A stretch of DNA of 64,000 bases from the NCBI RefSeq assembly GCF_004310425.1, contig NZ_SIUB01000002.1:124001-188000 (forward strand), read 5' to 3'. The DNA comes from Hansschlegelia quercus (GTDB lineage Bacteria; Pseudomonadota; Alphaproteobacteria; Rhizobiales; Methylopilaceae). Both the position numbers and the translations under genes were made by a program. This document shows positions 1 to 64,000 of this stretch, piece after piece (position 1 is the first letter of the stretch; the number at the start of each line of letters is the position of its first letter). The notes beneath the pieces were generated by a model, which made no database searches, was not told the origin of the DNA, and was given only the letters and a program-made list of their open reading frames with translations.

Positions 1-1
1 G

Positions 2-1585
2 GGTCTCGATCAGCAGATCCGCATCGAGGCCGCGAACTTCGCCCGCGCCTTCGAGAACGACGCCCGCACCGCCGGGGCGCGGGTGGAGGCGCTGACCAAG
101 CAACTCGAACTGCTGAAGAAGTCGGCTTCCGCCGCGAACGGCCAGGACGTCGAACTCCGCGCGCTCGAACGCGAAGCCCGCTCGCAGCGTGATTTGCTCG
201 AACAGATGCTGACCCGCTATCGCGAGGCGACCGCGCGCGACAATCCCGAAGCGCTGCTCGCGGACGCTCGCGTCATCTCGCGCGGCGCGGCTGCGACTGA
301 GCCTTACTTCCCGAAGAAGGGCCCGACGGTATTGCTCGCGACGCTCGGCGCCTTCGTGCTGTCGCTGTTCGCGGCAGCCGTGGCCGAAATCTTCGGCGGC
401 GGCAGCATACGCCGCTACGACGATGGCGATGTCGCGCCCCCGGTGGCCGTCGCCGTCGCGCAACGTCACGAGCCTGTTCAACCCGCGCCTGCTGCGCCTC
501 AGCAGCCGGACCGCGCGCCAGTCGGGCGTGAGCGCGAGATTGATCGCTCGGTCGCGCCCGCCGCAGCTTTTGCGACAGGCCTGGCGACAGCGGCCGTCCT
601 GAAGCCCTCCGAGACGTCGACCGAGACCGCTCCGGCCGATCCTGAGCCGGTCGCCGAACCCTCGGTCGCGGAGACGACCTCCGAATCGGTCGTGGTGGCG
701 CCGGACAGGCCGGCGCCGACCGAGCTGGCGGAGACGGCCGTGGAAGCGGACCGCGAGCCATCGGGCGAAGAGCCGGTCGTCTTGGCGAGCGATCCCTCAA
801 GTCCTGTGAGTGAAGAGGAGACTGCGTCTGACGACTCTTCCGAGCCAGTCAAGGCGACGGAAGAGGAGGCCGTCGACGCTTCCGCTCCCCCCATGAGCGC
901 CGCTGCGACCGGAATCATCGCAGCCGCCGCTGCGGAAGCCGCGACATCATCGGGCGCGCCTGACAATATCGAACATTCGGTCGATATGGAGTGCGTCGAC
1001 GCCACGCTCGTTTCCGCTCTCGCGCGCCAACTGGCGTCGATGCCGTCTGGCCCTGGCGCGCTGCGCATCGTGATGACCGGGGCGGCCGAGGGGCTCGAGA
1101 CCCGCGGCGTGGCGTCCGAGCTCGCATCGACGATCTCCTCTTTCGGGCGACGCGTGATCGCGGTCGACGTCGGCGGCGGCCTCGGACAGGGTGCGCTGAC
1201 GGGCCTCGCCGAACTGCTGACGGGCGAGGCGACGTTCGCGCAGGCGATCCACCGCGACCCGGGCTCACGCGTCCACCTGGTGCCACGCGGCGATCAAAGC
1301 TTCGCCTCGCTCGACGCCAGTGCGCAGGGGCGGCTTGGCGTGGTGCTCGAAGCGCTCGCTCTGACCTACGACTTCGTCATCCTGACCGCGCCGAGCGGCG
1401 CCGGCCGGGCGGATCTTTTCGCCAGCCACTGCGCGGCCGCGGTGCTGATCTCGAACGCCGGCGCATCCGACTTCGTAACCGTCGACGCGCATGAGCGGCT
1501 ACGCGGCGCGGGCGTCGAGGACGTGGTGGTTCTGCTGGTGAACGACGGCGGCGGTTCGCCGAACGACAAGTCCCTCGCCGCCTGA
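2..1585 (+). CDS. Polysaccharide-export Wzz/GNVR protein with degenerate BY-kinase-like domain (5' truncated)
   Basis: The reading frame is open to the left edge, so the N-terminus is missing. The visible part starts with an alpha-helical, charged coiled-coil region ending in the Pro-rich stretch and membrane segment (about 323-391) typical of GNVR/chain-length determinant proteins that control exopolysaccharide export. A long low-complexity Ala/Glu/Pro linker (about 430-1000) follows. From about 1061 there is a fold resembling the cytoplasmic ATPase domain of bacterial tyrosine kinases: hydrophobic strand, loop, helix, then VDVGGG where family members have a Walker A' IDADLR, and FVILTAPSG at the Walker B place. 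The P-loop lysine is absent (GAAEGLETRG instead of a GKS/T loop) and no C-terminal Tyr cluster is present. I infer an inactive, regulatory kinase-like domain. The class is fairly certain; the exact polysaccharide is unknown. Confidence 0.75.
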   Translation, partial: GLDQQIRIEAANFARAFENDARTAGARVEALTKQLELLKKSASAANGQDVELRALEREARSQRDLLEQMLTRYREATARDNPEALLADARVISRGAAATEPYFPKKGPTVLLATLGAFVLSLFAAAVAEIFGGGSIRRYDDGDVAPPVAVAVAQRHEPVQPAPAAPQQPDRAPVGREREIDRSVAPAAAFATGLATAAVLKPSETSTETAPADPEPVAEPSVAETTSESVVVAPDRPAPTELAETAVEADREPSGEEPVVLASDPSSPVSEEETASDDSSEPVKATEEEAVDASAPPMSAAATGIIAAAAAEAATSSGAPDNIEHSVDMECVDATLVSALARQLASMPSGPGALRIVMTGAAEGLETRGVASELASTISSFGRRVIAVDVGGGLGQGALTGLAELLTGEATFAQAIHRDPGSRVHLVPRGDQSFASLDASAQGRLGVVLEALALTYDFVILTAPSGAGRADLFASHCAAAVLISNAGASDFVTVDAHERLRGAGVEDVVVLLVNDGGGSPNDKSLAA

Positions 1586-1595
1586 GCGGCGAGGG
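1572..1595. terminator. Bidirectional terminator hairpin between convergent genes
   Basis: A perfect 10-bp inverted repeat (arms 1572-1581 and 1586-1595) has a 4-nt loop that contains the TGA stop of the upstream plus-strand gene. It ends one base before the stop codon of the convergent minus-strand gene. It has no T-run on either side, so termination is inferred from position and stem strength. Confidence 0.6.
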
Positions 1596-2879
1596 TCAGT
1601 CGGCTGAACCGTCGGAGGCCGGACGGGCGCTGCGGCTCTTCAGCGCCCTGAGCTTTTCGATGACGGCGTAGACGCGCTCGTCGTTCTTGGCCCAGCTCTT
1701 TGCGGCTCGCAGGGCCGCCGCAGCGGCGCCCGCCGCGCGGCCTTTCGCGGTAACGGGGAAGAACACGTCGCGCAGCGTCTCCTCGTTCGGGCAATAGGAC
1801 AGCTTGTATCCCGCGACGCCGACGCCGAGATCGAAGGTGTGGAACCCCCGGAGGATCAGGTCCTCGACGAGGAAGTTCAGCAGCATCTCACCCGGGCTGT
1901 ATTTTGAGTGCTCGCCCGAAGTGATCGAAATGATCATGTTGCTGTAGCGGCCGTTGGCGCCGAACCCGCCGGTCACCGCAATCGTTTCGCCGTCGAGGTC
2001 AAAACCATAGATGTCCATGGCGGGAGCGGCGCCGTTGAGGCCCGCCGCCTCGGCGAGAAAGTCCCGCACGCCCGGCCGCGCGAACACGTCGGCGATGCCT
2101 CGTTCCGCGAACTGCCGCCCCTTCTGCGCAAGGAACGCGTCGAGCAGCTTCTGGCGCTCCTGGCGGGTTTCGGCGCGGTAGATCCGGGCGGCGCCGATTT
2201 CTTCGAAGCGACGCATCTTGCGCCGCTGCTTGGACCGGGTCTTGGTCGAAAACAGGCGGCTGAAATATTCCTCCACATCTGGCGAAAGCGGGCCGCAGAA
2301 GGCGGGTGCAGGGGACGGCTGGCCGGACAGCAGAGCGAAGGGGTTAGCTGCGCCTTGCCATGTCTCGGGCTGGTTCTCCAGAGCGAACAGATCGACCCCA
2401 GCGGCCGCCCCCGCCTCCTCCAGCAGACGCGCGCATTCCTCAGCGGTGAAGCCGTCGAGCGCGTCGCTACGGATCAGCGGCATGTTGTAGTTCGAGTGGC
2501 TTCCGCCAGCGAACGAGGCGGTCGTGACGCCGAAACGGCTCCGGAGGCTGAGCGGCAGCAGCGCGACCATGCGGCCATGAGCGTCTCGCGCGGCGACGAT
2601 CAGCGGCGCAAGGCCGTCCGGCGCCGCCGCGTTCGCCATCCAGGCGCCGACGAAGCCCGGAGTCTGGTAGGCGGAGCCCATAGCGTCGGGCGCGAGCGCA
2701 GCCCACTCGCGCCATGCGGAATCGACGCTGCGATAAAGCTCGATCGAGGCGAACGCCCGCCCAGATGCAGGGGAAGACGCTGTCGTGAGAGCAGGCGATG
2801 CAAAGTCGCCGGACCAGGCCATGGCGGGCTCTTCCGCGAAAGAAATAGCCGAAGCGTTGGGTGAACTCATCGGGCTCAC
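1596..2879 (-). CDS. GNAT-family acyltransferase (CelD/BioF2-like, Acetyltransf_6)
   Basis: This 427-residue protein has the layout of the two-lobed GNAT proteins often annotated as cellulose-biosynthesis CelD. The N-terminal lobe has a WxxxA region and an FxGxWM segment. The middle is basic (TKTRSKQRRKMRRFEE), followed by the conserved acyltransferase lobe with GFDLDGETIAVTGGF and SPGEMLLNFLVEDLILRG. Members acylate surface polysaccharides or peptidoglycan-type substrates; the substrate here is unknown. The called GTG start overlaps the TGA of the upstream vWA gene (GTGA), which suggests translational coupling; an ATG nine bases further in (2870) is the alternative. Its place as last gene of the Tad-like operon, next to a Wzz gene, supports a role in surface polymer modification. 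Confidence 0.75.
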   Translation of the reverse strand: MSPMSSPNASAISFAEEPAMAWSGDFASPALTTASSPASGRAFASIELYRSVDSAWREWAALAPDAMGSAYQTPGFVGAWMANAAAPDGLAPLIVAARDAHGRMVALLPLSLRSRFGVTTASFAGGSHSNYNMPLIRSDALDGFTAEECARLLEEAGAAAGVDLFALENQPETWQGAANPFALLSGQPSPAPAFCGPLSPDVEEYFSRLFSTKTRSKQRRKMRRFEEIGAARIYRAETRQERQKLLDAFLAQKGRQFAERGIADVFARPGVRDFLAEAAGLNGAAPAMDIYGFDLDGETIAVTGGFGANGRYSNMIISITSGEHSKYSPGEMLLNFLVEDLILRGFHTFDLGVGVAGYKLSYCPNEETLRDVFFPVTAKGRAAGAAAAALRAAKSWAKNDERVYAVIEKLRALKSRSARPASDGSAD

Positions 2880-4195
2880 TTGCTGACACGAAGGTTCGAG
2901 AGCGAATCGCCGATCGCTTGGAAGGCTGCGATCAGCGAAGCCTTGTTGCCGGCGTCGAAATAGAAGGCCGTCGATGTCGCGCAGTTCTGCAGCATCGTTT
3001 TGGTGGATGAGCCAGGATTGCTGAAGGCTACCGTGTAGACCGTGATCCCCGCGGTTTTCATCTTGGTGCAGACGGCGGTCAGCCGCGTGTCGAGCACGTT
3101 TTCCGCGGCGGAGGAGCTTGTGGTGCCCAGCCTGCCGTCACTCAGATCGCCGTAGGCCGTATAGACGCCGTTGCTCATGGTGTTATCGCCGTCCGTCATG
3201 ATGATCACGGCCTTGCTCATATTCGCCGTGCCGTAATCGAGCGGCAGGGTCGAACTGCCCCAATATCCCCGCCACTTCGGCGAGATCATGCGCCACCCCC
3301 AGACCGCTCCCAGGTTGATGTGCGTGTTGCCGTCCGCCGTCATCGCGTTGATGGCGCTGGTGACGGTCGCCTTCTGGTTCGTGAGAGGCGTCACCGTCTG
3401 CGGGCAATAGGTGTTGTAGCCTCCGATCGCTGCCCAATACGATTCGTAATAGCTCGAGTACGGGTTTGGATATTTGTAGTATTCAAACTGAGTGGCGGTC
3501 GTTGATGGAACGTCGTCGGTTTGATCTTGGCTGTTCTGGTAGCGCGCCATCACGCAGCCGCTCCAGTTGCTCGGCTTGCTGCCCTTCATCCACGATGTTC
3601 GCGTCGTTCCCACATTCACGGTCTGGGAGAACGGCACGAGGCCGACATACAGGTTGTCGCCGGTCGTGCTGGATCCGAACAGCGTGTTCATCAGGCTGTT
3701 CGCGGAGTCCTTGAGCGTGGGCATGCTGCCGCTGTTGTCCATCGACCCCGTGTTGTCGAGGACGAGCACAACCTCGAGGCCCGCGGATTTCCGCGTGACC
3801 TCGGACGTGTGGCTAACCGTCATGGTGGTTGGACCAAGGATCCGCATGAGCGTCGTCGGAAGCGTCGCGGTCGCGGTCAGCGTGATGGTGCTCTTGTCCG
3901 CGCTTGGCGTCGCCGTGACCGACGTGATGGTGGCCCCGGCTATGCCGATCTTGAAGTTGGCGTCGACGAACTTGCGAGCGTCCGCCGAATAATCGGTCGT
4001 CGCGGTGCGGGCGCCGACGGCGAGTCCGGCCGCGTCGAGCGCGTTCACGAGCTTCGCCTTGACGATCTCCCCGCGGCCGACGTCGATCGCCAAGCCCATG
4101 CAGCCGATCAGAACGATGATCAGGATGCCGAGCAGCGGAGCGACGGCGCCCTCGCGCGACCGTGCGAAGCGGGAGACTAGATGTCCTAAAGACAT
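2876..4195 (-). CDS. TadG-like pilus assembly protein with vWA domain
   Basis: The 439-residue protein begins with a short basic head, a TadE/G-type motif and one hydrophobic helix (about residues 17-40), so it is anchored in the inner membrane with the bulk outside. From about residue 140 there is a von Willebrand A domain with a MIDAS-like DNTGSM (Asp147) and a later IIMTDGDN loop, both expected for metal-dependent ligand binding. Family members belong to Flp/Tad pilus assembly loci. It lies second-last in a four-gene operon: its start overlaps the preceding TadE-like gene by 10 bp and its stop overlaps the GNAT gene. No Tad motor or secretin genes are present in the window, so its secretion partner must be elsewhere. 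Confidence 0.85.
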   Translation of the reverse strand: MSLGHLVSRFARSREGAVAPLLGILIIVLIGCMGLAIDVGRGEIVKAKLVNALDAAGLAVGARTATTDYSADARKFVDANFKIGIAGATITSVTATPSADKSTITLTATATLPTTLMRILGPTTMTVSHTSEVTRKSAGLEVVLVLDNTGSMDNSGSMPTLKDSANSLMNTLFGSSTTGDNLYVGLVPFSQTVNVGTTRTSWMKGSKPSNWSGCVMARYQNSQDQTDDVPSTTATQFEYYKYPNPYSSYYESYWAAIGGYNTYCPQTVTPLTNQKATVTSAINAMTADGNTHINLGAVWGWRMISPKWRGYWGSSTLPLDYGTANMSKAVIIMTDGDNTMSNGVYTAYGDLSDGRLGTTSSSAAENVLDTRLTAVCTKMKTAGITVYTVAFSNPGSSTKTMLQNCATSTAFYFDAGNKASLIAAFQAIGDSLSNLRVSK

Positions 4196-4767
4196 GCTGT
4201 GCCCGTTGGCTTTGTCGTCAGTGATCCAAGCCGCGGCCGGTACATCGACGCGATGTAGATCGTCTGGCTGCCTTGCAAAAACTTGTTAAAGATCGGATCA
4301 AAGCGATAGTACACCTCTGCAACCATAATGTTGTCTTTGGTGTCTGCGAGTAAGCCGGAGGGCACGGCGGCTACCTGACCTTCCGTTCCGAACTTACTTT
4401 TCCATGCCGAGCCTGCCGAACTGTAGCATTGCCACTTCACGCGGGCGACGTTGCTCGCATCAAGATAGACAGACGTAAGTATGGTTACGCCGTTAGCGCC
4501 CGACGTATAGCTCGGCATACTGGCGCCAGTCGCTTTGAAAATCAGCGCCATCGCGTCATTGTTCAGCTCTTTATACTGGGAGGTCACGTCGGCGACGGAA
4601 AAGCCGACGCGATCAACGTTCGCCCTAATCGATTCGTAACGCGCGAGGTCGTAGCCGCCGAGCAGGAGGAGGGCGAGGAGCGGTGAGAACAGGGCGAGCT
4701 CGATTGCGGCTACGCCATCTTCGGACCGCCTGAACCTGCGCATCAAGCTGAGGAGAGGGTTCTTCAT
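4186..4767 (-). CDS. TadE/TadF-like pseudopilin
   Basis: This 193-residue protein has a basic N-terminus (RRFRRSEDG), then VAAIELALFSPLLALLLLGGYDLARY, the hallmark TadE signal with a conserved Glu followed by a hydrophobic helix. A periplasmic beta-rich domain follows, with two Cys (in WQCYSS and TGTACL) that could pair. TadE/F proteins are minor pseudopilins of Flp pili. Overlaps of 4 bp with the upstream TadE gene and 10 bp with the downstream vWA gene show tight coupling. Confidence 0.8.
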   Translation of the reverse strand: MKNPLLSLMRRFRRSEDGVAAIELALFSPLLALLLLGGYDLARYESIRANVDRVGFSVADVTSQYKELNNDAMALIFKATGASMPSYTSGANGVTILTSVYLDASNVARVKWQCYSSAGSAWKSKFGTEGQVAAVPSGLLADTKDNIMVAEVYYRFDPIFNKFLQGSQTIYIASMYRPRLGSLTTKPTGTACL

Positions 4768-5345
4768 CCGTAAGGCTCGTTCCGCACGACAACGCGCGCC
4801 TTCAGCGGGACGATGCCGCCGCTGCCCACGAGCTTGCTCATCATCGGGGTGAACAGGCTCCAGTTATAGGTCAGCGTGTAGAGGACGATCTCGCCCGCGG
4901 CGCCGTAACCGGACTTGCCCTGATCGGAGTCCCAGGCGCCGTTGCCATTTACGTCAATGAAGGATTCACCAGCGTCTCGCTTGCCGTTCTTGTTGGTGTC
5001 CGTATAGGGCTCCGGCTGACCGACATTGCTGAAATCACTGTAGGACAGGCTCGTTACGACGATTTTCGACGGGTTGAGATATGAACCGACGATCTTGGTC
5101 ACTGCGGCTGTGATCATCTGCTGCTGCGTCTTGCTTGTGGCGACGTAGCCGGTCTTGCCCGCTCGCGAAGCTGCGAAAGCTGCGCCGTCCAGGATGTTCT
5201 GGGCTCCGGCCATCAGGCCCATCTCGCATATGCCCATGATGAAGAACATCAATACGGGCGCGATCAGAGCGAACTCGACCGCTGTCACGCCGTCCTCTTC
5301 GGCTTTGAAGCGCCGTCGCAGCCCTTTCAGCATCGCAATCGTCAC
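4764..5345 (-). CDS. TadE-like pseudopilin with tandem calcium-binding-type loops
   Basis: First gene of the Tad-like operon, 193 residues. It has the TadE signature EEDGVTAVEFALIAPVLMFFIMG at residues 16-38 (basic head, Glu, hydrophobic helix). In the exported part two EF-hand/dockerin-type loops occur back to back: D116-T-N118-K-N120-G with D124 and E127, then D131-V-N133-G-N135-G with D139. These Asp/Asn spacings match the DxDxDG calcium loop, so calcium-dependent folding is inferred. The remainder is beta-rich and ends in a polar tail. Its promoter should lie in the gap to the divergent deacetylase. Confidence 0.8.
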   Translation of the reverse strand: MTIAMLKGLRRRFKAEEDGVTAVEFALIAPVLMFFIMGICEMGLMAGAQNILDGAAFAASRAGKTGYVATSKTQQQMITAAVTKIVGSYLNPSKIVVTSLSYSDFSNVGQPEPYTDTNKNGKRDAGESFIDVNGNGAWDSDQGKSGYGAAGEIVLYTLTYNWSLFTPMMSKLVGSGGIVPLKARVVVRNEPYG

Positions 5346-5579
5346 AACTCGCCAAGACCGGCGGGCTCAAAGCCCGGCAAGCGGAGACTATGATCCGGAA
5401 TAATCTACATTCGGTGAAGCGAGACATCTAAAAAGCGTTGTAGAATTTGATGCTTTCGTAGCTTTGAGCGCGTTTGAAGCTAATACGCCGGGTATTGTCT
5501 ATGAATGAGCGGCTGTGATGAAAGCTTTCATTTACCTTCTTGACCGAAGCTCCGTGCGGACGAGAATTAGGGCGGCTCG
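5346..5579. promoter_or_regulatory. Divergent intergenic region with two palindromes
   Basis: This 234-bp AT-richer gap separates the Tad-like operon (minus) from the polysaccharide deacetylase (plus) and must hold both promoters. It contains a perfect 14-bp palindrome at 5518-5531 (ATGAAAGCTTTCAT) and an inverted repeat AATAC-N5-GTATT at 5482-5496. Either could be an operator. No convincing -35/-10 pair could be fixed. Confidence 0.4.
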
Positions 5580-6638
5580 ATGACCGACAGGCGGACGCGC
5601 CTTTTTCGAGCGGCTTTCGTGGCGCTCGACCTCAGCGGCGCGAACCGTCTGCTCGTCTCCCGTGCGCGCGGCCTTGGGCTGATCCTGACGCTGCATCACG
5701 TTCGCCCTTTCGCCGGCGGCGAGTTCGCGCCCAATCGGCTGCTCGAGGTCGAGCCGGCCTTTCTGGACCTGACGCTGGCGCGGGCGCGCCGGCTTGGCTT
5801 CGAGTTTGTCACGTTGGACGAGGCGTGGCGGCGGGTGCGCCAAGGCGCCTCCGCGAAGCCTTTTCTTCATCTCACCTATGACGACGGCTATCGCGACGTA
5901 CGCGACTTTGCGCTGCCGATCATGCGCCGCCACGGCGCGCCGGGGACGCTCTACATCGCGTCAGGGTTTGCGGACGGAAACGCCGGCATGTGGTGGCTCG
6001 CGCTCGAGCAGGCGATCGCTCGGGCCGACAGCCTGACAGTCCGCTTCGCCGACGGCGCGGAGGAGATCAGGACGGCCTCGGTCGCCGAGAAGCGAGCGGC
6101 GTGGGACCGGATCTACTGGAGGCTTCGTTCTGGCCCCGAGGAGGCGATGCGCGCCGAGATCGACCGGTTGGCGACCGGGCAAGGCGTCGATCTCGGCGCC
6201 TTCTCGCGCGATCTCTGCATGCGCTGGGACGAACTCGCGGAGCTGGCGGAGGACCCGCTGGTCGAGATCGGCGCCCACACCGTGACGCATCCGATGCTTG
6301 CGAAGCATCCGGAGGATGTCGCCTGGGCCGAAATGGCGGAAAGCCGTCGCGCCATCCGCGAAAAACTCGCGATTGACGCCCGACACTTCGCCTATCCCGT
6401 CGGCAACCCAGACGCCGCAGGGCCCCGTGAGTTCGCGCTCGCGGCCGAGCTCGACTTCGAGACCGCGGTGACGACCATGCCGGGCCATCTCACCGCAGCT
6501 CATGCGGCAAATCCAACGGCGCTGCCGCGGGTGTCGCTGAACGGCCTTTTTCAGACGAGGGCGGCGGTCGACGCCCTGCTCTCCGGCGCGCCCTTCTTTC
6601 TGACGGACGCAGCGCGGCGGCTGCGAAACGCCGCCTGA
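5580..6638 (+). CDS. Polysaccharide deacetylase (NodB-homology, CE4)
   Basis: The 352-residue protein carries the CE4 motifs in order: TYDDGY at residues 99-104 (the catalytic base and first metal Asp), then GAHTVTHP with metal-binding His233 and His237, and FAYPVGNP as the third motif. It has no clear signal peptide, so it may act in the cytoplasm or be anchored otherwise. CE4 enzymes remove N- or O-acetyl groups from chitin, peptidoglycan or exopolysaccharides. The long insertion between motifs 1 and 2 and the location beside surface-polymer genes favour exopolysaccharide modification. The substrate is not determined. Confidence 0.85.
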   Translation: MTDRRTRLFRAAFVALDLSGANRLLVSRARGLGLILTLHHVRPFAGGEFAPNRLLEVEPAFLDLTLARARRLGFEFVTLDEAWRRVRQGASAKPFLHLTYDDGYRDVRDFALPIMRRHGAPGTLYIASGFADGNAGMWWLALEQAIARADSLTVRFADGAEEIRTASVAEKRAAWDRIYWRLRSGPEEAMRAEIDRLATGQGVDLGAFSRDLCMRWDELAELAEDPLVEIGAHTVTHPMLAKHPEDVAWAEMAESRRAIREKLAIDARHFAYPVGNPDAAGPREFALAAELDFETAVTTMPGHLTAAHAANPTALPRVSLNGLFQTRAAVDALLSGAPFFLTDAARRLRNAA

Positions 6639-6896
6639 TCAGCGGGGCCGCTCGACCCGCTCCATCCAGCGGATGAGAAGACCCGCCGGCACGATCCAGA
6701 TCAGTCCAAAAAACGCGAAGAAGGCGAGTTGCGCCAGCGCGCCGGAACGCGCGAAACCGAACTGGCCGACGAGCATCACGATCAGCGCGTAGGACGTGAC
6801 GCCGACGACGAGCACGACCATTCCGATGAGTTTTTTTACGCGCGGCCGCAAGGCAAGCTCCGGGAGGGACGTCGCGCCGCCTTGTGCGCGCCGCAA
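6639..6896 (-). CDS. DUF2842 small membrane protein
   Basis: 85 residues with the pattern of DUF2842: a basic RPRVKKLIG segment, a first membrane helix (VVLVVGVTSYALIVMLVGQ), a second (LAFFAFFGLIWIVPAGLLI) and a final RWMERV. The function of the family is unknown; it is common in alphaproteobacteria. The first 15 or so residues look unconserved, and a start nearer RPRVKK is possible. Its stop abuts the stop of the convergent deacetylase, and its start is 62 bp from divergent ctaA. Confidence 0.7.
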   Translation of the reverse strand: MRRAQGGATSLPELALRPRVKKLIGMVVLVVGVTSYALIVMLVGQFGFARSGALAQLAFFAFFGLIWIVPAGLLIRWMERVERPR

Positions 6897-6958
6897 GCCG
6901 GACTTAAAGCGCTGGCGGTCGACGGATCAACCTCTCCGTCGCTTGGATTGAGACGCCC

Positions 6959-8050
6959 GTGACCGAGACCTTCCCCCGCCGCCGCTTCCTCGCAGCCTGG
7001 CTCTGGACGACCGTGCTGCTGGTCTCGTTGATGGTCGTCGTCGGCGGCGCGACGCGCCTGACGGGTTCCGGCCTCTCCATCACCGAGTGGCGGCCCGTCA
7101 CCGGCGCGATCCCGCCGATCGGCGAAGCGGCGTGGGCGACCGAGTTCGCGAAGTACCGTGAGAGCCCGCAATACCGGCTGCAGAACGAGGGCATGTCGCT
7201 CGGCGACTTCCAGTTCATCTATTGGTGGGAATGGGGTCACCGCCAGCTCGGGAGGCTGATCGGCCTGGTATTCGCCGGCGGCCTTGCGATCGCCGCGCTG
7301 ACCCGACGCGTGTCGCTGCGAGAGGGCTTTGCGCTGTTCGGCATGGGGCTCCTGCTTGGGACGCAGGGCCTGGTGGGGTGGATCATGGTGGCGTCCGGTC
7401 TCCAGCCCGGCATGACGGCGGTCGCTCCCGTGAAGCTTACGCTCCATCTCGGCTTTGCGCTGCTGTTCCTGTCCTCGCTGCTGGTCTTCCTCGCCTATCT
7501 CGGCCGCTTCGGTCGCGACCGCGCGGCGCTGACTCCGGGCCTGCGGGCTGGAGCCTACGCGCTGCTCGCCGGCTCCCTCGCGCAGATCCTGCTGGGCGGG
7601 CTCGTCGCCGGCTCGCGCGCCGGCTTCGGCTACAACACCTGGCCGGACATGGATGGCGGCTTCGCGCCCCCGCTCTTCGTGCTCTTCAGCGTCAAGCCGT
7701 GGTGGGAGAACTTCGTCGACAACGTCGCGCTGGTGCAACTGAACCATCGGCTCGGCGCTTATCTCCTGCTCGCCGGCGCCGTCCTCTATGCAATCGCCGT
7801 AACGCGGGCGCGGCTGTCACCGGGGGCGACGGGGAGGGCGCATGCGCTTATGGCGCTGATGCTCGCGCAGGCCGGTCTCGGGATCGCCGCGCTGCTGATG
7901 GCGGTGCCGCTGGAGCTTGGCCTCGCTCATCAGTTCGGCGCCGTGTTAGTTCTCGGCCTCGCGGTCGTGAACGCGTCGCTGGCGTGGATTGCGGCGCGCC
8001 GGCCGAGGAAAGCGGCCGGTTTCAGCCCCGCCGCTCAGCCTGCAGAGTAA
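6959..8050 (+). CDS. ctaA: Heme A synthase (COX15/CtaA, type 2)
   Basis: 363 residues, eight predicted membrane helices. Conserved signatures are GGATRLTGSGLSITEWRP near the N-terminus, the EF..YRESPQY loop, WEWGHRQLGRLIG carrying a heme-ligand His, NTWPDMDG in the middle and NHRLGAYL with a second heme-ligand His, then AHQFGAVLVL. It converts heme O to heme A for cytochrome aa3 oxidase. The start is GTG, with no better ATG nearby. The gene stands alone here; ctaB and oxidase genes are not in the window. Confidence 0.95.
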   Translation: MTETFPRRRFLAAWLWTTVLLVSLMVVVGGATRLTGSGLSITEWRPVTGAIPPIGEAAWATEFAKYRESPQYRLQNEGMSLGDFQFIYWWEWGHRQLGRLIGLVFAGGLAIAALTRRVSLREGFALFGMGLLLGTQGLVGWIMVASGLQPGMTAVAPVKLTLHLGFALLFLSSLLVFLAYLGRFGRDRAALTPGLRAGAYALLAGSLAQILLGGLVAGSRAGFGYNTWPDMDGGFAPPLFVLFSVKPWWENFVDNVALVQLNHRLGAYLLLAGAVLYAIAVTRARLSPGATGRAHALMALMLAQAGLGIAALLMAVPLELGLAHQFGAVLVLGLAVVNASLAWIAARRPRKAAGFSPAAQPAE

Positions 8051-8065
8051 GTTCGCCGAGCTCCT

Positions 8066-8494
8066 TCAGAGCCCCAGCCGTGCGATCTCGATCTTTGGGC
8101 AACGGTCCATGATCACCGTAACGCCTTCGGCCTCGGCGCGGGCCGCCGCCGCGTCGTCGCGGACGTCCAACTGAGTCCAGATCACCTTCGGCCTCGGGCC
8201 AAGGGCGAGCGCCTCCTCGACGACCGTCCCGACATGTTCGGAGGCGCGGAAGACATCGACCATGTCGATCGCCTGGGGAATGTCGCCGAGGCGCGCGAAG
8301 GTCGGCAGTCCCGCGATCCGCGCGCCGGCGTGTCCGGGGTTGACGGCGAATACCTCGTAGCCGCGTTCCGCAAGGAAGCGTGCGACATAGAAGCTCGCCC
8401 GCTCCGGCTTCGGGCTCGCGCCGACCACCGCGATCGTGCGAACGCCCGTCAGCACGTCGCGAATGAGGTCGTCGGAGTAGGCGAGGGGAGCCAT
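8066..8494 (-). CDS. CoA-binding (Rossmann) domain protein, YccU-like
   Basis: A single-domain 142-residue protein matching the succinyl-CoA-synthetase-alpha type CoA-binding fold: TIAVVGASPKPERASFYVARFL (nucleotide/CoA loop), GYEVFAVNPGHAG, then DVFRASEHVGTVVEEAL and the terminal strands with VIMDRCPKIE. Members lack the catalytic His domain. The function is unknown, possibly CoA or acyl-CoA sensing. It is four bases downstream of the secreted hypothetical gene, so the two are probably co-transcribed. Confidence 0.85.
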   Translation of the reverse strand: MAPLAYSDDLIRDVLTGVRTIAVVGASPKPERASFYVARFLAERGYEVFAVNPGHAGARIAGLPTFARLGDIPQAIDMVDVFRASEHVGTVVEEALALGPRPKVIWTQLDVRDDAAAARAEAEGVTVIMDRCPKIEIARLGL

Positions 8495-8498
8495 GGCC

Positions 8499-9224
8499 TC
8501 AGTTCTGGCTGTCGTCGCCGAACAGCTGCTTGATCTTCGGCAGATACGGTTTCACCGCCTCGACGTTGCCCGGCAGCGGCTGGAAGCTCTCGAGCGCGGC
8601 GAACTGCTCGTCGAGATCCTTGAGAGCGCTCTTCTTCTCATCGTCGGAAAGCGCGGCGTCGCTTTCGATCTCGCCCTGAACCTTCTTCTTTTCCGCGCCG
8701 AGATCCGTCTCCCCGCCGTCGGGATCGCTCGCGCCGAAGGCGAGCAGCACCGACTGCGCGACGTCCGCCCACTCGGCGTACGTCGCAAACTCGTGCTTCT
8801 TGAGGATCGCCTCGATCTGCGCCTTCGATTCCGGCTTGTCGAGATAGCCGGCCAGGGCGCCGACCGGATCCTCCGCCTCGCCAACCTCCGCCTCGTCACT
8901 TTCGGGTTGGTTGTTGGGGTTCTGGTCCTTGGCCTGAGGGTTCGCCGCCTGCAGCTTTTCGCGCAGCGCCTCAAATTCCGGCCAGGCGACGATAAAATGC
9001 TCGACGAGCTTGGCGTTCAGCGGGATCTGCTTCGGCTCGACGTCGCCAGCGCCGTCCGGCTCGCCGGTCTGCGCGCCAGCGGGCGGGGTCTCGGAGGGCG
9101 CGGTCTGGGCAGAGGGCGTCTCGGCAGGTTTCTCCTGCGCTCCAGCGGGCGACACGAGAATCGCGGCCGCGGCGACGGAAGCGGCGAGCGCGAGACGCAG
9201 CGAGCAAAGCGAGGCGATGGGCAT
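8499..9224 (-). CDS. Secreted acidic protein of unknown function
   Basis: A 241-residue protein with a clear Sec signal peptide (basic start, hydrophobic stretch, AGAQ cleavage site near residue 29). A Pro/Glu/Thr-rich linker and a helical acidic domain follow, including FIVAWPEFEALREKL, ILKKHEFATYAEWADVAQSVLLAFG and a final YLPKIKQLFG. I do not recognise a named family. The repeated helical Lys/Glu pattern suggests a periplasmic helical bundle. Confidence 0.7.
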   Translation of the reverse strand: MPIASLCSLRLALAASVAAAAILVSPAGAQEKPAETPSAQTAPSETPPAGAQTGEPDGAGDVEPKQIPLNAKLVEHFIVAWPEFEALREKLQAANPQAKDQNPNNQPESDEAEVGEAEDPVGALAGYLDKPESKAQIEAILKKHEFATYAEWADVAQSVLLAFGASDPDGGETDLGAEKKKVQGEIESDAALSDDEKKSALKDLDEQFAALESFQPLPGNVEAVKPYLPKIKQLFGDDSQN

Positions 9225-9369
9225 GGACGTCCTCCGACAGACGGGCTACGCCGCGCGGCCCTTATCGACGAGGACGGTCCGATCGCTTGGCGGCGAACGC
9301 CCGACCCTCGCCCGGGTGTTGGGCGGTCCTGTAGATTCGCGACTATGGCCCCGGAAAACGGACACGACC

Positions 9370-9828
9370 ATGACGGAAAAGCCACGCCTCGCAGCAGAAC
9401 GCGCGCCGCGCATGACGCTTCTAGAGATGGAGGCGTTTCTGACGGCTGAATTCCCTCAGCTCGCGCGTGGCGGCGACGCCTTCGTCCTGGAGACCGTGGG
9501 TTATGGGACGGCACGGATGCGGCTGAACTTCGACGACCGCTATCTGCGTCCCGGCGGCACGCTTTCCGGCCCTTCGATGATGGCGCTCGCCGACGTCGCT
9601 CTCTACGTTGCGCTTCTCGGCGCGATCGGGCCTGTGCCGCTCGCCGTCACCACGAACCTGTCCATCAACTTCCTTCGCAAGCCGGAGCCGCGAGATCTGG
9701 TGGCCGACTGCCGATACATGAAGATCGGCCGCTCGCTGGCGGTGGGCGAGGCTGAGCTCCTGCAGGAGGGCCAATCGGAAAGCGTCGCGCATGTGGTCGC
9801 GACCTATTCGATCCCGCCGCGGGTCTGA
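9370..9828 (+). CDS. PaaI-family hotdog thioesterase
   Basis: 152 residues. The hotdog-fold signature is clear: RPGGTLSGPSMMALADVALYVALLGAIG, then LAVTTNLSINFLRKP and DLVADCRYMKIGRSLAVGEAEL. This matches acyl-CoA thioesterases of the PaaI group, which release CoA from phenylacetyl- or medium-chain acyl-CoA esters. ATG 9370 was chosen as start; a second ATG at 9412 precedes the conserved part. A much longer upstream frame runs antisense through the neighbouring secreted protein and is not believed. Confidence 0.8.
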   Translation: MTEKPRLAAERAPRMTLLEMEAFLTAEFPQLARGGDAFVLETVGYGTARMRLNFDDRYLRPGGTLSGPSMMALADVALYVALLGAIGPVPLAVTTNLSINFLRKPEPRDLVADCRYMKIGRSLAVGEAELLQEGQSESVAHVVATYSIPPRV

Positions 9829-9931
9829 GGAAGCAGCCATGAGCGAGCAAAATCAGCTGTTATCGACGAGGTAACAAGATACCCTTTTTATAAACTATTG
9901 TTTTCGCTTGTTTTTTGATTGGAACGCGCCG

Positions 9932-9960
9932 TTGATTTCCGGCCGCTCTTCGGCTATCAA
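9932..9960 (+). promoter_or_regulatory. Predicted sigma-70 promoter of rplM-rpsI
   Basis: TTGATT at 9932-9937 and TATCAA at 9955-9960 are separated by exactly 17 bp, 60 bp upstream of rplM, in an AT-rich gap. Expected transcription start is about 9967. Confidence 0.55.
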
Positions 9961-9970
9961 CCCCTCGTCG

Positions 9971-9990
9971 CGCAGGGCCTTAGCCCTGCG
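9971..9990 (+). promoter_or_regulatory. 5'-UTR hairpin in the rplM leader
   Basis: A perfect 8-bp stem (9971-9978 with 9983-9990) closed by a CTTA tetraloop sits at the very start of the predicted rplM mRNA and is followed by a T-rich stretch. Ribosomal protein operons often carry autoregulatory leader structures. L13 binding here is only inferred. Confidence 0.4.
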
Positions 9991-10019
9991 TCTACGTTTT
10001 CACCTGTCGAGGTTTTCTC

Positions 10020-10496
10020 ATGCGACCCCAGCCGGCCCGCTCTTTCGTGGCCAAACCGGCCGAAGTCGAGAAGAAGTGGATCGTGATCGACGCGAAGGGC
10101 CTCGTCGTAGGCCGTCTCGCATCGCTCATTGCGCTTCGTCTCCGCGGCAAGCACCTGCCCACCTTCACGCCTCATGTTGACAATGGCGACAACGTCATCG
10201 TCATCAACGCGGCTGAAGTCGCATTCACAGGCAAGAAGCGGGAAGACAAGTCCTACTTCTGGCACACCGGCTATCCGGGCGGCATCAAGGAGCGCAAGGC
10301 GCACCAGATCCTCGACGGCCGTTTCCCGGAGCGGGTAGTCGAGAAGGCGGTGGAGCGCATGCTCCCGCGTGGGCCGCTCGGCCGCAAGCAGCTCGGCAAT
10401 CTGCGTGTCTACGCTGGCGCCGAGCATCCTCACGAGGCGCAGCAGCCCACGTCGTTCGACGTCGGCGTCCTCAACCGCAAGAACGTCCGGAGCTGA
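10020..10496 (+). CDS. rplM: 50S ribosomal protein L13
   Basis: 158 residues. The conserved L13 core is complete: [52 protein letters not shown] and [30 protein letters not shown]. It is an early-assembling large-subunit protein. The rpsI start codon follows its stop by 2 bp, giving the universally paired rplM-rpsI operon. A promoter and leader hairpin lie just upstream. Confidence 0.98.
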
Positions 10497-10498
10497 TC

Positions 10499-10975
10499 AT
10501 GGCCGAGAACATCCAGTCCCTCGGCGATCTCGGCGGCGCTCTGAACGCTCAGCCGGAAGCCCCTAAGCATGTCAAGAAGGTCGACCAGTTCGGCCGCGCC
10601 TACGCCACCGGCAAGCGCAAGAACGCCGTCGCGCGCGTCTGGATCCGTCCGGGCTCGGGCAAGGTGCTCATCAACAAGCGCGAACTCGAGGTGTATTTCG
10701 CCCGTCCGGTGCTGCGCATGATCCTGCAGCAGCCGCTTGAGGTTGCGAACCGCAAGGGCTCGTACGACATCACCGTCACGGTGGCCGGCGGCGGGCTTTC
10801 GGGCCAGGCCGGCGCGGTGCGGCACGGTGTGTCGAAGGCGCTGACCTATTTCGAGCCGGAGCTGCGCGGCGTCCTCAAGAAGGGCGGCTTCCTCACCCGC
10901 GACAGCCGCGTGGTCGAGCGCAAGAAGTATGGCCGCGCTAAGGCGCGTCGCAGTTTCCAGTTCTCGAAGCGCTGA
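10499..10975 (+). CDS. rpsI: 30S ribosomal protein S9
   Basis: 158 residues, including the roughly 30-residue N-terminal extension usual in alphaproteobacteria. The S9 core reads [55 protein letters not shown] and the C-terminal [23 protein letters not shown], whose final Arg reaches the P-site tRNA. It ends about 35 bp before a strong terminator. Confidence 0.98.
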
Positions 10976-11009
10976 CGCCCGAGCGGTTTCAGGTACTGCG
11001 TACGGACAA

Positions 11010-11035
11010 GGCGGGCCCCAGCGGCCCGCCTTTTT
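11010..11035 (+). terminator. Rho-independent terminator of rplM-rpsI
   Basis: A perfect 8-bp GC stem (11010-11017 with 11023-11030), 5-nt loop, then TTTTT. It lies 34 bp after the rpsI stop. Confidence 0.9.
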
Positions 11036-11090
11036 CGTTTTGGCCCATCTCCTCAGGGACCAGGCGTTACTCCGGACGCAGCAAAGCGCC

Positions 11091-11180
11091 GATCGGGATC
11101 GTCATCAGAACTCGGCGCTGCTATGGGAGCCTGATCCTTCACACGATCCCGGCTCTGCGCTGCGCTGCGACCGGGATGAC
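11091..11180. repeat. Intergenic palindromic repeat, family A copy 1
   Basis: The unit runs from GGATCGTCATC to CCGGGATGAC and contains the core ACGATCCCGGCTC. Copies with the same core and order are found at 17602, 20051 and 54194. It fills the gap between rpsI and the agmatinase gene. Confidence 0.75.
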
Positions 11181-11189
11181 GGATGAGTC

Positions 11190-12176
11190 ATGATCGTCAA
11201 AGACCCCCTTCACCCCCGCCCAGTCGACGACGCGCTCGATCCATCCCGGCGCTACGGCGAGTCGATCGAGTCAAACTACGCGGGCGCGCTCTCCTTCCTT
11301 CGCCGGCCGTATGCACGCTCGGCGGAGGGGTACGACGTCGCGGTCTGGGGCGTTCCGCTTGACACCTCCGTCTCGAACCGGCCGGGGACGCGGTTCGGGC
11401 CTCGGGCGATCCGCGAGGCGTCGACCGTGAATGTCGGCGACCCGTCTTACCCGTTCGGCTTCGACATCTTCGCGGACATGGCAGTGGCCGACACCGGCGA
11501 CTGCTCGCTCGACTATGGCCGGGTCGATCAGGCGCCGGCGGCGATCGAGGCGCAGGCCGCGACGCGGCTCGCGACGGGCGCGCATCTCGTCACGCTCGGC
11601 GGCGACCACTTTCTCACCTATCCCGTGCTGAAGGCGCTGGTCGCGCGGCTTGGGCGTCCCGTGGCGCTCGTGCAGTTCGACGCGCACCAGGACACATGGG
11701 ATGACGATGGCGGCCGGATCGACCACGGCACGATGATCACCCGCGCGGTCCGCGATGGGCTGATCATCCCAGAGCGCTCGATGCAGATCGGCATCCGCAC
11801 CAACGCGCCGCAGGATTACGGCATCTCGATCGTCGACGGGCTGCTTGCGCAGGAGATGGGACCGCTCGCGGTCTCCAGCCGCATCCTGGGCCATGTCGAG
11901 GACACGCCGGTCTATGTGAGCTTCGACATCGACTGCCTCGACCCGGCCTTCGCGCCGGGGACAGGCACGCCGGTGCCGGGCGGCGTCTCCTCGGCCTTCG
12001 CGATCTCGTGCCTCAGGCGACTTGGGCCACTCGACCTCAAGGGCTTCGACATCGTCGAGGTCTCGCCGCCTTACGATCACGCGCAGATCACCGCGCTCGC
12101 CGGCTGCTCGCTGGCGCAGATCTATCTCGGCCTGCTCGCGGAGCGGAAGCGGGCAGGCCGGAGCATCGCGCTTTGA
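11190..12176 (+). CDS. speB: Agmatinase / ureohydrolase family protein
   Basis: 328 residues with all binuclear manganese motifs of the arginase/agmatinase family: GGDHFLTYPV, then VQFDAHQDTWDD, and VSFDIDCLDPAFAPGTGTPVPGG. The N-terminal DVAVWGVPLDTSVSNRPGTRFGP is agmatinase-like. The likely reaction is agmatine to putrescine and urea, but guanidinobutyrase or related activities cannot be excluded without more context. The next gene starts within its stop codon. Confidence 0.85.
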   Translation: MIVKDPLHPRPVDDALDPSRRYGESIESNYAGALSFLRRPYARSAEGYDVAVWGVPLDTSVSNRPGTRFGPRAIREASTVNVGDPSYPFGFDIFADMAVADTGDCSLDYGRVDQAPAAIEAQAATRLATGAHLVTLGGDHFLTYPVLKALVARLGRPVALVQFDAHQDTWDDDGGRIDHGTMITRAVRDGLIIPERSMQIGIRTNAPQDYGISIVDGLLAQEMGPLAVSSRILGHVEDTPVYVSFDIDCLDPAFAPGTGTPVPGGVSSAFAISCLRRLGPLDLKGFDIVEVSPPYDHAQITALAGCSLAQIYLGLLAERKRAGRSIAL

Positions 12177-13033
12177 GGGCGCATGGCGCTCCGAGGCTCG
12201 CGGTCGCGCTCGTCTGCGCGCTCGGCCTCGCCGGCTGCGCAGGCGAAAAGCGCTGGATGAAGTCCGGCGCCGGACCGGCGGAGGCAAACGAGGACGAGAT
12301 GTCCTGCGCCGCCTTTTCCGAGGGCGGCAGCGGAATTGCTATCGGCGACACGGGGTTTGCCCCGCCGCGCGACCAGTTTGCCGACCGCTACGCCTGCCTC
12401 CGTTCGCGCGGCTACAAGCTTGTTACGCTGACGCCGGACGAGGCCGCAAAGCTGAAGTCGCTCGACGGGATCGCGCGCGAAACCTACTGGCGCGAGCTGC
12501 AGCAGAAACACGGCGTCGCGCCTAGGCGCGACGCTTCAGGCGGCTTCGGCGAGCTTGGCCGCCAGCGCGTCGCGCAGCGCTTGGACGTCGCCGTTCAGTC
12601 GCTTGAGTTCGCTGACCGACAACCTGGAAGAGCTCAGCAGCGACAGCGGCACGCAAGGCGCGCGCTCCTTGAGCGCCTGTCCTTTGCTCGTGAGCTTCAC
12701 GATGACCTGCCGCTCGTCCTCCTCGCTTCGCCGCCGCGCGACGTAGCCCGAAGCCTCCAGCCGCTTGAGCAGCGGGGTCAGCGTGCTCGACTCCAGCATC
12801 AGCCGATCCGCGATCGCCTTCACGGTCAGCCCATCCTCCTCCCAGAGCACGAGCAGCGCGAGATACTGAGGGTAAGTCAGGCCGAGCGTGTCGAGCGCCG
12901 GCTTATAGACGCGGTTGATCGCAATCGCGGTCGAATAGACGGCGTAGCAAAGTTGGTCCTGCAGGCGCAGGCTTGGCTGAGAGGCGGACATTGCGGCGCT
13001 CGCGATGTGTCTGACGATCTCACGACAAGATAA
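12173..13033 (+). CDS. Small lipoprotein whose stop codon is missing (possible frameshift or readthrough)
   Basis: A TTG start at 12173 overlaps the speB stop and gives a clear lipoprotein signal: a short basic head, LAVALVCALGLAGC with lipobox Cys24. A compact domain with three further Cys follows (DEMSCAAFSEG, DRYACLRSRGYKLVTLTPDEAAKL). This domain seems to end near 12520, where a 22-bp palindrome lies. The frame contains no stop there and continues to 13033 through sequence that is entirely antisense to ohrR and looks like shadow coding. The real product is probably about 115-125 residues, with the stop lost by mutation or by a sequence error. The function is unknown. Confidence 0.45.
   Translation: MRAHGAPRLAVALVCALGLAGCAGEKRWMKSGAGPAEANEDEMSCAAFSEGGSGIAIGDTGFAPPRDQFADRYACLRSRGYKLVTLTPDEAAKLKSLDGIARETYWRELQQKHGVAPRRDASGGFGELGRQRVAQRLDVAVQSLEFADRQPGRAQQRQRHARRALLERLSFARELHDDLPLVLLASPPRDVARSLQPLEQRGQRARLQHQPIRDRLHGQPILLPEHEQREILRVSQAERVERRLIDAVDRNRGRIDGVAKLVLQAQAWLRGGHCGARDVSDDLTTR
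12513..12534. terminator. 22-bp perfect palindrome between convergent genes
   Basis: A perfect 22-bp palindrome centred on CTAG lies between the end of the lipoprotein domain and the ohrR stop codon (12536). It can form an 11-bp stem less the loop on either strand and is best read as a bidirectional terminator. Confidence 0.5.
12536..12991 (-). CDS. ohrR: Organic hydroperoxide sensor-repressor OhrR (MarR family)
   Basis: The 151-residue MarR-type protein has the OhrR N-terminus, LRLQDQLCYAVYS, in which Cys15 corresponds to the peroxide-reactive cysteine. A second Cys at 113 would allow the two-Cys disulfide mechanism. The winged-helix part is GLTVKAIADRLMLESSTLTPLLKRLEASGYVARRRSEEDERQVIVKLT. 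Oxidation by organic peroxides releases it from DNA and derepresses ohr. It is divergent from ohr, and the gap between them contains two copies of a TATCGC palindrome. Confidence 0.93.
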   Translation of the reverse strand: MSASQPSLRLQDQLCYAVYSTAIAINRVYKPALDTLGLTYPQYLALLVLWEEDGLTVKAIADRLMLESSTLTPLLKRLEASGYVARRRSEEDERQVIVKLTSKGQALKERAPCVPLSLLSSSRLSVSELKRLNGDVQALRDALAAKLAEAA

Positions 13034-13037
13034 TCAC

Positions 13038-13047
13038 TATCGCAATA
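13038..13047. promoter_or_regulatory. Candidate OhrR operator 1 (ohrR-proximal)
   Basis: TATCGCAATA, a near copy of the palindrome TATCGCGATA found 68 bp away in the same divergent gap, lies 47 bp upstream of ohrR. The assignment to OhrR is inferred from position and duplication. Confidence 0.45.
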
Positions 13048-13105
13048 ATTAAATGCATGACGCCCATGCGCAGGCGGTGGTTCCTAAATAGGCCGCGCTA
13101 ATAAA

Positions 13106-13115
13106 TATCGCGATA
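13106..13115. promoter_or_regulatory. Candidate OhrR operator 2 (ohr-proximal)
   Basis: The perfect palindrome TATCGCGATA lies about 43 bp upstream of the ohr start codon, at a position suited to promoter occlusion. A second, imperfect copy lies near ohrR. Confidence 0.5.
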
Positions 13116-13157
13116 ACGAATAGTCGCGGTCATCGCGGCGAACCACAGGAGGCTCTC

Positions 13158-13580
13158 ATGAAGGTCCTTTACTCGACCGAAGCCGTCGCCACCGGCGGCC
13201 GCACCGGCTCCGCCGCCACGACCGACGGCAATCTCAAGGTTGATCTGGTGACCGCGAAGGAGCTCGGCGGCCCAGGCGGCGCGGGCACCAATCCCGAGCA
13301 GCTTTTCGCCGCCGGCTATTCCGCGTGTTTCCTCGGCGCGCTCAAATTCGTCGCCGGCCGCGAGAAGGTGAAGATCCCCGACAATACCACCGTCGCGGCT
13401 AAGGTCGGCATCGGCCAGCGTGACGACGGCCAGGGCTTCGGCCTCGACGTTTCGCTCACCGTGACGATCCCCGGCTTCGATCGGGAGCAGGCGCAAGACC
13501 TCGCCGCCAAGGCGCACGTGGTGTGCCCCTACTCGCACCTAGCGAAGGCCGGCCTAGACGTCGCCGTCGCGGTGGCCTGA
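13158..13580 (+). CDS. ohr: Organic hydroperoxide resistance protein Ohr (OsmC family)
   Basis: 140 residues. The two catalytic cysteines are present in their motifs: Cys57 in [13 protein letters not shown] and Cys123 in [12 protein letters not shown]. Ohr is a thiol-dependent peroxidase that reduces fatty-acid and peroxynitrite-type hydroperoxides. A strong Shine-Dalgarno (AGGAGG, about 13148) precedes the ATG. It is regulated by the divergent ohrR, probably through the TATCGC palindromes. Confidence 0.97.
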
Positions 13581-13590
13581 CGCACAGGCC
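13574..13590. terminator. Short hairpin between convergent stop codons
   Basis: A 6-bp stem (13574-13579 with 13585-13590) overlaps the ohr stop codon and abuts the stop of the convergent gene at 13591. It has no T-run. Confidence 0.4.
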
Positions 13591-14154
13591 CTAAGGCGGC
13601 GGAAGACGCCGAAGCTCGTCGGCCACATTGTAGGGCTTCGGGCGGCGGTTCTTCCGCTTGGGGATCGATCCGGTCGCCTCTGTCGCCCCGTCGCTTACGG
13701 GCGGCGGGGCCGCCGGAGCCTGCGCGACCGAGCCCTTCAGCTCGTCGAGGCGATTGTTCGCGGCGTTCAGGCTCTGCTTCATCATCTCGTTCTCGAGGGT
13801 GCGTCGCTCGATCTCAAGCCGATAGAGCGCTGTGCAGTCCATGCGCTGCGTGGGAGCGTCGAGAGAAATTGAGAACCGTCCGTAGACGCCTGTGTTTCTT
13901 TGCTTCGTCTGACCAGGCAGACCCTGCAAGACATAGAGGCCGCCATCATTCGGATTGTCGGAGCGGAAGGCTCCGACTTCGAGATGGCGAGCGCCGTCCA
14001 TTGTCGAGCGGCAGCTTGTGCCGTCAGCCGCCCGAAACTCGTCCTGTCCGTAGCTGGTGCTGGGCGTGGGAAGGTAGAACCCCTGCTGCGCCGCAGCAGG
14101 GCCGCCGAGAAGGCACACGAAAGCCATCGCCGGCATAACGCGGGTGCTGGTCAT
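13591..14154 (-). CDS. Secreted protein of unknown function with C-terminal basic tail
   Basis: From ATG 14154 the product is 187 residues. It has a signal peptide (VMPAMAFVCLLGGPAAAQ), a Gly/Asn-rich beta-like domain with two Cys (TSCRSTMDG, MDCTALYR), a helical segment (LYRLEIERRTLENEMMKQSLNAANNRLDEL) and a Pro-rich, basic tail (SIPKRKNRRPKP). I do not recognise the family. Its start overlaps the stop of the upstream gene by the ATGA pattern, so it is the third gene of an operon of small exported proteins. Confidence 0.65.
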   Translation of the reverse strand: MTSTRVMPAMAFVCLLGGPAAAQQGFYLPTPSTSYGQDEFRAADGTSCRSTMDGARHLEVGAFRSDNPNDGGLYVLQGLPGQTKQRNTGVYGRFSISLDAPTQRMDCTALYRLEIERRTLENEMMKQSLNAANNRLDELKGSVAQAPAAPPPVSDGATEATGSIPKRKNRRPKPYNVADELRRLPPP

Positions 14155-14579
14155 GCGCTGAACCGCTTCACTGTGACGTTCGCGCATACGCGCGTTGTGA
14201 TCGTGGTCGCCCTGGCGCGCAGAGCGTCCCGAGGCGCAACGCTCTTGGTGCAGATCCTCAGCCGCTGCATCGGCTTGCCGTTGAGATCTACGAGCACGGT
14301 GATCGAGCGTTCGGACGCATCGAGGCTCTGGGGATCTCTCGGGGGGAGAACGAAGCGCTCGGGCGTGGCTACGGCGAGACGCGACGGGGTCCAGTCTTCA
14401 AAGTTGAAGATCTCGACTGCAAAGGTCGAGGCGTCGCGCGGATCGCTTACGGCCTGAAGTCGGACGAAAGCGCGGTCCCCGAGCGTCATGACCGTCTGGT
14501 CGCCCGGGAAAATGGCGTGGGCGGCTGCTGCCGCTGGCAGGCACAACAGGGCAAAGGCGCAGATGCCGGCCTTGGTCAT
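14151..14579 (-). CDS. Secreted beta-rich protein, weakly like a fimbrial chaperone N-domain
   Basis: 142 residues from ATG 14579. A signal peptide ending in AAAAHA precedes a domain with the pattern of a PapD-type immunoglobulin fold: strand FVRLQAVSD, Pro-rich RFVLPPRDPQSLDASERSITVLVDL, then LRICTKSVAPRD, where chaperones have their conserved edge. Only one domain is present, and the usual subunit-anchoring Arg/Lys pair is not certain. Its start overlaps the upstream stop (TGATG). The chaperone reading is tentative. Confidence 0.5.
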   Translation of the reverse strand: MTKAGICAFALLCLPAAAAAHAIFPGDQTVMTLGDRAFVRLQAVSDPRDASTFAVEIFNFEDWTPSRLAVATPERFVLPPRDPQSLDASERSITVLVDLNGKPMQRLRICTKSVAPRDALRARATTITTRVCANVTVKRFSA

Positions 14580-15037
14580 CATGGGACGGTGCATGTGACG
14601 GTCACTTCGGCGGCGTAGTTACCCGCTCGGTAGGGCGTGCTCGCGGTTGCTCCGAGCGAGACGATGAGCTGAGACGTGCCCAGCCCGCTCAACGATGTGG
14701 TGACGCCGTTGCCGAGGATCGACAGCACGCCGAGGTTGACGCCCGTTGTCTGGGCGCTGACGGTGAAGGTCGTCGGAGGCGAGCCGGCCGGTCCGCTCAC
14801 CCAGTCCGTCGGCTTCGTCACGGATAGGGTGGCCGGCGCAGTGTTGATGGCGGAAATCGTGGCCGGAGTGGCCGTCGCCCAAGATTTCAGATCACTGTTG
14901 AGCGCGAGCGTCCCATCGACCGGCGCGATGAGGGCACACGCGGAGAGTGCGGTTCCTCTGAAGGTCAGAGTTTCGGCATGCGCGGCGGAGATCGTTGAAA
15001 TCAGAGTGATTGCAAGCAGTGAGGGCGGGGCTTTCAT
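14579..15037 (-). CDS. Secreted pilin-like or SCPU-like beta protein
   Basis: First gene of a three-gene operon, 152 residues. It has a signal peptide (LLAITLISTISAAHA) and a Thr/Ser/Gly-rich beta domain with only a few Cys (SACALIAPV near the N-terminus, VTVTCTVP at the end), as in spore-coat-U/fimbrial subunit proteins where the two Cys pair. It ends in the alternating strand YAAEVTVTCTVP. A structural surface role is inferred. ATG 15037 was chosen because the preceding residues do not resemble a signal. Confidence 0.55.
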   Translation of the reverse strand: MKAPPSLLAITLISTISAAHAETLTFRGTALSACALIAPVDGTLALNSDLKSWATATPATISAINTAPATLSVTKPTDWVSGPAGSPPTTFTVSAQTTGVNLGVLSILGNGVTTSLSGLGTSQLIVSLGATASTPYRAGNYAAEVTVTCTVP

Positions 15038-15126
15038 GACGTCGCTCGGGCCGCGCGGCGCACGATGCGCTACGTCGTAATGCAACCCTTGCGCGATATT
15101 CTTACGAGATCATTAACCACGATCCG

Positions 15127-15981
15127 TCACAGGACGAGTTCGGCGTCCAGCCCGAGATCCAGATTGGGCGCCGAGTGCGTGATCCGGCCCACTGAAATCA
15201 GATCAACGCCGGTCTCCGCTATCCCGGCCACCGTCTCGAGCGAGACGTTGCCGGACGCCTCGGCAATCATCCGGCCGCCAATTCGCCTCACCGCCTCGGA
15301 AAGCGTTGCGGGATCCATGTTGTCGAGCAGCACGACGTCGGCGCCTTCCGCGATCACCCGGTCGAGTTGATCGAGGTCGTCGACCTCAATCTCGATCTTG
15401 ACGAGATGCCCGGCAGCGGCCTTGGCAGCCTTGAGCGCCTGTTCCACGCCGCCGGCGACTGCGATGTGGTTGTCCTTGATGAGGATCGCGTCATCGAGCC
15501 CGAAGCGGTGGTTCGAGCCGCCGCCGCAGCGAACGGCGTATTTCTGGAACACCCGCAGCCCAGGCAACGTCTTCCGCGTGCAGCAGATTTTCGCCTTGGT
15601 GTGGGCGATGAGATCGGCGTAGGTCGCGGTCGCCGTCGCAACCCCTGAGAGATGCCCGAGGAAGTTGAGCGCGGTCCGCTCCGCCGTCAGCACCGCCCGG
15701 GCAGGACCCTCGATGCGGGCGATGACGTCACCGGGCAAGATGGCGTCTGCGTCGGCCTTTTCGCTCTTGAACAGGATCTGCGGGTCCAGCGCGCCAAAGG
15801 CCGCTTGCGCGAGTTGAAGGCCGGCAAGCCTTCCGAACTGGCGCGAGACGATCGCGACGTTGGCGCGGGCTGCAGCCGGGACGGTCGCCGCGCTCGTCAA
15901 ATCGCCCGCGCGCCCGAGATCTTCGGCGAGCGCCGCCTCGACTGCGCGGCGAACCGAGATCGGATCCAGCGGAGCGATCAC
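15127..15981 (-). CDS. nadC: Quinolinate phosphoribosyltransferase (carboxylating)
   Basis: 284 residues, the usual length. Typical segments are [75 protein letters not shown] and [11 protein letters not shown]. It converts quinolinate and PRPP to nicotinate mononucleotide, the third step of de novo NAD synthesis. Its start overlaps the nadB stop by 4 bp, so the two are translationally coupled. Confidence 0.97.
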
Positions 15982-17591
15982 GACGCCACGAGCCGCCGCT
16001 CGGCCGGCTCGACGCCCGCCAACGCGTCGTCGAGCGTGATGACAGAGCGCTGCCGCAGCGCCTCGACAGGCTTGGCGAAGTCCGACCGGTAATGCGCGCC
16101 GAGGCTTTCCTCGCGCCGAGAAGCAGATACCGCGACGAGTAGCGCAGCCGTCGCCATGTTCGCGACGTCGGCCGAGCGCGCCTCCCTACGAATTTCGTCA
16201 AGCGCGCCCACGGCCTGACTGAGCCGCGCCCCATCGCGGACGACGCCGACGCAATCCGTCATTGTCTGGCGCAACAGGGCTATGGCCGAGCTGTCCGCCT
16301 TCGTTGCGCCAGCAGTTGCGCGGGTCGTGGCTCGTTCCGCGGGCGCTGGAGAGGCGGGGACGAGCCCCAGGATGTCCTCGGCGACACGGGCGCCGAAAAC
16401 GACCGCCTCGAGCAGCGAATTCGAGGCGAGCCGGTTTGCGCCGTGCGCGCCGGTGGAGGCAGCTTCGCCGCAGGCCCACAGGCCGTCGAGCGATGTGCGC
16501 CCGTTCGCATCGGTGAGCACGCCGCCCATGTGATAGTGCGCGGCGGGCGCGACGGGGATCGCCTCGCGGGCGGGGTCGAGGCCCGCAGTCCGGCAAGCGG
16601 CGTAGACGGTGGGGAAATGCTCGGCGAAGCGCTCGCCCAGCGCCGCGCGGGTGTCAAGGAAGGCGCCGCCGTTTCGCGACGCCTCATACACCGCGCGAGC
16701 GACGATATCCCTCGGCGCGAGGTCAAGGTCGGGGTGCACGCCATCCATGATCCGGCGGCCCTCCCGGTTGACCAGGATCGCGCCTTCGCCGCGCAGCGCC
16801 TCAGTTGCGAGCGGGGCGGGGTCCTGGCCGATCGCCATCGCGGTCGGGTGAAACTGCACGAATTCGAGGTCGGCGAGCACCGCGCCGGCGCGCGCCGCCA
16901 TGGCGAGACCGGAGCCGCGGGCCTCGAGCGGATTGGTTGTGACGGCATAGAGATGGCCGACGCCGCCGGACGCCAGCACGACGGCGCGGGCGGAGAGGTT
17001 CACCGGCTGCGCCGAGGGGACATGGGCACGAACGACTACCCCCGTGACGAAGCGGCCCTCGGTCAGCAGTGTTTCGGCGGCATAGCCTTCCAGCAGGCGG
17101 ATCGACGGCGTGTTCCGGACAGCGGCGATCAATGCCTCCATGATCGCCCGGCCGGCAAGGTCGCCGTTGACGCGCACGATCCGGCGTTCGTTATGCGCGG
17201 CTTCCTGCGACAGCAGCAGCCGACCTTCGAGGTCTCGGTCGAACGGCACGCCGTAGGCGAGAAGATCGGCGATCCGCGCCGGCCCCTCCTCAGCCATCAG
17301 CCGGGCGATCGCCGGATCGACGATGCCGGCGCCGGCCGCGATCGTGTCGGCGGCGTGCTTCTTGGCGGTGTCGCCGAGGCCGACCGCCGCCGCGACGCCG
17401 CCCTGCGCCCACGCGGACGACGCGCCGGAGCCGAGCGGCGCTGCAGCGACGACCGTGACTGGCCGGGGCGCGAGCTTCAGCGCGGTGAAGAGGCCAGCAA
17501 GCCCAGCGCCCACGATCACCACGTCGTCGACGCCAGACCAGGAGAGCGGGGCGAGTTCACCGAAATCTACGATTTCAGGAGAGTCGGTCAT
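15978..17591 (-). CDS. nadB: L-aspartate oxidase
   Basis: 537 residues. The FAD-binding motif is [18 protein letters not shown], followed by the succinate-dehydrogenase-like [29 protein letters not shown] and the [45 protein letters not shown] region. It oxidises aspartate to iminoaspartate for NadA. It sits between nadA and nadC on the same strand. A palindromic repeat occupies the 130-bp gap to nadA. Confidence 0.97.
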
Positions 17592-17601
17592 TCATTCCAC
17601 C

Positions 17602-17703
17602 CGTCATCCCGGATCGCCGTCGGCTGATCTAGGATCGTCATCAGGATGAAGCGCTCTGTTCTAATCGCGATCCTGGCTCTCGCTTCGCTCGGCCGGGATG
17701 ACG
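17602..17703. repeat. Intergenic palindromic repeat, family A copy 2
   Basis: An inverted structure from CGTCATCCCGG to CCGGGATGAC lies between nadA and nadB. It shares the core with copies at 11091, 20051 and 54194. It lies inside the nad operon, so it is probably transcribed and may form a hairpin between the two genes. Confidence 0.75.
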
Positions 17704-17723
17704 GCTGCGGCAGAAGCCGCAGA

Positions 17724-18797
17724 TCAGATCTTCAGGTTCACCATGCGCTCGACGCTCAGCCGCGCGCGGTCGGCGACCGCCGGATCGACGAGAACCTCGT
17801 CGCGCATGTGCACGAGGCTCTCGAGGATCTTTGGCAGCGTAATGCGCTTCATGTGAGGGCAGAGGTTGCACGGCTTCACGAACTCGGTCTCCGGCGCGTT
17901 GACCATGACGTTATCGGCCATGGAGCACTCGGTGATCAGCACGACCTTCTTCGGCTTCTCGTTCTTGACGTACTCCGCAAGCTTCGCCGTCGAGCCGGTG
18001 AAATCGGCCTCGGCCAGCACCTCCGGCGGGCACTCGGGGTGGGCAAGGATGACCACGCCCGGCTCAGCCTCGCGGTAGCCCCGGAGCTCCTCGGCGGTGA
18101 ATCGCTCGTGCACCTCGCAGGCGCCGTTCCAAGTAATGATCCGCACGGCGGTCTGCGAGGCGATCCAGGCCGCAAGATACTGGTCCGGCAGAACCATCAC
18201 TTCCGGAACGCCGAGCGATTCCACGACCTGCACGGCGTTGCCTGAGGTCAGGCAGATATCGGCTTCAGCTTTCACTTCAGCCGTGGTGTTCACATACACG
18301 GCGACCGGGACCCCCGGGTGCTTCAGACGCAGCGCGCGGATGTCGGCGGCAGTGATCGAGGTGGCGAGCGAACAGCCGGCGCGGCTGTCGGGGATCAGCA
18401 CCGTCTTGTCCGGGTTCAGGATCTTCGAAGTCTCGGCCATGAAGTGCACGCCGCATTGGACGATGACGTCGGCGTCGGTCTTCGTCGCCTCGCGCGCGAG
18501 CTGAAAGCTGTCGCCGACCACGTCCGCCACGCAATTGTAGATCTCCGGCGTCTGGTAATTGTGCGCTAGGATCACCGCGTTGCGGACCTTCTTGAGATCG
18601 TTGATCGCCTTCACGTAAGGCGCGAACACCGGCCACTCAATCGCGGGGATGACCGTCTTCACGCGCTCGTAGAGATGCGCCGTGGCGGCTGCGACCTCCG
18701 GCGTATATTCGAGCGAAGGCATCGCGACCGGCGGAAACCGGCGCGGCGCCTGGGCGAAGGCTTCGGCGCGTACGAGCGAGGCGGCGAGCGGGGACAT
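17724..18797 (-). CDS. nadA: Quinolinate synthase A
   Basis: 357 residues from ATG 18797, which has a good GGAGG seven bases upstream; an earlier in-frame ATG at 18833 lies inside the operator palindrome and is rejected. Motifs include [81 protein letters not shown] and [12 protein letters not shown]; the Cys residues are [4Fe-4S] ligands. It condenses iminoaspartate with dihydroxyacetone phosphate. It is first in the nadABC operon, preceded by a 23-bp palindrome. Confidence 0.97.
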
Positions 18798-18822
18798 GGC
18801 GTCCTCCAATGATCGAACCGAC

Positions 18823-18845
18823 GTTATGCTCATTTAGAGCATAAC
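18823..18845. promoter_or_regulatory. 23-bp palindromic operator upstream of nadA (NadQ-box candidate)
   Basis: Perfect 9-bp arms GTTATGCTC and GAGCATAAC are separated by ATTTA, 25 bp upstream of the nadA start. NadQ repressors of alphaproteobacteria (Nudix-HTH type) are known from comparative genomics to control nadABC. The match to that site is from memory and needs a motif comparison. Confidence 0.65.
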
Positions 18846-19024
18846 TATGATAGTAGGCCCTGCGCCGTTTTTGAAGACCTGAACGTCATGAAAAGAACAT
18901 TTGAAGCGGCGTCGAGCGCTCTATGCGCACGGGCATAACGCTCCGGCCCTTGTAGAGCACGCCGATGACGGAGAGCGGCGGCTTCCCTATCTAGTGCTGC
19001 GACTCGAACCAGGAGACGCCCGAG

Positions 19025-20008
19025 ATGGGGACTTTCCGTGCGCTGCGTATCGACAAGGCCGACGGGGGCCAGAGCGTCTCGACGGTCGATTTCGATGAGG
19101 CGGATCTGATGGATGGCGACATCGTCGTGCGCGTCTCGCACTCGACCGTGAACTACAAGGACGGGCTTGCCATCACCGGAAAATCGCCGGTCGTGCGACG
19201 CTTTCCGATGATCCCCGGCATCGACTTCGCAGGAAAGGTGGTCTCCTCGACCAATCCCGACTTCTCGGAAGGCGACCAGGTCGTGCTGAACGGCTGGGGC
19301 GTCGGCGAGGGACATCTCGGCGGCTACGCCGAGCTTGCGCGGGTGAAGGGCGACTGGCTCGTGCCGCTGCCGGAAGGTCTCGACGCCGCGGAGTCGATGG
19401 CGATCGGCACGGCCGGATATACCGCGATGCTCTGCGTGATGGCGCTCGAGCGTCACGGAGTTACGCCCGCGCGGGGGCCGGTGCTGGTGACGGGAGCGGC
19501 CGGCGGCGTCGGTTCTGTCGCGGTGGCGCTGCTCGCGAAGCTCGGCCACGAAGTGGTGGCCTCCACCGGCCGTGCGGAAGAGGCGGACTACCTCAAGGGC
19601 CTTGGCGCGTCGTCGATCATCCCCCGCGAGGAGCTGGCCGCTCCGGGCAAGCCGCTGCAGAAGGAGCGCTTCGCCGGCGTGGTCGACAGCGTCGGTTCGG
19701 TGCCGCTCGCGAACGCTCTCGCGCAGACGATGGCGGGCGGGGCGGTGGCGGCCTGCGGGCTCGCGGCGGGTATGGACCTACCGACATCCGTCGCCCCATT
19801 CATCCTGCGCGGCGTCTCGCTGCTCGGCATCAACAGCGTCACGGTTCCGAAGCCGATCCGGATCGAGGCGTGGGGGCGGCTCGCCAAGGACCTTGACCGC
19901 GACAAGCTGCGTTCGATGACGAAGACGATCGGTTTCGACGAGATCGTGCCGACGGCGGAGGCGATCCTTGAGGGGAAGGTCCGCGGTCGGGTGGTGGTTG
20001 AGATTTGA
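19025..20008 (+). CDS. acuI: Acrylyl-CoA reductase (AcuI/YhdH-type MDR)
   Basis: The 327-residue zinc-free medium-chain reductase matches the YhdH/AcuI subgroup: [63 protein letters not shown], the NADPH loop [31 protein letters not shown] and the C-terminal GRVVVEI. Members reduce acryloyl-CoA to propionyl-CoA with NADPH, as needed for 3-hydroxypropionate or DMSP breakdown and acrylate detoxification. It is divergent from nadA and has an AGGAG ribosome-binding site. Confidence 0.88.
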
Positions 20009-20050
20009 CAGGCTCCGCAAGCGTCAACCCGGTTGGCGTAAGCGACGATG

Positions 20051-20131
20051 CGGGATCGTCATCCAAGTCCAGCGCGGATCATGCTAGACGCCACATTCTG
20101 AAGACGATCCCGGCTCCGCAGCCGGGATGAC
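20051..20131. repeat. Intergenic palindromic repeat, family A copy 3
   Basis: It starts with CGGGATCGTCATCC and ends with the hairpin ACGATCCCGGCTCCGCAGCC followed by GGGATGAC. It is the shortest of the four copies, located between acuI and argC. Confidence 0.75.
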
Positions 20132-20151
20132 GCCTGCGTGTGAGGCATGAA

Positions 20152-21204
20152 ATGGCCGACCTCATCAACGTCGCGATCCTCGGCGCCTCCGGCTATACGG
20201 GCTCTGAACTCGTGCGCCTGCTGCTGCGCCATCCCCGCGTCAAGATCGCGGCGCTGACCGCTGACCGGAAGGCAGGGCAGGCGATGGCGGATGTGTTTCC
20301 GCAATTCGCAGGCGTCGAACTTCCGCGGCTGATCACGATCGCGGAGATCGACCTTGACGCCATCGACCTCGTCTTCTGCGCTCTGCCGCACGGTACGACG
20401 CAGGGGGTGATCGCTGGCCTGTTCGAGAAGAAACAGACGCTCAAGGTCGTCGATCTCTCCGCTGACTTTCGTCTCGCGGACCCCGCGGACTACGAGACCT
20501 GGTACGGCCATCCGCATCAGGCGCTCGAACTCCAGAAGGAGGCGGCGTTCGGCGTGACCGAGCTGAACCGCGACGCGATCGCAGGGGCTCGGCTCATCGC
20601 CAATCCCGGCTGCCATTCGACGACCTCGATTTTGCCCATCGTTCCGTTGCTACGTGAGAAACTGATCGATCCCGATAACATCGTCGTCGTCTCCGCGACC
20701 GGCATGTCCGGGGCTGGGCGGGCGGCGAAAGAGGAGATGCTGTTCTCGGAGGTTTCCGAGGGCGTGCATGCCTATGGGGTCGGCAAGCACCGGCACACGT
20801 CGGAGCTCGATCAGGAATTCGACAAGGCCTCGGGCCGACTGTCCCGGGCGACCTTTACGCCGCTGCTGATCCCGATGAACCGCGGCATCTACGCGACGGT
20901 CACAGTGACGCTGGCTGCGGGCGCAACCGCTGAGAAACTGCACGAGACGCTGACCGAGACATATGCCGGCGAGCCCTTCATCGCCGTGCTGCCGTTCGGC
21001 AAGGTCCCGCAGTCCCGCCACGTGCGCGGTTCGAACTTCGTCCAGCTTGGCGTGGTGGCTGACCGCGGGCCCGATCGGGCAATCGTGATCTCGACGCTCG
21101 ATAACCTCGTGAAGGGCGCGTCGGGGCAGGCGGTTCAGAACATGAACGTGGTCTGCGGATTCCCGGAGACCGAAGGGCTGGAGAGCCGCGCCGTCTTTCC
21201 GTGA
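20152..21204 (+). CDS. argC: N-acetyl-gamma-glutamyl-phosphate reductase
   Basis: 350 residues from ATG 20152 (an ATG 12 bases upstream adds MRHE). It has the Rossmann NADP loop VAILGASGYTGSELVRLLLRHP, LPHGTTQGVI, LSADFRL and the catalytic Cys154 in ANPGCHSTTSI. GMSGAGRAAKEEMLFSEVSEGVHAYGVGKHRH is the typical active-site loop. It reduces N-acetylglutamyl phosphate in arginine biosynthesis. The gene is alone; rpsI, often its neighbour in alphaproteobacteria, lies 9 kb away. Confidence 0.96.
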   Translation: MADLINVAILGASGYTGSELVRLLLRHPRVKIAALTADRKAGQAMADVFPQFAGVELPRLITIAEIDLDAIDLVFCALPHGTTQGVIAGLFEKKQTLKVVDLSADFRLADPADYETWYGHPHQALELQKEAAFGVTELNRDAIAGARLIANPGCHSTTSILPIVPLLREKLIDPDNIVVVSATGMSGAGRAAKEEMLFSEVSEGVHAYGVGKHRHTSELDQEFDKASGRLSRATFTPLLIPMNRGIYATVTVTLAAGATAEKLHETLTETYAGEPFIAVLPFGKVPQSRHVRGSNFVQLGVVADRGPDRAIVISTLDNLVKGASGQAVQNMNVVCGFPETEGLESRAVFP

Positions 21205-21260
21205 CATGTCAGGTCTTTGACGCGGATCAAAGCGCCGCGGCGTCGCGCTGGAATGATGTC

Positions 21261-21279
21261 CTCCTCAATGCAAGAGGAG
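21261..21279 (+). promoter_or_regulatory. Hairpin masking a Shine-Dalgarno sequence
   Basis: CTCCTC (21261-21266) pairs perfectly with GAGGAG (21274-21279), the ribosome-binding site of the 29-codon reading frame that starts at 21286. The 7-nt loop is AATGCAA. A switchable or thermosensitive 5' element is possible. Confidence 0.4.
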
Positions 21280-21285
21280 AACGTC

Positions 21286-21375
21286 ATGCCTTTCGAAACG
21301 ATCGTTGTCGTCGCCGCAGTGCTCTCGATGTTCGGCGTATTTGCGGGCACGCTTGCCTACGGCATGACGCGCTGA
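21286..21375 (+). CDS. 29-residue single-pass membrane peptide
   Basis: The predicted peptide begins MPFETIVVVAAVLSMFGVFA and ends in a short polar tail; residues 5-25 form one hydrophobic helix. It has a very good AGGAG ribosome-binding site seven bases before ATG. It lies alone between argC and the convergent phaC. Small membrane peptides of this shape are common in Hyphomicrobiales, but I cannot name a family. Confidence 0.5.
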   Translation: MPFETIVVVAAVLSMFGVFAGTLAYGMTR

Positions 21376-21429
21376 AAGCGTCCGCGAGAGACGGCGCGGG
21401 GCCGGACAAGAAGATTGCCTCGCGTCTCT

Positions 21430-23613
21430 CTACGCCTTCACCTTCACGTAGCTACCCGGCGCGTCGTCGATAGCCGGGTAGGGGCCTTCGCCGGGGACCC
21501 GCGCGGCCACCATCGTCGCGTCCGCCGCCGCAAGCCAGGCGCGCCAGTCCGGCCACCACGAGCCCGGCTTCTCCTCCGCCGCGGCGATCCATTCATTGAG
21601 GCCGCCTTCCGCCGCCTCCCCGGTCCAGTGCTGGTATTTAAGCCGCGCTGGCGGGTTCACGACCCCTGCGATGTGGCCGGAGCCTGCGAGCACGAAGCGC
21701 ACGGATCCTCCGAACAGCCGGCTCCCGTCGTAGACGGACGTCGCCGGCGCGATGTGGTCTTCGCGCGTCGCCACGCTGTAGATCGGCGTCTTCACCGTCT
21801 TGAGGTTGAGCTTCTTCCCGAGGATCTCCATGCGTCCCCGCGCGAGGTCGTTCCGCAGATAACAGCGTCGAAGATAGAAGGAGTGGTTCGCCGCCGGCAT
21901 CCGCGTCGCGTCGGAATTCCAGAACAGCAGGTCGAACGGGAAGGGCGCCTTACCCTTGAGGTAGTTGTTGACGACATAGGGCCAGATCAGATCGTTCGAG
22001 CGAAGCATGTTGAAGGCGTTCGCCATTCGTGCGCCCTCAAGGAAGCCGACTTCCTTCATGTGCGCTTCGACGGCCGCGATCTGCTCCTCGTCGACGAAAA
22101 CCTTCAGATCGCCCGCATTGGTGAAGTCGACCTGAGCCGTCAGCATCGTCGCGCTTGCGACCCGATGGTCACCGCTTGCGGCCATGTAGGCGAGCGTGAT
22201 CGCGAGCAGGGTGCCGCCCACACAATAACCCACCGTATCGACCTGATCGACGTCGCAAATCTCCCGTGCGACGTCGATCGCGCGCATGATGCCGTCGCGC
22301 ATGTAGTCGTCGAAGCTCATGTCCGCATGACGCTGGTCGGGGTTGACCCACGACACGCAGAACACGGTCAGCCCCTGTTCCACGGACCACTTGATCAGGC
22401 TTTTGTCGGGCGTCAGGTCGAGGATGTAGAACTTGTTGATCCAGGGCGGCACGATCACCAGCGGCCGCGTTCGGACCATCCCGGTCGACGGCGCATACTG
22501 GATGAGCTCGAACAGCTCGTTGCGGTAGATCACCTTGCCCGGAGAGACCGCGAGATTGCGGCCGACTTCGAAATCCTTGGGGTCGGTCTGACGGATCCGC
22601 AGGTCGCCGTTGCCGGCCTGGATGTCCTCGGCCAGCATCCGCATGCCGCGAACGAGGTTCTCGCCCTTCGACGCCAGCGTCTCGCGGATGAGCTCCGGGT
22701 TAGTTGGCACGAAGTTCGAGGGCGAAAGCGCGTTGGCGATCAGCTTCACGTAGAACGCCGCCTTGTGGCGAACGTGCGGGTCGAGATCCTGGGACTGGTC
22801 GACCATCCGCTCGGCCCAGCCGGACGTGTGCAGATACGCCTGCTTGAGGAAGTCGAAGATCGGGTGCTCGGACCATTCGGGGTCCTTGAAGCGAGAGTCG
22901 CGTGGATGCGGCTCGACGACCGGCTGTGCGGCTTGGCCCGAGAGGCGCTTGAGAGTCCCGGTCCAAAGCTCGAGAAAACCTCCAGCCAGATCCCGCTGCG
23001 CTTCGGCGACGCGTGCGGGATCGGCGAGCCAGCTCTCCACGACCTGTCCGAGCGTGCGGACGATGTCGACCGCCTGCTCCGCGCCCGAAGCCGCCCGCTG
23101 GCCGGCCTCCCGCGGCTTCATATACGCCGAAAGCGCGGCGCCGCTCGCCTCCCAGAAACCCGCCATGTTCTGAGCGAAGCGTTCAACCTCAGGAGTCAGA
23201 AACGGGTTCGCGTCGTCTTGATGGGCCGTCTGCTCGAAACTGGAAGCTGACGGATTCGGTTCAGGCTTCTGCGGCCGAGACTTCCCGCGCGGCGCAGCTT
23301 TTGGCGCATCGCCCTCGGCGGCCGCAGGCTTCGAAGCGGAAGTGTCAGCCGCGGCAGACTTCACGGCCTTCGGCTTTGCGGCCTTAGCCCGGACAATCTT
23401 CGGCTTGGCTGACGCGGGCTTTAAGGCGCTCTTGGCTGGCGGCTGATCCGCCTTCGCCCTCCGCGCCGACGGCTTCTTGGTCGGTTTGGAAACAAGGGAC
23501 GGAGAGGCCGAGCTCGGACGGGGGATCGCAGGCTTCGCGCTTCGCGTCTCGTCGGCCGCGAGCGGCTGCTCGACTGCCGACTTCGGTCTCCGGCTCACGG
23601 CCTTGCGGCCCAT
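21430..23613 (-). CDS. phaC: Class I poly(3-hydroxyalkanoate) synthase with Lys/Ala/Pro-rich N-terminal extension
   Basis: 727 residues, against about 570-605 for usual class I enzymes. From about residue 136 the protein is a standard Pha[50 protein letters not shown], the lipase-like box GYCVGG with nucleophile Cys464, ATREDHIAP with the catalytic Asp and [11 protein letters not shown] with the catalytic His. It polymerises hydroxyacyl-CoA into carbon-storage granules. The first 130 or so residues are a disordered, basic KP/AK-rich tail resembling histone H1 or the C-terminal part of PhaF, which ties granules to DNA. A later start is possible, but the tail reads in frame without interruption. 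No phaA, phaB or phasin genes are adjacent. Confidence 0.95.
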
Positions 23614-23779
23614 GCCGACCTCCTCGAGTCATCCTGCCCCGGTCGTCCGGTCTTCGCCGAAGCGTTTCCGCGGCTTGCGTCCGTCCCTGTTCCCATGAGA
23701 ATAGGCGCAAGCCGCTTGTCACGTCACGGGCGGCGTTAGCTTGACGCGAAATTTCGCGTCTTCCCGCCTGATCGAGACC

Positions 23780-24043
23780 ATGAAGCCGATGAGAGCATCC
23801 GGTGTGTTCGTCCGCTTCGCGCTTGTGACGGCCGGCGCGCTCGCGCTCGCGCTCGCGGGCTGCGGCAAATACGGGCCGAAGGGCGACCGCGGGTTGCCGC
23901 CGCCGCCGACGGGCCTCTCGACGCCTCGCGTTTATCCCGACCCGGGAAGCGATCCGAACCGGCCGCTGAAGTCGCAGGCCGAGCAGCGCCAACTCCAGGC
24001 CGACCTGCTCGCCCGCAAGCGTCAGCCGCGGGCCGCTCGCTGA
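23780..24043 (+). CDS. LptM-like small lipoprotein
   Basis: 87 residues from ATG 23780. It has a lipoprotein signal with LALALAGC lipobox, then CGKYGPKGDRGLPPPPTG, which resembles the short LptM/YifL family (CGxKGP followed by Pro-rich sequence) that helps mature the LptD LPS translocon. The rest is polar and probably disordered. It has the same strand as the downstream aminotransferase, but a 119-bp gap separates them. Confidence 0.65.
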   Translation: MKPMRASGVFVRFALVTAGALALALAGCGKYGPKGDRGLPPPPTGLSTPRVYPDPGSDPNRPLKSQAEQRQLQADLLARKRQPRAAR

Positions 24044-24162
24044 GCGCAGCCGCTTTCGACCAATGACGCGCGGCGCGGGTTTGCCGCAATGGTCCGCCTG
24101 AGGTATTCCGTCGGGACTGTGGGATCGCGCGGGCGCGGCCCCGAAACCCCGCGAATCAAGCC

Positions 24163-25380
24163 ATGTCCGAATTCCACTCCGTCCGGCGTCTGCCGCCTTA
24201 CGTCTTCGAGCAGGTCAACCGCGTGAAGGCCGCCGCCCGAAAGGGAGGCGCTGACATCATCGATCTCGGCATGGGCAATCCTGACCTGCCGACGCCCGAG
24301 CATATCAACGCCAAGCTGATCGAGGCGGTGACCAAGCCGCGCACGAACCGCTACTCCGCCTCCAAGGGCATCCCCGGCCTGAGGAAGGCGCAGGCCGCCT
24401 ATTACGCCCGCCGGTTCGGCGTTAAGCTCGATCCCGATACACAGATCGTCGCGACGCTCGGCTCGAAGGAAGGCTTCGCCAACATGGCGCAGGCCATCAC
24501 TGCGCCCGGCGACGTCGTGCTCGCCCCTAACCCGAGCTACCCGATCCACGCCTTCGGCTTTCTGATGGCGGGCGGCGTGATCCGCAACGTGCCGGCGACG
24601 CCGGGTGCGGACTACTTCTATGCGCTCGAGCGGGCCGTGATCCATTCGATCCCGAAGCCGATCGCGATCATCACCTGCTATCCGTCGAACCCGACGGCGG
24701 AGGTCGCCGACCTCGATTTCTACAAGGACGTCGTGCGCTTCGCGAAGCAGCACGACCTCTTCATCCTCTCGGATCTCGCTTATTCCGAAATCTATTTTGA
24801 CGGGGACCCGCCGCCCTCAATCCTGCAGGTCCCCGGCGCGATGGACGTCGCGGTGGAGTTCACCTCGTTGTCGAAGACCTATTCCATGCCCGGCTGGCGG
24901 GTCGGCTTCGCCGTCGGCAATGAGCGCCTGATTGCGGCGTTGGCGCGGGTGAAATCCTATCTGGATTACGGCGCTTATACGCCAATCCAGGTCGCGGCCA
25001 CGGCCGCGCTGAACGGGCCGGACGATTGCATCGCGGAGATGCGGGAGATCTATAAGAAGCGGCGGGACGTCCTCGTCGACAGCTTCGGCCGCGCAGGCTT
25101 CCCGGTGCCGAGCCCAAAGGCTTCGATGTTCGCCTGGGCCCCGATCCCCGAGAAGTTCCGCGCGCTCGGCAGCCTCGAATTCTCGAAGCTGCTCGTCGAG
25201 AAGGCCTCGGTTGCGGTGGCGCCGGGCATCGGCTTCGGCGAACACGGCGACGAGTTCGTCCGCATCGCGCTGGTCGAGAATGAGCACCGCATCCGTCAGG
25301 CCGCGCGCTCCATCCGGCGCTTCCTTGAAACGGCGGACGAGACGTTGCACAACGTCGTCCCGCTCGCCGCGGCCCGCTGA
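24163..25380 (+). CDS. Class I/II PLP aminotransferase (AlaC/DapL-like)
   Basis: 405 residues. Fold type I features are DIIDLGMGNPDLPTPEHI, the Asn loop CYPSNPTAEVADL, DLAYSEIYFDG, and the Schiff-base Lys in SLSKTYSMPGWRVGF. Family members are annotated as LL-diaminopimelate or alanine aminotransferases; in alphaproteobacteria this gene regularly precedes hom, so a role in the aspartate-family or alanine pathway is likely. The exact substrate cannot be read from sequence. Confidence 0.9.
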   Translation: MSEFHSVRRLPPYVFEQVNRVKAAARKGGADIIDLGMGNPDLPTPEHINAKLIEAVTKPRTNRYSASKGIPGLRKAQAAYYARRFGVKLDPDTQIVATLGSKEGFANMAQAITAPGDVVLAPNPSYPIHAFGFLMAGGVIRNVPATPGADYFYALERAVIHSIPKPIAIITCYPSNPTAEVADLDFYKDVVRFAKQHDLFILSDLAYSEIYFDGDPPPSILQVPGAMDVAVEFTSLSKTYSMPGWRVGFAVGNERLIAALARVKSYLDYGAYTPIQVAATAALNGPDDCIAEMREIYKKRRDVLVDSFGRAGFPVPSPKASMFAWAPIPEKFRALGSLEFSKLLVEKASVAVAPGIGFGEHGDEFVRIALVENEHRIRQAARSIRRFLETADETLHNVVPLAAAR

Positions 25381-25419
25381 GAGGCGGACGCGCCCCTACC
25401 ATTCACGGAAACTATCGAG

Positions 25420-26730
25420 ATGCCCGAACCCTTGAGGGTCGGCGTCGCCGGCCTTGGCACGGTGGGCGCGTCCGTTGTCCGCGTGCTGACCGAGAAGGCC
25501 GACGAGATCGCGTCCAAGGCCGGGCGGCCTGTCGTCGTCACCGCCGTCTCGGCTCGTGACCGGAACCGGGCTCGGGGGATCGACCTCTCCAACGCCGCCT
25601 GGCACGTCGATCCAAGCCAGCTCGCCCGCTCCAACGAAGTCGACCTCGTGGTGGAGCTGATCGGCGGCGCGGAGGGCGCGGCGCGCGCCTGCGTTGAAAC
25701 CGCGATCGAAAGCGGACGCCACGTCGTCACCGCCAACAAGGCGCTGCTCGCCAAGCATGGCCTCGCGATCGCAAAGGCGGCTGAGGAGGCAGGCGTCGCG
25801 GTCGGCTTCGAGGCGGCGGTCGCCGGCGGCATCCCGATCGTGAAGACGCTGCGCGAGGGCTTGGCCGGCAACCGGATCAGCCGCGTCTTCGGCATCCTCA
25901 ACGGCACGTGCAACTACATTCTGACCCGGATGGAGAAGGAGAAGCTCGGCTTCGCAGAGTGCCTCGCCGACGCGCAGAGGCTCGGCTACGCCGAGGCCGA
26001 TCCCACCTTCGACATCGGCGGCTTCGACGCGGCCCACAAGCTGGCGCTGCTCGCGACGCTCGCCTTCGGCGTGGAGGTCGATGCGGACGGGATCTATGTC
26101 GAGGGGATCGCATCGATCACGCCGCTCGACCTCGAAATGGCCGAGGAGCTGGGCTTCCGCGTTAAACTGCTCGGCGTCGCGACGCGCACGGAGACGGGCG
26201 TCGAGCAGCGGGTGCACCCCGCGATGCTTCCGAAGGACAGCGCTATCGCGCGGGTCGACGGCGTGACCAACGCGGTCGAGATCGACGGTGACATCGTCGG
26301 CGCGCTGATCCTAGCCGGGCCAGGCGCGGGCGGCGACGCGACGGCCTCCGCGGTCATCGCCGACATCGTCGATGTCGCTCGCGGCCTAAGGCTTCCTGTC
26401 TTCGGCGTGCCGGCGAAGTCCCTCGCCGCGCCGACGCGGGCCCCGATGGCGACGCATAAGGGCGGCTATTACATACGTCTTTCGGTTATCGACCGCCCCG
26501 GCGCCGCCGCCGCGATCGCGACCCGAATGGCGGAACAGGGCATCTCCCTCCGCAGTATCGTGCAGCGCGCACAAGAGCCTGACGGTGAGCGGGCCAGCGT
26601 CGCGCCGGTCTCGGTCGTGCTGATCACCTACGCCACCAACGAAGCGGCCTTGCGCGCCGCTCTGGACGCAATCGAAGCGGACGGGCATATCGACGGGACG
26701 CCTCAGGTCATACGAATCGAAAAACGCTGA
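25420..26730 (+). CDS. hom: Homoserine dehydrogenase
   Basis: 436 residues in three domains: a Rossmann domain starting LRVGVAGLGTVGASVVRVL, the catalytic domain with VTANKALLAKHG, GGIPIVKTLREGLAGNRISRVFGILNGTCNYILT and EADPTFDIGGFDAAHKLALL, and a C-terminal ACT domain (YIRLSVIDRPGAAAAIATRM) for threonine feedback. It makes homoserine from aspartate semialdehyde. It follows the aminotransferase by 39 bp and precedes glpX by 38 bp, forming a conserved alphaproteobacterial cluster. Confidence 0.97.
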   Translation: MPEPLRVGVAGLGTVGASVVRVLTEKADEIASKAGRPVVVTAVSARDRNRARGIDLSNAAWHVDPSQLARSNEVDLVVELIGGAEGAARACVETAIESGRHVVTANKALLAKHGLAIAKAAEEAGVAVGFEAAVAGGIPIVKTLREGLAGNRISRVFGILNGTCNYILTRMEKEKLGFAECLADAQRLGYAEADPTFDIGGFDAAHKLALLATLAFGVEVDADGIYVEGIASITPLDLEMAEELGFRVKLLGVATRTETGVEQRVHPAMLPKDSAIARVDGVTNAVEIDGDIVGALILAGPGAGGDATASAVIADIVDVARGLRLPVFGVPAKSLAAPTRAPMATHKGGYYIRLSVIDRPGAAAAIATRMAEQGISLRSIVQRAQEPDGERASVAPVSVVLITYATNEAALRAALDAIEADGHIDGTPQVIRIEKR

Positions 26731-26768
26731 GGTAAGACGCGCAAAGACGCGTCAGAGGAAACGGCAGA

Positions 26769-27815
26769 ATGGCCAAGAACGTCGCTGCCAGGCGTAATGT
26801 GGTTCCGCTCAGGCGCTCGCGCGGCGGGCCTCTCGTCACCCATCACGAAGTCATCAACCGTGCGCTGGCTCTGGAGCTCGTGCGCGTCACCGAACACGCT
26901 GCAGTCGCGGCCGCGCGGCTGCGGGGCCGCGGCGACGAGATGGCGGCCGACAAGGCCGCGGTTGACGCCATGCGCCGCGAGCTGAACCAGCTCGCCATCC
27001 ACGGCACGGTTGTCATCGGCGAGGGCGAGCGCGATCAGGCGCCGATGCTGTTCATCGGCGAGGAGGTCGGCGATCTCAGCGGCCCGCGCGTCGACATCGC
27101 GCTCGATCCGCTGGAAGGCGCGACGCTCTGCGCAAAGGGCCAGCCCAACGCCATCGCAGTGATCGCTATGGCGCAGCCCGGATCGCTGCTGAACGCGCCC
27201 GACTGCTACATGGATAAGGTCGCGATTGGGCCGGGCTATGCGGAGGGGATCGTCAGCCTCGACGCGTCGCCTGCCGAGAACATCTACCGCCTCGCGAAGG
27301 CCAAGGGCGTCGCGATCGACGAGATCACCGCCTGCATTCTCGACCGCCCGCGGCACGCCAAGCTGATCGCAGCCGTCCGCGCGACGGGCGCCGCCGTGCG
27401 CCTGATCACCGACGGTGACGTCGCCGCCGTGATCGACGTCACCGATCCTGCGAAGACCGGCGTCGACATCTATCTCGGCGTCGGCGGCGCGCCTGAGGGC
27501 GTCCTCGCCGCGGCCGCTCTCAAGTGCATGGGCGGGCGCATGCAGGGCCGACTGATCCTCGACACGCCCGAATCCCGCCGCCGGGCGGAAGCGATGGGCA
27601 TCGACGACTTCTCACGGGTTTACGACGTCGACGATATGGCGTCCGGCAACGTGCTGTTCGCAGCCACCGGCGTCACTACCGGAGGGTTGCTCGCGGGCGT
27701 CCGCTTTGGTCCGCAGGGCGTGACCACCGACACGATCGTCATGCGCTCCTCCACCGGCACGCTTCGGCGGATCCGCGCCGAGCACGGGCTGACGGCGAAG
27801 TTCTCCGCCGACTGA
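26769..27815 (+). CDS. glpX: Class II fructose-1,6-bisphosphatase
   Basis: 348 residues with GlpX motifs GTVVIGEGERDQAPMLFIGEEVG, DIALDPLEGATLCAKGQPNAIAVIAM, the VGGAPEGVLAAAALKCMGGRMQGRL loop and the final GVTTDTIVMRSSTGTLRRI. A manganese-dependent gluconeogenic or Calvin-cycle phosphatase. The place between hom and recJ is the standard alphaproteobacterial order. Confidence 0.97.
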   Translation: MAKNVAARRNVVPLRRSRGGPLVTHHEVINRALALELVRVTEHAAVAAARLRGRGDEMAADKAAVDAMRRELNQLAIHGTVVIGEGERDQAPMLFIGEEVGDLSGPRVDIALDPLEGATLCAKGQPNAIAVIAMAQPGSLLNAPDCYMDKVAIGPGYAEGIVSLDASPAENIYRLAKAKGVAIDEITACILDRPRHAKLIAAVRATGAAVRLITDGDVAAVIDVTDPAKTGVDIYLGVGGAPEGVLAAAALKCMGGRMQGRLILDTPESRRRAEAMGIDDFSRVYDVDDMASGNVLFAATGVTTGGLLAGVRFGPQGVTTDTIVMRSSTGTLRRIRAEHGLTAKFSAD

Positions 27816-27877
27816 GCTGACGAGGCGCGCGACCGCTCGGTTCGGTCTATGATTCCGCGCATGAAGAATCACCCGAG

Positions 27878-29701
27878 ATGACGGCGGCTTTCGCGCTCGC
27901 CCGACCCACCGCGGAGGCCTTCCTCGGCGTCGAAAGCTCGTTCTCGGGCCGCGTCTGGCGCGACCGGCTCGACCTGAAGGGCCGGGCCGCTGCGGCCGAA
28001 ATCGTACGCGACCATGGCCTCGCCGATCTGCTGGCGCGCGCGCTCGCAGGCCGGGGCGTTACGAGCGCCGACGCGGCCGCCTTTCTTGAACCTTCGGTCC
28101 GCTCTCTAATGCCGGACCCTTCCACACTGACCGCGATGGACGCGGCCGCCGGTCGCCTCGCGGACGCGATCGAACGCGCCGAACATGTCGCGGTCTTCGG
28201 CGACTACGACGTCGACGGCGCGACCTCCGCAGCCTTGCTCGCGGGCTTCCTGCGCGAGGCGGGGGCCGAGGCCCGCGTGCACATCCCTGACCGGATCTTC
28301 GAAGGTTATGGGCCAAATACCGGCGCGATCGACGGTCTCGCGGACGGTGGCGCGACGCTTCTCGTCACGGTCGATTGCGGGTCGACAAGCTTCGAGCCAT
28401 TGGCGCACGCCCGCGCCCGTGGGCTCGACGTGGTGGTGCTCGACCATCACCAGGTCGGCGAGGCGCTCCCCGAGGTCACGGCGCTGGTCAATCCGAACCG
28501 GCAGGACGATCTTTCCGGCCTCGGTCATCTCGCCGCCTGCGGCGTCACCTTCATGACGCTGGTGGCGACGGCCCGGGAACTGCGTCGTCGAGGCTTCTGG
28601 GCGGCGCGGGGACGGGAGCCCGACCTGTTGTCGCACCTCGACCTCGTGGCGCTCGGCACGGTCGCCGACGTCGTGCCGCTGGTCGGGCTGAACCGGGCCT
28701 TCGTTGCGAAGGGACTGATCGCGATGCGCCGCCGCGAACGGCTCGGCCTGCGCGCGCTGATGGACGCCAGCCGGCTCGACGGCCCGCCGGCGCCTTACCA
28801 TCTCGGCTTCCTGCTCGGTCCGCGCATCAACGCCGGCGGACGCATCGGCGACGCCGGGCTCGGCTGCCGGCTGATGCTGAGCACGGACGAAACGGAAGCG
28901 CTCAGCATCGCGGCCGAACTCGACCGGCTGAACGGCGAACGGCAGGCGGTCGAACGCGCCACGCTCGATGAGGCGGAAGCTGAGGCAAGCCTATCGGTAG
29001 GGCCGCAAGGCGAGGGCGCCGCGACATTGGTCGTGTCGGGCGAGGGTTGGCACCCCGGCGTCGTCGGGCTCGTCGCAGCGCGGCTGAAGGAGAAGTTCCG
29101 CCGGCCGGCTTTCGCGATCGCCTTCAACCCCGATGGCGTGGGAACCGGCTCCGGCCGTTCGATCCAAGGCGTCGATCTCGGCGCCGCCGTTCGCGCGGCG
29201 GTCGAGGAGGGGATCGCCGTCAAGGGCGGCGGCCACGCCATGGCGGCGGGAATCACCTTACGCGCCGAGCGCCTCGGCGCTTTCCGGGCCTTCCTGGACG
29301 AGCGCCTGGGCGCTTCGGTCGCCCGTGCACGCGGTGAGCGAGCCCTGCATGTCGACGCCGCCCTGTCCGCAGCCGGAGCGACGACCGACCTCGTACGCGA
29401 TCTTGAGCGCGCGGGTCCATTCGGCTCTGCGGCGCCCGAACCCGTGCTCGCGCTCGCCGGCCACTCGGTCGCTTCCGCGGATGTGGTGGGGCAGGGTCAT
29501 GTCCGCCTGCGCCTCAAGGCCGGTGACGGCGCCTCGGTCAACGCGATCGCTTTTCGCGCTGCCGAAAGCGACCTCGGGGCTTCGCTGCTCGGCGCGCGCG
29601 GAAATCGCATCCACGCTGCCGGCACGCTGACGATAGACCGGTGGGGCGGTTCGGAGCGGATCAGCTTCAGGCTGATCGACGCCGCGCGAGCGGAGACATG
29701 A
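27878..29701 (+). CDS. recJ: Single-stranded-DNA-specific exonuclease RecJ
   Basis: 607 residues. DHH phosphoesterase motifs are present: VFGDYDVDGATSAALL (motif I), LVTVDCGS and VVVLDHHQVGE (motif III), GLGHLAACGVTFMT, then the DHHA1 domain with GWHPGVVGLVAARLKEKFRRPAFAIAF and GGGHAMAAGIT. It degrades single-stranded DNA 5' to 3' in recombination and mismatch repair. It is the last gene of the aminotransferase-hom-glpX-recJ string. Confidence 0.97.
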   Translation: MTAAFALARPTAEAFLGVESSFSGRVWRDRLDLKGRAAAAEIVRDHGLADLLARALAGRGVTSADAAAFLEPSVRSLMPDPSTLTAMDAAAGRLADAIERAEHVAVFGDYDVDGATSAALLAGFLREAGAEARVHIPDRIFEGYGPNTGAIDGLADGGATLLVTVDCGSTSFEPLAHARARGLDVVVLDHHQVGEALPEVTALVNPNRQDDLSGLGHLAACGVTFMTLVATARELRRRGFWAARGREPDLLSHLDLVALGTVADVVPLVGLNRAFVAKGLIAMRRRERLGLRALMDASRLDGPPAPYHLGFLLGPRINAGGRIGDAGLGCRLMLSTDETEALSIAAELDRLNGERQAVERATLDEAEAEASLSVGPQGEGAATLVVSGEGWHPGVVGLVAARLKEKFRRPAFAIAFNPDGVGTGSGRSIQGVDLGAAVRAAVEEGIAVKGGGHAMAAGITLRAERLGAFRAFLDERLGASVARARGERALHVDAALSAAGATTDLVRDLERAGPFGSAAPEPVLALAGHSVASADVVGQGHVRLRLKAGDGASVNAIAFRAAESDLGASLLGARGNRIHAAGTLTIDRWGGSERISFRLIDAARAET

Positions 29702-29832
29702 CGAAGCGGCGCTCACCGGAAAATGCTTGGGCGGGCTCGTCGCGGCGCCACCTCAAGTCCATGTTCCCGCGCTAGAACCTCAGTTCGTCGACAGTCCTGC
29801 CTGGCGCGCTGCGCCCGACCTTCCGGAGATTC

Positions 29833-30495
29833 GTGAGCAACGCCGCCCAGCCATCGCCCGAGGCCGAGCCCGCTGAGGCGCCTCATCGCGGTTTTTCCGA
29901 CGTGCTCCAGGAACTTGCGCAGAGCGACCGCGAGCGCGTCAGCGTCGCGGCCATTCTCGACGCGTTCGGCGACCGGGCTTTTGGCGCGCTTCTGCTCGTG
30001 TTCGCGCTGCCGAACGCGCTGCCGATGCCGCCCGGCACCTCGGCCGTGCTCGGGGCGCCGCTGGTGTTTATCGCGTTTCAGCTGATGGTCGGCCGCCAGG
30101 TGCTCTGGCTACCCGGCTTCATTACGAACCGCTCGCTCAAGCGCGCCGACTTCGCAACGCTCGCCTCCCGCGTCGGACCCTGGATCGAGCGGCTGGAGCG
30201 GCTCCTGAAGGCCCGCTACCCGCTGCTGAGCGCGCCATTCGCCGATCGCCTGACAGGCGCCGCCTGCTTCGTGCTGTCGCTCATCCTGTTCCTGCCGATT
30301 CCCTTCGGCAACATGCCCCCGGCCGCCGCCATAACGGCCTTCGCTCTTGGGGTCATTGAACGGGATGGCGTGGCCATCGCGGTCGGCTGGTTCGGGACCG
30401 TCGTCAGCATCCTGATTCTGGCCGCCTTATCGACCGCGATCGGGACGGCGATCTCGTCCTTCTCAGATCCCGTGATGCGCTTCTTCGGGTTCTGA
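29833..30495 (+). CDS. exoD: ExoD-family membrane protein
   Basis: 220 residues with a GTG start. The N-terminal part (FSDVLQELAQSDRERVSVAAILDAFGDRAFGALLLVFALPNALPMPPG) and four hydrophobic segments match ExoD, named for its effect on exopolysaccharide and symbiosis in Sinorhizobium. The biochemical role is unknown; alkaline tolerance has been proposed for the family. Confidence 0.85.
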   Translation: MSNAAQPSPEAEPAEAPHRGFSDVLQELAQSDRERVSVAAILDAFGDRAFGALLLVFALPNALPMPPGTSAVLGAPLVFIAFQLMVGRQVLWLPGFITNRSLKRADFATLASRVGPWIERLERLLKARYPLLSAPFADRLTGAACFVLSLILFLPIPFGNMPPAAAITAFALGVIERDGVAIAVGWFGTVVSILILAALSTAIGTAISSFSDPVMRFFGF

Positions 30496-30515
30496 GAAGA
30501 GCTTCATTCGGCGGC

Positions 30516-30544
30516 TTGCTCCGTCCGATGAACCCCCCTATACG
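30516..30544 (+). promoter_or_regulatory. Predicted promoter of tRNA-Glu
   Basis: TTGCTC at 30516-30521 and TATACG at 30539-30544 have 17-bp spacing, ending 14 bp before the tRNA. The pattern is nearly identical to the predicted rpsF promoter (TTGCTT-N17-TATACG). Confidence 0.6.
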
Positions 30545-30558
30545 TGCCGTCGCGCCAA

Positions 30559-30633
30559 GCGCCCTTCGTCTATCGGTTAGGACGTCAGCCTTTCACGCTG
30601 GAGAGACGGGTTCGACTCCCGTAGGGCGCGCCA
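30559..30633 (+). tRNA. tRNA-Glu (anticodon UUC)
   Basis: A full cloverleaf of 75 nt including the encoded CCA. The acceptor stem 30559-30565 pairs with 30623-30629, the anticodon loop 30590-30596 is CTTTCAC with anticodon TTC at 30592-30594, and the T-loop is GGTTCGACTCC. Discriminator G is at 30630 and CCA at 30631-30633. Confidence 0.97.
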
Positions 30634-30837
30634 CATACCCGCTGATCGTCCACTTTGCGGCGAGCCGGGGCGCCTATCTCTGTTACCCCCGTGCCAGCGG
30701 ACCGCCATCTCGCGCTGAAGACGAAGCCCGCACACCGTCCATATTACCCGAACCCCCATGCGCTCCGGCATGGTCTAGCTGAGGCCAAGCTCGGATCGCT
30801 GTGAGCGTCGTCGCTGCGCGATACTTCAAGCACGCGG

Positions 30838-32001
30838 TCAGCGAACGCCGGGCGCAGGCTCCATGGTCGGGCCGTCTAGCGGCCGACGCTCGACGCCGCC
30901 GCGCTCGGGCTGGGGGTCGTCGAGGATGATCACGTCCTTCGGCACGGAGCGGCGAGCCTGGGACGGCGCGGGGGAATCGAGGGTCGTCTCCGGCGCAGCC
31001 TCGGGGGCGGGCGCCTCCGGCTTTTGGGATGGGCGAACCTGCGCCTGCGCGTCGCCGGAGCGCTGAGGACGCGACATCTCATGCGCCTTCTGCTCGTCGA
31101 CGACGATGTCGCCCTTCTTCACCGTCTTGTCCTCGACGCCGGAGAGCGCCTCGGCCCAGTTCATGCCCTCGGGCTTGCATGAGCAGCCGGCAACGAACTC
31201 CTTGCGGTAGCGAAAAGCATTCTCGAGTTTGGCGTAGGGTTCGCCGTCCACGCTCGATGCTTGCTCCATCTGCCCGCCGGGGTTGGGATAGGCGAAGAGC
31301 TTGGCTTCGGCGCCAGGGCAGGTCGCTTGGCAGATCGCCTCGTCGCGCTCGAAGGCGTTACGCGTCGTCTGGAAGGAGATCGGGAAGAAGAAGCCGTCGC
31401 AGGTGCGGACGCAGACCGTGCGGAAGGTCGATACGCGAGGAGTCTCGCTCGGGGCCATTTCCGGCTCGATCACCGTCTCTTCCTGCGGCTGCTCTGAAGC
31501 GCCGCCGCCGAACAGCATCTCGAAGAAGCCCTTGCGCTCCTGCTGGGGCGCCGCGACTCGGCGTTCGACGAGGCGGTATTGGGGGCCGCAATTGTTGCGC
31601 GCTAATGCGATCAGCACCTCACGCCGACGCGGATCTCCGCCGCCACCAGGCTGCTGCTGGGCCTGCGCGGCCTGAGCGCGCGCGCGTTCGACGCCAGCTT
31701 CCAACTGCTTGATGCGATCGCCGAGCGGGCGACATTCGGGCGGCGGCGCCGGCATGAAGAACAACCGCGGCCCGCAGCCCAAGGATTTCGACTGCGCATT
31801 GGCGCGGTCGAGATCCGCCTGCTGGCGCGCGACATTCTGCGCGAGTTGGCGCCCGTCGGCCTGCTTGGGGCGGCCGAGCGAGGCGAGCTGAGCCTCGAGC
31901 CCCAGGCACTGCTCCGAGCCAGGCTGCTGCGCAAACGCGCTCGAGGCGGCGAAAACCGCCGCCATCAGCGCTGCCGCCGCGGCGGCGAAGGTCGACCTCA
32001 T
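30838..32001 (-). CDS. DUF2865 secreted protein
   Basis: 387 residues from ATG 32001, which begins the signal peptide (MRSTFAAAAAALMAAVFAASSAFAQ); an upstream frame to 32040 adds 13 unlikely residues. Middle coiled-coil segments rich in Gln/Ala are followed by the DUF2865 core: TVCVRTCDGFFFPISFQTTRNAFERDEAICQATCPGAEAKLFAYPNPGGQME and FVAGCSCKPEGMNWAEAL, with eight or more conserved Cys. The family is almost confined to Hyphomicrobiales; its function is unknown. The C-terminus is Pro-rich. Confidence 0.85.
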   Translation of the reverse strand: MRSTFAAAAAALMAAVFAASSAFAQQPGSEQCLGLEAQLASLGRPKQADGRQLAQNVARQQADLDRANAQSKSLGCGPRLFFMPAPPPECRPLGDRIKQLEAGVERARAQAAQAQQQPGGGGDPRRREVLIALARNNCGPQYRLVERRVAAPQQERKGFFEMLFGGGASEQPQEETVIEPEMAPSETPRVSTFRTVCVRTCDGFFFPISFQTTRNAFERDEAICQATCPGAEAKLFAYPNPGGQMEQASSVDGEPYAKLENAFRYRKEFVAGCSCKPEGMNWAEALSGVEDKTVKKGDIVVDEQKAHEMSRPQRSGDAQAQVRPSQKPEAPAPEAAPETTLDSPAPSQARRSVPKDVIILDDPQPERGGVERRPLDGPTMEPAPGVR

Positions 32002-32124
32002 GCACGATCCCATGCGCGACTCGACGCGCGTTACGCCCAAGACTGTTTAACCGCTTAGCGGAGCGGCGCACAGAGGCGGCGGAATGAGATCGAAGTGAGG
32101 CCGTGGGCCGAGCGAGGATTTGCT

Positions 32125-33093
32125 TCAGGCGCCTTTCAGCTCGAGATAACGCAACCGCTTGGCCTCGCGCCGACCTTCAGCGACCGCATCGACGATGACG
32201 CCGCACACGAGGCTTAGCACGGAGAGCTGCATGACGGTGGCTGCGAGGATCGCCGTCGGGAACCGGGGCACGAGGCCGGTTTCCAGATAGGTCAGGATCA
32301 CGGGCAGGCCGAGGATCGTCGATGCGGTCGCGAGGCCGAGCGCGATCGTCCCGAAGAATTTGAACGGCTTCACCGCCCTGTGCATCATTGCGATCGTCCA
32401 GAGGATCCGGAAGCCGTCGCGGAAGGTTGAGAGCTTGCTCGCCGAATTCTCCGGCCGCTTGCCGTAGCGCACCGGGATCTCCGCGACCGAGAGGCGCAGG
32501 TCGAGCGCGTGGATCGCGAGCTCGGTCTCGATCTCGAATCCCTTCGAGGCGGAGGGAAAGGATTTGGCGAAGCGCCGGGTGATAACGCGATAGCCCGACA
32601 GAATGTCGGTGAAGCCCGGGCCGAAGAAACGCTCGACGACCTTGTTGAAGAGCCGATTGCCCGCCGCGTGCCCCCGTCGCGCCAGCATGCCTTCGCCCTC
32701 GCGGGCGCCGACGACCATGTCGAGCTGTTCGGAGATCAGACGATCGATCAGAACGGGCGCGGCCAGCGGATCGTAGGTCAGGTCGCCGTCCGCCAAGAGG
32801 TAGAGGTCGGCCTCGACGTCGGCGAGCATCCGGCGCACCACGGCGCCCTTGCCCTGCCGTCGCTCGCGTCGGACGATCGCGCCGGCCTCGAGCGCGCGCT
32901 CGACGGTGCCGTCGCGCGAATTGTTGTCGTAGACGTAGATGTCGGCGCCCGGCAGCACCATCCGGAAGCTGCGCACGACATCGGCGATTGCGGCCTCCTC
33001 GTTGTAGCAGGGCAGCAGCACCGCGACCTTTAGCGGCGTGGCGCGCGGCTTGGTTTCGGTCTGGTCGCGAAGGCGTTCAACGGCCGACGGCAT
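32125..33093 (-). CDS. Family 2 glycosyltransferase, dolichol-phosphate-mannose-synthase type
   Basis: 322 residues. GT-A domain motifs are VAVLLPCYNEEAAIADVV, DIYVYDNNSRDGTVE, GKGAVVRRM and the metal-binding DGDLTYDP. Two C-terminal membrane helices (about residues 236-300) mark the polyprenyl-phosphate-glycosyltransferase subgroup (DPM1/ArnC-like). It probably loads a sugar onto undecaprenyl phosphate for the GT87 membrane glycosyltransferase whose gene overlaps its start by 17 bp. Confidence 0.88.
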   Translation of the reverse strand: MPSAVERLRDQTETKPRATPLKVAVLLPCYNEEAAIADVVRSFRMVLPGADIYVYDNNSRDGTVERALEAGAIVRRERRQGKGAVVRRMLADVEADLYLLADGDLTYDPLAAPVLIDRLISEQLDMVVGAREGEGMLARRGHAAGNRLFNKVVERFFGPGFTDILSGYRVITRRFAKSFPSASKGFEIETELAIHALDLRLSVAEIPVRYGKRPENSASKLSTFRDGFRILWTIAMMHRAVKPFKFFGTIALGLATASTILGLPVILTYLETGLVPRFPTAILAATVMQLSVLSLVCGVIVDAVAEGRREAKRLRYLELKGA

Positions 33094-34312
33094 GGGCGAA
33101 TGATCCGGACTGCGTGACGGACGCGCCGCCGCGGCGGAGCGCGGCTGCGAAGAGGGCGGCTATGGCGAAGAGTCCAAGCGGCAGATGCGTGGCCTCCGCG
33201 ACCGTGCGGGCGACGAGCGGCGACAGATAGACGAAGGCGAGCACGACCGTCTCGCCGCGTCGCCATCCAGTGGCGGACGCGTCGCGGACCAGGAAGGCGA
33301 GGGCGGGTGCCAGCAGCATCATGTCGTAGTCGAGCGCGTAGGGGGTCACGAGCAGCGAGCCCGCGAGCAGCGCCGCCGCTTTTGGCCCAAAGGGCGCGTC
33401 GCCTCGCCAGAGCCGAACGATGAGGACGACCGTCGCAAAGGCGACGATTCCCTGCACGGCATAGGCGGCCGGGACGCTCGCGCCGAGCCCGCGCGCGGCG
33501 GCGAACGCGGTGACGATCTTGTGCCAGCCCGTGTCGCCGGCCTCGAGCACGACAGTGCGGGTGAAGGTTCCGCTCGCGAAGAATCCGGCCCATGCCTCCC
33601 AGCCGAACGCCGCAAGAGACAGCGCGGCGGACGTGGCCGCGGCCGCGGCTGCGGCGAAGAACGTCGGCCAGCGGCCAGAGGCGATCAGCGCCAGCGGGAG
33701 AAGGGCTGCGAATTGCGGCTTGTAGGCGAGGAGCCCGAGCAGCGCCCCGGCGAGCAATGGTCTGCGGTCGAGCATGACGAGCCCAAGCCCGAAAAGGCCC
33801 GCTGTCAGGAAGCCGTTATGGCCGTGCGTGAGGTTCACGAACACGGCGGGGAAGGCGACCGCCGCAAGCAGCACGGCGCGGCGCGCGCCCAAAATCCTGA
33901 CGATGGCCGCGAGGTAGAGCGGCAGCGTGGCCGCCTGCCAGACGATCAGAGCAGCGATATAGGGCAGGGCCCCAAGCGCCGCCGCCAGAAACAGGAACAT
34001 CGGCGGATAGTGCCAGCCGTAAAACGGCACGCCTGCGCCGAAGCGCTTCACCTGCTCGGCGTAGTGGGCGGCGAGGTCGTAAGGAGCGGCGGGAGCGCCT
34101 TCGAGCACGAGCCGGCCGGCGGCCCAGACGTTCGAGAAGTCCGTTCCCAGCGGGCGGCCCAGCGCGTCAAGTCCGTTCGAGGACGTCGCCCACATGGCGC
34201 CGATCGCGACGACATAGGCCAAGACAAGCCCGCCGCAGACGAACGGCGCGCGCTCCATGATCGCGGCAGCCGCGCGATCCTGAGTGTCGGTGGGCGGACT
34301 TATAAAGCTCAT
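33077..34312 (-). CDS. GT87 (DUF2029) membrane glycosyltransferase
   Basis: 411 residues, about ten hydrophobic helices. Features of the polyprenyl-phosphate-mannose-dependent GT87/PimE group are visible: an N-terminal TM, then GTDFSNVWAAGRLVLEG with the catalytic-type Asp, PFYGWHYPPMFLFLAAALG, VNLTHGHNGFLTAGLFGLGL and LLAGALLGLLAYKPQFAALLPLAL. ATG 34312 was preferred; the first six codons of the longer frame look random. Together with the GT2 gene it probably transfers a lipid-linked sugar on the periplasmic side. Confidence 0.85.
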   Translation of the reverse strand: MSFISPPTDTQDRAAAAIMERAPFVCGGLVLAYVVAIGAMWATSSNGLDALGRPLGTDFSNVWAAGRLVLEGAPAAPYDLAAHYAEQVKRFGAGVPFYGWHYPPMFLFLAAALGALPYIAALIVWQAATLPLYLAAIVRILGARRAVLLAAVAFPAVFVNLTHGHNGFLTAGLFGLGLVMLDRRPLLAGALLGLLAYKPQFAALLPLALIASGRWPTFFAAAAAAATSAALSLAAFGWEAWAGFFASGTFTRTVVLEAGDTGWHKIVTAFAAARGLGASVPAAYAVQGIVAFATVVLIVRLWRGDAPFGPKAAALLAGSLLVTPYALDYDMMLLAPALAFLVRDASATGWRRGETVVLAFVYLSPLVARTVAEATHLPLGLFAIAALFAAALRRGGASVTQSGSFAHAVGR

Positions 34313-34426
34313 CACGCGACAGGCTGGCACAGGGCAGCTTAAGGCGCGGTTTAGGCTGAGGCTCCTGATGCCCCCTCGCGGCAGCGGCGAGGCGGCCTCG
34401 GCGAAGCCGATGTCAGGTGGAGCTCC

Positions 34427-35305
34427 TCAGCGTTGGAGGATCAATCCGCGATCAGTGACGACGACCCATTCGCCCGCCCGGCGCTCGATCGACTTCACGC
34501 GCCCGATGCCCGGCGCGGTCGCGCCGCGCTCGACTTCGATGGTTCCGCGGCGGCCTTGCAAGACGGCGACGTCGTCATAGACCTCGCGCAGCGTCCAGCC
34601 CTTTACGACAGGAGAGGGGGGGGCGGCTGCGGGTTCTGACTTCGCGACGCTTCCGGTGGTGGCCGGCTCGTCGCGCTTGGCTGCGAGCTCGGCATTCGCC
34701 TTCTCGATCTTGTCCAGACGATCGCGGAGTTCCGCGACATGCGCCTCGTCCTGTTTGCCCTGATCGACCTTGGCCTGCAGCGCGTCGATCTTCGCGGTCG
34801 AAGTATCCTTCGCCTCGCCAAGCGTCTTGGTAAGCGCGGCGATCTCGGTCTTGAGCGCGCGGACCTCGTCCTGATTGGCGGCGGCCTGACCGGCGGCGGT
34901 CTTCGTCAACGTCGCCTGGCCGGTCTTGGCCTGGACGAGGGCCTTCTGGAGCCGGACGATCTCGTTCTTCAGCGCGCCGACGTCGCGGCTGAGCGCAGTC
35001 GAACGCTTTTCGGATCCTGCGGGATCGAGGTTGGACGCGAGGCCCATACGGCGGGCGTCGATCGCGGTCACTTCCTCCACGCCGTCGGTCAGCGACGGCG
35101 CGGTCGCGAAGTTCGCCATCGCGAAGCCGCCGCCGAGCAGAAGCGCAGCGCCGAGCGCATAAGGCAGGAAGCGCTTCAATGGCGGGAGCGCGAAGGCGCG
35201 CGGCTCGGCCGGCGGCGCGTCGCGCCAAAGCGTCAGCTCACGGCTCGGCGGCGTCACGCCATCGAAGGCGGAGGATGGAAGATCGCGGTGCGGCTCGGAC
35301 GACAT
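34427..35305 (-). CDS. Membrane-anchored coiled-coil protein of unknown function
   Basis: 292 residues. A Pro-rich cytoplasmic head, one membrane helix (about residues 48-66), a long coiled coil (about 105-205, regular Leu/Lys/Glu heptads), a Pro/Ala linker, and a C-terminal small beta domain (GWTLREVYDDVAVLQGRRGTIEVERGATAPGIGRVKSIERRAGEWVVVTDRGLI). The C-domain resembles the secretin-pilotin-like or PilP-like beta barrels only loosely. Proteins of this layout recur in Hyphomicrobiales, with no known role. Confidence 0.65.
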   Translation of the reverse strand: MSSEPHRDLPSSAFDGVTPPSRELTLWRDAPPAEPRAFALPPLKRFLPYALGAALLLGGGFAMANFATAPSLTDGVEEVTAIDARRMGLASNLDPAGSEKRSTALSRDVGALKNEIVRLQKALVQAKTGQATLTKTAAGQAAANQDEVRALKTEIAALTKTLGEAKDTSTAKIDALQAKVDQGKQDEAHVAELRDRLDKIEKANAELAAKRDEPATTGSVAKSEPAAAPPSPVVKGWTLREVYDDVAVLQGRRGTIEVERGATAPGIGRVKSIERRAGEWVVVTDRGLILQR

Positions 35306-35352
35306 CGGAAGACCCTTGGAGGGCGGCCCCCGATCATTAACGGCCGTTACGC

Positions 35353-36036
35353 TTACTGAACTGTTACCGCCGCAAGCGAGCCCATCGCTTCGTCGCCGGA
35401 GACGCTTGCGCCCGGACCCCAGGGGAAGAACTCGGCGGGCTGGCTTACAGCGTCCTGGAGCAGGCGATGGTAGTCCCGCCGCGGCGTCTCCATCGCGCCG
35501 AAGCGCCTGAGATGGTCGGTGACGAACTGCGTATCGAGGAGGCGGAAGCGACCTTTCACGAGCCGGGCTGCGAGATGGACCAATGCGACCTTCGAGGCGT
35601 CGCGCTCGACGTGGAACATGCTCTCACCGAAGAACGCCGCGCCAAGCCGGACGCCGTAAAGCCCGCCGACGAGCCTTCCGTCGCGCCAGGCCTCGACGCT
35701 GTGGGCGTGACCGGCTGCGTGAAGCTCGCCGTAGAGACTGCGGATGCGGCCGTTGATCCAGGTCTTGTCGCGGCCGGGCGCCGGCGAGGCGCAGCCGTCC
35801 ATGACTTGATGGAACGCCGTGTCGACGCATATCTCGAAGAAGTCGGAGCGCACCGTTCTCTCGAGACGGGACGAGACCTTGAACCCGTCGAGCGGCATCA
35901 CGCCGCGCAGTTCGGGCTCGATCCAGTAGAGTCCGGGATCCGTGGCGCTCTCCGCCATCGGAAAGATCCCGCAGGCATAGGCCTTGAGCAGGACCTCCGG
36001 CGTGATCTCGACCATGACGTCGTTGATGCGGGTCAT
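35353..36036 (-). CDS. aat: Leucyl/phenylalanyl-tRNA-protein transferase
   Basis: 227 residues, normal length. Signatures are [88 protein letters not shown] and [15 protein letters not shown]. It adds Leu or Phe to N-terminal Lys or Arg, marking proteins for ClpS/ClpAP. It follows accC on the same strand (72-bp gap), the usual alphaproteobacterial neighbour. Confidence 0.95.
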
Positions 36037-36108
36037 GGCTTCAATCTACGGCCACGCGCAGGCGGGGAAAAGCGGGACGACCGCAGGCGCGCCGCCTCCG
36101 CCGGAAAC

Positions 36109-37467
<1,359 letters not shown>

Positions 37468-37471
37468 GTCG

Positions 37472-37930
37472 TCAGTCGACGATCAGCAGGGGTTCGCCGA
37501 ACTCGACCGGCTGGCCGTCCGTCACCAGGATCTCGCGGACGGTGCCGGCCTTCGGCGCGGGAATGGCGTTCATGGTCTTCATCGCCTCGACGATGAGGAC
37601 CGTCTGGCCCTGCCGGACGGTTGCGCCGACCTCAATGAAGGGCTTTGCGCCGGGCTCCGGAGCGAGATAGGCGGTGCCGACCATCGGGGACAGCACGACG
37701 CCCGGATGCTTCGCCGGGTCGTTCGACACGGCGGCGGCCGGCGCGCTCGGGGCGGCGGGCGCCGGAGCAAAGGCCGGCGCTGCCGGAGCGGCGAAGGACT
37801 GGCGGGCGACGCGGACGCGGAAGTCGCCGCGCTCGATCTCGACCTCGGTAAGCCCGTTTTCGGTCATGAGCTCCGCGAGTTCGCGGACGAGTTCGTGGTC
37901 GGCGCCGGCGTTGGTCATTGGTTTCTTCAT
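37472..37930 (-). CDS. accB: Biotin carboxyl carrier protein of acetyl-CoA carboxylase
   Basis: 152 residues. A helical N-terminal part, a Pro/Ala-rich hinge (about residues 46-70), and the biotinyl domain with [27 protein letters not shown] and EAMKTMN, where Lys118 carries biotin. Upstream of accC and 11 bp after aroQ, giving the conserved aroQ-accB-accC operon. Confidence 0.98.
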
Positions 37931-37941
37931 GGTCTTCTTTT

Positions 37942-38403
37942 TCAGGCGAGCGCGCTTGACGCTGTCGCGCCGATGCGGCGGGCGAGCGCGCGCAGCGCGA
38001 AGTCGTATCCGTCGACGCCAAGGCCGATGATGATCCCGGCGGCGACGGCCGAGACATATGAATGATGGCGGAAGCTCTCGCGCGCATGAACGTTCGAGAG
38101 ATGCACCTCGATGGTCGGCGTCGCGACGCTCCGCAGCGCGTCGTGGATCGCGACCGAGGTGTGCGTGAACGCGCCGGCGTTGAGGACGATGCCCTGCGCC
38201 GAGCGCCCCGCCTCCTGAATCCAGTCGACCAGCGCGCCCTCGTGGTTCGACTGGCGGCAGTCGACGGTCAGTCCGACCTCATGGCCGACGTCCCGGGCGC
38301 GCGCCTCGAGGTCCTCAAGCGTCAACGAGCCATAGACCGCCGGCTCGCGCGAGCCGAGCAGATTGAGGTTCGGGCCGTTGAGGACGAAGACGACGGGTTT
38401 CAA
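37942..38403 (-). CDS. aroQ: Type II 3-dehydroquinate dehydratase
   Basis: 153 residues. Motifs: [56 protein letters not shown] and [20 protein letters not shown]. The enzyme makes 3-dehydroshikimate. First gene of the aroQ-accB-accC operon. Confidence 0.97.
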
Positions 38404-38503
38404 TCAGGCGGTCCGCTAGGAGGTTCCGCCCGCCGGCGTGCGGCGAGCGTCGCGTCTTATAGGGAAGCGCGCGCGGGAACCCAAGCGATTCCGCGGCTGC
38501 GCC

Positions 38504-39262
38504 TCAGCACTCGGCCTTGCCGCAGGTTCGAAGCGCCGCGATGCGCCCCTGGAGGTCCGGCACCACGTCCGAGGTGTTGGGGACGATCTGGTCGCCGACC
38601 ACGAAAGTCGGGGTCGCCTCCACGCCGAGATCGTCGGCGAGCTTCTTCGATTCGAGCAGGATGTTCTGGATGTCTGGCGAGGCCAGCGCGGCGTCGAGCT
38701 TCGCCTGATCGATGCCCACCTCCTTCGCGACGGCGAGCGCCCGCGCCTTGGTGGCGAGCGTCTGTCCCGAAAGCAGCTTGTCGTGGAAGGCGCGGAACTT
38801 GTCCGGCGCCGTGCGCCCGGCCGCGATCGAGACCTGCGCGGCGCCGAGCGATTCCTGCCGGATCACCGGAAGCTCGACGAGCACGATCCTGAGCTTCGGG
38901 TCGGCGGCGATGAGCGCGTCGATATCCTTCACCGCGTGGCGGCAATAGCCGCAATTGTAGTCGAAGAACTCGACCAGGGTGACGTCGCCCCTGGGATCGC
39001 CGAACACCGCATGCGGCGAGGTCTTGTCGAGCCGCTGCATGAAGGTCGAGAGCGCGGCGGTCCGGCTTTCCGCGGCTTTGGCTTCCTGCCGCCGGTTCCA
39101 TTCCTTCTGCGCCTCGTAAAGCACTTCCGGATGCTGGATGAGATATTCGCGGACGACCTTGCCGATCTCCTCCTTCTCCGACGCGTCGAAGGCGAACGCC
39201 GCCGCCGCCGCCGCAAAGGTGAGCGTGAGAGCGAGCGCGAGGCGCGCGAGAGAACGCATCAA
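38504..39262 (-). CDS. DsbA-family thiol oxidoreductase (ScsC/Com1-like)
   Basis: 252 residues with a signal peptide (residues 1-24). An N-terminal helical segment (EEIGKVVREYLIQHPEVLYEAQKEW) of the kind that mediates oligomerisation in ScsC-type proteins precedes the thioredoxin fold with active site FFDYNCGYCRH (Cys104-Cys107). VEATPTFVVGDQIVPN contains the cis-Pro loop. It should act in the periplasm on disulfide formation or isomerisation. A 17-bp gap separates it from the short downstream-strand neighbour at 39279, so it probably shares an operon with the M48 protease. Confidence 0.9.
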   Translation of the reverse strand: MMRSLARLALALTLTFAAAAAAFAFDASEKEEIGKVVREYLIQHPEVLYEAQKEWNRRQEAKAAESRTAALSTFMQRLDKTSPHAVFGDPRGDVTLVEFFDYNCGYCRHAVKDIDALIAADPKLRIVLVELPVIRQESLGAAQVSIAAGRTAPDKFRAFHDKLLSGQTLATKARALAVAKEVGIDQAKLDAALASPDIQNILLESKKLADDLGVEATPTFVVGDQIVPNTSDVVPDLQGRIAALRTCGKAEC

Positions 39263-39278
39263 CTATCTCCGGGACGGA

Positions 39279-39491
39279 TTACGGCTTTGGCGGATCGAAC
39301 GAAGGGGGACGAGCCGAATGCGCTTCATCTTGCAGAAGCTCCGCGTTGGAAATGCGGCGAGACCTATCCGGCGGCATGTTGTGCTCGCGGCGATGCCGAT
39401 TCCTGATGGCGCGGAGGCTGAGTTCGCCCCTGAACAGCTGGCGCATGGCCATCAGCATGTAAGGCAAATACCGGAGCCACACTTGTAGCAT
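39279..39491 (-). CDS. Short basic protein between M48 protease and DsbA genes
   Basis: 70 residues: LQVWLRYLPYMLMAMRQLF at the start is hydrophobic-amphipathic, then a very basic middle (RAIRNRHRREH) and a Pro-rich end. ATG 39491 lies one base after the TGA of the M48 gene, indicating coupled translation. No family is recognised, but position and coupling favour a real gene. Confidence 0.5.
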   Translation of the reverse strand: MLQVWLRYLPYMLMAMRQLFRGELSLRAIRNRHRREHNMPPDRSRRISNAELLQDEAHSARPPSFDPPKP

Positions 39492-39492
39492 C

Positions 39493-40887
39493 TCAGTTCA
39501 ACTTCGGCGGCGTGTAGGTCGCGATGTCGTCGGCCTTCAGCCAGTTCGGCGTGCCCTGCTTGAAGCCGCGCTTGGCGCGCTCGGCGATCTGCCGCGCCGT
39601 CCCGTAGTCGCCGGAGGCGAACGCCGCCTGTGCGGAGGCGAGATCGGCCTCCGGAATCTTGTTCTGCTTGGCGTAAGCCATAGCGAGCTCGCGGTAGCCG
39701 TCGGCGTTCTTGGTGTCGACCGCGGTCGCGCGCGTGAGCTCCGACATCGCCGTCTTCGAGTCGCCGCCGCCTGCGTTGAGCGCCTGGCCCAGCATGGTGC
39801 GGATCAGGCTGGCGTTCGGCGCGAGGGCCAGCGCGCGACGCAGCGGTCCGACGGCCTCCTTCGGCCGGCCGTTCTCCAGATAGGCCTGGCCCTTCAATTC
39901 GTGGAAATAGGGATTGTTCGGCTGGGAAGCGATCAGCCCGTCGATCTGGGCAATGGCGCCGGGCAGCGGCGCCGAGCGATAGGTTGCGATCGCCCGGGCG
40001 TAGCGGGCGGGAAGGCTGTCGTCGCTTGGCGGATAGCGCCGCCCGACGGCGGCGGGCGTATCGGTGAAGCCGATGAGCTTCGCCCGCATCAGGTCATGGC
40101 GAGCCTGAAGAGCCGGCGAGTCGACCTTGTCGTAATACGGGCTCTGCTCCGCGAGATGCTCGAGGGCTTCGATGCGCTCCTGCGGCATCGGGTGGGTCTG
40201 CGCGTAAGGGTCGATGAAGCGCTTGGAGAACGCGACCTGCTGGGCGAAGCGCCTGAAGGTCGTCAGCATTCCCTTCGCGGACTGGCCGGTCTTGTTGAGA
40301 TAGCTAACCGCCGCGCGATCAGCCGCCTCTTCCTGCGTGCGGACGTAAGCGAGCATCGTGCGCTGGATCATCTGCTGCGGCGCCATCACGGCGCCCATCG
40401 CGGCGTCGCCGGTGCCGTTCCGGCCGCCCGAGACGGCGGCGCCGGCCATCGCTCCCATGCCGAGCAGCATGGCGACGATCGCCATGGTCTGCATGTTGTC
40501 GACCTGCTGGCGCAAACGGGCGAGATGGCCGCCGGCGATGTGTCCGGTCTCGTGCGCGAGAACGCCGATCACCTCGTTCGGCGTCTTCGAGTCGATCAGC
40601 GTGCCGGTGTTGACGAAGATGCGCCGGCCGTCGGCGACGAAGGCGTTGAACTCTCGGGAATTGATGATGGTGATGTCGACCACGCCCTCGCCCACGCCCG
40701 AGGCGCGGAAGATCGGGGTCATGTAGTCCCGCAGCAGGGCCTCGATCTCCGCATCGCGGATCACGCTCATGCCGCGCGGCGCGGTCTGAGCCGAAGCGGG
40801 CAGGGGCCCCGCCAGAACGCTCAGGGCGCAGAGCGCGGCGACCGTTCGCCTGACGAGTCCGGGCAGTTGCATCGGCATGCGTCGCAT
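39493..40887 (-). CDS. M48 periplasmic metalloprotease with TPR domain (BepA-like)
   Basis: 464 residues. A signal peptide is followed by a zinc-protease domain with AHETGHIAGGH (His112-Glu113, His116) and a downstream Glu-bearing QEEAADRAAVSYL. From about residue 290 the protein is helical with TPR-like repeats (NPYFHELKGQAYLENGRPKEAV and similar). The architecture matches BepA/YfgC, which degrades or assists outer-membrane proteins such as LptD. An alternative ATG at 40878 has better spacing from the GGAAG sequence. Confidence 0.93.
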   Translation of the reverse strand: MRRMPMQLPGLVRRTVAALCALSVLAGPLPASAQTAPRGMSVIRDAEIEALLRDYMTPIFRASGVGEGVVDITIINSREFNAFVADGRRIFVNTGTLIDSKTPNEVIGVLAHETGHIAGGHLARLRQQVDNMQTMAIVAMLLGMGAMAGAAVSGGRNGTGDAAMGAVMAPQQMIQRTMLAYVRTQEEAADRAAVSYLNKTGQSAKGMLTTFRRFAQQVAFSKRFIDPYAQTHPMPQERIEALEHLAEQSPYYDKVDSPALQARHDLMRAKLIGFTDTPAAVGRRYPPSDDSLPARYARAIATYRSAPLPGAIAQIDGLIASQPNNPYFHELKGQAYLENGRPKEAVGPLRRALALAPNASLIRTMLGQALNAGGGDSKTAMSELTRATAVDTKNADGYRELAMAYAKQNKIPEADLASAQAAFASGDYGTARQIAERAKRGFKQGTPNWLKADDIATYTPPKLN

Positions 40888-42856
<1,969 letters not shown>

Positions 42857-42872
42857 AGCGCGAGCGACGGCG

Positions 42873-44102
42873 CTAGTCGCCGACGGCGGGCGTCTTCAGA
42901 CCTCCGGCGTCGACGCCGTAGCCGTAGTTCGGCAGATCGATCTTCTCCGGCTTCGACGACATCAGCTTCGTCGCAACGCTTTTCACGAGCGGCTTGGTCG
43001 ACAGATCGAGCGCCCATTGTTGAAGCGCGATGCCGAACCGCGTCTGCGGTTGAGCGATGCGCGGACCAAGCTTCGGCACATTCTGCGCCTGCTCGACATA
43101 GGGCCGCATGATCCTTTCGTAAGCGGCGAACGCGGCCTCATGGTCCTCATGGCGGGAAAGCTCGCCGGCGAGCACGTAGGCGCCTACGAGGGCGAGGCTC
43201 GTCCCCATGCCGCTGATCGGGGAGGCGCAATAGGCGGCGTCGCCGAGAAGCGCGACCCGCCCCTTGGACCAGCGGTCCATCTTCACCTGGCCGATCGCCT
43301 CGAAGTAGAAGTCGTCGGCCTTGTCGAGCCCGTCGAGGACCCGCGCGATCTCCCAGCCGGCGTCTGCGAAAGTTTTGCGGAGCCAAGCCTTCTGTTCGCT
43401 CGGCTCGAGATCCTCGCGTCCGTCAGGCGGCTGCTGCGCGGTGAGCACGACATGGGTGGCGTCGCCGCCGGGCCGCAGGAACACGCTGCGTCCGGCGGGA
43501 GCGTTGAACCAACGCGCGGTGTCTTCGCTGTCGGTCGGAGCCGGCGGGATCGAGAAATAACCCATGTAGAGGTCGAGCGGCTTGCGACGGGCTTCGTCGC
43601 CGAAGACCAGCGTCCGCGTCGCCGAACCAATCCCCTCGGCCGCGATGACGAGATCGAAGCGGCGACGACCTCCTTTCTCGAACGTCACGTCCACGCCATC
43701 GGGACCGTCGTCGAGGGCCGTGATCCGATCGCCGAACTGGTACCGCGCCTTGTCGCGGCTGCGCTCGACGAGAATGCGGGAGAGATCGCCGCGCAGGATC
43801 TCGAGCTCCGCCGTCGGTCCTCCGGCGCCGAAATCGCCGACGTCGATCTGCGCCTGGACTTCGTTCTTCTCATCCACGAAGGCGATCGCCTTCTCGCCAG
43901 TCGTCCTGGCTGCGATCTCGTCCTCAATTCCCATACGCTGCGCGACGACCCGCCCGGCGCCGCGGATATCGACGTTCTGCCCGTTGTCGCGAAATTCCGG
44001 CGCGCGCTCCACGACGGTCACGTTCATGCCGTAACGGCCAAGCCACCACGCGAGAGCCGGCCCCGCGACGCTCGCGCCGGTAATCAACACGTCTCGCGCC
44101 AT
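42873..44102 (-). CDS. FAD-dependent aromatic-type monooxygenase
   Basis: 409 residues from ATG 44102. Class A flavoprotein hydroxylase features are present: the FAD loop DVLITGASVAGPALAWWLGRYGMNVTVVERAP, the second FAD motif GRVALLGDAAYCASPISGMGTSLALVGAYVL, and DLVIAAEGIGSATR. It resembles the TetX/PHBH-like group that hydroxylates small organic substrates, including antibiotics. It sits alone, opposite in strand, between pyrG and kdsA. The substrate is unknown; transfer into the locus is possible. Confidence 0.88.
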   Translation of the reverse strand: MARDVLITGASVAGPALAWWLGRYGMNVTVVERAPEFRDNGQNVDIRGAGRVVAQRMGIEDEIAARTTGEKAIAFVDEKNEVQAQIDVGDFGAGGPTAELEILRGDLSRILVERSRDKARYQFGDRITALDDGPDGVDVTFEKGGRRRFDLVIAAEGIGSATRTLVFGDEARRKPLDLYMGYFSIPPAPTDSEDTARWFNAPAGRSVFLRPGGDATHVVLTAQQPPDGREDLEPSEQKAWLRKTFADAGWEIARVLDGLDKADDFYFEAIGQVKMDRWSKGRVALLGDAAYCASPISGMGTSLALVGAYVLAGELSRHEDHEAAFAAYERIMRPYVEQAQNVPKLGPRIAQPQTRFGIALQQWALDLSTKPLVKSVATKLMSSKPEKIDLPNYGYGVDAGGLKTPAVGD

Positions 44103-44288
44103 ATCAGGCTTTCTCCTCTGCACGCCTCGCCAACGAGCGGCCGCGTTCGAAAGTTCAGGGCCGGCTGGAGCGACGCTCGCTCTGGCTAGGTCGGCGCCGG
44201 CCTGCTAAATCGCCTGCCCGCGGACCGCGAAGCCTTCGCCAGCTTTGCCGGTCGATCGCCAAACGAAGAGCGGCTCACGAGACGTCCG

Positions 44289-45134
44289 ATGAACGCACCC
44301 GTCCAAAATCGTCCCGACGCTGTCGTCGAGGTCGGATCCGTTCGCATCGGCAACGATCTTCCGCTGTCGCTGATCGCAGGCCCCTGCCAGCTCGAAAGCC
44401 GCGCCCATGCCCTGGAGATCGCCTCCGCGCTGAAGGAGATCACGGCAAAGCTCGGCGTCGGGTTGATCTTCAAGACCTCCTTCGACAAGGCGAACCGCAC
44501 CAGCGCCTCTGCTCAGCGCGGCGTGGGGCTGGAAGCCGCGCTGCCCGTCTTCGCCGAGATCCGCGAGAGCCTGGGCCTGCCCGTGCTGACGGACGTCCAC
44601 AGTGAGGACCAATGCAGAGCCGCGGCCGAAGCCGTCGACGTGCTGCAGATCCCGGCCTTCCTCTGCCGCCAGACGGACCTGCTGCTCGCAGCCGCCGCCA
44701 CCGGCAAGGTCGTGAACGTTAAGAAGGGCCAGTTCCTCGCGCCCTGGGACATGAAAAACGTCGTCTCGAAATTGACCGGCGCAGGCAATCCCCGCGTGTT
44801 GCTGACCGAACGCGGCGCGAGCTTCGGCTACAACACGCTGGTCTCCGACATGCGCGCGCTGCCCGAGATGGCGAAGACCGGCGCGCCGGTGATCTTCGAC
44901 GCGACCCATTCCGTTCAGCAGCCGGGCGGGCAGGGGACGTCGTCGGGAGGGCAGCGCGAATATGTGGCCGTGCTGGCGCGCGCGGCGGTCGCAGTCGGCG
45001 TCGCGGGCGTCTTCATCGAGACCCATCAGGACCCCGACCACGCGCCTTCGGACGGGCCGAACATGGTCGCGCTCAAGGACATGCCGGCGCTGCTCGAGAG
45101 GCTGGTCGCATTCGACAGGCTCGCAAAGGCTTGA
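44289..45134 (+). CDS. kdsA: 3-deoxy-D-manno-octulosonate 8-phosphate synthase
   Basis: 281 residues. Motifs: [96 protein letters not shown] and [18 protein letters not shown]. Cys33, at the place where E. coli KdsA has Asn26, marks the metal-dependent class. It makes Kdo-8-phosphate for lipopolysaccharide. The usual eno neighbour is absent. Confidence 0.97.
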
Positions 45135-45147
45135 GCCACCGAACTGC

Positions 45148-45897
45148 TTAGCTCGGCGGATTGAAGCCCAACACGCGATCGCTCGGAAAGTCGTAGAGCC
45201 TGCCTGTCTCGCTCCAGTCTGGCGCGCACAACGCCACGATCTTTGGGGCGAGATCAGCCGGCGTCTTGAGAGTCGCCGGATCCTCCCCTGGCATCGCCTT
45301 GGCGCGCATCGCGGTGCGCAGTGGGCCCGGGTTGACCAGCATCACGCGCACGGCGGTGTTGGCGGCCGTTTCCGCGGCGTAGGAGCGTGCGAGCGCCTCG
45401 ACGCCGGCCTTGGTGACGGCGTAACCGCCCCAATAGGCCCGGTCCTTGTGGACCGCGCTCGAGGTCAGGAACACCGCGCGTCCGGCGCCAGAGGCCCGCA
45501 GCAGCGGGTCGAGCGAGCGGATCAGCCGCCAGTTCGCGGTGAGGTTGACCGCGACGAGCTTGTCCCAGTCCTTCGGCTCGATGTGGCCGAGCGGGGTGAG
45601 CGAACCGAGCATGCCGGCGTTCGCGACGAGGGCGTCGAGCTTGCCGAAGCGCTGGTAGAGCGCCGCGCCTAGCCGGTCGATCGCGTCGAAATCCGCGATG
45701 TCGAAGGGGGCGAGCGTCGCCGAGCCGCCTGCCGACTTGATGGCGTCGTCGAGTTCCTCAAGCCCGCCTTGCGTGCGACCCGTAGCGACGACATGAGCGC
45801 CGGCCTTTGCGAGGGCGAGCGCCGTCGCGTAGCCGATGCCGCGGCTCGCGCCGGTGACGACGGCGACGCGGCCGTCGAGCCGTTTGTCAGTGCTCAT
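45148..45897 (-). CDS. Short-chain dehydrogenase/reductase
   Basis: 249 residues, classical SDR. The cofactor motif is VTGASRGIGYATALALAKAGAHVVATGR, the NAG-type strand is VANAGMLGSL, catalytic Ser is in FLTSSAVHK and the YxxxK pair is YAVTK. The physiological substrate is unknown; this gene follows purF by 15 bp in the same direction, an arrangement found in other alphaproteobacteria. Confidence 0.9.
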   Translation of the reverse strand: MSTDKRLDGRVAVVTGASRGIGYATALALAKAGAHVVATGRTQGGLEELDDAIKSAGGSATLAPFDIADFDAIDRLGAALYQRFGKLDALVANAGMLGSLTPLGHIEPKDWDKLVAVNLTANWRLIRSLDPLLRASGAGRAVFLTSSAVHKDRAYWGGYAVTKAGVEALARSYAAETAANTAVRVMLVNPGPLRTAMRAKAMPGEDPATLKTPADLAPKIVALCAPDWSETGRLYDFPSDRVLGFNPPS

Positions 45898-45912
45898 GAA
45901 TGCATGCGGCGG

Positions 45913-47388
<1,476 letters not shown>

Positions 47389-47450
47389 GTCCGTCTCCCG
47401 CGGGCGGAAGCGATCCGCCCATTGCGCGCCTCCGGCTGGCCTGCCGGCGG

Positions 47451-48116
47451 CTATTGCCTGGGCTTCGCGTCCTGCTCGAGAAGCCGGTCGACGCCCTGCC
47501 TGTCGGAAGGACTGACGTCCGGGGTCTCGTCCGGCGCCGGCGCGGCCTGATCGGGCGTCGAGGGCGCGGCGGCCCCTGACTCTCCGGTCGCGCCGTCCCT
47601 GCGCTTAAGCCTCTGCAAGATGGTGCTTTCAGGGTCCTCAGGCAACATCGCGAGGAGCTTGTCCCCTGCGTCCTGAAGAAGCGGCTTCGACTGCGCCGTC
47701 CGGAACCACTCGGGCTGGCCCCTGTCGGGCACGAGCCACGTGTAGAACATGAAGGCGACGATCACGAGCAGCAGCCCGCGCGCGGCGCCGAAGGCGAAGC
47801 CGAGGATACGGTCCACGGGCCCGACGCGGCTGTCGAGGATCACGTCCGAGATCTTCATCGTGATGAACGAGACGATCAGCAGCGTGACGATGAAGATCGA
47901 GCCCGCAGCGACAACGTCGGCGATCTGCGGCGGATTGAACTTGATGTGCTCGCGGGCGAGCGCGCGGGCCGGCTCGAAGAAGAAGATCGTGGCGGCGGCG
48001 GCGGCGACCCAGGAGGCGATCGACAGCACTTCGCGCGTGAAGCCACGCACCATGGCGAGCGCCGCCGAGATGAGCATGACCGCGAGCAGGATGACGTCCA
48101 GAAGCGTGATGGTCAT
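47451..48116 (-). CDS. cvpA: CvpA-family membrane protein
   Basis: 221 residues from ATG 48116. Four hydrophobic helices in the first 165 residues (TLLDVILLAVMLISAALAMVRG, REVLSIASWVAAAAATIFFF, ADVVAAGSIFIVTLLIVSF, GFAFGAARGLLLVIVAFMFY) and a long disordered, acidic tail match CvpA, first linked to colicin V production and purine gene expression. It precedes purF by 62 bp. Confidence 0.9.
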   Translation of the reverse strand: MTITLLDVILLAVMLISAALAMVRGFTREVLSIASWVAAAAATIFFFEPARALAREHIKFNPPQIADVVAAGSIFIVTLLIVSFITMKISDVILDSRVGPVDRILGFAFGAARGLLLVIVAFMFYTWLVPDRGQPEWFRTAQSKPLLQDAGDKLLAMLPEDPESTILQRLKRRDGATGESGAAAPSTPDQAAPAPDETPDVSPSDRQGVDRLLEQDAKPRQ

Positions 48117-48210
48117 GCGCTGCGGCGGTGTCCGTGCCAAGAATGGGCGACGCCGCGCGGAAAGCTGCTTCCCGCGGACGCGGTCTCTATAACGCTGCGG
48201 CCCTCCGCCG

Positions 48211-49617
48211 TCACGCGTCTTTCATGCGGGCGCCCTCCGCGCGCGCCGCAAGCCTCGCGACCAGGGCGTCGAGCGTTGGGATTGCGATGGCCGAAAGTCC
48301 TGCCTCGCCGGCGGCTTCGGCGGCCGCGGAGGGCAGGGCGGCGCGCTTGAAGCCGAGTCGCGCCGCCTCCCTCAGTCGCGGTCCGGGATGCACCACGGGA
48401 CGAACTGCGCCGGTGAGGCCGACCTCGCCGAAGAACACCGCGTCGAGTGGCAGAGGCGAGCCGAGCAGCGACGAGACGAGGGCTGCCGCGACCGCAAGGT
48501 CGGCGGCCGGCTCCTGCACTCGCAGGCCGCCGGCGACGGCCAGATGCACGTCGTGCGTTCCGAGCCTCACGCCGCAGCGCGCTTCGAGCACGGCGAGCAC
48601 CATGGCGAGGCGGGAGCTCTCCCAGCCGACCACAGCGCGCCGCGGCGTGCCGAGCGTCGAGGGCACGACGAGGGCCTGGATCTCGACGAGCAGCGGCCGC
48701 GAGCCTTCGAGGCCAGCCAGCACCGCCGTACCCGGCGCGTCGGGCTCCCGGTCGCCGAGGAACAAGGCTGAGGGGTTGCGAACCTCCTCCAGCCCATCCC
48801 CCGTCATCGCGAAGACCCCGATCTCGTCGGTCGGTCCGAAGCGGTTCTTCTGCGCGCGCAGAATACGGAAGTCGCGGCCGGAATCGCCTTCGAAGGAGAG
48901 CACGGCGTCGACCATGTGCTCGACCACGCGAGGCCCTGCGAGCTGGCCGTCTTTGGTGACGTGGCCGACCAGCACGACGCAGGCCCCTGTCGTCTTGGCG
49001 TAGCGGATCAACGCCTGGGCGGAGGCGCGCACCTGGGTGACGGTGCCGGGCGCGGACTCCACCTGGCCGGTCCAAAGCGTCTGGATCGAATCGATCACCA
49101 CGAAGCGCGGCGGCTCGCCATCCTTCAGCGTAGCGAGGATGTCCTCGACGTTCGTCTCCGCGGCGAGCGCGACGGGCGCGTCGCCGAGCCCCAGCCGCTG
49201 AGCGCGGAGCCGCACCTGCGCCGCGGCCTCCTCCCCCGACACATAGACAACCCGGTGACCGGCCCGCGCGAGCGCGGCGCTCGCCTGGATCAGCAGCGTC
49301 GACTTGCCGATGCCGGGATCGCCGCCCAGCAGCAGCACCGATCCGAACACGAAGCCGCCGCCGGTGACGCGGTCGAGCTCCTGAATGCCCGAGACGATGC
49401 GTGGCGCCTCATCGGATGCGCCGGACAGTCCCTCGAGCACGACGATCCTGCCGCGGCCGAGCGCTCGCGAAACGCCGCCGCCGCCGCCGGGAACAGGCGC
49501 GGCCGCCGCCTCCTCGACGATCGAGTTCCATGCGCCGCAAGCCTCGCACTTCCCCGACCAACGATTATACACGGCCCCGCAGGCCTGGCAGACGAAGGCG
49601 GTCTTGGGTCGAGCCAT
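48211..49617 (-). CDS. radA: DNA repair protein RadA
   Basis: 468 residues from ATG 49617. Order of domains: zinc finger (Cys10, Cys13, Cys24, Cys27), RecA-like core with Walker A LLGGDPGIGKSTLLIQ, RadA-specific QKNRFGPTDEIGVF, and a C-terminal Lon-like domain (GVRLGTHDVHLAVAGGLRVQEPAADLAVAAALVSSLLG). It promotes branch migration in recombination. Its start overlaps the alr stop in the TGATG form. The longer upstream frame is antisense sequence. Confidence 0.97.
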   Translation of the reverse strand: MARPKTAFVCQACGAVYNRWSGKCEACGAWNSIVEEAAAAPVPGGGGGVSRALGRGRIVVLEGLSGASDEAPRIVSGIQELDRVTGGGFVFGSVLLLGGDPGIGKSTLLIQASAALARAGHRVVYVSGEEAAAQVRLRAQRLGLGDAPVALAAETNVEDILATLKDGEPPRFVVIDSIQTLWTGQVESAPGTVTQVRASAQALIRYAKTTGACVVLVGHVTKDGQLAGPRVVEHMVDAVLSFEGDSGRDFRILRAQKNRFGPTDEIGVFAMTGDGLEEVRNPSALFLGDREPDAPGTAVLAGLEGSRPLLVEIQALVVPSTLGTPRRAVVGWESSRLAMVLAVLEARCGVRLGTHDVHLAVAGGLRVQEPAADLAVAAALVSSLLGSPLPLDAVFFGEVGLTGAVRPVVHPGPRLREAARLGFKRAALPSAAAEAAGEAGLSAIAIPTLDALVARLAARAEGARMKDA

Positions 49618-50744
49618 CAGGAAGAAGCGCCTTGCAGGTAACGGCGTTCGTACCGGCCGCCCAACGACGTCAGGATCTCGTAGCTGATCGTACCGCAGGC
49701 CTGAGCGAGATCGTCGACGCCGATGTGATCGCCGAGCACCTCGATCCAGTCGCCGCGCCTTGTGGCGGCCTCGGACGCGTCCGTGACGTCGATGGCGATG
49801 AGGTCCATAGAGATGCGGCCGAAATACGGGCAACGAACGCCCCCGCCAAAGGCCCCGGCGCCGGGTCTGCCGCCGTCGGCTCCGCCGCCTGCGCGCAAGA
49901 TGCCGTCGGCGTAGCCGAGCGACAGGATGGCGAGCCGGGTTGGGCGGCGCGTGCGCTCCACGCCGCCATAACCCACCGCAACACCCTCAGGAACGATCCG
50001 CGTCTGCACGATGCGCGCGTCGAGCCGCACGACGGGCGCAAGCTGCGAGGGTCGGGGCGCCAGCGGGTTCCCGCCGTAAAGTGAGACGCCCGGCCGGCGC
50101 AGGTCGAAGCCGAGGCCGCCGCAAGACGTCTTCTTCAGCAGCGTTCCTGGCGAGTTGGCGAGGCTTGCAGGCGTTTTCGGAACCAGCGCGCGAAGCTCGG
50201 CGAACAGCGCGCGCTGAGCTTCCGTCTCCGGGCGCTCCGGCTCGTCGGCGCAGGCGAGGTGGCTCATCAGAAGCGAGGGCGTGAAGCCGAGATCGGACGG
50301 CAGTAGAGCCTTCGCCTCTTCGACGTCGAGGCCCAGACGGCGCATGCCGGTGTCGATATGGATCGCCGCTGCGCCGTCTGCGCCGGTCGCCGCCACAAAG
50401 CCGCGCCATTCCGCGATCTCCTCGGCCGAACCGAGCACCGGCCGTGCCCGGATGGCGGCGAAGGCGTCGCCGGCGCCCTGTGGCAGGCCGTTGAGGACGT
50501 AGATCGTGGCGTCGGGAGCGGCAGCCCGCGCGATCGCGGCCTCGGAGAGATGCGCGACGAAGAAGGTCTTGGCGCCGGCCGCGCTCAGCGCCTTTGCCGC
50601 AGGCTCGAGGCCGATCCCGTAAGCGTCGGCCTTCACCACGGCGGCGCATTCGCTCGAAGGATCGAGGTCGCGCAGCGTGCGCCAGTTTTTCTGGAGCGCC
50701 GCGAGGTCGATAGTCAGCCGTCCGCCCGGAAACTCCGGCGTCAC
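49617..50744 (-). CDS. alr: Alanine racemase
   Basis: 375 residues, starting at GTG 50744 that overlaps the dnaB stop (GTGA); a longer frame to 50897 overlaps dnaB and is rejected. PLP Lys38 lies in AAVVKADAYGIGLEP, the catalytic Tyr in VGYGGVERTRRPTRLAILSLGYADGILR, and HIDTGMRRLGL is typical. It makes D-alanine for peptidoglycan. Sits between dnaB and radA with overlaps on both sides. Confidence 0.96.
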   Translation of the reverse strand: MTPEFPGGRLTIDLAALQKNWRTLRDLDPSSECAAVVKADAYGIGLEPAAKALSAAGAKTFFVAHLSEAAIARAAAPDATIYVLNGLPQGAGDAFAAIRARPVLGSAEEIAEWRGFVAATGADGAAAIHIDTGMRRLGLDVEEAKALLPSDLGFTPSLLMSHLACADEPERPETEAQRALFAELRALVPKTPASLANSPGTLLKKTSCGGLGFDLRRPGVSLYGGNPLAPRPSQLAPVVRLDARIVQTRIVPEGVAVGYGGVERTRRPTRLAILSLGYADGILRAGGGADGGRPGAGAFGGGVRCPYFGRISMDLIAIDVTDASEAATRRGDWIEVLGDHIGVDDLAQACGTISYEILTSLGGRYERRYLQGASS

Positions 50745-52234
50745 ATCCGCTCCGGCAGATGGTCGTCCTGAGCCAGATTGCCGAAGCGCGTGAACTCCGC
50801 CTCGAACTGGAGCTCCACCGTTCCCGTCGGTCCGTGACGCTGCTTGCCGATGATCACCTCGGCCTTGCCCGCCACGTTCTCCATCTCCGTCAGCCACTGC
50901 TCGAACTCGGGCGTGCCCTCGCGGGGCTTCTTGTTCTTCACGTAATACTCTTCGCGGAACACGAAAAGCACGACGTCGGCGTCCTGCTCGATCGAGCCGG
51001 ATTCGCGGAGGTCCGAGAGCTGAGGGCGCTTGTCGTCGCGGCTTTCGACCTGACGCGAGAGCTGGGACAGCGCGATGATCGGCACCGCCAGCTCCTTGGC
51101 GAGCGCCTTCATGCCCGTGGTGATCTCGGTCATCTCCTGCACGCGGTTCTCGCCGCGTTTGGCGGAGCCGGACAGCAGCTGAAGGTAATCGACGACCAGG
51201 AGATCGAGGCCCTTCGAACGCTTGAGCCGCCGCGCGCGGGCCGCAAGCTGGGCGATCGACAGGCCGCCGGTCTCGTCGATGAACAGCGGGGCGCGCTGCA
51301 TCTCGGTCACGGCTTCGGTGAGCTTGTAGAAGTCGCGCTCGTCGATCGAGCCGCGGCGGATCTTGGAGGACGAAATCTCGGCCTGCTCGGCGATGATGCG
51401 GGTGGCGAGCTGCTCGGCCGACATCTCGAGCGAGAAGAACCCGACGACCCCGCCGTTGATCGTCTTGGTCCGCCCATCGGGCTGCGTCTCGCCCTGATAC
51501 GCCTTGGCGATGTTGTAGGCGATGTTGGTCGCGAGCGACGTCTTGCCCATGCCGGGACGCCCCGCGAGGATGATCAGGTCGGAGGCTTGCAGTCCGCCCA
51601 TCAGCCGGTCGAGATCGTCCAGCCCGGTCGCGATGCCGGACAGACCGCCGTCGCGCTTATAGGCGCTGGCGGCCATGTCGACCGCAGTCTTGAGCGCGTT
51701 CGAAAAGGTCTGAAAGCCGCCGCCATAGCTGCCGGTCTCGGCAAGCTCGAACAGGCGGCGCTCGGCCTCCTCGATCTGGTCGCGGGGCGGCATGTCGACG
51801 GGGGCGTCATAGGCGACGTTGACGACTTCCTCGCCGATGCCGATCAGCGAGCGACGGAGCGCGAGGTCGTAGACCGTGCGGCCGTAATCCTCGGCGTTGA
51901 TGACGGTCGTCGCCTCGGCGGCAAGTCTGGCAAGGTATTGTGCGACCGTCAGGCCGCCGCCGACATCGAGGTCGGTCGGCAGAAAAGTCTTGATCGTGAC
52001 GGGGGTTGCGGCCTTGCCTGCCCGGACCAGACTGGCGACGATCTCGAAGGTTCGGGCGTGCAGGCCCTCGTAGAAATGGCCCGGCTCGAGGAAGTCCGAC
52101 ACCCGCCAGAACGCGTCGTTGTTGACGAGCACCGCGCCCAGCAGCGCCTGTTCGGCCTCGACATTGTGCGGCGCCTGCCGGTAGGCGGGCTCCGGGTCGA
52201 GCAGGCGACGGGCGAGAGAGTCGGCGACGGCCAT
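50741..52234 (-). CDS. dnaB: Replicative DNA helicase DnaB
   Basis: 497 residues. N-terminal primase-interaction domain (PHNVEAEQALLGAVLVNNDAFWRV), linker, then the RecA-like helicase core: Walker A LIILAGRPGMGKTSLATNIAY, FSLEMSAEQLATRI, Walker B LDLLVVDYLQLLSG, and the terminal QRHGPTGTVELQFEAEFTRF. No intein is present. Coupled to alr by a GTGA overlap. Confidence 0.98.
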   Translation of the reverse strand: MAVADSLARRLLDPEPAYRQAPHNVEAEQALLGAVLVNNDAFWRVSDFLEPGHFYEGLHARTFEIVASLVRAGKAATPVTIKTFLPTDLDVGGGLTVAQYLARLAAEATTVINAEDYGRTVYDLALRRSLIGIGEEVVNVAYDAPVDMPPRDQIEEAERRLFELAETGSYGGGFQTFSNALKTAVDMAASAYKRDGGLSGIATGLDDLDRLMGGLQASDLIILAGRPGMGKTSLATNIAYNIAKAYQGETQPDGRTKTINGGVVGFFSLEMSAEQLATRIIAEQAEISSSKIRRGSIDERDFYKLTEAVTEMQRAPLFIDETGGLSIAQLAARARRLKRSKGLDLLVVDYLQLLSGSAKRGENRVQEMTEITTGMKALAKELAVPIIALSQLSRQVESRDDKRPQLSDLRESGSIEQDADVVLFVFREEYYVKNKKPREGTPEFEQWLTEMENVAGKAEVIIGKQRHGPTGTVELQFEAEFTRFGNLAQDDHLPERM

Positions 52235-52270
52235 CGGGTTAATTTCGGTCCCTGTCGGGTCATGCTGTGG

Positions 52271-52285
52271 TTAGCGACCGGTTAA
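52271..52285. promoter_or_regulatory. CtrA-like site upstream of dnaB
   Basis: TTAG-N7-TTAA followed by C, one mismatch from the CtrA consensus TTAA-N7-TTAA, 37-51 bp upstream of the dnaB start. A similar one-mismatch site precedes the PilZ gene. Chance occurrence cannot be excluded. Confidence 0.3.
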
Positions 52286-52401
52286 CACGGGCGGCGCGGG
52301 AGGCCTGCAGCTTCCGCGCAACGCCCCCCGATTCACACAGGCGCCGAAGACGCCCCGCCGAATCGCTTGACCGTCACTCTGCATCATCGCCGCAGATGCG
52401 A

Positions 52402-52429
52402 GAACGCCCGGCGCGATGGCCGGGCGTTC
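52402..52429 (-). terminator. Terminator hairpin after rplI
   Basis: A perfect 11-bp stem (52402-52412 with 52419-52429) and 6-nt loop lie 28 bp downstream of the rplI stop on the minus strand. There is only a weak T stretch. It separates the ribosomal operon from dnaB. Confidence 0.65.
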
Positions 52430-52456
52430 GCCGTGCATGAAGGAGGCGGGGAGGGG

Positions 52457-53071
52457 TCAGCCCTCTTCCGACTCGCCTTCGTCCGAACCCTGCTCGTCGT
52501 CGCGGTCGAAGCGGCCGCCGCCACGACGGCCGCCGCGGTCGTCGTCGTCCTCGGAGAAGGTCTCGAAGGCCGGACCTTCCTCGCGCTGGGTCAGGTCCTC
52601 GCCCTGCGCCTGGCGCTCGGCCTCGGCCTCGGAGCGGGCGACGTTGACGGTCACGGAGACCTCGACTTCCGGGTGCAGCCGGATCGGCAGCTCGTGCAGG
52701 CCGATCGTCTTGATCGGCGCGTTCAGCACGACCTGGTTGCGGCCGACGCTCAGGCCGTCCTTGGTCAGCGCTTCGGCGATGTCGCGGGTCGACACCGAGC
52801 CGTAGAGCTGGCCGGTCTCGCCGGCCTGACGGACGAGCACGAGCACCTTGCCGTTGACCTTCTCGCCGACCTTCTCGGCCTCCTGGCGAGCCTCGAGGTT
52901 GCGGGCTTCGAGCTGGGCGCGCTGGCCCTCGAACTTCTGGCGGTTGCCGGAATTGGCGCGAAGCGCCTTGTTGTTCGGCAGCAGGAAGTTGCGGGCGTAG
53001 CCGTCCTTGACGCGGACCTCGTCGCCCATCTGGCCGAGCTTGGCGATGCGTTCGAGCAGGATCACTTGCAT
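52457..53071 (-). CDS. rplI: 50S ribosomal protein L9 with acidic RGG-type tail
   Basis: 204 residues; the family norm is about 150. The first 150 residues are canonical L9: [67 protein letters not shown] and [21 protein letters not shown]. The last 45 residues form a disordered tail, rich in Asp/Glu with an [14 protein letters not shown] patch. It is fourth in the rpsF-rpsR-DUF2232-rplI operon. Confidence 0.96.
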
Positions 53072-53110
53072 GGGTTCAGTCTCCGTTCGGTTCGTCTGAT
53101 TTCGTTTCGA

Positions 53111-54073
53111 TCAGGGCAGGTTGGCGGGCGCCGTCGGCGGGGCCGAGGGCGGCGGCCCGAAGCGTCGCTTCAGGCCGAAGAAGTGGTCGGCGAGGCCGAG
53201 CAGCGCGAGCACGATCATCAGCCAGGGCTGAAGCAGCAGCACGGCGTAGAAGCCGAACAGTACGAGAGGGCGGAACGGCGAGCGCCGCGTCCAGAGGTGG
53301 ACAACGGTCAGGCCGAGCAGCGCGAAGGCGACGAGAAGCGTGCCGGCGAACAGCTCGGCCACCAGGCCGGCGAGCCCCGGCAGGAAGGACAGGGCTGTCG
53401 CGCCCAGAAGGGCGAGCGAGGCGGAGCGCGGAAATTCGAGTTCCGGCAGATAAGGCCACGGTCGCGCGAGCCTGCCCGACGAGCGGGTGATGCGCCCGGC
53501 GAGCCAGAGGTTGAAGATCGACGCCAGCGTCCAGAAGCTCGCGGCCATGCTGGGCGCAAGCGTCGTCATCAGCTCGATCAGCGCCTTCGGGTCGGTCCCG
53601 GGAGTCTCCACCGCATTAGCGCCGACGAACGCCCGCTCGAACAGGGCCCGAAGCGACGCGCGGTACTCTTCCAGATTGCTCGCGACGAGCGGGATGGTGG
53701 CGGCGACGAGAGCAGCGCCGAGCACGGCGCACCAGATCACCAGCCGGCCGACCGGGTACCATTCCGAGACGCCGCCGTCGGGGCCGGGCCGCGCGAGCAG
53801 CGCGAGATAAGCCAGCCACCAGGACGGCAATCCGACGGCGATGACGAAATAAAGCCCGGTCTTGGGGCCGACCAGCAACAGGAGAAAGGCCGCGCCGACG
53901 ACGGTCGCGACGAGGCCTGCCGTGTGACGCCAGCCGACGGCCGCGAGCAGGACGGGGAGCGGCGCGACGTAGAGGAGCGCGAGGGCGAAGGGCGAGCCGG
54001 AGGCCGCGGCCGCATAGAGCAGCGCGGAGGCGAGCCCCGCGCCGGCGCCGATCAGAGAGGGCACGCCGAGCAT
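53111..54073 (-). CDS. DUF2232 polytopic membrane protein
   Basis: 320 residues with about eight hydrophobic helices. Segments such as GAGAGLASALLYAAAASGSPFALALLYVAPLPVLLAAVGWRH and LVAELFAGTLLVAFALLGLTVVHLWTRRSPFRPLVLFGFY match DUF2232, the membrane protein invariably found between rpsR and rplI in alphaproteobacteria. It may be an ECF-transport-type S-component-like or flippase-like protein; the role is unknown. It lies 255 bp after rpsR, the gap containing a palindromic repeat. Confidence 0.85.
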   Translation of the reverse strand: MLGVPSLIGAGAGLASALLYAAAASGSPFALALLYVAPLPVLLAAVGWRHTAGLVATVVGAAFLLLLVGPKTGLYFVIAVGLPSWWLAYLALLARPGPDGGVSEWYPVGRLVIWCAVLGAALVAATIPLVASNLEEYRASLRALFERAFVGANAVETPGTDPKALIELMTTLAPSMAASFWTLASIFNLWLAGRITRSSGRLARPWPYLPELEFPRSASLALLGATALSFLPGLAGLVAELFAGTLLVAFALLGLTVVHLWTRRSPFRPLVLFGFYAVLLLQPWLMIVLALLGLADHFFGLKRRFGPPPSAPPTAPANLP

Positions 54074-54193
54074 AAAGTTTCGTCCTGCTGTCCCGCGGGG
54101 TCGCCACGGTTAGAGCCCGAATGGCTCAACGACGCCGGGTCAGCCGGCGCCTTGGAAAACAGGCTTCCGCGCCAAAGGCGCGGAAGCCAAAAT

Positions 54194-54300
54194 CGTCATT
54201 CCGGACAAGCGGCGGAGCCGCGCAGATCCGGGATCGTCGTCAGAACGCGCTCAATTCTGAGCACGATCCCGGCTCTACGCTACGCTGCGGCCGGGATGAC
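54194..54300. repeat. Intergenic palindromic repeat, family A copy 4
   Basis: An inverted structure from CGTCATTCCGGACAAGC to CCGGGATGAC lies between rpsR and the DUF2232 gene. It is the longest copy. Its left half starts like the family B arms, which suggests a common origin of the two families. Confidence 0.75.
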
Positions 54301-54328
54301 TTTCCGCGGGTTCATTGCCCGCAAAAAG

Positions 54329-54583
54329 TCACTTGATGACGTAAGGCAGCAGGCCGAGGAAGCGCGAACGCTTGATCGCCTTGGCGAGCTCGCGCTGCTT
54401 CTTGGCGGAGACCGCCGTGATGCGCGACGGCACGATCTTGCCGCGCTCGGAAATGTAGCGCTGCAGCAGACGCACGTCCTTGTAGTCGATCTTCGGCGCG
54501 TTGGCGCCCGAGAACGGGCAGGTCTTGCGACGGCGGAAGAACGGACGGCGCTGGCCGCCGGTCGCGCTGGTGATCTCGGCCAT
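54329..54583 (-). CDS. rpsR: 30S ribosomal protein S18
   Basis: 84 residues. Typical S18 core: [70 protein letters not shown], complete to the C-terminus. It pairs with S6 in the 30S platform. The start overlaps the rpsF stop (TGATG). Confidence 0.98.
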
Positions 54584-55047
54584 CAGTTCGCCTCCACGCT
54601 GGACTCGTCGCGACGCGGACGATCCTCGCGGTCGCGCCGGAAGCCGCCGCCGCCTTCACGGCCGCCACGGTCGCCGCCGCGGAAGCCGCCGCCGCCGCGG
54701 GGACGGTCGTCACGGTCGTCGCGGTCACGGCGCTGAAGCATCGCGGAGGGCTGCTCCTCGTGCTCTTCGACCTTGATGGTCATGAAGCGCAGGACGTCTT
54801 CGGAAATGCCCATCTGGCGCTCCATCTCGGCGACGGCCGCGGCCGGCGCGTCGATGTTGAGGAGCGTGTAATGGGCCTTGCGGTTCTTGTTGATGCGGTA
54901 GGCGAGAGGTTTGACGCCCCAGTGCTCGGTCTTGGCGACCGAGCCGCCCTGGGCTTCCAGGACCTGCTTGTACTGGGCGGTCATCTCTTCGACCTGCTGC
55001 GACGTCACGTCCTGGCGCGCCAGGAAGACGTGTTCGTAAAGCGGCAT
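54583..55047 (-). CDS. rpsF: 30S ribosomal protein S6 with RGG-rich C-terminal tail
   Basis: 154 residues from ATG 55047. The ferredoxin-like core [55 protein letters not shown] and [20 protein letters not shown] is canonical. The last 50 residues are a disordered Arg/Gly/Asp tail ([16 protein letters not shown]). E. coli S6 instead ends in a poly-Glu tail added by RimK. First gene of the ribosomal operon, with a long leader. Confidence 0.97.
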
Positions 55048-55222
55048 GTGGATCGGGACCTTCAAGTCTGATGTGAACGAGCCGTCCGGCGCGAAGCCCT
55101 CCGAGCCCGAAAGGCCCGAACGAATTCTCGAAGGCGGAGACACGGGAGGACGGATTCTTCATCCTGACCGGGCGAGCCCGATCCCTCCGTTCAGCCCCCA
55201 GCCGAACGACAGCGAAGCGCGG

Positions 55223-55251
55223 CGTATAGAGGAAGAGGGGAGTCGAAGCAA
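55223..55251 (-). promoter_or_regulatory. Predicted promoter of rpsF operon
   Basis: On the minus strand, TTGCTT (55251-55246) and TATACG (55228-55223) are 17 bp apart. It predicts a leader of about 170 nt before rpsF, long enough for an S6:S18 autoregulatory element. The tRNA-Glu promoter has the same hexamers save one base. Confidence 0.6.
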
Positions 55252-55308
55252 GGCAGCCGTGATCCCGCTGCCCGCGGTCGCTCACGCGCCCACTTCCAGC
55301 CACATGGC

Positions 55309-55323
55309 TTAACGATTGCTTAG
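55309..55323. promoter_or_regulatory. CtrA-like site upstream of PilZ gene
   Basis: TTAA-N7-TTAG lies 44-58 bp before the PilZ start codon. One mismatch from the CtrA consensus TTAA-N7-TTAA. Confidence 0.3.
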
Positions 55324-55366
55324 TCATGTTCCGGACGACGAGGTCGTCCCAAAAGGGGACATGCAT

Positions 55367-55723
55367 ATGGAAGAACGCCGCATCAATCCGCGAAACAAAA
55401 CGTATCTCGGCGCCGAGATCGTCTTCAACGGTCGGTACTCGACGTTCGATTGCCTCGTCCGGAACAGGTCGCTGAGCGGAGCGACGCTCGAGATGGGCGA
55501 GACGCTCGGAACGCCCGGCGCGTTCGAGTTGACGCTTCACCGGGAAGGGACGCCTCGGGTCTGCCGGGTGGTCTGGCGCAGCCGCACCCAGCTCGGCGTG
55601 GCCCCTACGGATGAAAAGCCTGGAACGATCGTCCCGATCGAGGCGGCGCGGCGGATGAGGCAGCTCAGCCAGGAACGCGATATCCTACGCCGCCGGTTGG
55701 CCGACATGAACGAGCCCGCGTGA
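55367..55723 (+). CDS. PilZ-domain protein (c-di-GMP binding)
   Basis: 118 residues from ATG 55367, nine bases after an AAGGGG ribosome-binding site (an ATG at 55361 is too close to it). The PilZ signature is present: ERRINPR (RxxxR) near the N-terminus, then LVRNRSLSGATLEM matching (D/N)xSxxG. A short C-terminal coiled coil (RRMRQLSQERDILRRRLADM) follows. It probably relays c-di-GMP signals to surface functions. A one-helix membrane protein follows immediately. Confidence 0.82.
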   Translation: MEERRINPRNKTYLGAEIVFNGRYSTFDCLVRNRSLSGATLEMGETLGTPGAFELTLHREGTPRVCRVVWRSRTQLGVAPTDEKPGTIVPIEAARRMRQLSQERDILRRRLADMNEPA

Positions 55724-55724
55724 G

Positions 55725-55895
55725 ATGGCGCGCTGGCTGCTGACCTTCGTCGTCAACCGCGTGCTCATCCTGGCGATCCTCGCGACGTTCCTCGCCGTCT
55801 ATCCCGTCAACGGTTGTCGCTCGTCGAGCGATCTGCTCGGCGAGGTCAGGCAATCGGTGGACTGGATCACGACGGCGATGCGCGAGCTTCGGTGA
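55725..55895 (+). CDS. 56-residue single-pass membrane protein coupled to PilZ gene
   Basis: Starts at ATG 55725, one base after the PilZ stop. Residues 8-27 form a hydrophobic helix (FVVNRVLILAILATFLAVYP), followed by NGCRSSSDLLGEVRQSVDW and a short amphipathic end. No family is recognised. The close coupling suggests a membrane partner of the PilZ protein. Confidence 0.55.
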   Translation: MARWLLTFVVNRVLILAILATFLAVYPVNGCRSSSDLLGEVRQSVDWITTAMRELR

Positions 55896-55904
55896 CGGGG
55901 CGCC

Positions 55905-56033
55905 GCCGTCATTCCGGGCCCATCCCGGAAGCAATCACCGCTGAGAAAATTTAGGAGGAGGCGCGACACGCGTGTGGTGCTTTTCTGCCGGCCGTCCCGG
56001 TGATGGATTCCGGGACAAGCCCGGAATGACGGC
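55905..56033. repeat. Family B inverted repeat (REPIN-like), copy 1
   Basis: Left arm 55905-55940 and right arm 55998-56033 are imperfect inverted copies, each itself palindromic (ATTCCGGG...CCCGGAAT). The right arm ends 5 bp from the stop codon of the GIY-YIG gene and is an exact 34-bp inverted match to the left arm of copy 2. Confidence 0.85.
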
Positions 56034-56038
56034 GGCGA

Positions 56039-56326
56039 TCAGACGAGCGTAGGATAGAGGTCCGTCCAATACGGATTGGACTGCTCGATGATGTTGACCT
56101 TGTAGTCGCGCTTCCAGCCCTTGATCTGCTTTTCGCGCGTGATCGCAGAAAGCGGATCGTCGAAGGTCTCGAAGTAAACGAGCCGCGTCACGTCGTGACG
56201 GGAAGTGAAGCTCTTCAAAAGCTTCTCGCGGTGCTCATAGACTCGTCGGATCAGATCGTTAGTTACGCCCACGTAGAGCGTCCCATGTCGGCGGCTCGCT
56301 AGGATGTAAACGTAGTAGCCGTCCAT
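56039..56326 (-). CDS. GIY-YIG single-domain nuclease (YhbQ/UPF0213 type) flanked by inverted repeats
   Basis: 95 residues consisting only of the GIY-YIG catalytic domain: YYVYILA (the GIY part) and TLYVG (the YIG part) near the N-terminus, Arg27/Arg28 at the place of the catalytic Arg in TNDLIRRVYEHR, and Glu65 in REKQIKGWKR as the metal-binding Glu. No DNA-binding domain is attached. Perfect 34-bp inverted repeats stand 8 bp before the start and 7 bp after the stop. That makes a compact unit resembling a mobile element. Single-domain GIY-YIG proteins are often multicopy in alphaproteobacteria. Confidence 0.9.
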   Translation of the reverse strand: MDGYYVYILASRRHGTLYVGVTNDLIRRVYEHREKLLKSFTSRHDVTRLVYFETFDDPLSAITREKQIKGWKRDYKVNIIEQSNPYWTDLYPTLV

Positions 56327-56334
56327 ACAACGCT

Positions 56335-56455
56335 CGTCATTCCGGGCTTGTCCCGGAATCCATCACCGTAGAGGAAGCAGAAATAAGCTGCCGCGGCTAC
56401 GATTCTAGTCTTGCCTCGTCGCGGTGATGGATTCCGGGACAGGCCCGGAATGACG
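56335..56455. repeat. Family B inverted repeat (REPIN-like), copy 2
   Basis: 34-bp arms at 56335-56368 and 56422-56455 match in inverted orientation with one mismatch and are separated by 53 bp. Each arm also folds into a hairpin around CTTGT. It lies between the GIY-YIG start codon and the erpA stop codon. Confidence 0.9.
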
Positions 56456-56467
56456 ACCGCGCGCGCG

Positions 56468-56800
56468 TCAGATCGAAAAGCTCGTTCCGCAGCCGCAGGA
56501 GGCGGTCGCGTTCGGGTTGGTGATCTTGAACGAGGCGCCGATCAGTTCGTCGACGAAGTCGATCTGCGAGCCGGCGAGGAACGGCAGGGAGACCGGGTCG
56601 ATCAGCACCTTCGCGCCGTCGCGGGCAATGACGAGGTCGTCGTCCTGCGCGCTGGTGTCGAAGCCGAAATCGTAGCTGAAGCCCGAGCAGCCGCCGCCCA
56701 GAACACTGACGCGCAGCATCGTCTCCGGCGCCTCGGACGCGAGGATCTCGCGGATGCGCTCCGCGGCGCGGTCCGTCACGAGGACTGTCTGTTCGGTCAT
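56468..56800 (-). CDS. erpA: Iron-sulfur cluster insertion protein (ErpA/HesB/IscA family)
   Basis: 110 residues. The three conserved cysteines are Cys38 in LGGGCSGFSYDF and Cys102/Cys104 in ASCGCGTSF. A-type carrier that hands [4Fe-4S] clusters to apoproteins. The ErpA subtype is inferred from the DFVDELIGASFKITNPNA segment; IscA or SufA cannot be excluded. Divergent from dgt, as in many alphaproteobacteria. Confidence 0.93.
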   Translation of the reverse strand: MTEQTVLVTDRAAERIREILASEAPETMLRVSVLGGGCSGFSYDFGFDTSAQDDDLVIARDGAKVLIDPVSLPFLAGSQIDFVDELIGASFKITNPNATASCGCGTSFSI

Positions 56801-56904
56801 GTTTCGACTTCGCTCCGGAGGGCGTTGCGTCCGCCGATGAACGAGAGGTAAGCACGCGCGCCCCCGTGGTCAACGCGGGCGCTTATCGAAGGGGTTGGCG
56901 CAGC

Positions 56905-58071
56905 TTGGACATCACGCGCTGGATCGTCCGTCCGCGGGCGCCTTGGGCGGCCGATCCCGGCATGAGCCGGGGCCGCGCCTTGCCGGAGGCGCCGAGCCCG
57001 ACGCGCACCGACTTCCAGCGCGACCGCGACCGGGTGCTGCATTCCTCCGCATTCCGGCGGCTGCGGCACAAGACGCAGGTCTTCGTCTATCACGAGGGCG
57101 ACCACTACCGGACGCGGCTGACGCATACGCTGGAGGTCGCGCAGATCGCGCGCTCGATCGCCCGCGCGCTCGGGCTCGACGAGGATCTGGCGGAGACCAT
57201 CGCCCTCGCCCATGATCTCGGCCATGCGCCGTTCGGGCATGCCGGCGAACGGGCGCTCGACGCGCGGATGCGGGAGCATGGCGGCTTCGACCACAACGCC
57301 CAGTCGCTCCGCGTGCTCACCCGGCTGGAACGGCGCTACGCCGATTTCGACGGGCTGAACCTTACCTTCGAGACGCTCGAGGGGGTCGCCAAGCACAACG
57401 GCCCGCTGGTCGGCGCCTCGCCGTCCATGACCGAGGTGGCCGAACGCGCCGGCGTGCCGCTCGGCGGTCACGCCACGGCGGAGGCGCAGGCCGCCGCGAT
57501 CGCCGACGACATCGCTTATGACGCGCACGACGTCGATGACGGCCTGCGAGCAAATCTGTTCGCGCTCGACGAACTTTGCGACGACCCGTTCCTCGCCGAC
57601 ATCCTCGCCGAGGTCGACGCCCGCCATCCCGGCCTCGACGAGGATCGGCGCGGGCCGGAGGTCGTGCGGCGCGTCATTACAAGGCTGGTCGAGAACGCGA
57701 TCGCGGAGGGCGCGCGGCGGATCGACGCCGCAGATCCGCAAAGCGTCGAGGATGTGCGCTCGGCGGGCGAGGCGACGATCGCATTCTCAAGCGAGATGGC
57801 GGAGGCCGAGCGCGGCGTGAAGCGGCTGCTGAACGCGCGCATGTACCGCCACGCCCGGGTCGACCGCGTGATGGACGACGCGGCCGGGATCGTCACGGAT
57901 TTGTTCGACCGCTATTTCGCCGACCCCTCGGCGCTTCCGCCGGAGTGGGAGCGGGAGGGCCGCGCGACCGGCCACGCCCGCGCGGTCGCGGACTTCATCG
58001 CGGGGATGACCGACCGCTACGCTCTGATGGAGCACCGCCGTCTGTTTGACGCGACCCCTGAATTGCGTTAG
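56905..58071 (+). CDS. dgt: Deoxyguanosinetriphosphate triphosphohydrolase-like (HD domain)
   Basis: 388 residues from TTG 56905, which has a GAAGGGG sequence upstream; a GTG at 56866 is the alternative. Motifs: SPTRTDFQRDRDRVLHSSAFRRLRHKTQV, RTRLTHTLEVAQIARSIARALGLDEDLAETIALAHDLGHAPFGHAGE with the HD metal site, and IADDIAYDAHDVDDGLRANLF. Hydrolyses dNTPs to nucleoside and tripolyphosphate. 36 bp before argS. Confidence 0.93.
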   Translation: MDITRWIVRPRAPWAADPGMSRGRALPEAPSPTRTDFQRDRDRVLHSSAFRRLRHKTQVFVYHEGDHYRTRLTHTLEVAQIARSIARALGLDEDLAETIALAHDLGHAPFGHAGERALDARMREHGGFDHNAQSLRVLTRLERRYADFDGLNLTFETLEGVAKHNGPLVGASPSMTEVAERAGVPLGGHATAEAQAAAIADDIAYDAHDVDDGLRANLFALDELCDDPFLADILAEVDARHPGLDEDRRGPEVVRRVITRLVENAIAEGARRIDAADPQSVEDVRSAGEATIAFSSEMAEAERGVKRLLNARMYRHARVDRVMDDAAGIVTDLFDRYFADPSALPPEWEREGRATGHARAVADFIAGMTDRYALMEHRRLFDATPELR

Positions 58072-58107
58072 CCGCCGAGGCCTTCTCCAGCCCTTTTCGG
58101 GACGATC

Positions 58108-59847
58108 ATGAACGTCTTCGCAGACTTCTCCGCGCGCCTGAGCTCGATCATGGAGCGGCTTGCGGCCGAAGGCGCGATCGCCCGAATGCCCGACCTGTCC
58201 CGCATGGTCGTCGAGCCCCCGCGCGACGCTAGCCACGGCGATCTCGCGACCAACGCGGCCATGGTCACGGCCAAGGAGCTCGGCGTGAAGCCGCGCGATC
58301 TCGGCGAGTTGATCGCGAAGGCGCTGGGCGCAGACCCCGACGTCGCCAGCGCCTCGGTCGCGGGCCCCGGCTTCGTCAACATGACGCTAACGGACGCCTT
58401 CTGGCTGAAGGAGCTGTCGCGCGCGATCGGGGAGGGCGCCGATTACGGCCGGCCGGCCAACAAGACGCCCGCGAAGGTCAATGTGGAATATGTCTCGGCG
58501 AACCCGACCGGGCCGATGCATGTCGGCCATTGCCGAGGCGCGGTGTTCGGGGACTCGCTCGCGAACCTCCTGGCCTTTGCCGGCGAAGAGGTCACACGCG
58601 AATACTACATCAACGACGCCGGCGCGCAGGTCGACGTGCTCGCCCGCTCGGTCTTCCTTCGCTACCGCGAGGCGCTCGGCGAGGACATCGGCGCCATTCC
58701 CGAGGGACTTTACCCCGGCGACTATCTGAAGCCCCTCGGCCAGGCGCTCGCCGACGCTCATGGCGAAAGGCTGAAGACGATGAGCGAGGCCGAGTGGCTG
58801 CCGCTCGTCCGGGAGGCCGCAATCGACGCGATGATGGCGATGATCCGCGACGACCTCGCGGCGCTCAACATCCGGCACGACGTGTTCTTCTCCGAGCGCA
58901 CGCTGCACGGCGAGGGCGGGCTGATCGTCCAGGCGGTCGCGGACCTGAAAGCCCAAGGCCTCGTCTACGAGGGCGTGCTCGCGCCGCCGAAGGGCGAACT
59001 GCCGGACGATTGGGAGGAGCGCGAGCAGACGCTGTTCCGTGCGACCGAGTTCGGCGACGACGTCGACCGGCCGCTGATGAAGTCGGACGGCTCGTACACC
59101 TACTTCGCAGCCGACATCGCCTATTTCCGCTCGAAGTTCGGGCGCGGTTTCAAGGAGATGGTGTTCGTGCTCGGCGCCGACCACGGCGGCTACGTGAAGC
59201 GGCTGGAGGCCGTCGGCCGCGCGCTGTCGGGCGGGACCGCAAAGGTCTCGGTCGAGCTCTGCCAGCTCGTGCGGCTGTTCCGCGCGGGCGAGCCGGTGCG
59301 CATGTCGAAGCGGGCGGGGAGCTTCGTGACGCTGCGCGACGTGGTCGACGAGGTCGGCCGCGACGCCGTGCGGTTCATGATGCTGTTCCGCTCGAACGAC
59401 GCGGTGCTCGACTTCGACTTCGCCAAAGTCACCGAGCAGTCGCGCGACAATCCCGTGTTCTACGTCCAGTACGCCCACGCAAGGATGCAGTCGATCCTGC
59501 GGAACGGCCGCGAGATCCTGGGCGAAGCGCCCGCAGCGCCCGATCTCTCGCGACTGACGGATCCCGGCGAGCTAGGTCTGATCCGCAAGCTCGCCGCATG
59601 GCCGCGGGCGGTGGAGCAGGCGGCGGCGGCGCGCGAGCCGCATCGCATCGCCTTCTTCCTGCACGAGCTCGCCAGCGAATTTCACGCGCACTGGAACAGG
59701 GGCAAGGATTCGCCGGATTTACGCTTCATTATGGAAAACAATCCATTGTCGTCGCATGATCGACTGGCCCTGGTGAGAGCCCTCAGCGTGGTTCTCGCCT
59801 CCGGCCTTGGTGTATTGGGGGTCGCGGCTCCCGACGAGATGCGGTGA
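58108..59847 (+). CDS. argS: Arginyl-tRNA synthetase
   Basis: 579 residues. The additional N-terminal domain, the HIGH-type motif [11 protein letters not shown] (His138-His141), [20 protein letters not shown], and the class-specific [19 protein letters not shown] replacing KMSKS are all present; the C-terminal anticodon-binding helical domain ends [13 protein letters not shown]. It charges tRNA-Arg. The SPOR gene follows, as in other alphaproteobacteria. Confidence 0.98.
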
Positions 59848-59915
59848 AGCTGGCGTAGACGCCTGCCGATTTCACGCCGCTTCTCCGTCGAACGACGCGC
59901 GGAGAGTGGTGTGTT

Positions 59916-61160
59916 ATGCAGAGTCAGGCCATGAAACGCAGCGGCGGGCAGCAGAGCGGCTACGACGACGCCTATGATTACCAGGCGCCGCAAGGCCATC
60001 CCTATGACGCCGACGCTCACCAGTACTGGCTCGATCAGCAGCGCTATGCCGCTGCGGTCGAGGAGCAGCAATACGATCCGCGGCTCTACGCGCCGAACCC
60101 CGACGAGCCCTACGCCTACGACGAGGACGGCAATCCGCTTTATTACGCGCCGGCTGAAGCCGAGCAGCGCCGCCCTCGCGGCATGCTCATGCTGGGCGCG
60201 GTGTTTGCGGTCGCGGTGCTCGGCGCCGGCGGCCTGTTCGCTTACAAGGCGCTCGGCGGCCGCGGTCTCGGCGGCGAGCCGCCGCTGATCAAGGCCGACG
60301 TCGAGCCGGTGAAGACCACGCCGGAGCCCGAGTCCGACGCCGGGCAGCGCAACAAGGCGGTCTATGACCGCGTCGACGACGCAAAGCGCCAATCCAAGGT
60401 GGTGACCCGCGAAGAGCAGCCGGTCGATCTGCCGGCGGCGCCGAGCGCGGCTCCGCGCGTAGACGGCTCCCGCACGATCCTGCCGGGCGGCGACAAGTCC
60501 ACGGTCGCGACTGGCGGCGACGAGCCGCGTCGCGTCAAAACGATGACGATCCGTCCCGACGGGGCGGTCGCGGCTGCGCCGCAGTCTGCGCCGGCCGCTC
60601 CCGTGCAGACAGCCGAGAGCGACCCGATCGCCGAATTGGCCCGCACGGGGCAGGCCCCGGCGTCGAGCGAGTTCAATGAGGGCATCATGGCCGAAGGCGA
60701 ACCCGCCCGGCCGGCCCCGCGCGCCGCTCAGGCAGCGACGCCGCGTCCCTCGTCTCAGGCCGCCGCGACCCGTCCTGCGCCGCAGCCGGCGCCTGCCGCG
60801 CAGGCTCCGGCCCGCCCGTCAACTCAGCCGGCTCCTGCCCAGCAGGTCGCCTCGGTAGCCCCGCGCGCTCCGGCGCCTGCCGCAACGACTCCCGCTCGCG
60901 CCACGCCCGGCGGCGCCTATGTCGTGCAGGTCACCTCGCAGCGCAGCGAGCAGGACGCCCGCGCGGCCTATTCCACGCTTCAGAAGAAATTCCCGAGCGT
61001 TCTCGGCTCCTACCAAGCGTCGATCCAGCCGGCGACTGTGCCCGACCGCGGCACCTACTACCGGGTCCGCGTCGGGCCGTTCAGCTCCAGCACCGACGCG
61101 TCCACGCTCTGCTCGAACCTCCGCTCCGCCGGCGGCGACTGCGTAGTTTCCCGCAACTGA
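59916..61160 (+). CDS. SPOR-domain membrane protein
   Basis: 414 residues. A Tyr/Asp/Gln-rich cytoplasmic part (residues 1-90), a membrane helix (MLMLGAVFAVAVLGAGGLFAYKAL), a long Pro/Ala-rich periplasmic linker with several VATxxPxRA-like stretches, and a C-terminal SPOR domain (GGAYVVQVTSQRSEQDARAAYSTLQKKFPSVLG and YYRVRVGPFSSSTDASTLCSNLRSAGGDC). SPOR domains bind denuded septal peptidoglycan, so a role in cell division is inferred. nagZ and scpA usually follow in relatives but are absent here. Confidence 0.92.
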   Translation: MQSQAMKRSGGQQSGYDDAYDYQAPQGHPYDADAHQYWLDQQRYAAAVEEQQYDPRLYAPNPDEPYAYDEDGNPLYYAPAEAEQRRPRGMLMLGAVFAVAVLGAGGLFAYKALGGRGLGGEPPLIKADVEPVKTTPEPESDAGQRNKAVYDRVDDAKRQSKVVTREEQPVDLPAAPSAAPRVDGSRTILPGGDKSTVATGGDEPRRVKTMTIRPDGAVAAAPQSAPAAPVQTAESDPIAELARTGQAPASSEFNEGIMAEGEPARPAPRAAQAATPRPSSQAAATRPAPQPAPAAQAPARPSTQPAPAQQVASVAPRAPAPAATTPARATPGGAYVVQVTSQRSEQDARAAYSTLQKKFPSVLGSYQASIQPATVPDRGTYYRVRVGPFSSSTDASTLCSNLRSAGGDCVVSRN

Positions 61161-61185
61161 GCCGATCGGTCATGAAGTGCTGATG

Positions 61186-61211
61186 ATCCCCCGGCTGGTC
61201 CGGGGGATTTT
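61186..61211 (+). terminator. Rho-independent terminator after SPOR gene
   Basis: A perfect 9-bp stem (61186-61194 with 61200-61208), 5-nt loop and TTTT. It is 26 bp after the stop codon. Confidence 0.85.
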
Positions 61212-61227
61212 CGTTTGCGGCGCCACT

Positions 61228-61347
61228 GCCGTCATTCCGGGCTTGTCCCCGAATGCATAACCGTGACGGCTCAGGCCTACGCGCAACGCCTGCCGATCGT
61301 CTGATCGCGCGGCGCTGATGGATTTCGGGAAAAGCCCGGAATGACGA
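61228..61347. repeat. Family B inverted repeat, decayed copy 3
   Basis: Left arm GCCGTCATTCCGGGCTTGTC and a right arm ending AAGCCCGGAATGACGAC are still recognisable, but the arms differ in several positions from copies 1 and 2. No GIY-YIG gene is present. Confidence 0.8.
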
Positions 61348-61390
61348 CAGAGTGTTTGAAGCGAGGGCGCCACTCGAAGCGCGCCGCTCC

Positions 61391-62158
61391 TCAGTGCCCG
61401 TCGATCCGGTTCTGCGCGCCCTGCCATGCCAGGAAGTTCTTGCGGGCTTCCTGCACGAAGGGCGAGCGGCGGACGGCGCCGAGGAAGGCGCGGCCGATCG
61501 CCTTGCCTGGCTGGCGCATCGGGCGCTCAAACTGGACGAGCAGGATCACGCGCGTCTCGTCGGTCTCGTTCCACACCTCGTGATAATAGGTGTCGTCGAA
61601 GACGACGGTCTTGCCGTCGTCCCAGTGCACCATGTCGTCATGCACCGCCATCCGGCAGGACGGGCGGTCTTTTGGCGTAAACAGGCCGAGATGGCAGGTG
61701 AGCAGCGTCTTGGTCACGCCGCGATGGCGCGGGATGCGTGCGCCCGGCGCAAGGATCGAGAAGAACGCGCTGTTGAGGCCCGGCACTCTCGAGACGAGCT
61801 TCGCGGTCTCCGGGCACTTCTCGCAATTGGCGTCGACCTTGTAGCCATAGCCGTAGAGGAAGAAGGACTTCCACTTGCGGTCGCCGCCGAGCCTTCCGTG
61901 ATCGGGGGAGATATCGGCGAGCACCGGAATATCTTCGCCGTGCATCACGGAGGCCGCCTCGCGGCGGATCGTTTCCCAGTTGTTCTCGAGCTCCGCCGTC
62001 CAGGCGAACGTGCCGTGCGCGAATACCGGCGGATTGCCGACCAGCGAGGAGCGCGCGAGGATTTCATCCATCTTCGGGCGCAGCTTCTTGCCCGTGCGGT
62101 AGAGCCAGCCGCGCTTCGGCTTGGCCTTCTTCACTTCCGTCGCCGCAATGTCAGCCAT
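61391..62158 (-). CDS. Aspartyl/asparaginyl beta-hydroxylase family (LpxO-like)
   Basis: 255 residues from ATG 62158. The Fe(II)/2-oxoglutarate dioxygenase core is visible: SILAPGARIPRHRGVTKTLLTCHLGLF with the first His ligand and Arg, then VVFDDTYYHEVWNETDETRVILLVQF with the distal His and a substrate-binding Arg. LpxO hydroxylates lipid A acyl chains; the family also includes peptide hydroxylases. No transmembrane helix is evident, and no lipid A genes lie beside it, so the substrate is tentative. Confidence 0.82.
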   Translation of the reverse strand: MADIAATEVKKAKPKRGWLYRTGKKLRPKMDEILARSSLVGNPPVFAHGTFAWTAELENNWETIRREAASVMHGEDIPVLADISPDHGRLGGDRKWKSFFLYGYGYKVDANCEKCPETAKLVSRVPGLNSAFFSILAPGARIPRHRGVTKTLLTCHLGLFTPKDRPSCRMAVHDDMVHWDDGKTVVFDDTYYHEVWNETDETRVILLVQFERPMRQPGKAIGRAFLGAVRRSPFVQEARKNFLAWQGAQNRIDGH

Positions 62159-62304
62159 CGTCCGTACCATTCCATGCGCCGCGGCCCCGACTCGCCGAGC
62201 GGGCCATCATACCCCGAGAAACGCAGTAGATAGCGGATGGCTCCATTCGCGTCATGCGCATGACGACAAGCGTGTTGCGCGCGACGCGTTCCGCCAAAAG
62301 CGGC

Positions 62305-63159
62305 TCAGTCCCTTTTCGCAGGACCTGTGGCGACCGGCCGGCCGCCGGCGCCCCATTCGGCCCAGGAGCCGTCATAGATTCCGTCCGCCTTCGCGCCCGC
62401 GCCTTCGAGCGCCAGCGCCACGATCGCGGCCGATACACCCGAGCCGCAGGTGGTGACGATCGGCTTCGACAGGTCGACGCCGGCCGCTTCAAAGGCCGCG
62501 CGAAGCTCCGCCTCCTCCTTCAGCTTGCCGTCGGCGCCGACGATCTCCTGGAAAGGCAGGTTGAGAGAGCCCGGCATGTGGCCGGAGGCGAGCCCTGGCC
62601 GCGGCTCCGGCGCCTCGCCGCGGAAACGCGCCGCGGGCCGGGCGTCGATGACCTGCGCCGACCCGGCGGCGAGGATCGCAGCCATGTCTTCGGCGTCTTT
62701 AACGGCCGCGGAGTCACGCCTGGCGGCAAACTGCGTGGGCGCGCGCGTCGAGGGGCCGGGTTCAGTCGGTCGTCCTTCGGCAAGCCATTTCGGAAGTCCG
62801 CCGTCGAGGACGAAGACGTCTCGAACGCCCATGGTGCGGAAGGTCCACCAGACGCGCGCTGCGGCGAACAGGCCCGCGCCGTCATAGGCGACGATCGTCG
62901 CGCCGTCGGCGATGCCGAGCGCGCCGACGGCCTGCGAAAAAGCGTCGGCCGAGGGCAGCATGTGGGGCAGGCCGGTCGATGTGTCGGCCACGACATTGAT
63001 GTCGAAGAACGCCGCGCCCGGGATGTGGCGCTCGAGGAATTCCGCCGGGCCGTCGCGGTTGGCGTCCGGCAGATACCAGGAGCCGTCGACGGGCACGACA
63101 TTGGGGTCGCCTAGGCGCTCGGCCAGCCATTCGGTCGAGACGAGGTTGGGATTGCTCAT
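62305..63159 (-). CDS. sseA: 3-mercaptopyruvate sulfurtransferase
   Basis: 284 residues in two rhodanese domains. N-terminal domain: VSTEWLAERLGDPNVVPVDGSW, RHIPGAAFFDIN. C-terminal: VIDARPAARFRGEAPEPRPGLASGHMPGSLNLPF and the active loop CGSGVSA (Cys238), the signature for mercaptopyruvate over thiosulfate. It overlaps cysK by 4 bp, joining cysteine synthesis and sulfane-sulfur handling in one operon. Confidence 0.94.
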   Translation of the reverse strand: MSNPNLVSTEWLAERLGDPNVVPVDGSWYLPDANRDGPAEFLERHIPGAAFFDINVVADTSTGLPHMLPSADAFSQAVGALGIADGATIVAYDGAGLFAAARVWWTFRTMGVRDVFVLDGGLPKWLAEGRPTEPGPSTRAPTQFAARRDSAAVKDAEDMAAILAAGSAQVIDARPAARFRGEAPEPRPGLASGHMPGSLNLPFQEIVGADGKLKEEAELRAAFEAAGVDLSKPIVTTCGSGVSAAIVALALEGAGAKADGIYDGSWAEWGAGGRPVATGPAKRD

Positions 63160-64000
63160 TCCATGACCTCCGCGAGGTTCACGCGGCCGTGCTTCTCGAG
63201 CCAGGCGGGGACGGGAAGACTTTTGGACCGCAGGAAGGACGGATCGAACAGCTTGGATTGGTAGCGCGTGCCGTAGTCGCAGAGGATCGTCACGATGGTG
63301 TGCCCGGGGCCCAACTCACGGGCGAGGCGGATGGCGCCGGCGACGTTCACGCCGGACGAGCCGCCGAGGCACAGGCCCTCATGCTCCAGCAGATCGAAGC
63401 AGATCTGGACGGATTCGGCGTCGGGGATCTGGTAGGCGAAGTCGACCGGCGCGTCCTCGAGGTTCGCGGTGATGCGGCCCTGCCCGATGCCTTCGGTGAT
63501 CGACGACCCTTCGGCCTTGAGCTCTCCGGTCGTGTAGAAGCTGTAGAGCGCCGCTCCTGGCGGGTCGGCCAGCGCGATCTTCACGTCCTTGGACCGCTCC
63601 TTCAGCGCCATGGCAGTTCCGGCGAGAGTGCCGCCGGTGCCGACCGCGGAGACGAAGCCGTCGACCTTGCCGTCGAGGTCGTCCCAGATCTCGGGGCCGG
63701 TCGAGTCGATATGCGCCTGCCGGTTCGCGACATTGTCGAACTGGTTCGCCCAGATCGCGCCGGCGGGTTCCGATTTCGCGAGCGCCTCGGCGAGGCGGCC
63801 GGAGAGCTTCACATAGTTGTTCGGATCCTTGTACGGGACCGCCGGCACCTCGACGAGCTCCGCGCCCGCAAGGCGCAGCATCTGCTTCTTCTCGTCGGAC
63901 TGGGTGTCCGGGATGACGATCACTGTGCGATAGCCGAGCGCGTTCGCGACAAGCGCGAGCCCGATTCCGGTGTTGCCGGCGGTGCCTTCCACGATGACGC
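63156..64000 (-). CDS. cysK: Cysteine synthase A (5' end outside window)
   Basis: 281 visible residues; the frame is open at the right edge and the N-terminal part with the PLP lysine is outside. The visible part has VEGTAGNTGIGLALVANALGYRTVIVIPDTQS, GTGGTLAGTAMALKE and SSGVNVAGAIRLARELGPGHTIVTILCDYG with GTRYQSKLFDPSFL. It forms cysteine from O-acetylserine and sulfide. The stop codon overlaps the start of sseA. Confidence 0.93.
   Translation of the reverse strand, partial: VIVEGTAGNTGIGLALVANALGYRTVIVIPDTQSDEKKQMLRLAGAELVEVPAVPYKDPNNYVKLSGRLAEALAKSEPAGAIWANQFDNVANRQAHIDSTGPEIWDDLDGKVDGFVSAVGTGGTLAGTAMALKERSKDVKIALADPPGAALYSFYTTGELKAEGSSITEGIGQGRITANLEDAPVDFAYQIPDAESVQICFDLLEHEGLCLGGSSGVNVAGAIRLARELGPGHTIVTILCDYGTRYQSKLFDPSFLRSKSLPVPAWLEKHGRVNLAEVME

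Follow-up and report, generated by a model that had tools for sequence, protein, structure and literature searches.

A single-domain GIY-YIG nuclease gene inside CGTC-tagged palindromic repeats, a probable REPtron-like element of Hansschlegelia quercus

The 64,000-nucleotide stretch of the Hansschlegelia quercus genome analysed here (the window) carries a small GIY-YIG nuclease gene enclosed by palindromic REP arms with an unpaired CGTC tag. We consider it likely that this locus is a REPtron-like element, in which a single-domain GIY-YIG endonuclease sits inside its own cognate CGTC palindromes, these being also dispersed without a gene. The association of nuclease and palindrome is almost certainly real, and the anatomy of the locus, its recurrence, the match between nuclease clade and hairpin stem, the conservation of catalytic residues and the presence or absence of the block at fixed sites were all directly observed. 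Sequence comparison further suggests that the nuclease probably acts on its cognate REP, while the chance that such action drives the spread of the REPs appears to us evenly balanced. The preliminary description of this DNA had proposed a REP system with a GIY-YIG enzyme in place of the RAYT transposase; that pairing gained comparative support from flanking, clade pairing, selection, catalytic conservation and presence/absence, and the part concerning the enzyme's action on the repeats stays conditional in what follows.

The nuclease gene and its palindromic arms

The nuclease gene occupies positions 56039-56326 on the minus strand, a 288-bp open reading frame of 95 amino acids plus stop whose product matches PF01541. 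It lies between two inner REP arms, one downstream of the gene (55998-56031, minus strand) and one upstream (56335-56368, plus strand), both with the CGTC tag toward the gene. As first described, these arms form an exact inverted pair (34/34 as reverse complements) and enclose the gene with margins of only 7 bp at 56032-56038 and 8 bp at 56327-56334. The reading of each arm as one half of a larger inverted repeat also held: positions 55901-55940 pair with 55998-56037 (88% over 40 nt), and positions 56331-56368 pair with 56422-56459 (95% over 38 nt). The gene is thus bordered by a downstream palindromic dimer (55905-56033; fold z -6.5) and an upstream one (56331-56459; fold z -12.1), whose outer arms lie at 55907-55940 (plus strand, located by inverted-repeat search and fold) and 56422-56455 (minus strand, an inverted-repeat pair). 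Self-folding of the arms was likewise borne out, each inner arm forming an 8-bp stem with a 5-nt loop when folded alone as DNA (z -3.8 and -3.6) and leaving CGTC unpaired; the stem is ATTCCGGG/CCCGGAAT, the loop CTTGT and the tail CCA. The outer arm at 55907-55940 is diverged and lacks the CCA tail, and folded alone it gives a 7-bp stem (z -3.4).

A third dimer of the same REP family, with no gene between its arms, lies at 61231-61345 (arms 61231-61256, plus, and 61320-61345, minus). Across the window, a 26-nt piece of the arm occurs five times at up to 3 mismatches (0 in 100 shuffles), and the 3.58-Mb genome holds ten copies of the arm core at up to 1 mismatch (control hits 0). Copy number is low; four of the ten copies surround the window nuclease gene, and eight of the ten sit in four pairs. 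The phase of the window locus (dimer-gene-dimer, inner tags toward the gene) is the minority one, since among 80 named relatives the tags point outward in 35, inward in 10, and are mixed or lack an arm on one or both sides in 35; the phase of the gene thus varies among relatives. The genome has two close-family GIY genes, the second of which has GTCATGCCCG...CGGGTATCCACGA arms. CGTC-type arms of another family (GTCATCCCGG...CCGGGATCG) were also seen in the window, at 54264-54300, 11144-11180 and 20105-20131. The type-F pattern occurs 20 times in the genome, yet clade F includes neither of its two close-family GIY genes.

The window protein matches a single Pfam family (PF01541, 2.6e-15) and is predicted by AlphaFold with a pLDDT of 92.5, the closest solved folds being UPF0213 protein BH0048 (E 8.7e-4, TM 0.57) and then Slx1 (E 2.8e-3). 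Residues Y7, Y18, G20, R28, H32, E65 and N84, which we take to be the catalytic positions of the GIY-YIG fold, are the same in all 46 aligned members picked from 71 diverse ones, and these seven are also found in each of 148 close members whose reading frames are clean, apart from Y18, kept in 147. Both the domain and the conserved catalytic residues of the GIY-YIG group are therefore present in the window protein. The gene is under purifying selection (pN/pS 0.11-0.40 in 12 pairs).

A superfamily of CGTC-tagged REPs was described in 2013 (Di Nocera et al.; PMC3733652). In the portions of that paper drawn on here, the superfamily spans five phyla, is centred on alphaproteobacteria, takes in dRS3 of Neisseria and RPE-4/RPE-6 of Rickettsia, and has no dedicated transposase; its members are defined by an unpaired CGTC, an 8-9 bp stem starting from AT, a loop of 4-5 nt and a CCA tail, and they are multi-copy, mostly as inverted dimers. 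The term GIY-YIG has 0 occurrences in PMC3733652. The window inner arms share with these REPs the CGTC tag, the 8-bp AT-starting stem, the 5-nt loop and the CCA tail, and the window family is likewise multi-copy (ten copies in its own genome) and arranged as inverted dimers. Whereas the same portions of the paper give no associated transposase (PMC3733652), we propose a nuclease partner at the window locus.

A REPtron, as portrayed in the relevant parts of two papers (PMC8266576, PMC3733652), combines GTAG-tagged REPs with a RAYT/TnpA-REP transposase. The window locus resembles it in that the gene for a DNA-cutting enzyme is bordered by its own palindromes, that gene-less dimers are dispersed, and that enzyme group and REP co-vary. 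It differs in that the enzyme is a GIY-YIG protein and not a HuH tyrosine transposase (PF01541 is the only Pfam match of the enclosed gene), and in that the tag is CGTC rather than GTAG. The locus is a nuclease-based REPtron analogue and not a REPtron member, because neither a HuH enzyme nor a GTAG tag turned up when each was looked for. We know of no strand-transfer chemistry for the GIY-YIG fold.

The single-domain GIY-YIG fold is shared with UPF0213 proteins (BH0048, PDB 1zg2; E. coli YhbQ), which are presumably of the COG2827 type. E. coli YhbQ is a distant relative, 23% identical over 87 residues and annotated as a DNA damage response nuclease; unlike the window gene, it has no GTCA arm within the roughly 600 bp searched around it. 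Slx1, which its PDB titles describe as a nuclease of branched DNA, has the GIY-YIG fold as well, is larger and partnered with Slx4, and to our knowledge has no link to repeats. Free-standing GIY-YIG homing endonucleases are encoded by small genes that spread by cutting and repair, and the window gene, also small, could spread in this way; unlike theirs, it is bordered by palindromes that are also found alone. Among the matches listed in a search of openly licensed PubMed Central papers (excluding preprints), none linked GIY-YIG genes with REPs, which by itself leaves novelty unproven. In the portions cited, the gene list of one Moraxella clade includes a RayT and a GIY-YIG gene (PMC9465073), neither being tied to flanking repeats, and RepRanger (PMC12306157) makes no mention of nucleases.

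Recurrence of the palindromes and their pairing with nuclease clades

Named relatives of the nuclease (the best 80 of 430 confirmed matches) had a GTCA-tagged hairpin within 200 bp on both sides of the gene at 52 of 80 loci (47 with refined gene ends) and on at least one side at 64 of 80 with either version of the gene ends; for control ORFs at the same loci the corresponding counts were 10 and 63 of 334. GTCA ranked first of all 256 four-base tags, followed by TGTC and CGTC, which both overlap it, and the median tag was found on both sides at 0 of the 80 loci. Arm density at these loci was 5.3/kb within 200 bp vs 0.37/kb beyond 1 kb. It is the GTCA-tagged hairpin form that recurs, the stem varying between genomes. 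A strict search with the window's own stem, covering 110 loci, had suggested that most relatives lack the repeat; this was refuted, the search having misled because the stem changes with the nuclease clade.

Two further sets gave a similar picture. Sixty-one genomes related to that of the window yielded 86 matches, from which 80 loci were fetched and 78 were usable; after one of 65 close homologues (at least 70 bits) was dropped for a short flank, arms were found on both sides in 30 of 64 and on at least one side in 43 of 64, and 0 of the 12 distant homologues in these genomes had GTCA-tagged arms. In the class-level set, formed by the 30 best-matching loci from a search of 290 genomes (window gene included) less one with a short flank, the counts were 13 and 23 of 29. 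The standard detector found no arm in 16 of 80 named relatives and in 21 of 64 close homologues, and by eye many of the missed loci carry the same kind of hairpin with a CTCA, GTCG or similar tag, or with an imperfect stem; these are uncounted. Inverted similarity between the two flanks, scored with no reference to a tag, reached at least 20 in 33 of 80 named relatives, 31 of 65 close homologues and 5 of 333 control ORFs, with every shuffle scoring below 18, and this test finds fewer loci than the hairpin test. By their record titles, 15 of the 80 loci come from outside Proteobacteria (Chlorobi, Bacteroidetes, Ignavibacteria, Calditrichota, SAR202, Lachnospiraceae and others); many of these records are metagenome bins and may be mislabelled. 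Arms were found on both sides in 5 and on either side in 7 of these by the standard detector, and in 12 and 14 by a lax one; with the lax detector, the median tag reaches 2 of 80 on both sides and 21 of 80 on either.

Two named cases were also read. In Neisseria gonorrhoeae (L173) the region of the GIY gene lies amid CGTCATTCCCGC...GCGGGAAT arms of the dRS3 type, and in Sinorhizobium (L172, L187) the GIY gene lies between CCTCATCCCTGTG...CACAGGGATCCAG repeats, which to our understanding resemble the rhizobial RIME repeats.

In a tree of 27 nucleases from the window genus and two other genomes of the family, each group has its own palindrome. The pairing of flanks with clades was tested on the 25 genes of the genus, the two rows from other genera being left out. 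Flanks of the same clade in different genomes had a median similarity score of 33 (minimum 9, n=44), compared with 10 (maximum 13, n=19) for different clades within the same genome and 11 (maximum 30, n=237) for different clades in different genomes, and 0 of 20,000 permutations gave a difference as large as the one observed. The nearest flank neighbour belonged to the same clade for 23 of 24 genes, the exception being the window gene, which was tied. Leaving out pairs that share a genomic site, the same-clade median stayed at 32 (n=37). The clade labels A-F were assigned with the tree and the flanks already seen, and tree support is good for A, B and F and moderate for D (81/80) and E (87/83), C being grouped by hand; minus group C and the single gene X (22 genes), still 0 of 20,000 permutations reached the observed value and 21 of 22 nearest neighbours were of the same clade. 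A label-free comparison of protein identity with flank similarity gave a Mantel rho of 0.40 (0 of 2000 permutations). One genome, G007, carries four close-family nucleases with four different palindromes. Enzyme groups thus co-vary with their REPs, as in REPtrons, and this match could equally arise by linked descent of gene and arms, with no recognition between them.

The preliminary description had held that its proposal would fail if nuclease genes of this clade usually lay away from the repeat. The reverse was found: on reading, the window clade (D) had matching arms at four of four loci, although the automatic arm test detected them on one side only in G008 and on neither side in G011.

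Palindromes of other kinds surround two other groups of nuclease genes. Around a distant GIY-YIG group (13 loci below 60 bits; L224-L237) a CTCATSCTGAG or CTTCGAGAC motif lies on both sides at 8 loci and on either side at 10, and this motif flanks 0 of 65 genes of the close family. DUF559 (PF04480) genes, present in 31 of the 61 relatives, were seen within inverted CTCCC...GGGAG palindromes, often with GGTGAGGG (L275-L301; L186:930-1340). Of 30 such loci taken, 8 were dropped as partial or at a contig end; among the remaining 22, a CTCCC...GGGAG hairpin lies within 300 bp on both sides at 20 and on at least one side at all 22, against a background elsewhere of about 0.01-0.02 per 300 bp. One DUF559 gene, in Sphingomonas parapaucimobilis, was seen between sufB and sufC.

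Repeat copy number and occupied versus empty sites

A profile search of 290 alphaproteobacterial genomes matched the nuclease in 153, strongly in 98 (E < 1e-25, a cut-off of our choosing), with at most 11 matches in one genome. A broad REP pattern was counted in the same 290 genomes. The 98 genomes with a strong match had a median of 8 copies, with at least 10 copies in 42 of them, and the count was higher where a strong match was present (Mann-Whitney 5e-17, for genomes that are not phylogenetically independent). This difference held in four of five genome-size bins and was gone at 5-9 Mb (p 0.39); within 32 families the effect was weak (18 higher, 11 lower, 3 tied; p 0.019).

Numerous arms in genomes lacking the nuclease had also been named at the outset as a finding that would count against the proposal, and this was seen in part: 17 of the 192 genomes with no strong match have at least 10 copies of the pattern, and the congener G003 is a further case. 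One genome, G262, has 175 pattern copies and no nuclease match. In G003, where nothing matches the window protein, there are 80 type-A arms, a case of REPs persisting without the enzyme.

Across the 13 genomes of the genus, the copy number of a cognate repeat barely depends on whether the cognate nuclease is resident. Type-A arms numbered 3, 34, 34, 83, 26 and 143 in genomes with clade A and 16, 80, 49, 25, 4, 25 and 1 in those without; for type D the counts were 6, 9, 7 and 2 with the clade and 12, 0, 0, 0, 5, 0, 8, 3 and 9 without, and for type F 9, 16, 37, 15, 21 and 14 with it and 20, 16, 0, 2, 13, 2 and 17 without. Type E alone leans in the expected direction (21, 15, 28 and 15 with the clade; 1, 5, 0, 31, 6, 10, 1, 6 and 19 without).

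Presence and absence of the block could be followed at fixed sites. In Azospirillum lipoferum 4B a dimer-gene-dimer block in the same phase as that of the window lies between sufB and sufC, and base-level reading of five further Azospirillum records showed this site without REP-GIY-REP. The sufB-sufC gap of Shinella PSBB067 holds a GIY gene 46% identical to the A. lipoferum one, with other arms. At a site between fnrL and a response regulator in Sphingobium, the REP-gene-REP block is full-length in seven plasmids (three read at base level, another with its gene match split in two) and absent in four. No target-site duplication was seen at the Azospirillum and Sphingobium sites, where occupied and empty versions are strongly diverged at the junctions. 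A single symmetric palindrome was observed in two of the four empty Sphingobium sites (TYG64 and TYG74; L240, L241). Its sequence equals, or nearly equals, the one expected after a deletion running from the CCCCGGG of one arm to that of the other; it could be the scar of an excision or the state before insertion. Sinorhizobium K101 had appeared from its hit length to be an empty site and was rejected, the alignment showing that the gene is present and that the neighbouring repeat copies differ.

The window gene itself adjoins erpA, and its clade-D relatives in G005, G008 and G011 are not beside erpA. All 12 congeners have erpA, and no GIY/REP block was found in the 700-1100 bp after that gene, a region whose intergenic DNA is too diverged to give a clean junction.

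Alternative explanations and the proposed mechanism

A nuclease that resolves the hairpins or cruciforms of its cognate REPs would protect replication and be selected to stay near them, and would not mobilise them. Purifying selection, catalytic conservation and the fold similarity to Slx1 would all fit such a role, as would the few copies on plasmids (33 of 72,556 records) and the lack of any among 50,697 phage records at E 1e-5. A protector acting in trans, however, needs no position within a few bp of its substrate. Moreover, the window gene lies by erpA and its clade-D relatives (G005, G008, G011) lie elsewhere with arms that are still related, the block is present or absent at fixed sites, and some REP-rich genomes have no nuclease match. 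We therefore regard a purely protective role as rather unlikely.

The nuclease could instead be cargo, with the REPs moving by other means (replication slippage or a trans-acting transposase) and the gene surviving through a part in host DNA repair. Linked descent alone would match clade to REP, 17 of 192 genomes with no strong nuclease match are rich in REPs, and the distant E. coli YhbQ, a DNA damage response nuclease by its annotation, is arm-less within about 600 bp. Against this, the 80 loci contain 41 facing arm pairs 200-700 bp apart, of which 35 enclose the GIY gene, compared with 18 of 49 arm pairs in the other three orientations, at loci that were picked because a GIY gene was present. 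The association also persists across groups whose palindromes differ, the arrangement is repeated around two further nuclease groups, again with other palindromes, and up to 11 matches per genome are unlike a housekeeping gene. Carriage as a passenger thus seems unlikely to us. That CGTC REPs are simply so dense in intergenic DNA that any small gene looks flanked is highly improbable: 63 of 334 control ORFs do have an arm on at least one side, and a loose detector finds 21 arms in the window vs 13 on average and 20 at most across 30 resampled windows, but the both-side rate is 10 of 334 in controls vs 47-52 of 80, only ten close arms exist in the genome, four of them at the window gene, the arms match by clade, and the hairpin counts, the tag-free flank similarity and the clade-flank test all contradict it.

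The reading we prefer remains that of a nuclease acting on its own palindromes. According to this model, the GIY-YIG nuclease would be structure-specific and would recognise the hairpin or cruciform of its cognate REP (tag plus stem) when the DNA is single-stranded or supercoiled, and would then nick or cut it. Repair of the break would copy or move the REP dimer and, occasionally, the gene too. On this view the nuclease would be the partner that the CGTC REP superfamily (dRS3, RPE-4/RPE-6) has been missing. Its place inside recurring, lineage-matched repeats makes it a strong candidate for such a role in a very common class of bacterial repeats, and for the CGTC REPs it is the best candidate in this analysis.

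More broadly, small stand-alone endonucleases may form a general class, each inside its own palindrome family and driving its spread: GIY-YIG enzymes for CGTC/CTC-tagged REPs (dRS3, RPE and probably the rhizobial RIME-like repeats), a second GIY-YIG lineage with CTCATSCTGAG...CTTCGAGAC, and DUF559 with CTCCC...GGGAG. We put this forward tentatively, as an idea with slightly less than an even chance of being correct. If it is true, much of the short palindromic repeat content of alphaproteobacteria has nuclease partners. A specific nuclease partner would make the origin and persistence of CGTC REPs experimentally testable, and would suggest that the design of an enzyme inside its own palindromes arose more than once, with unrelated enzymes.
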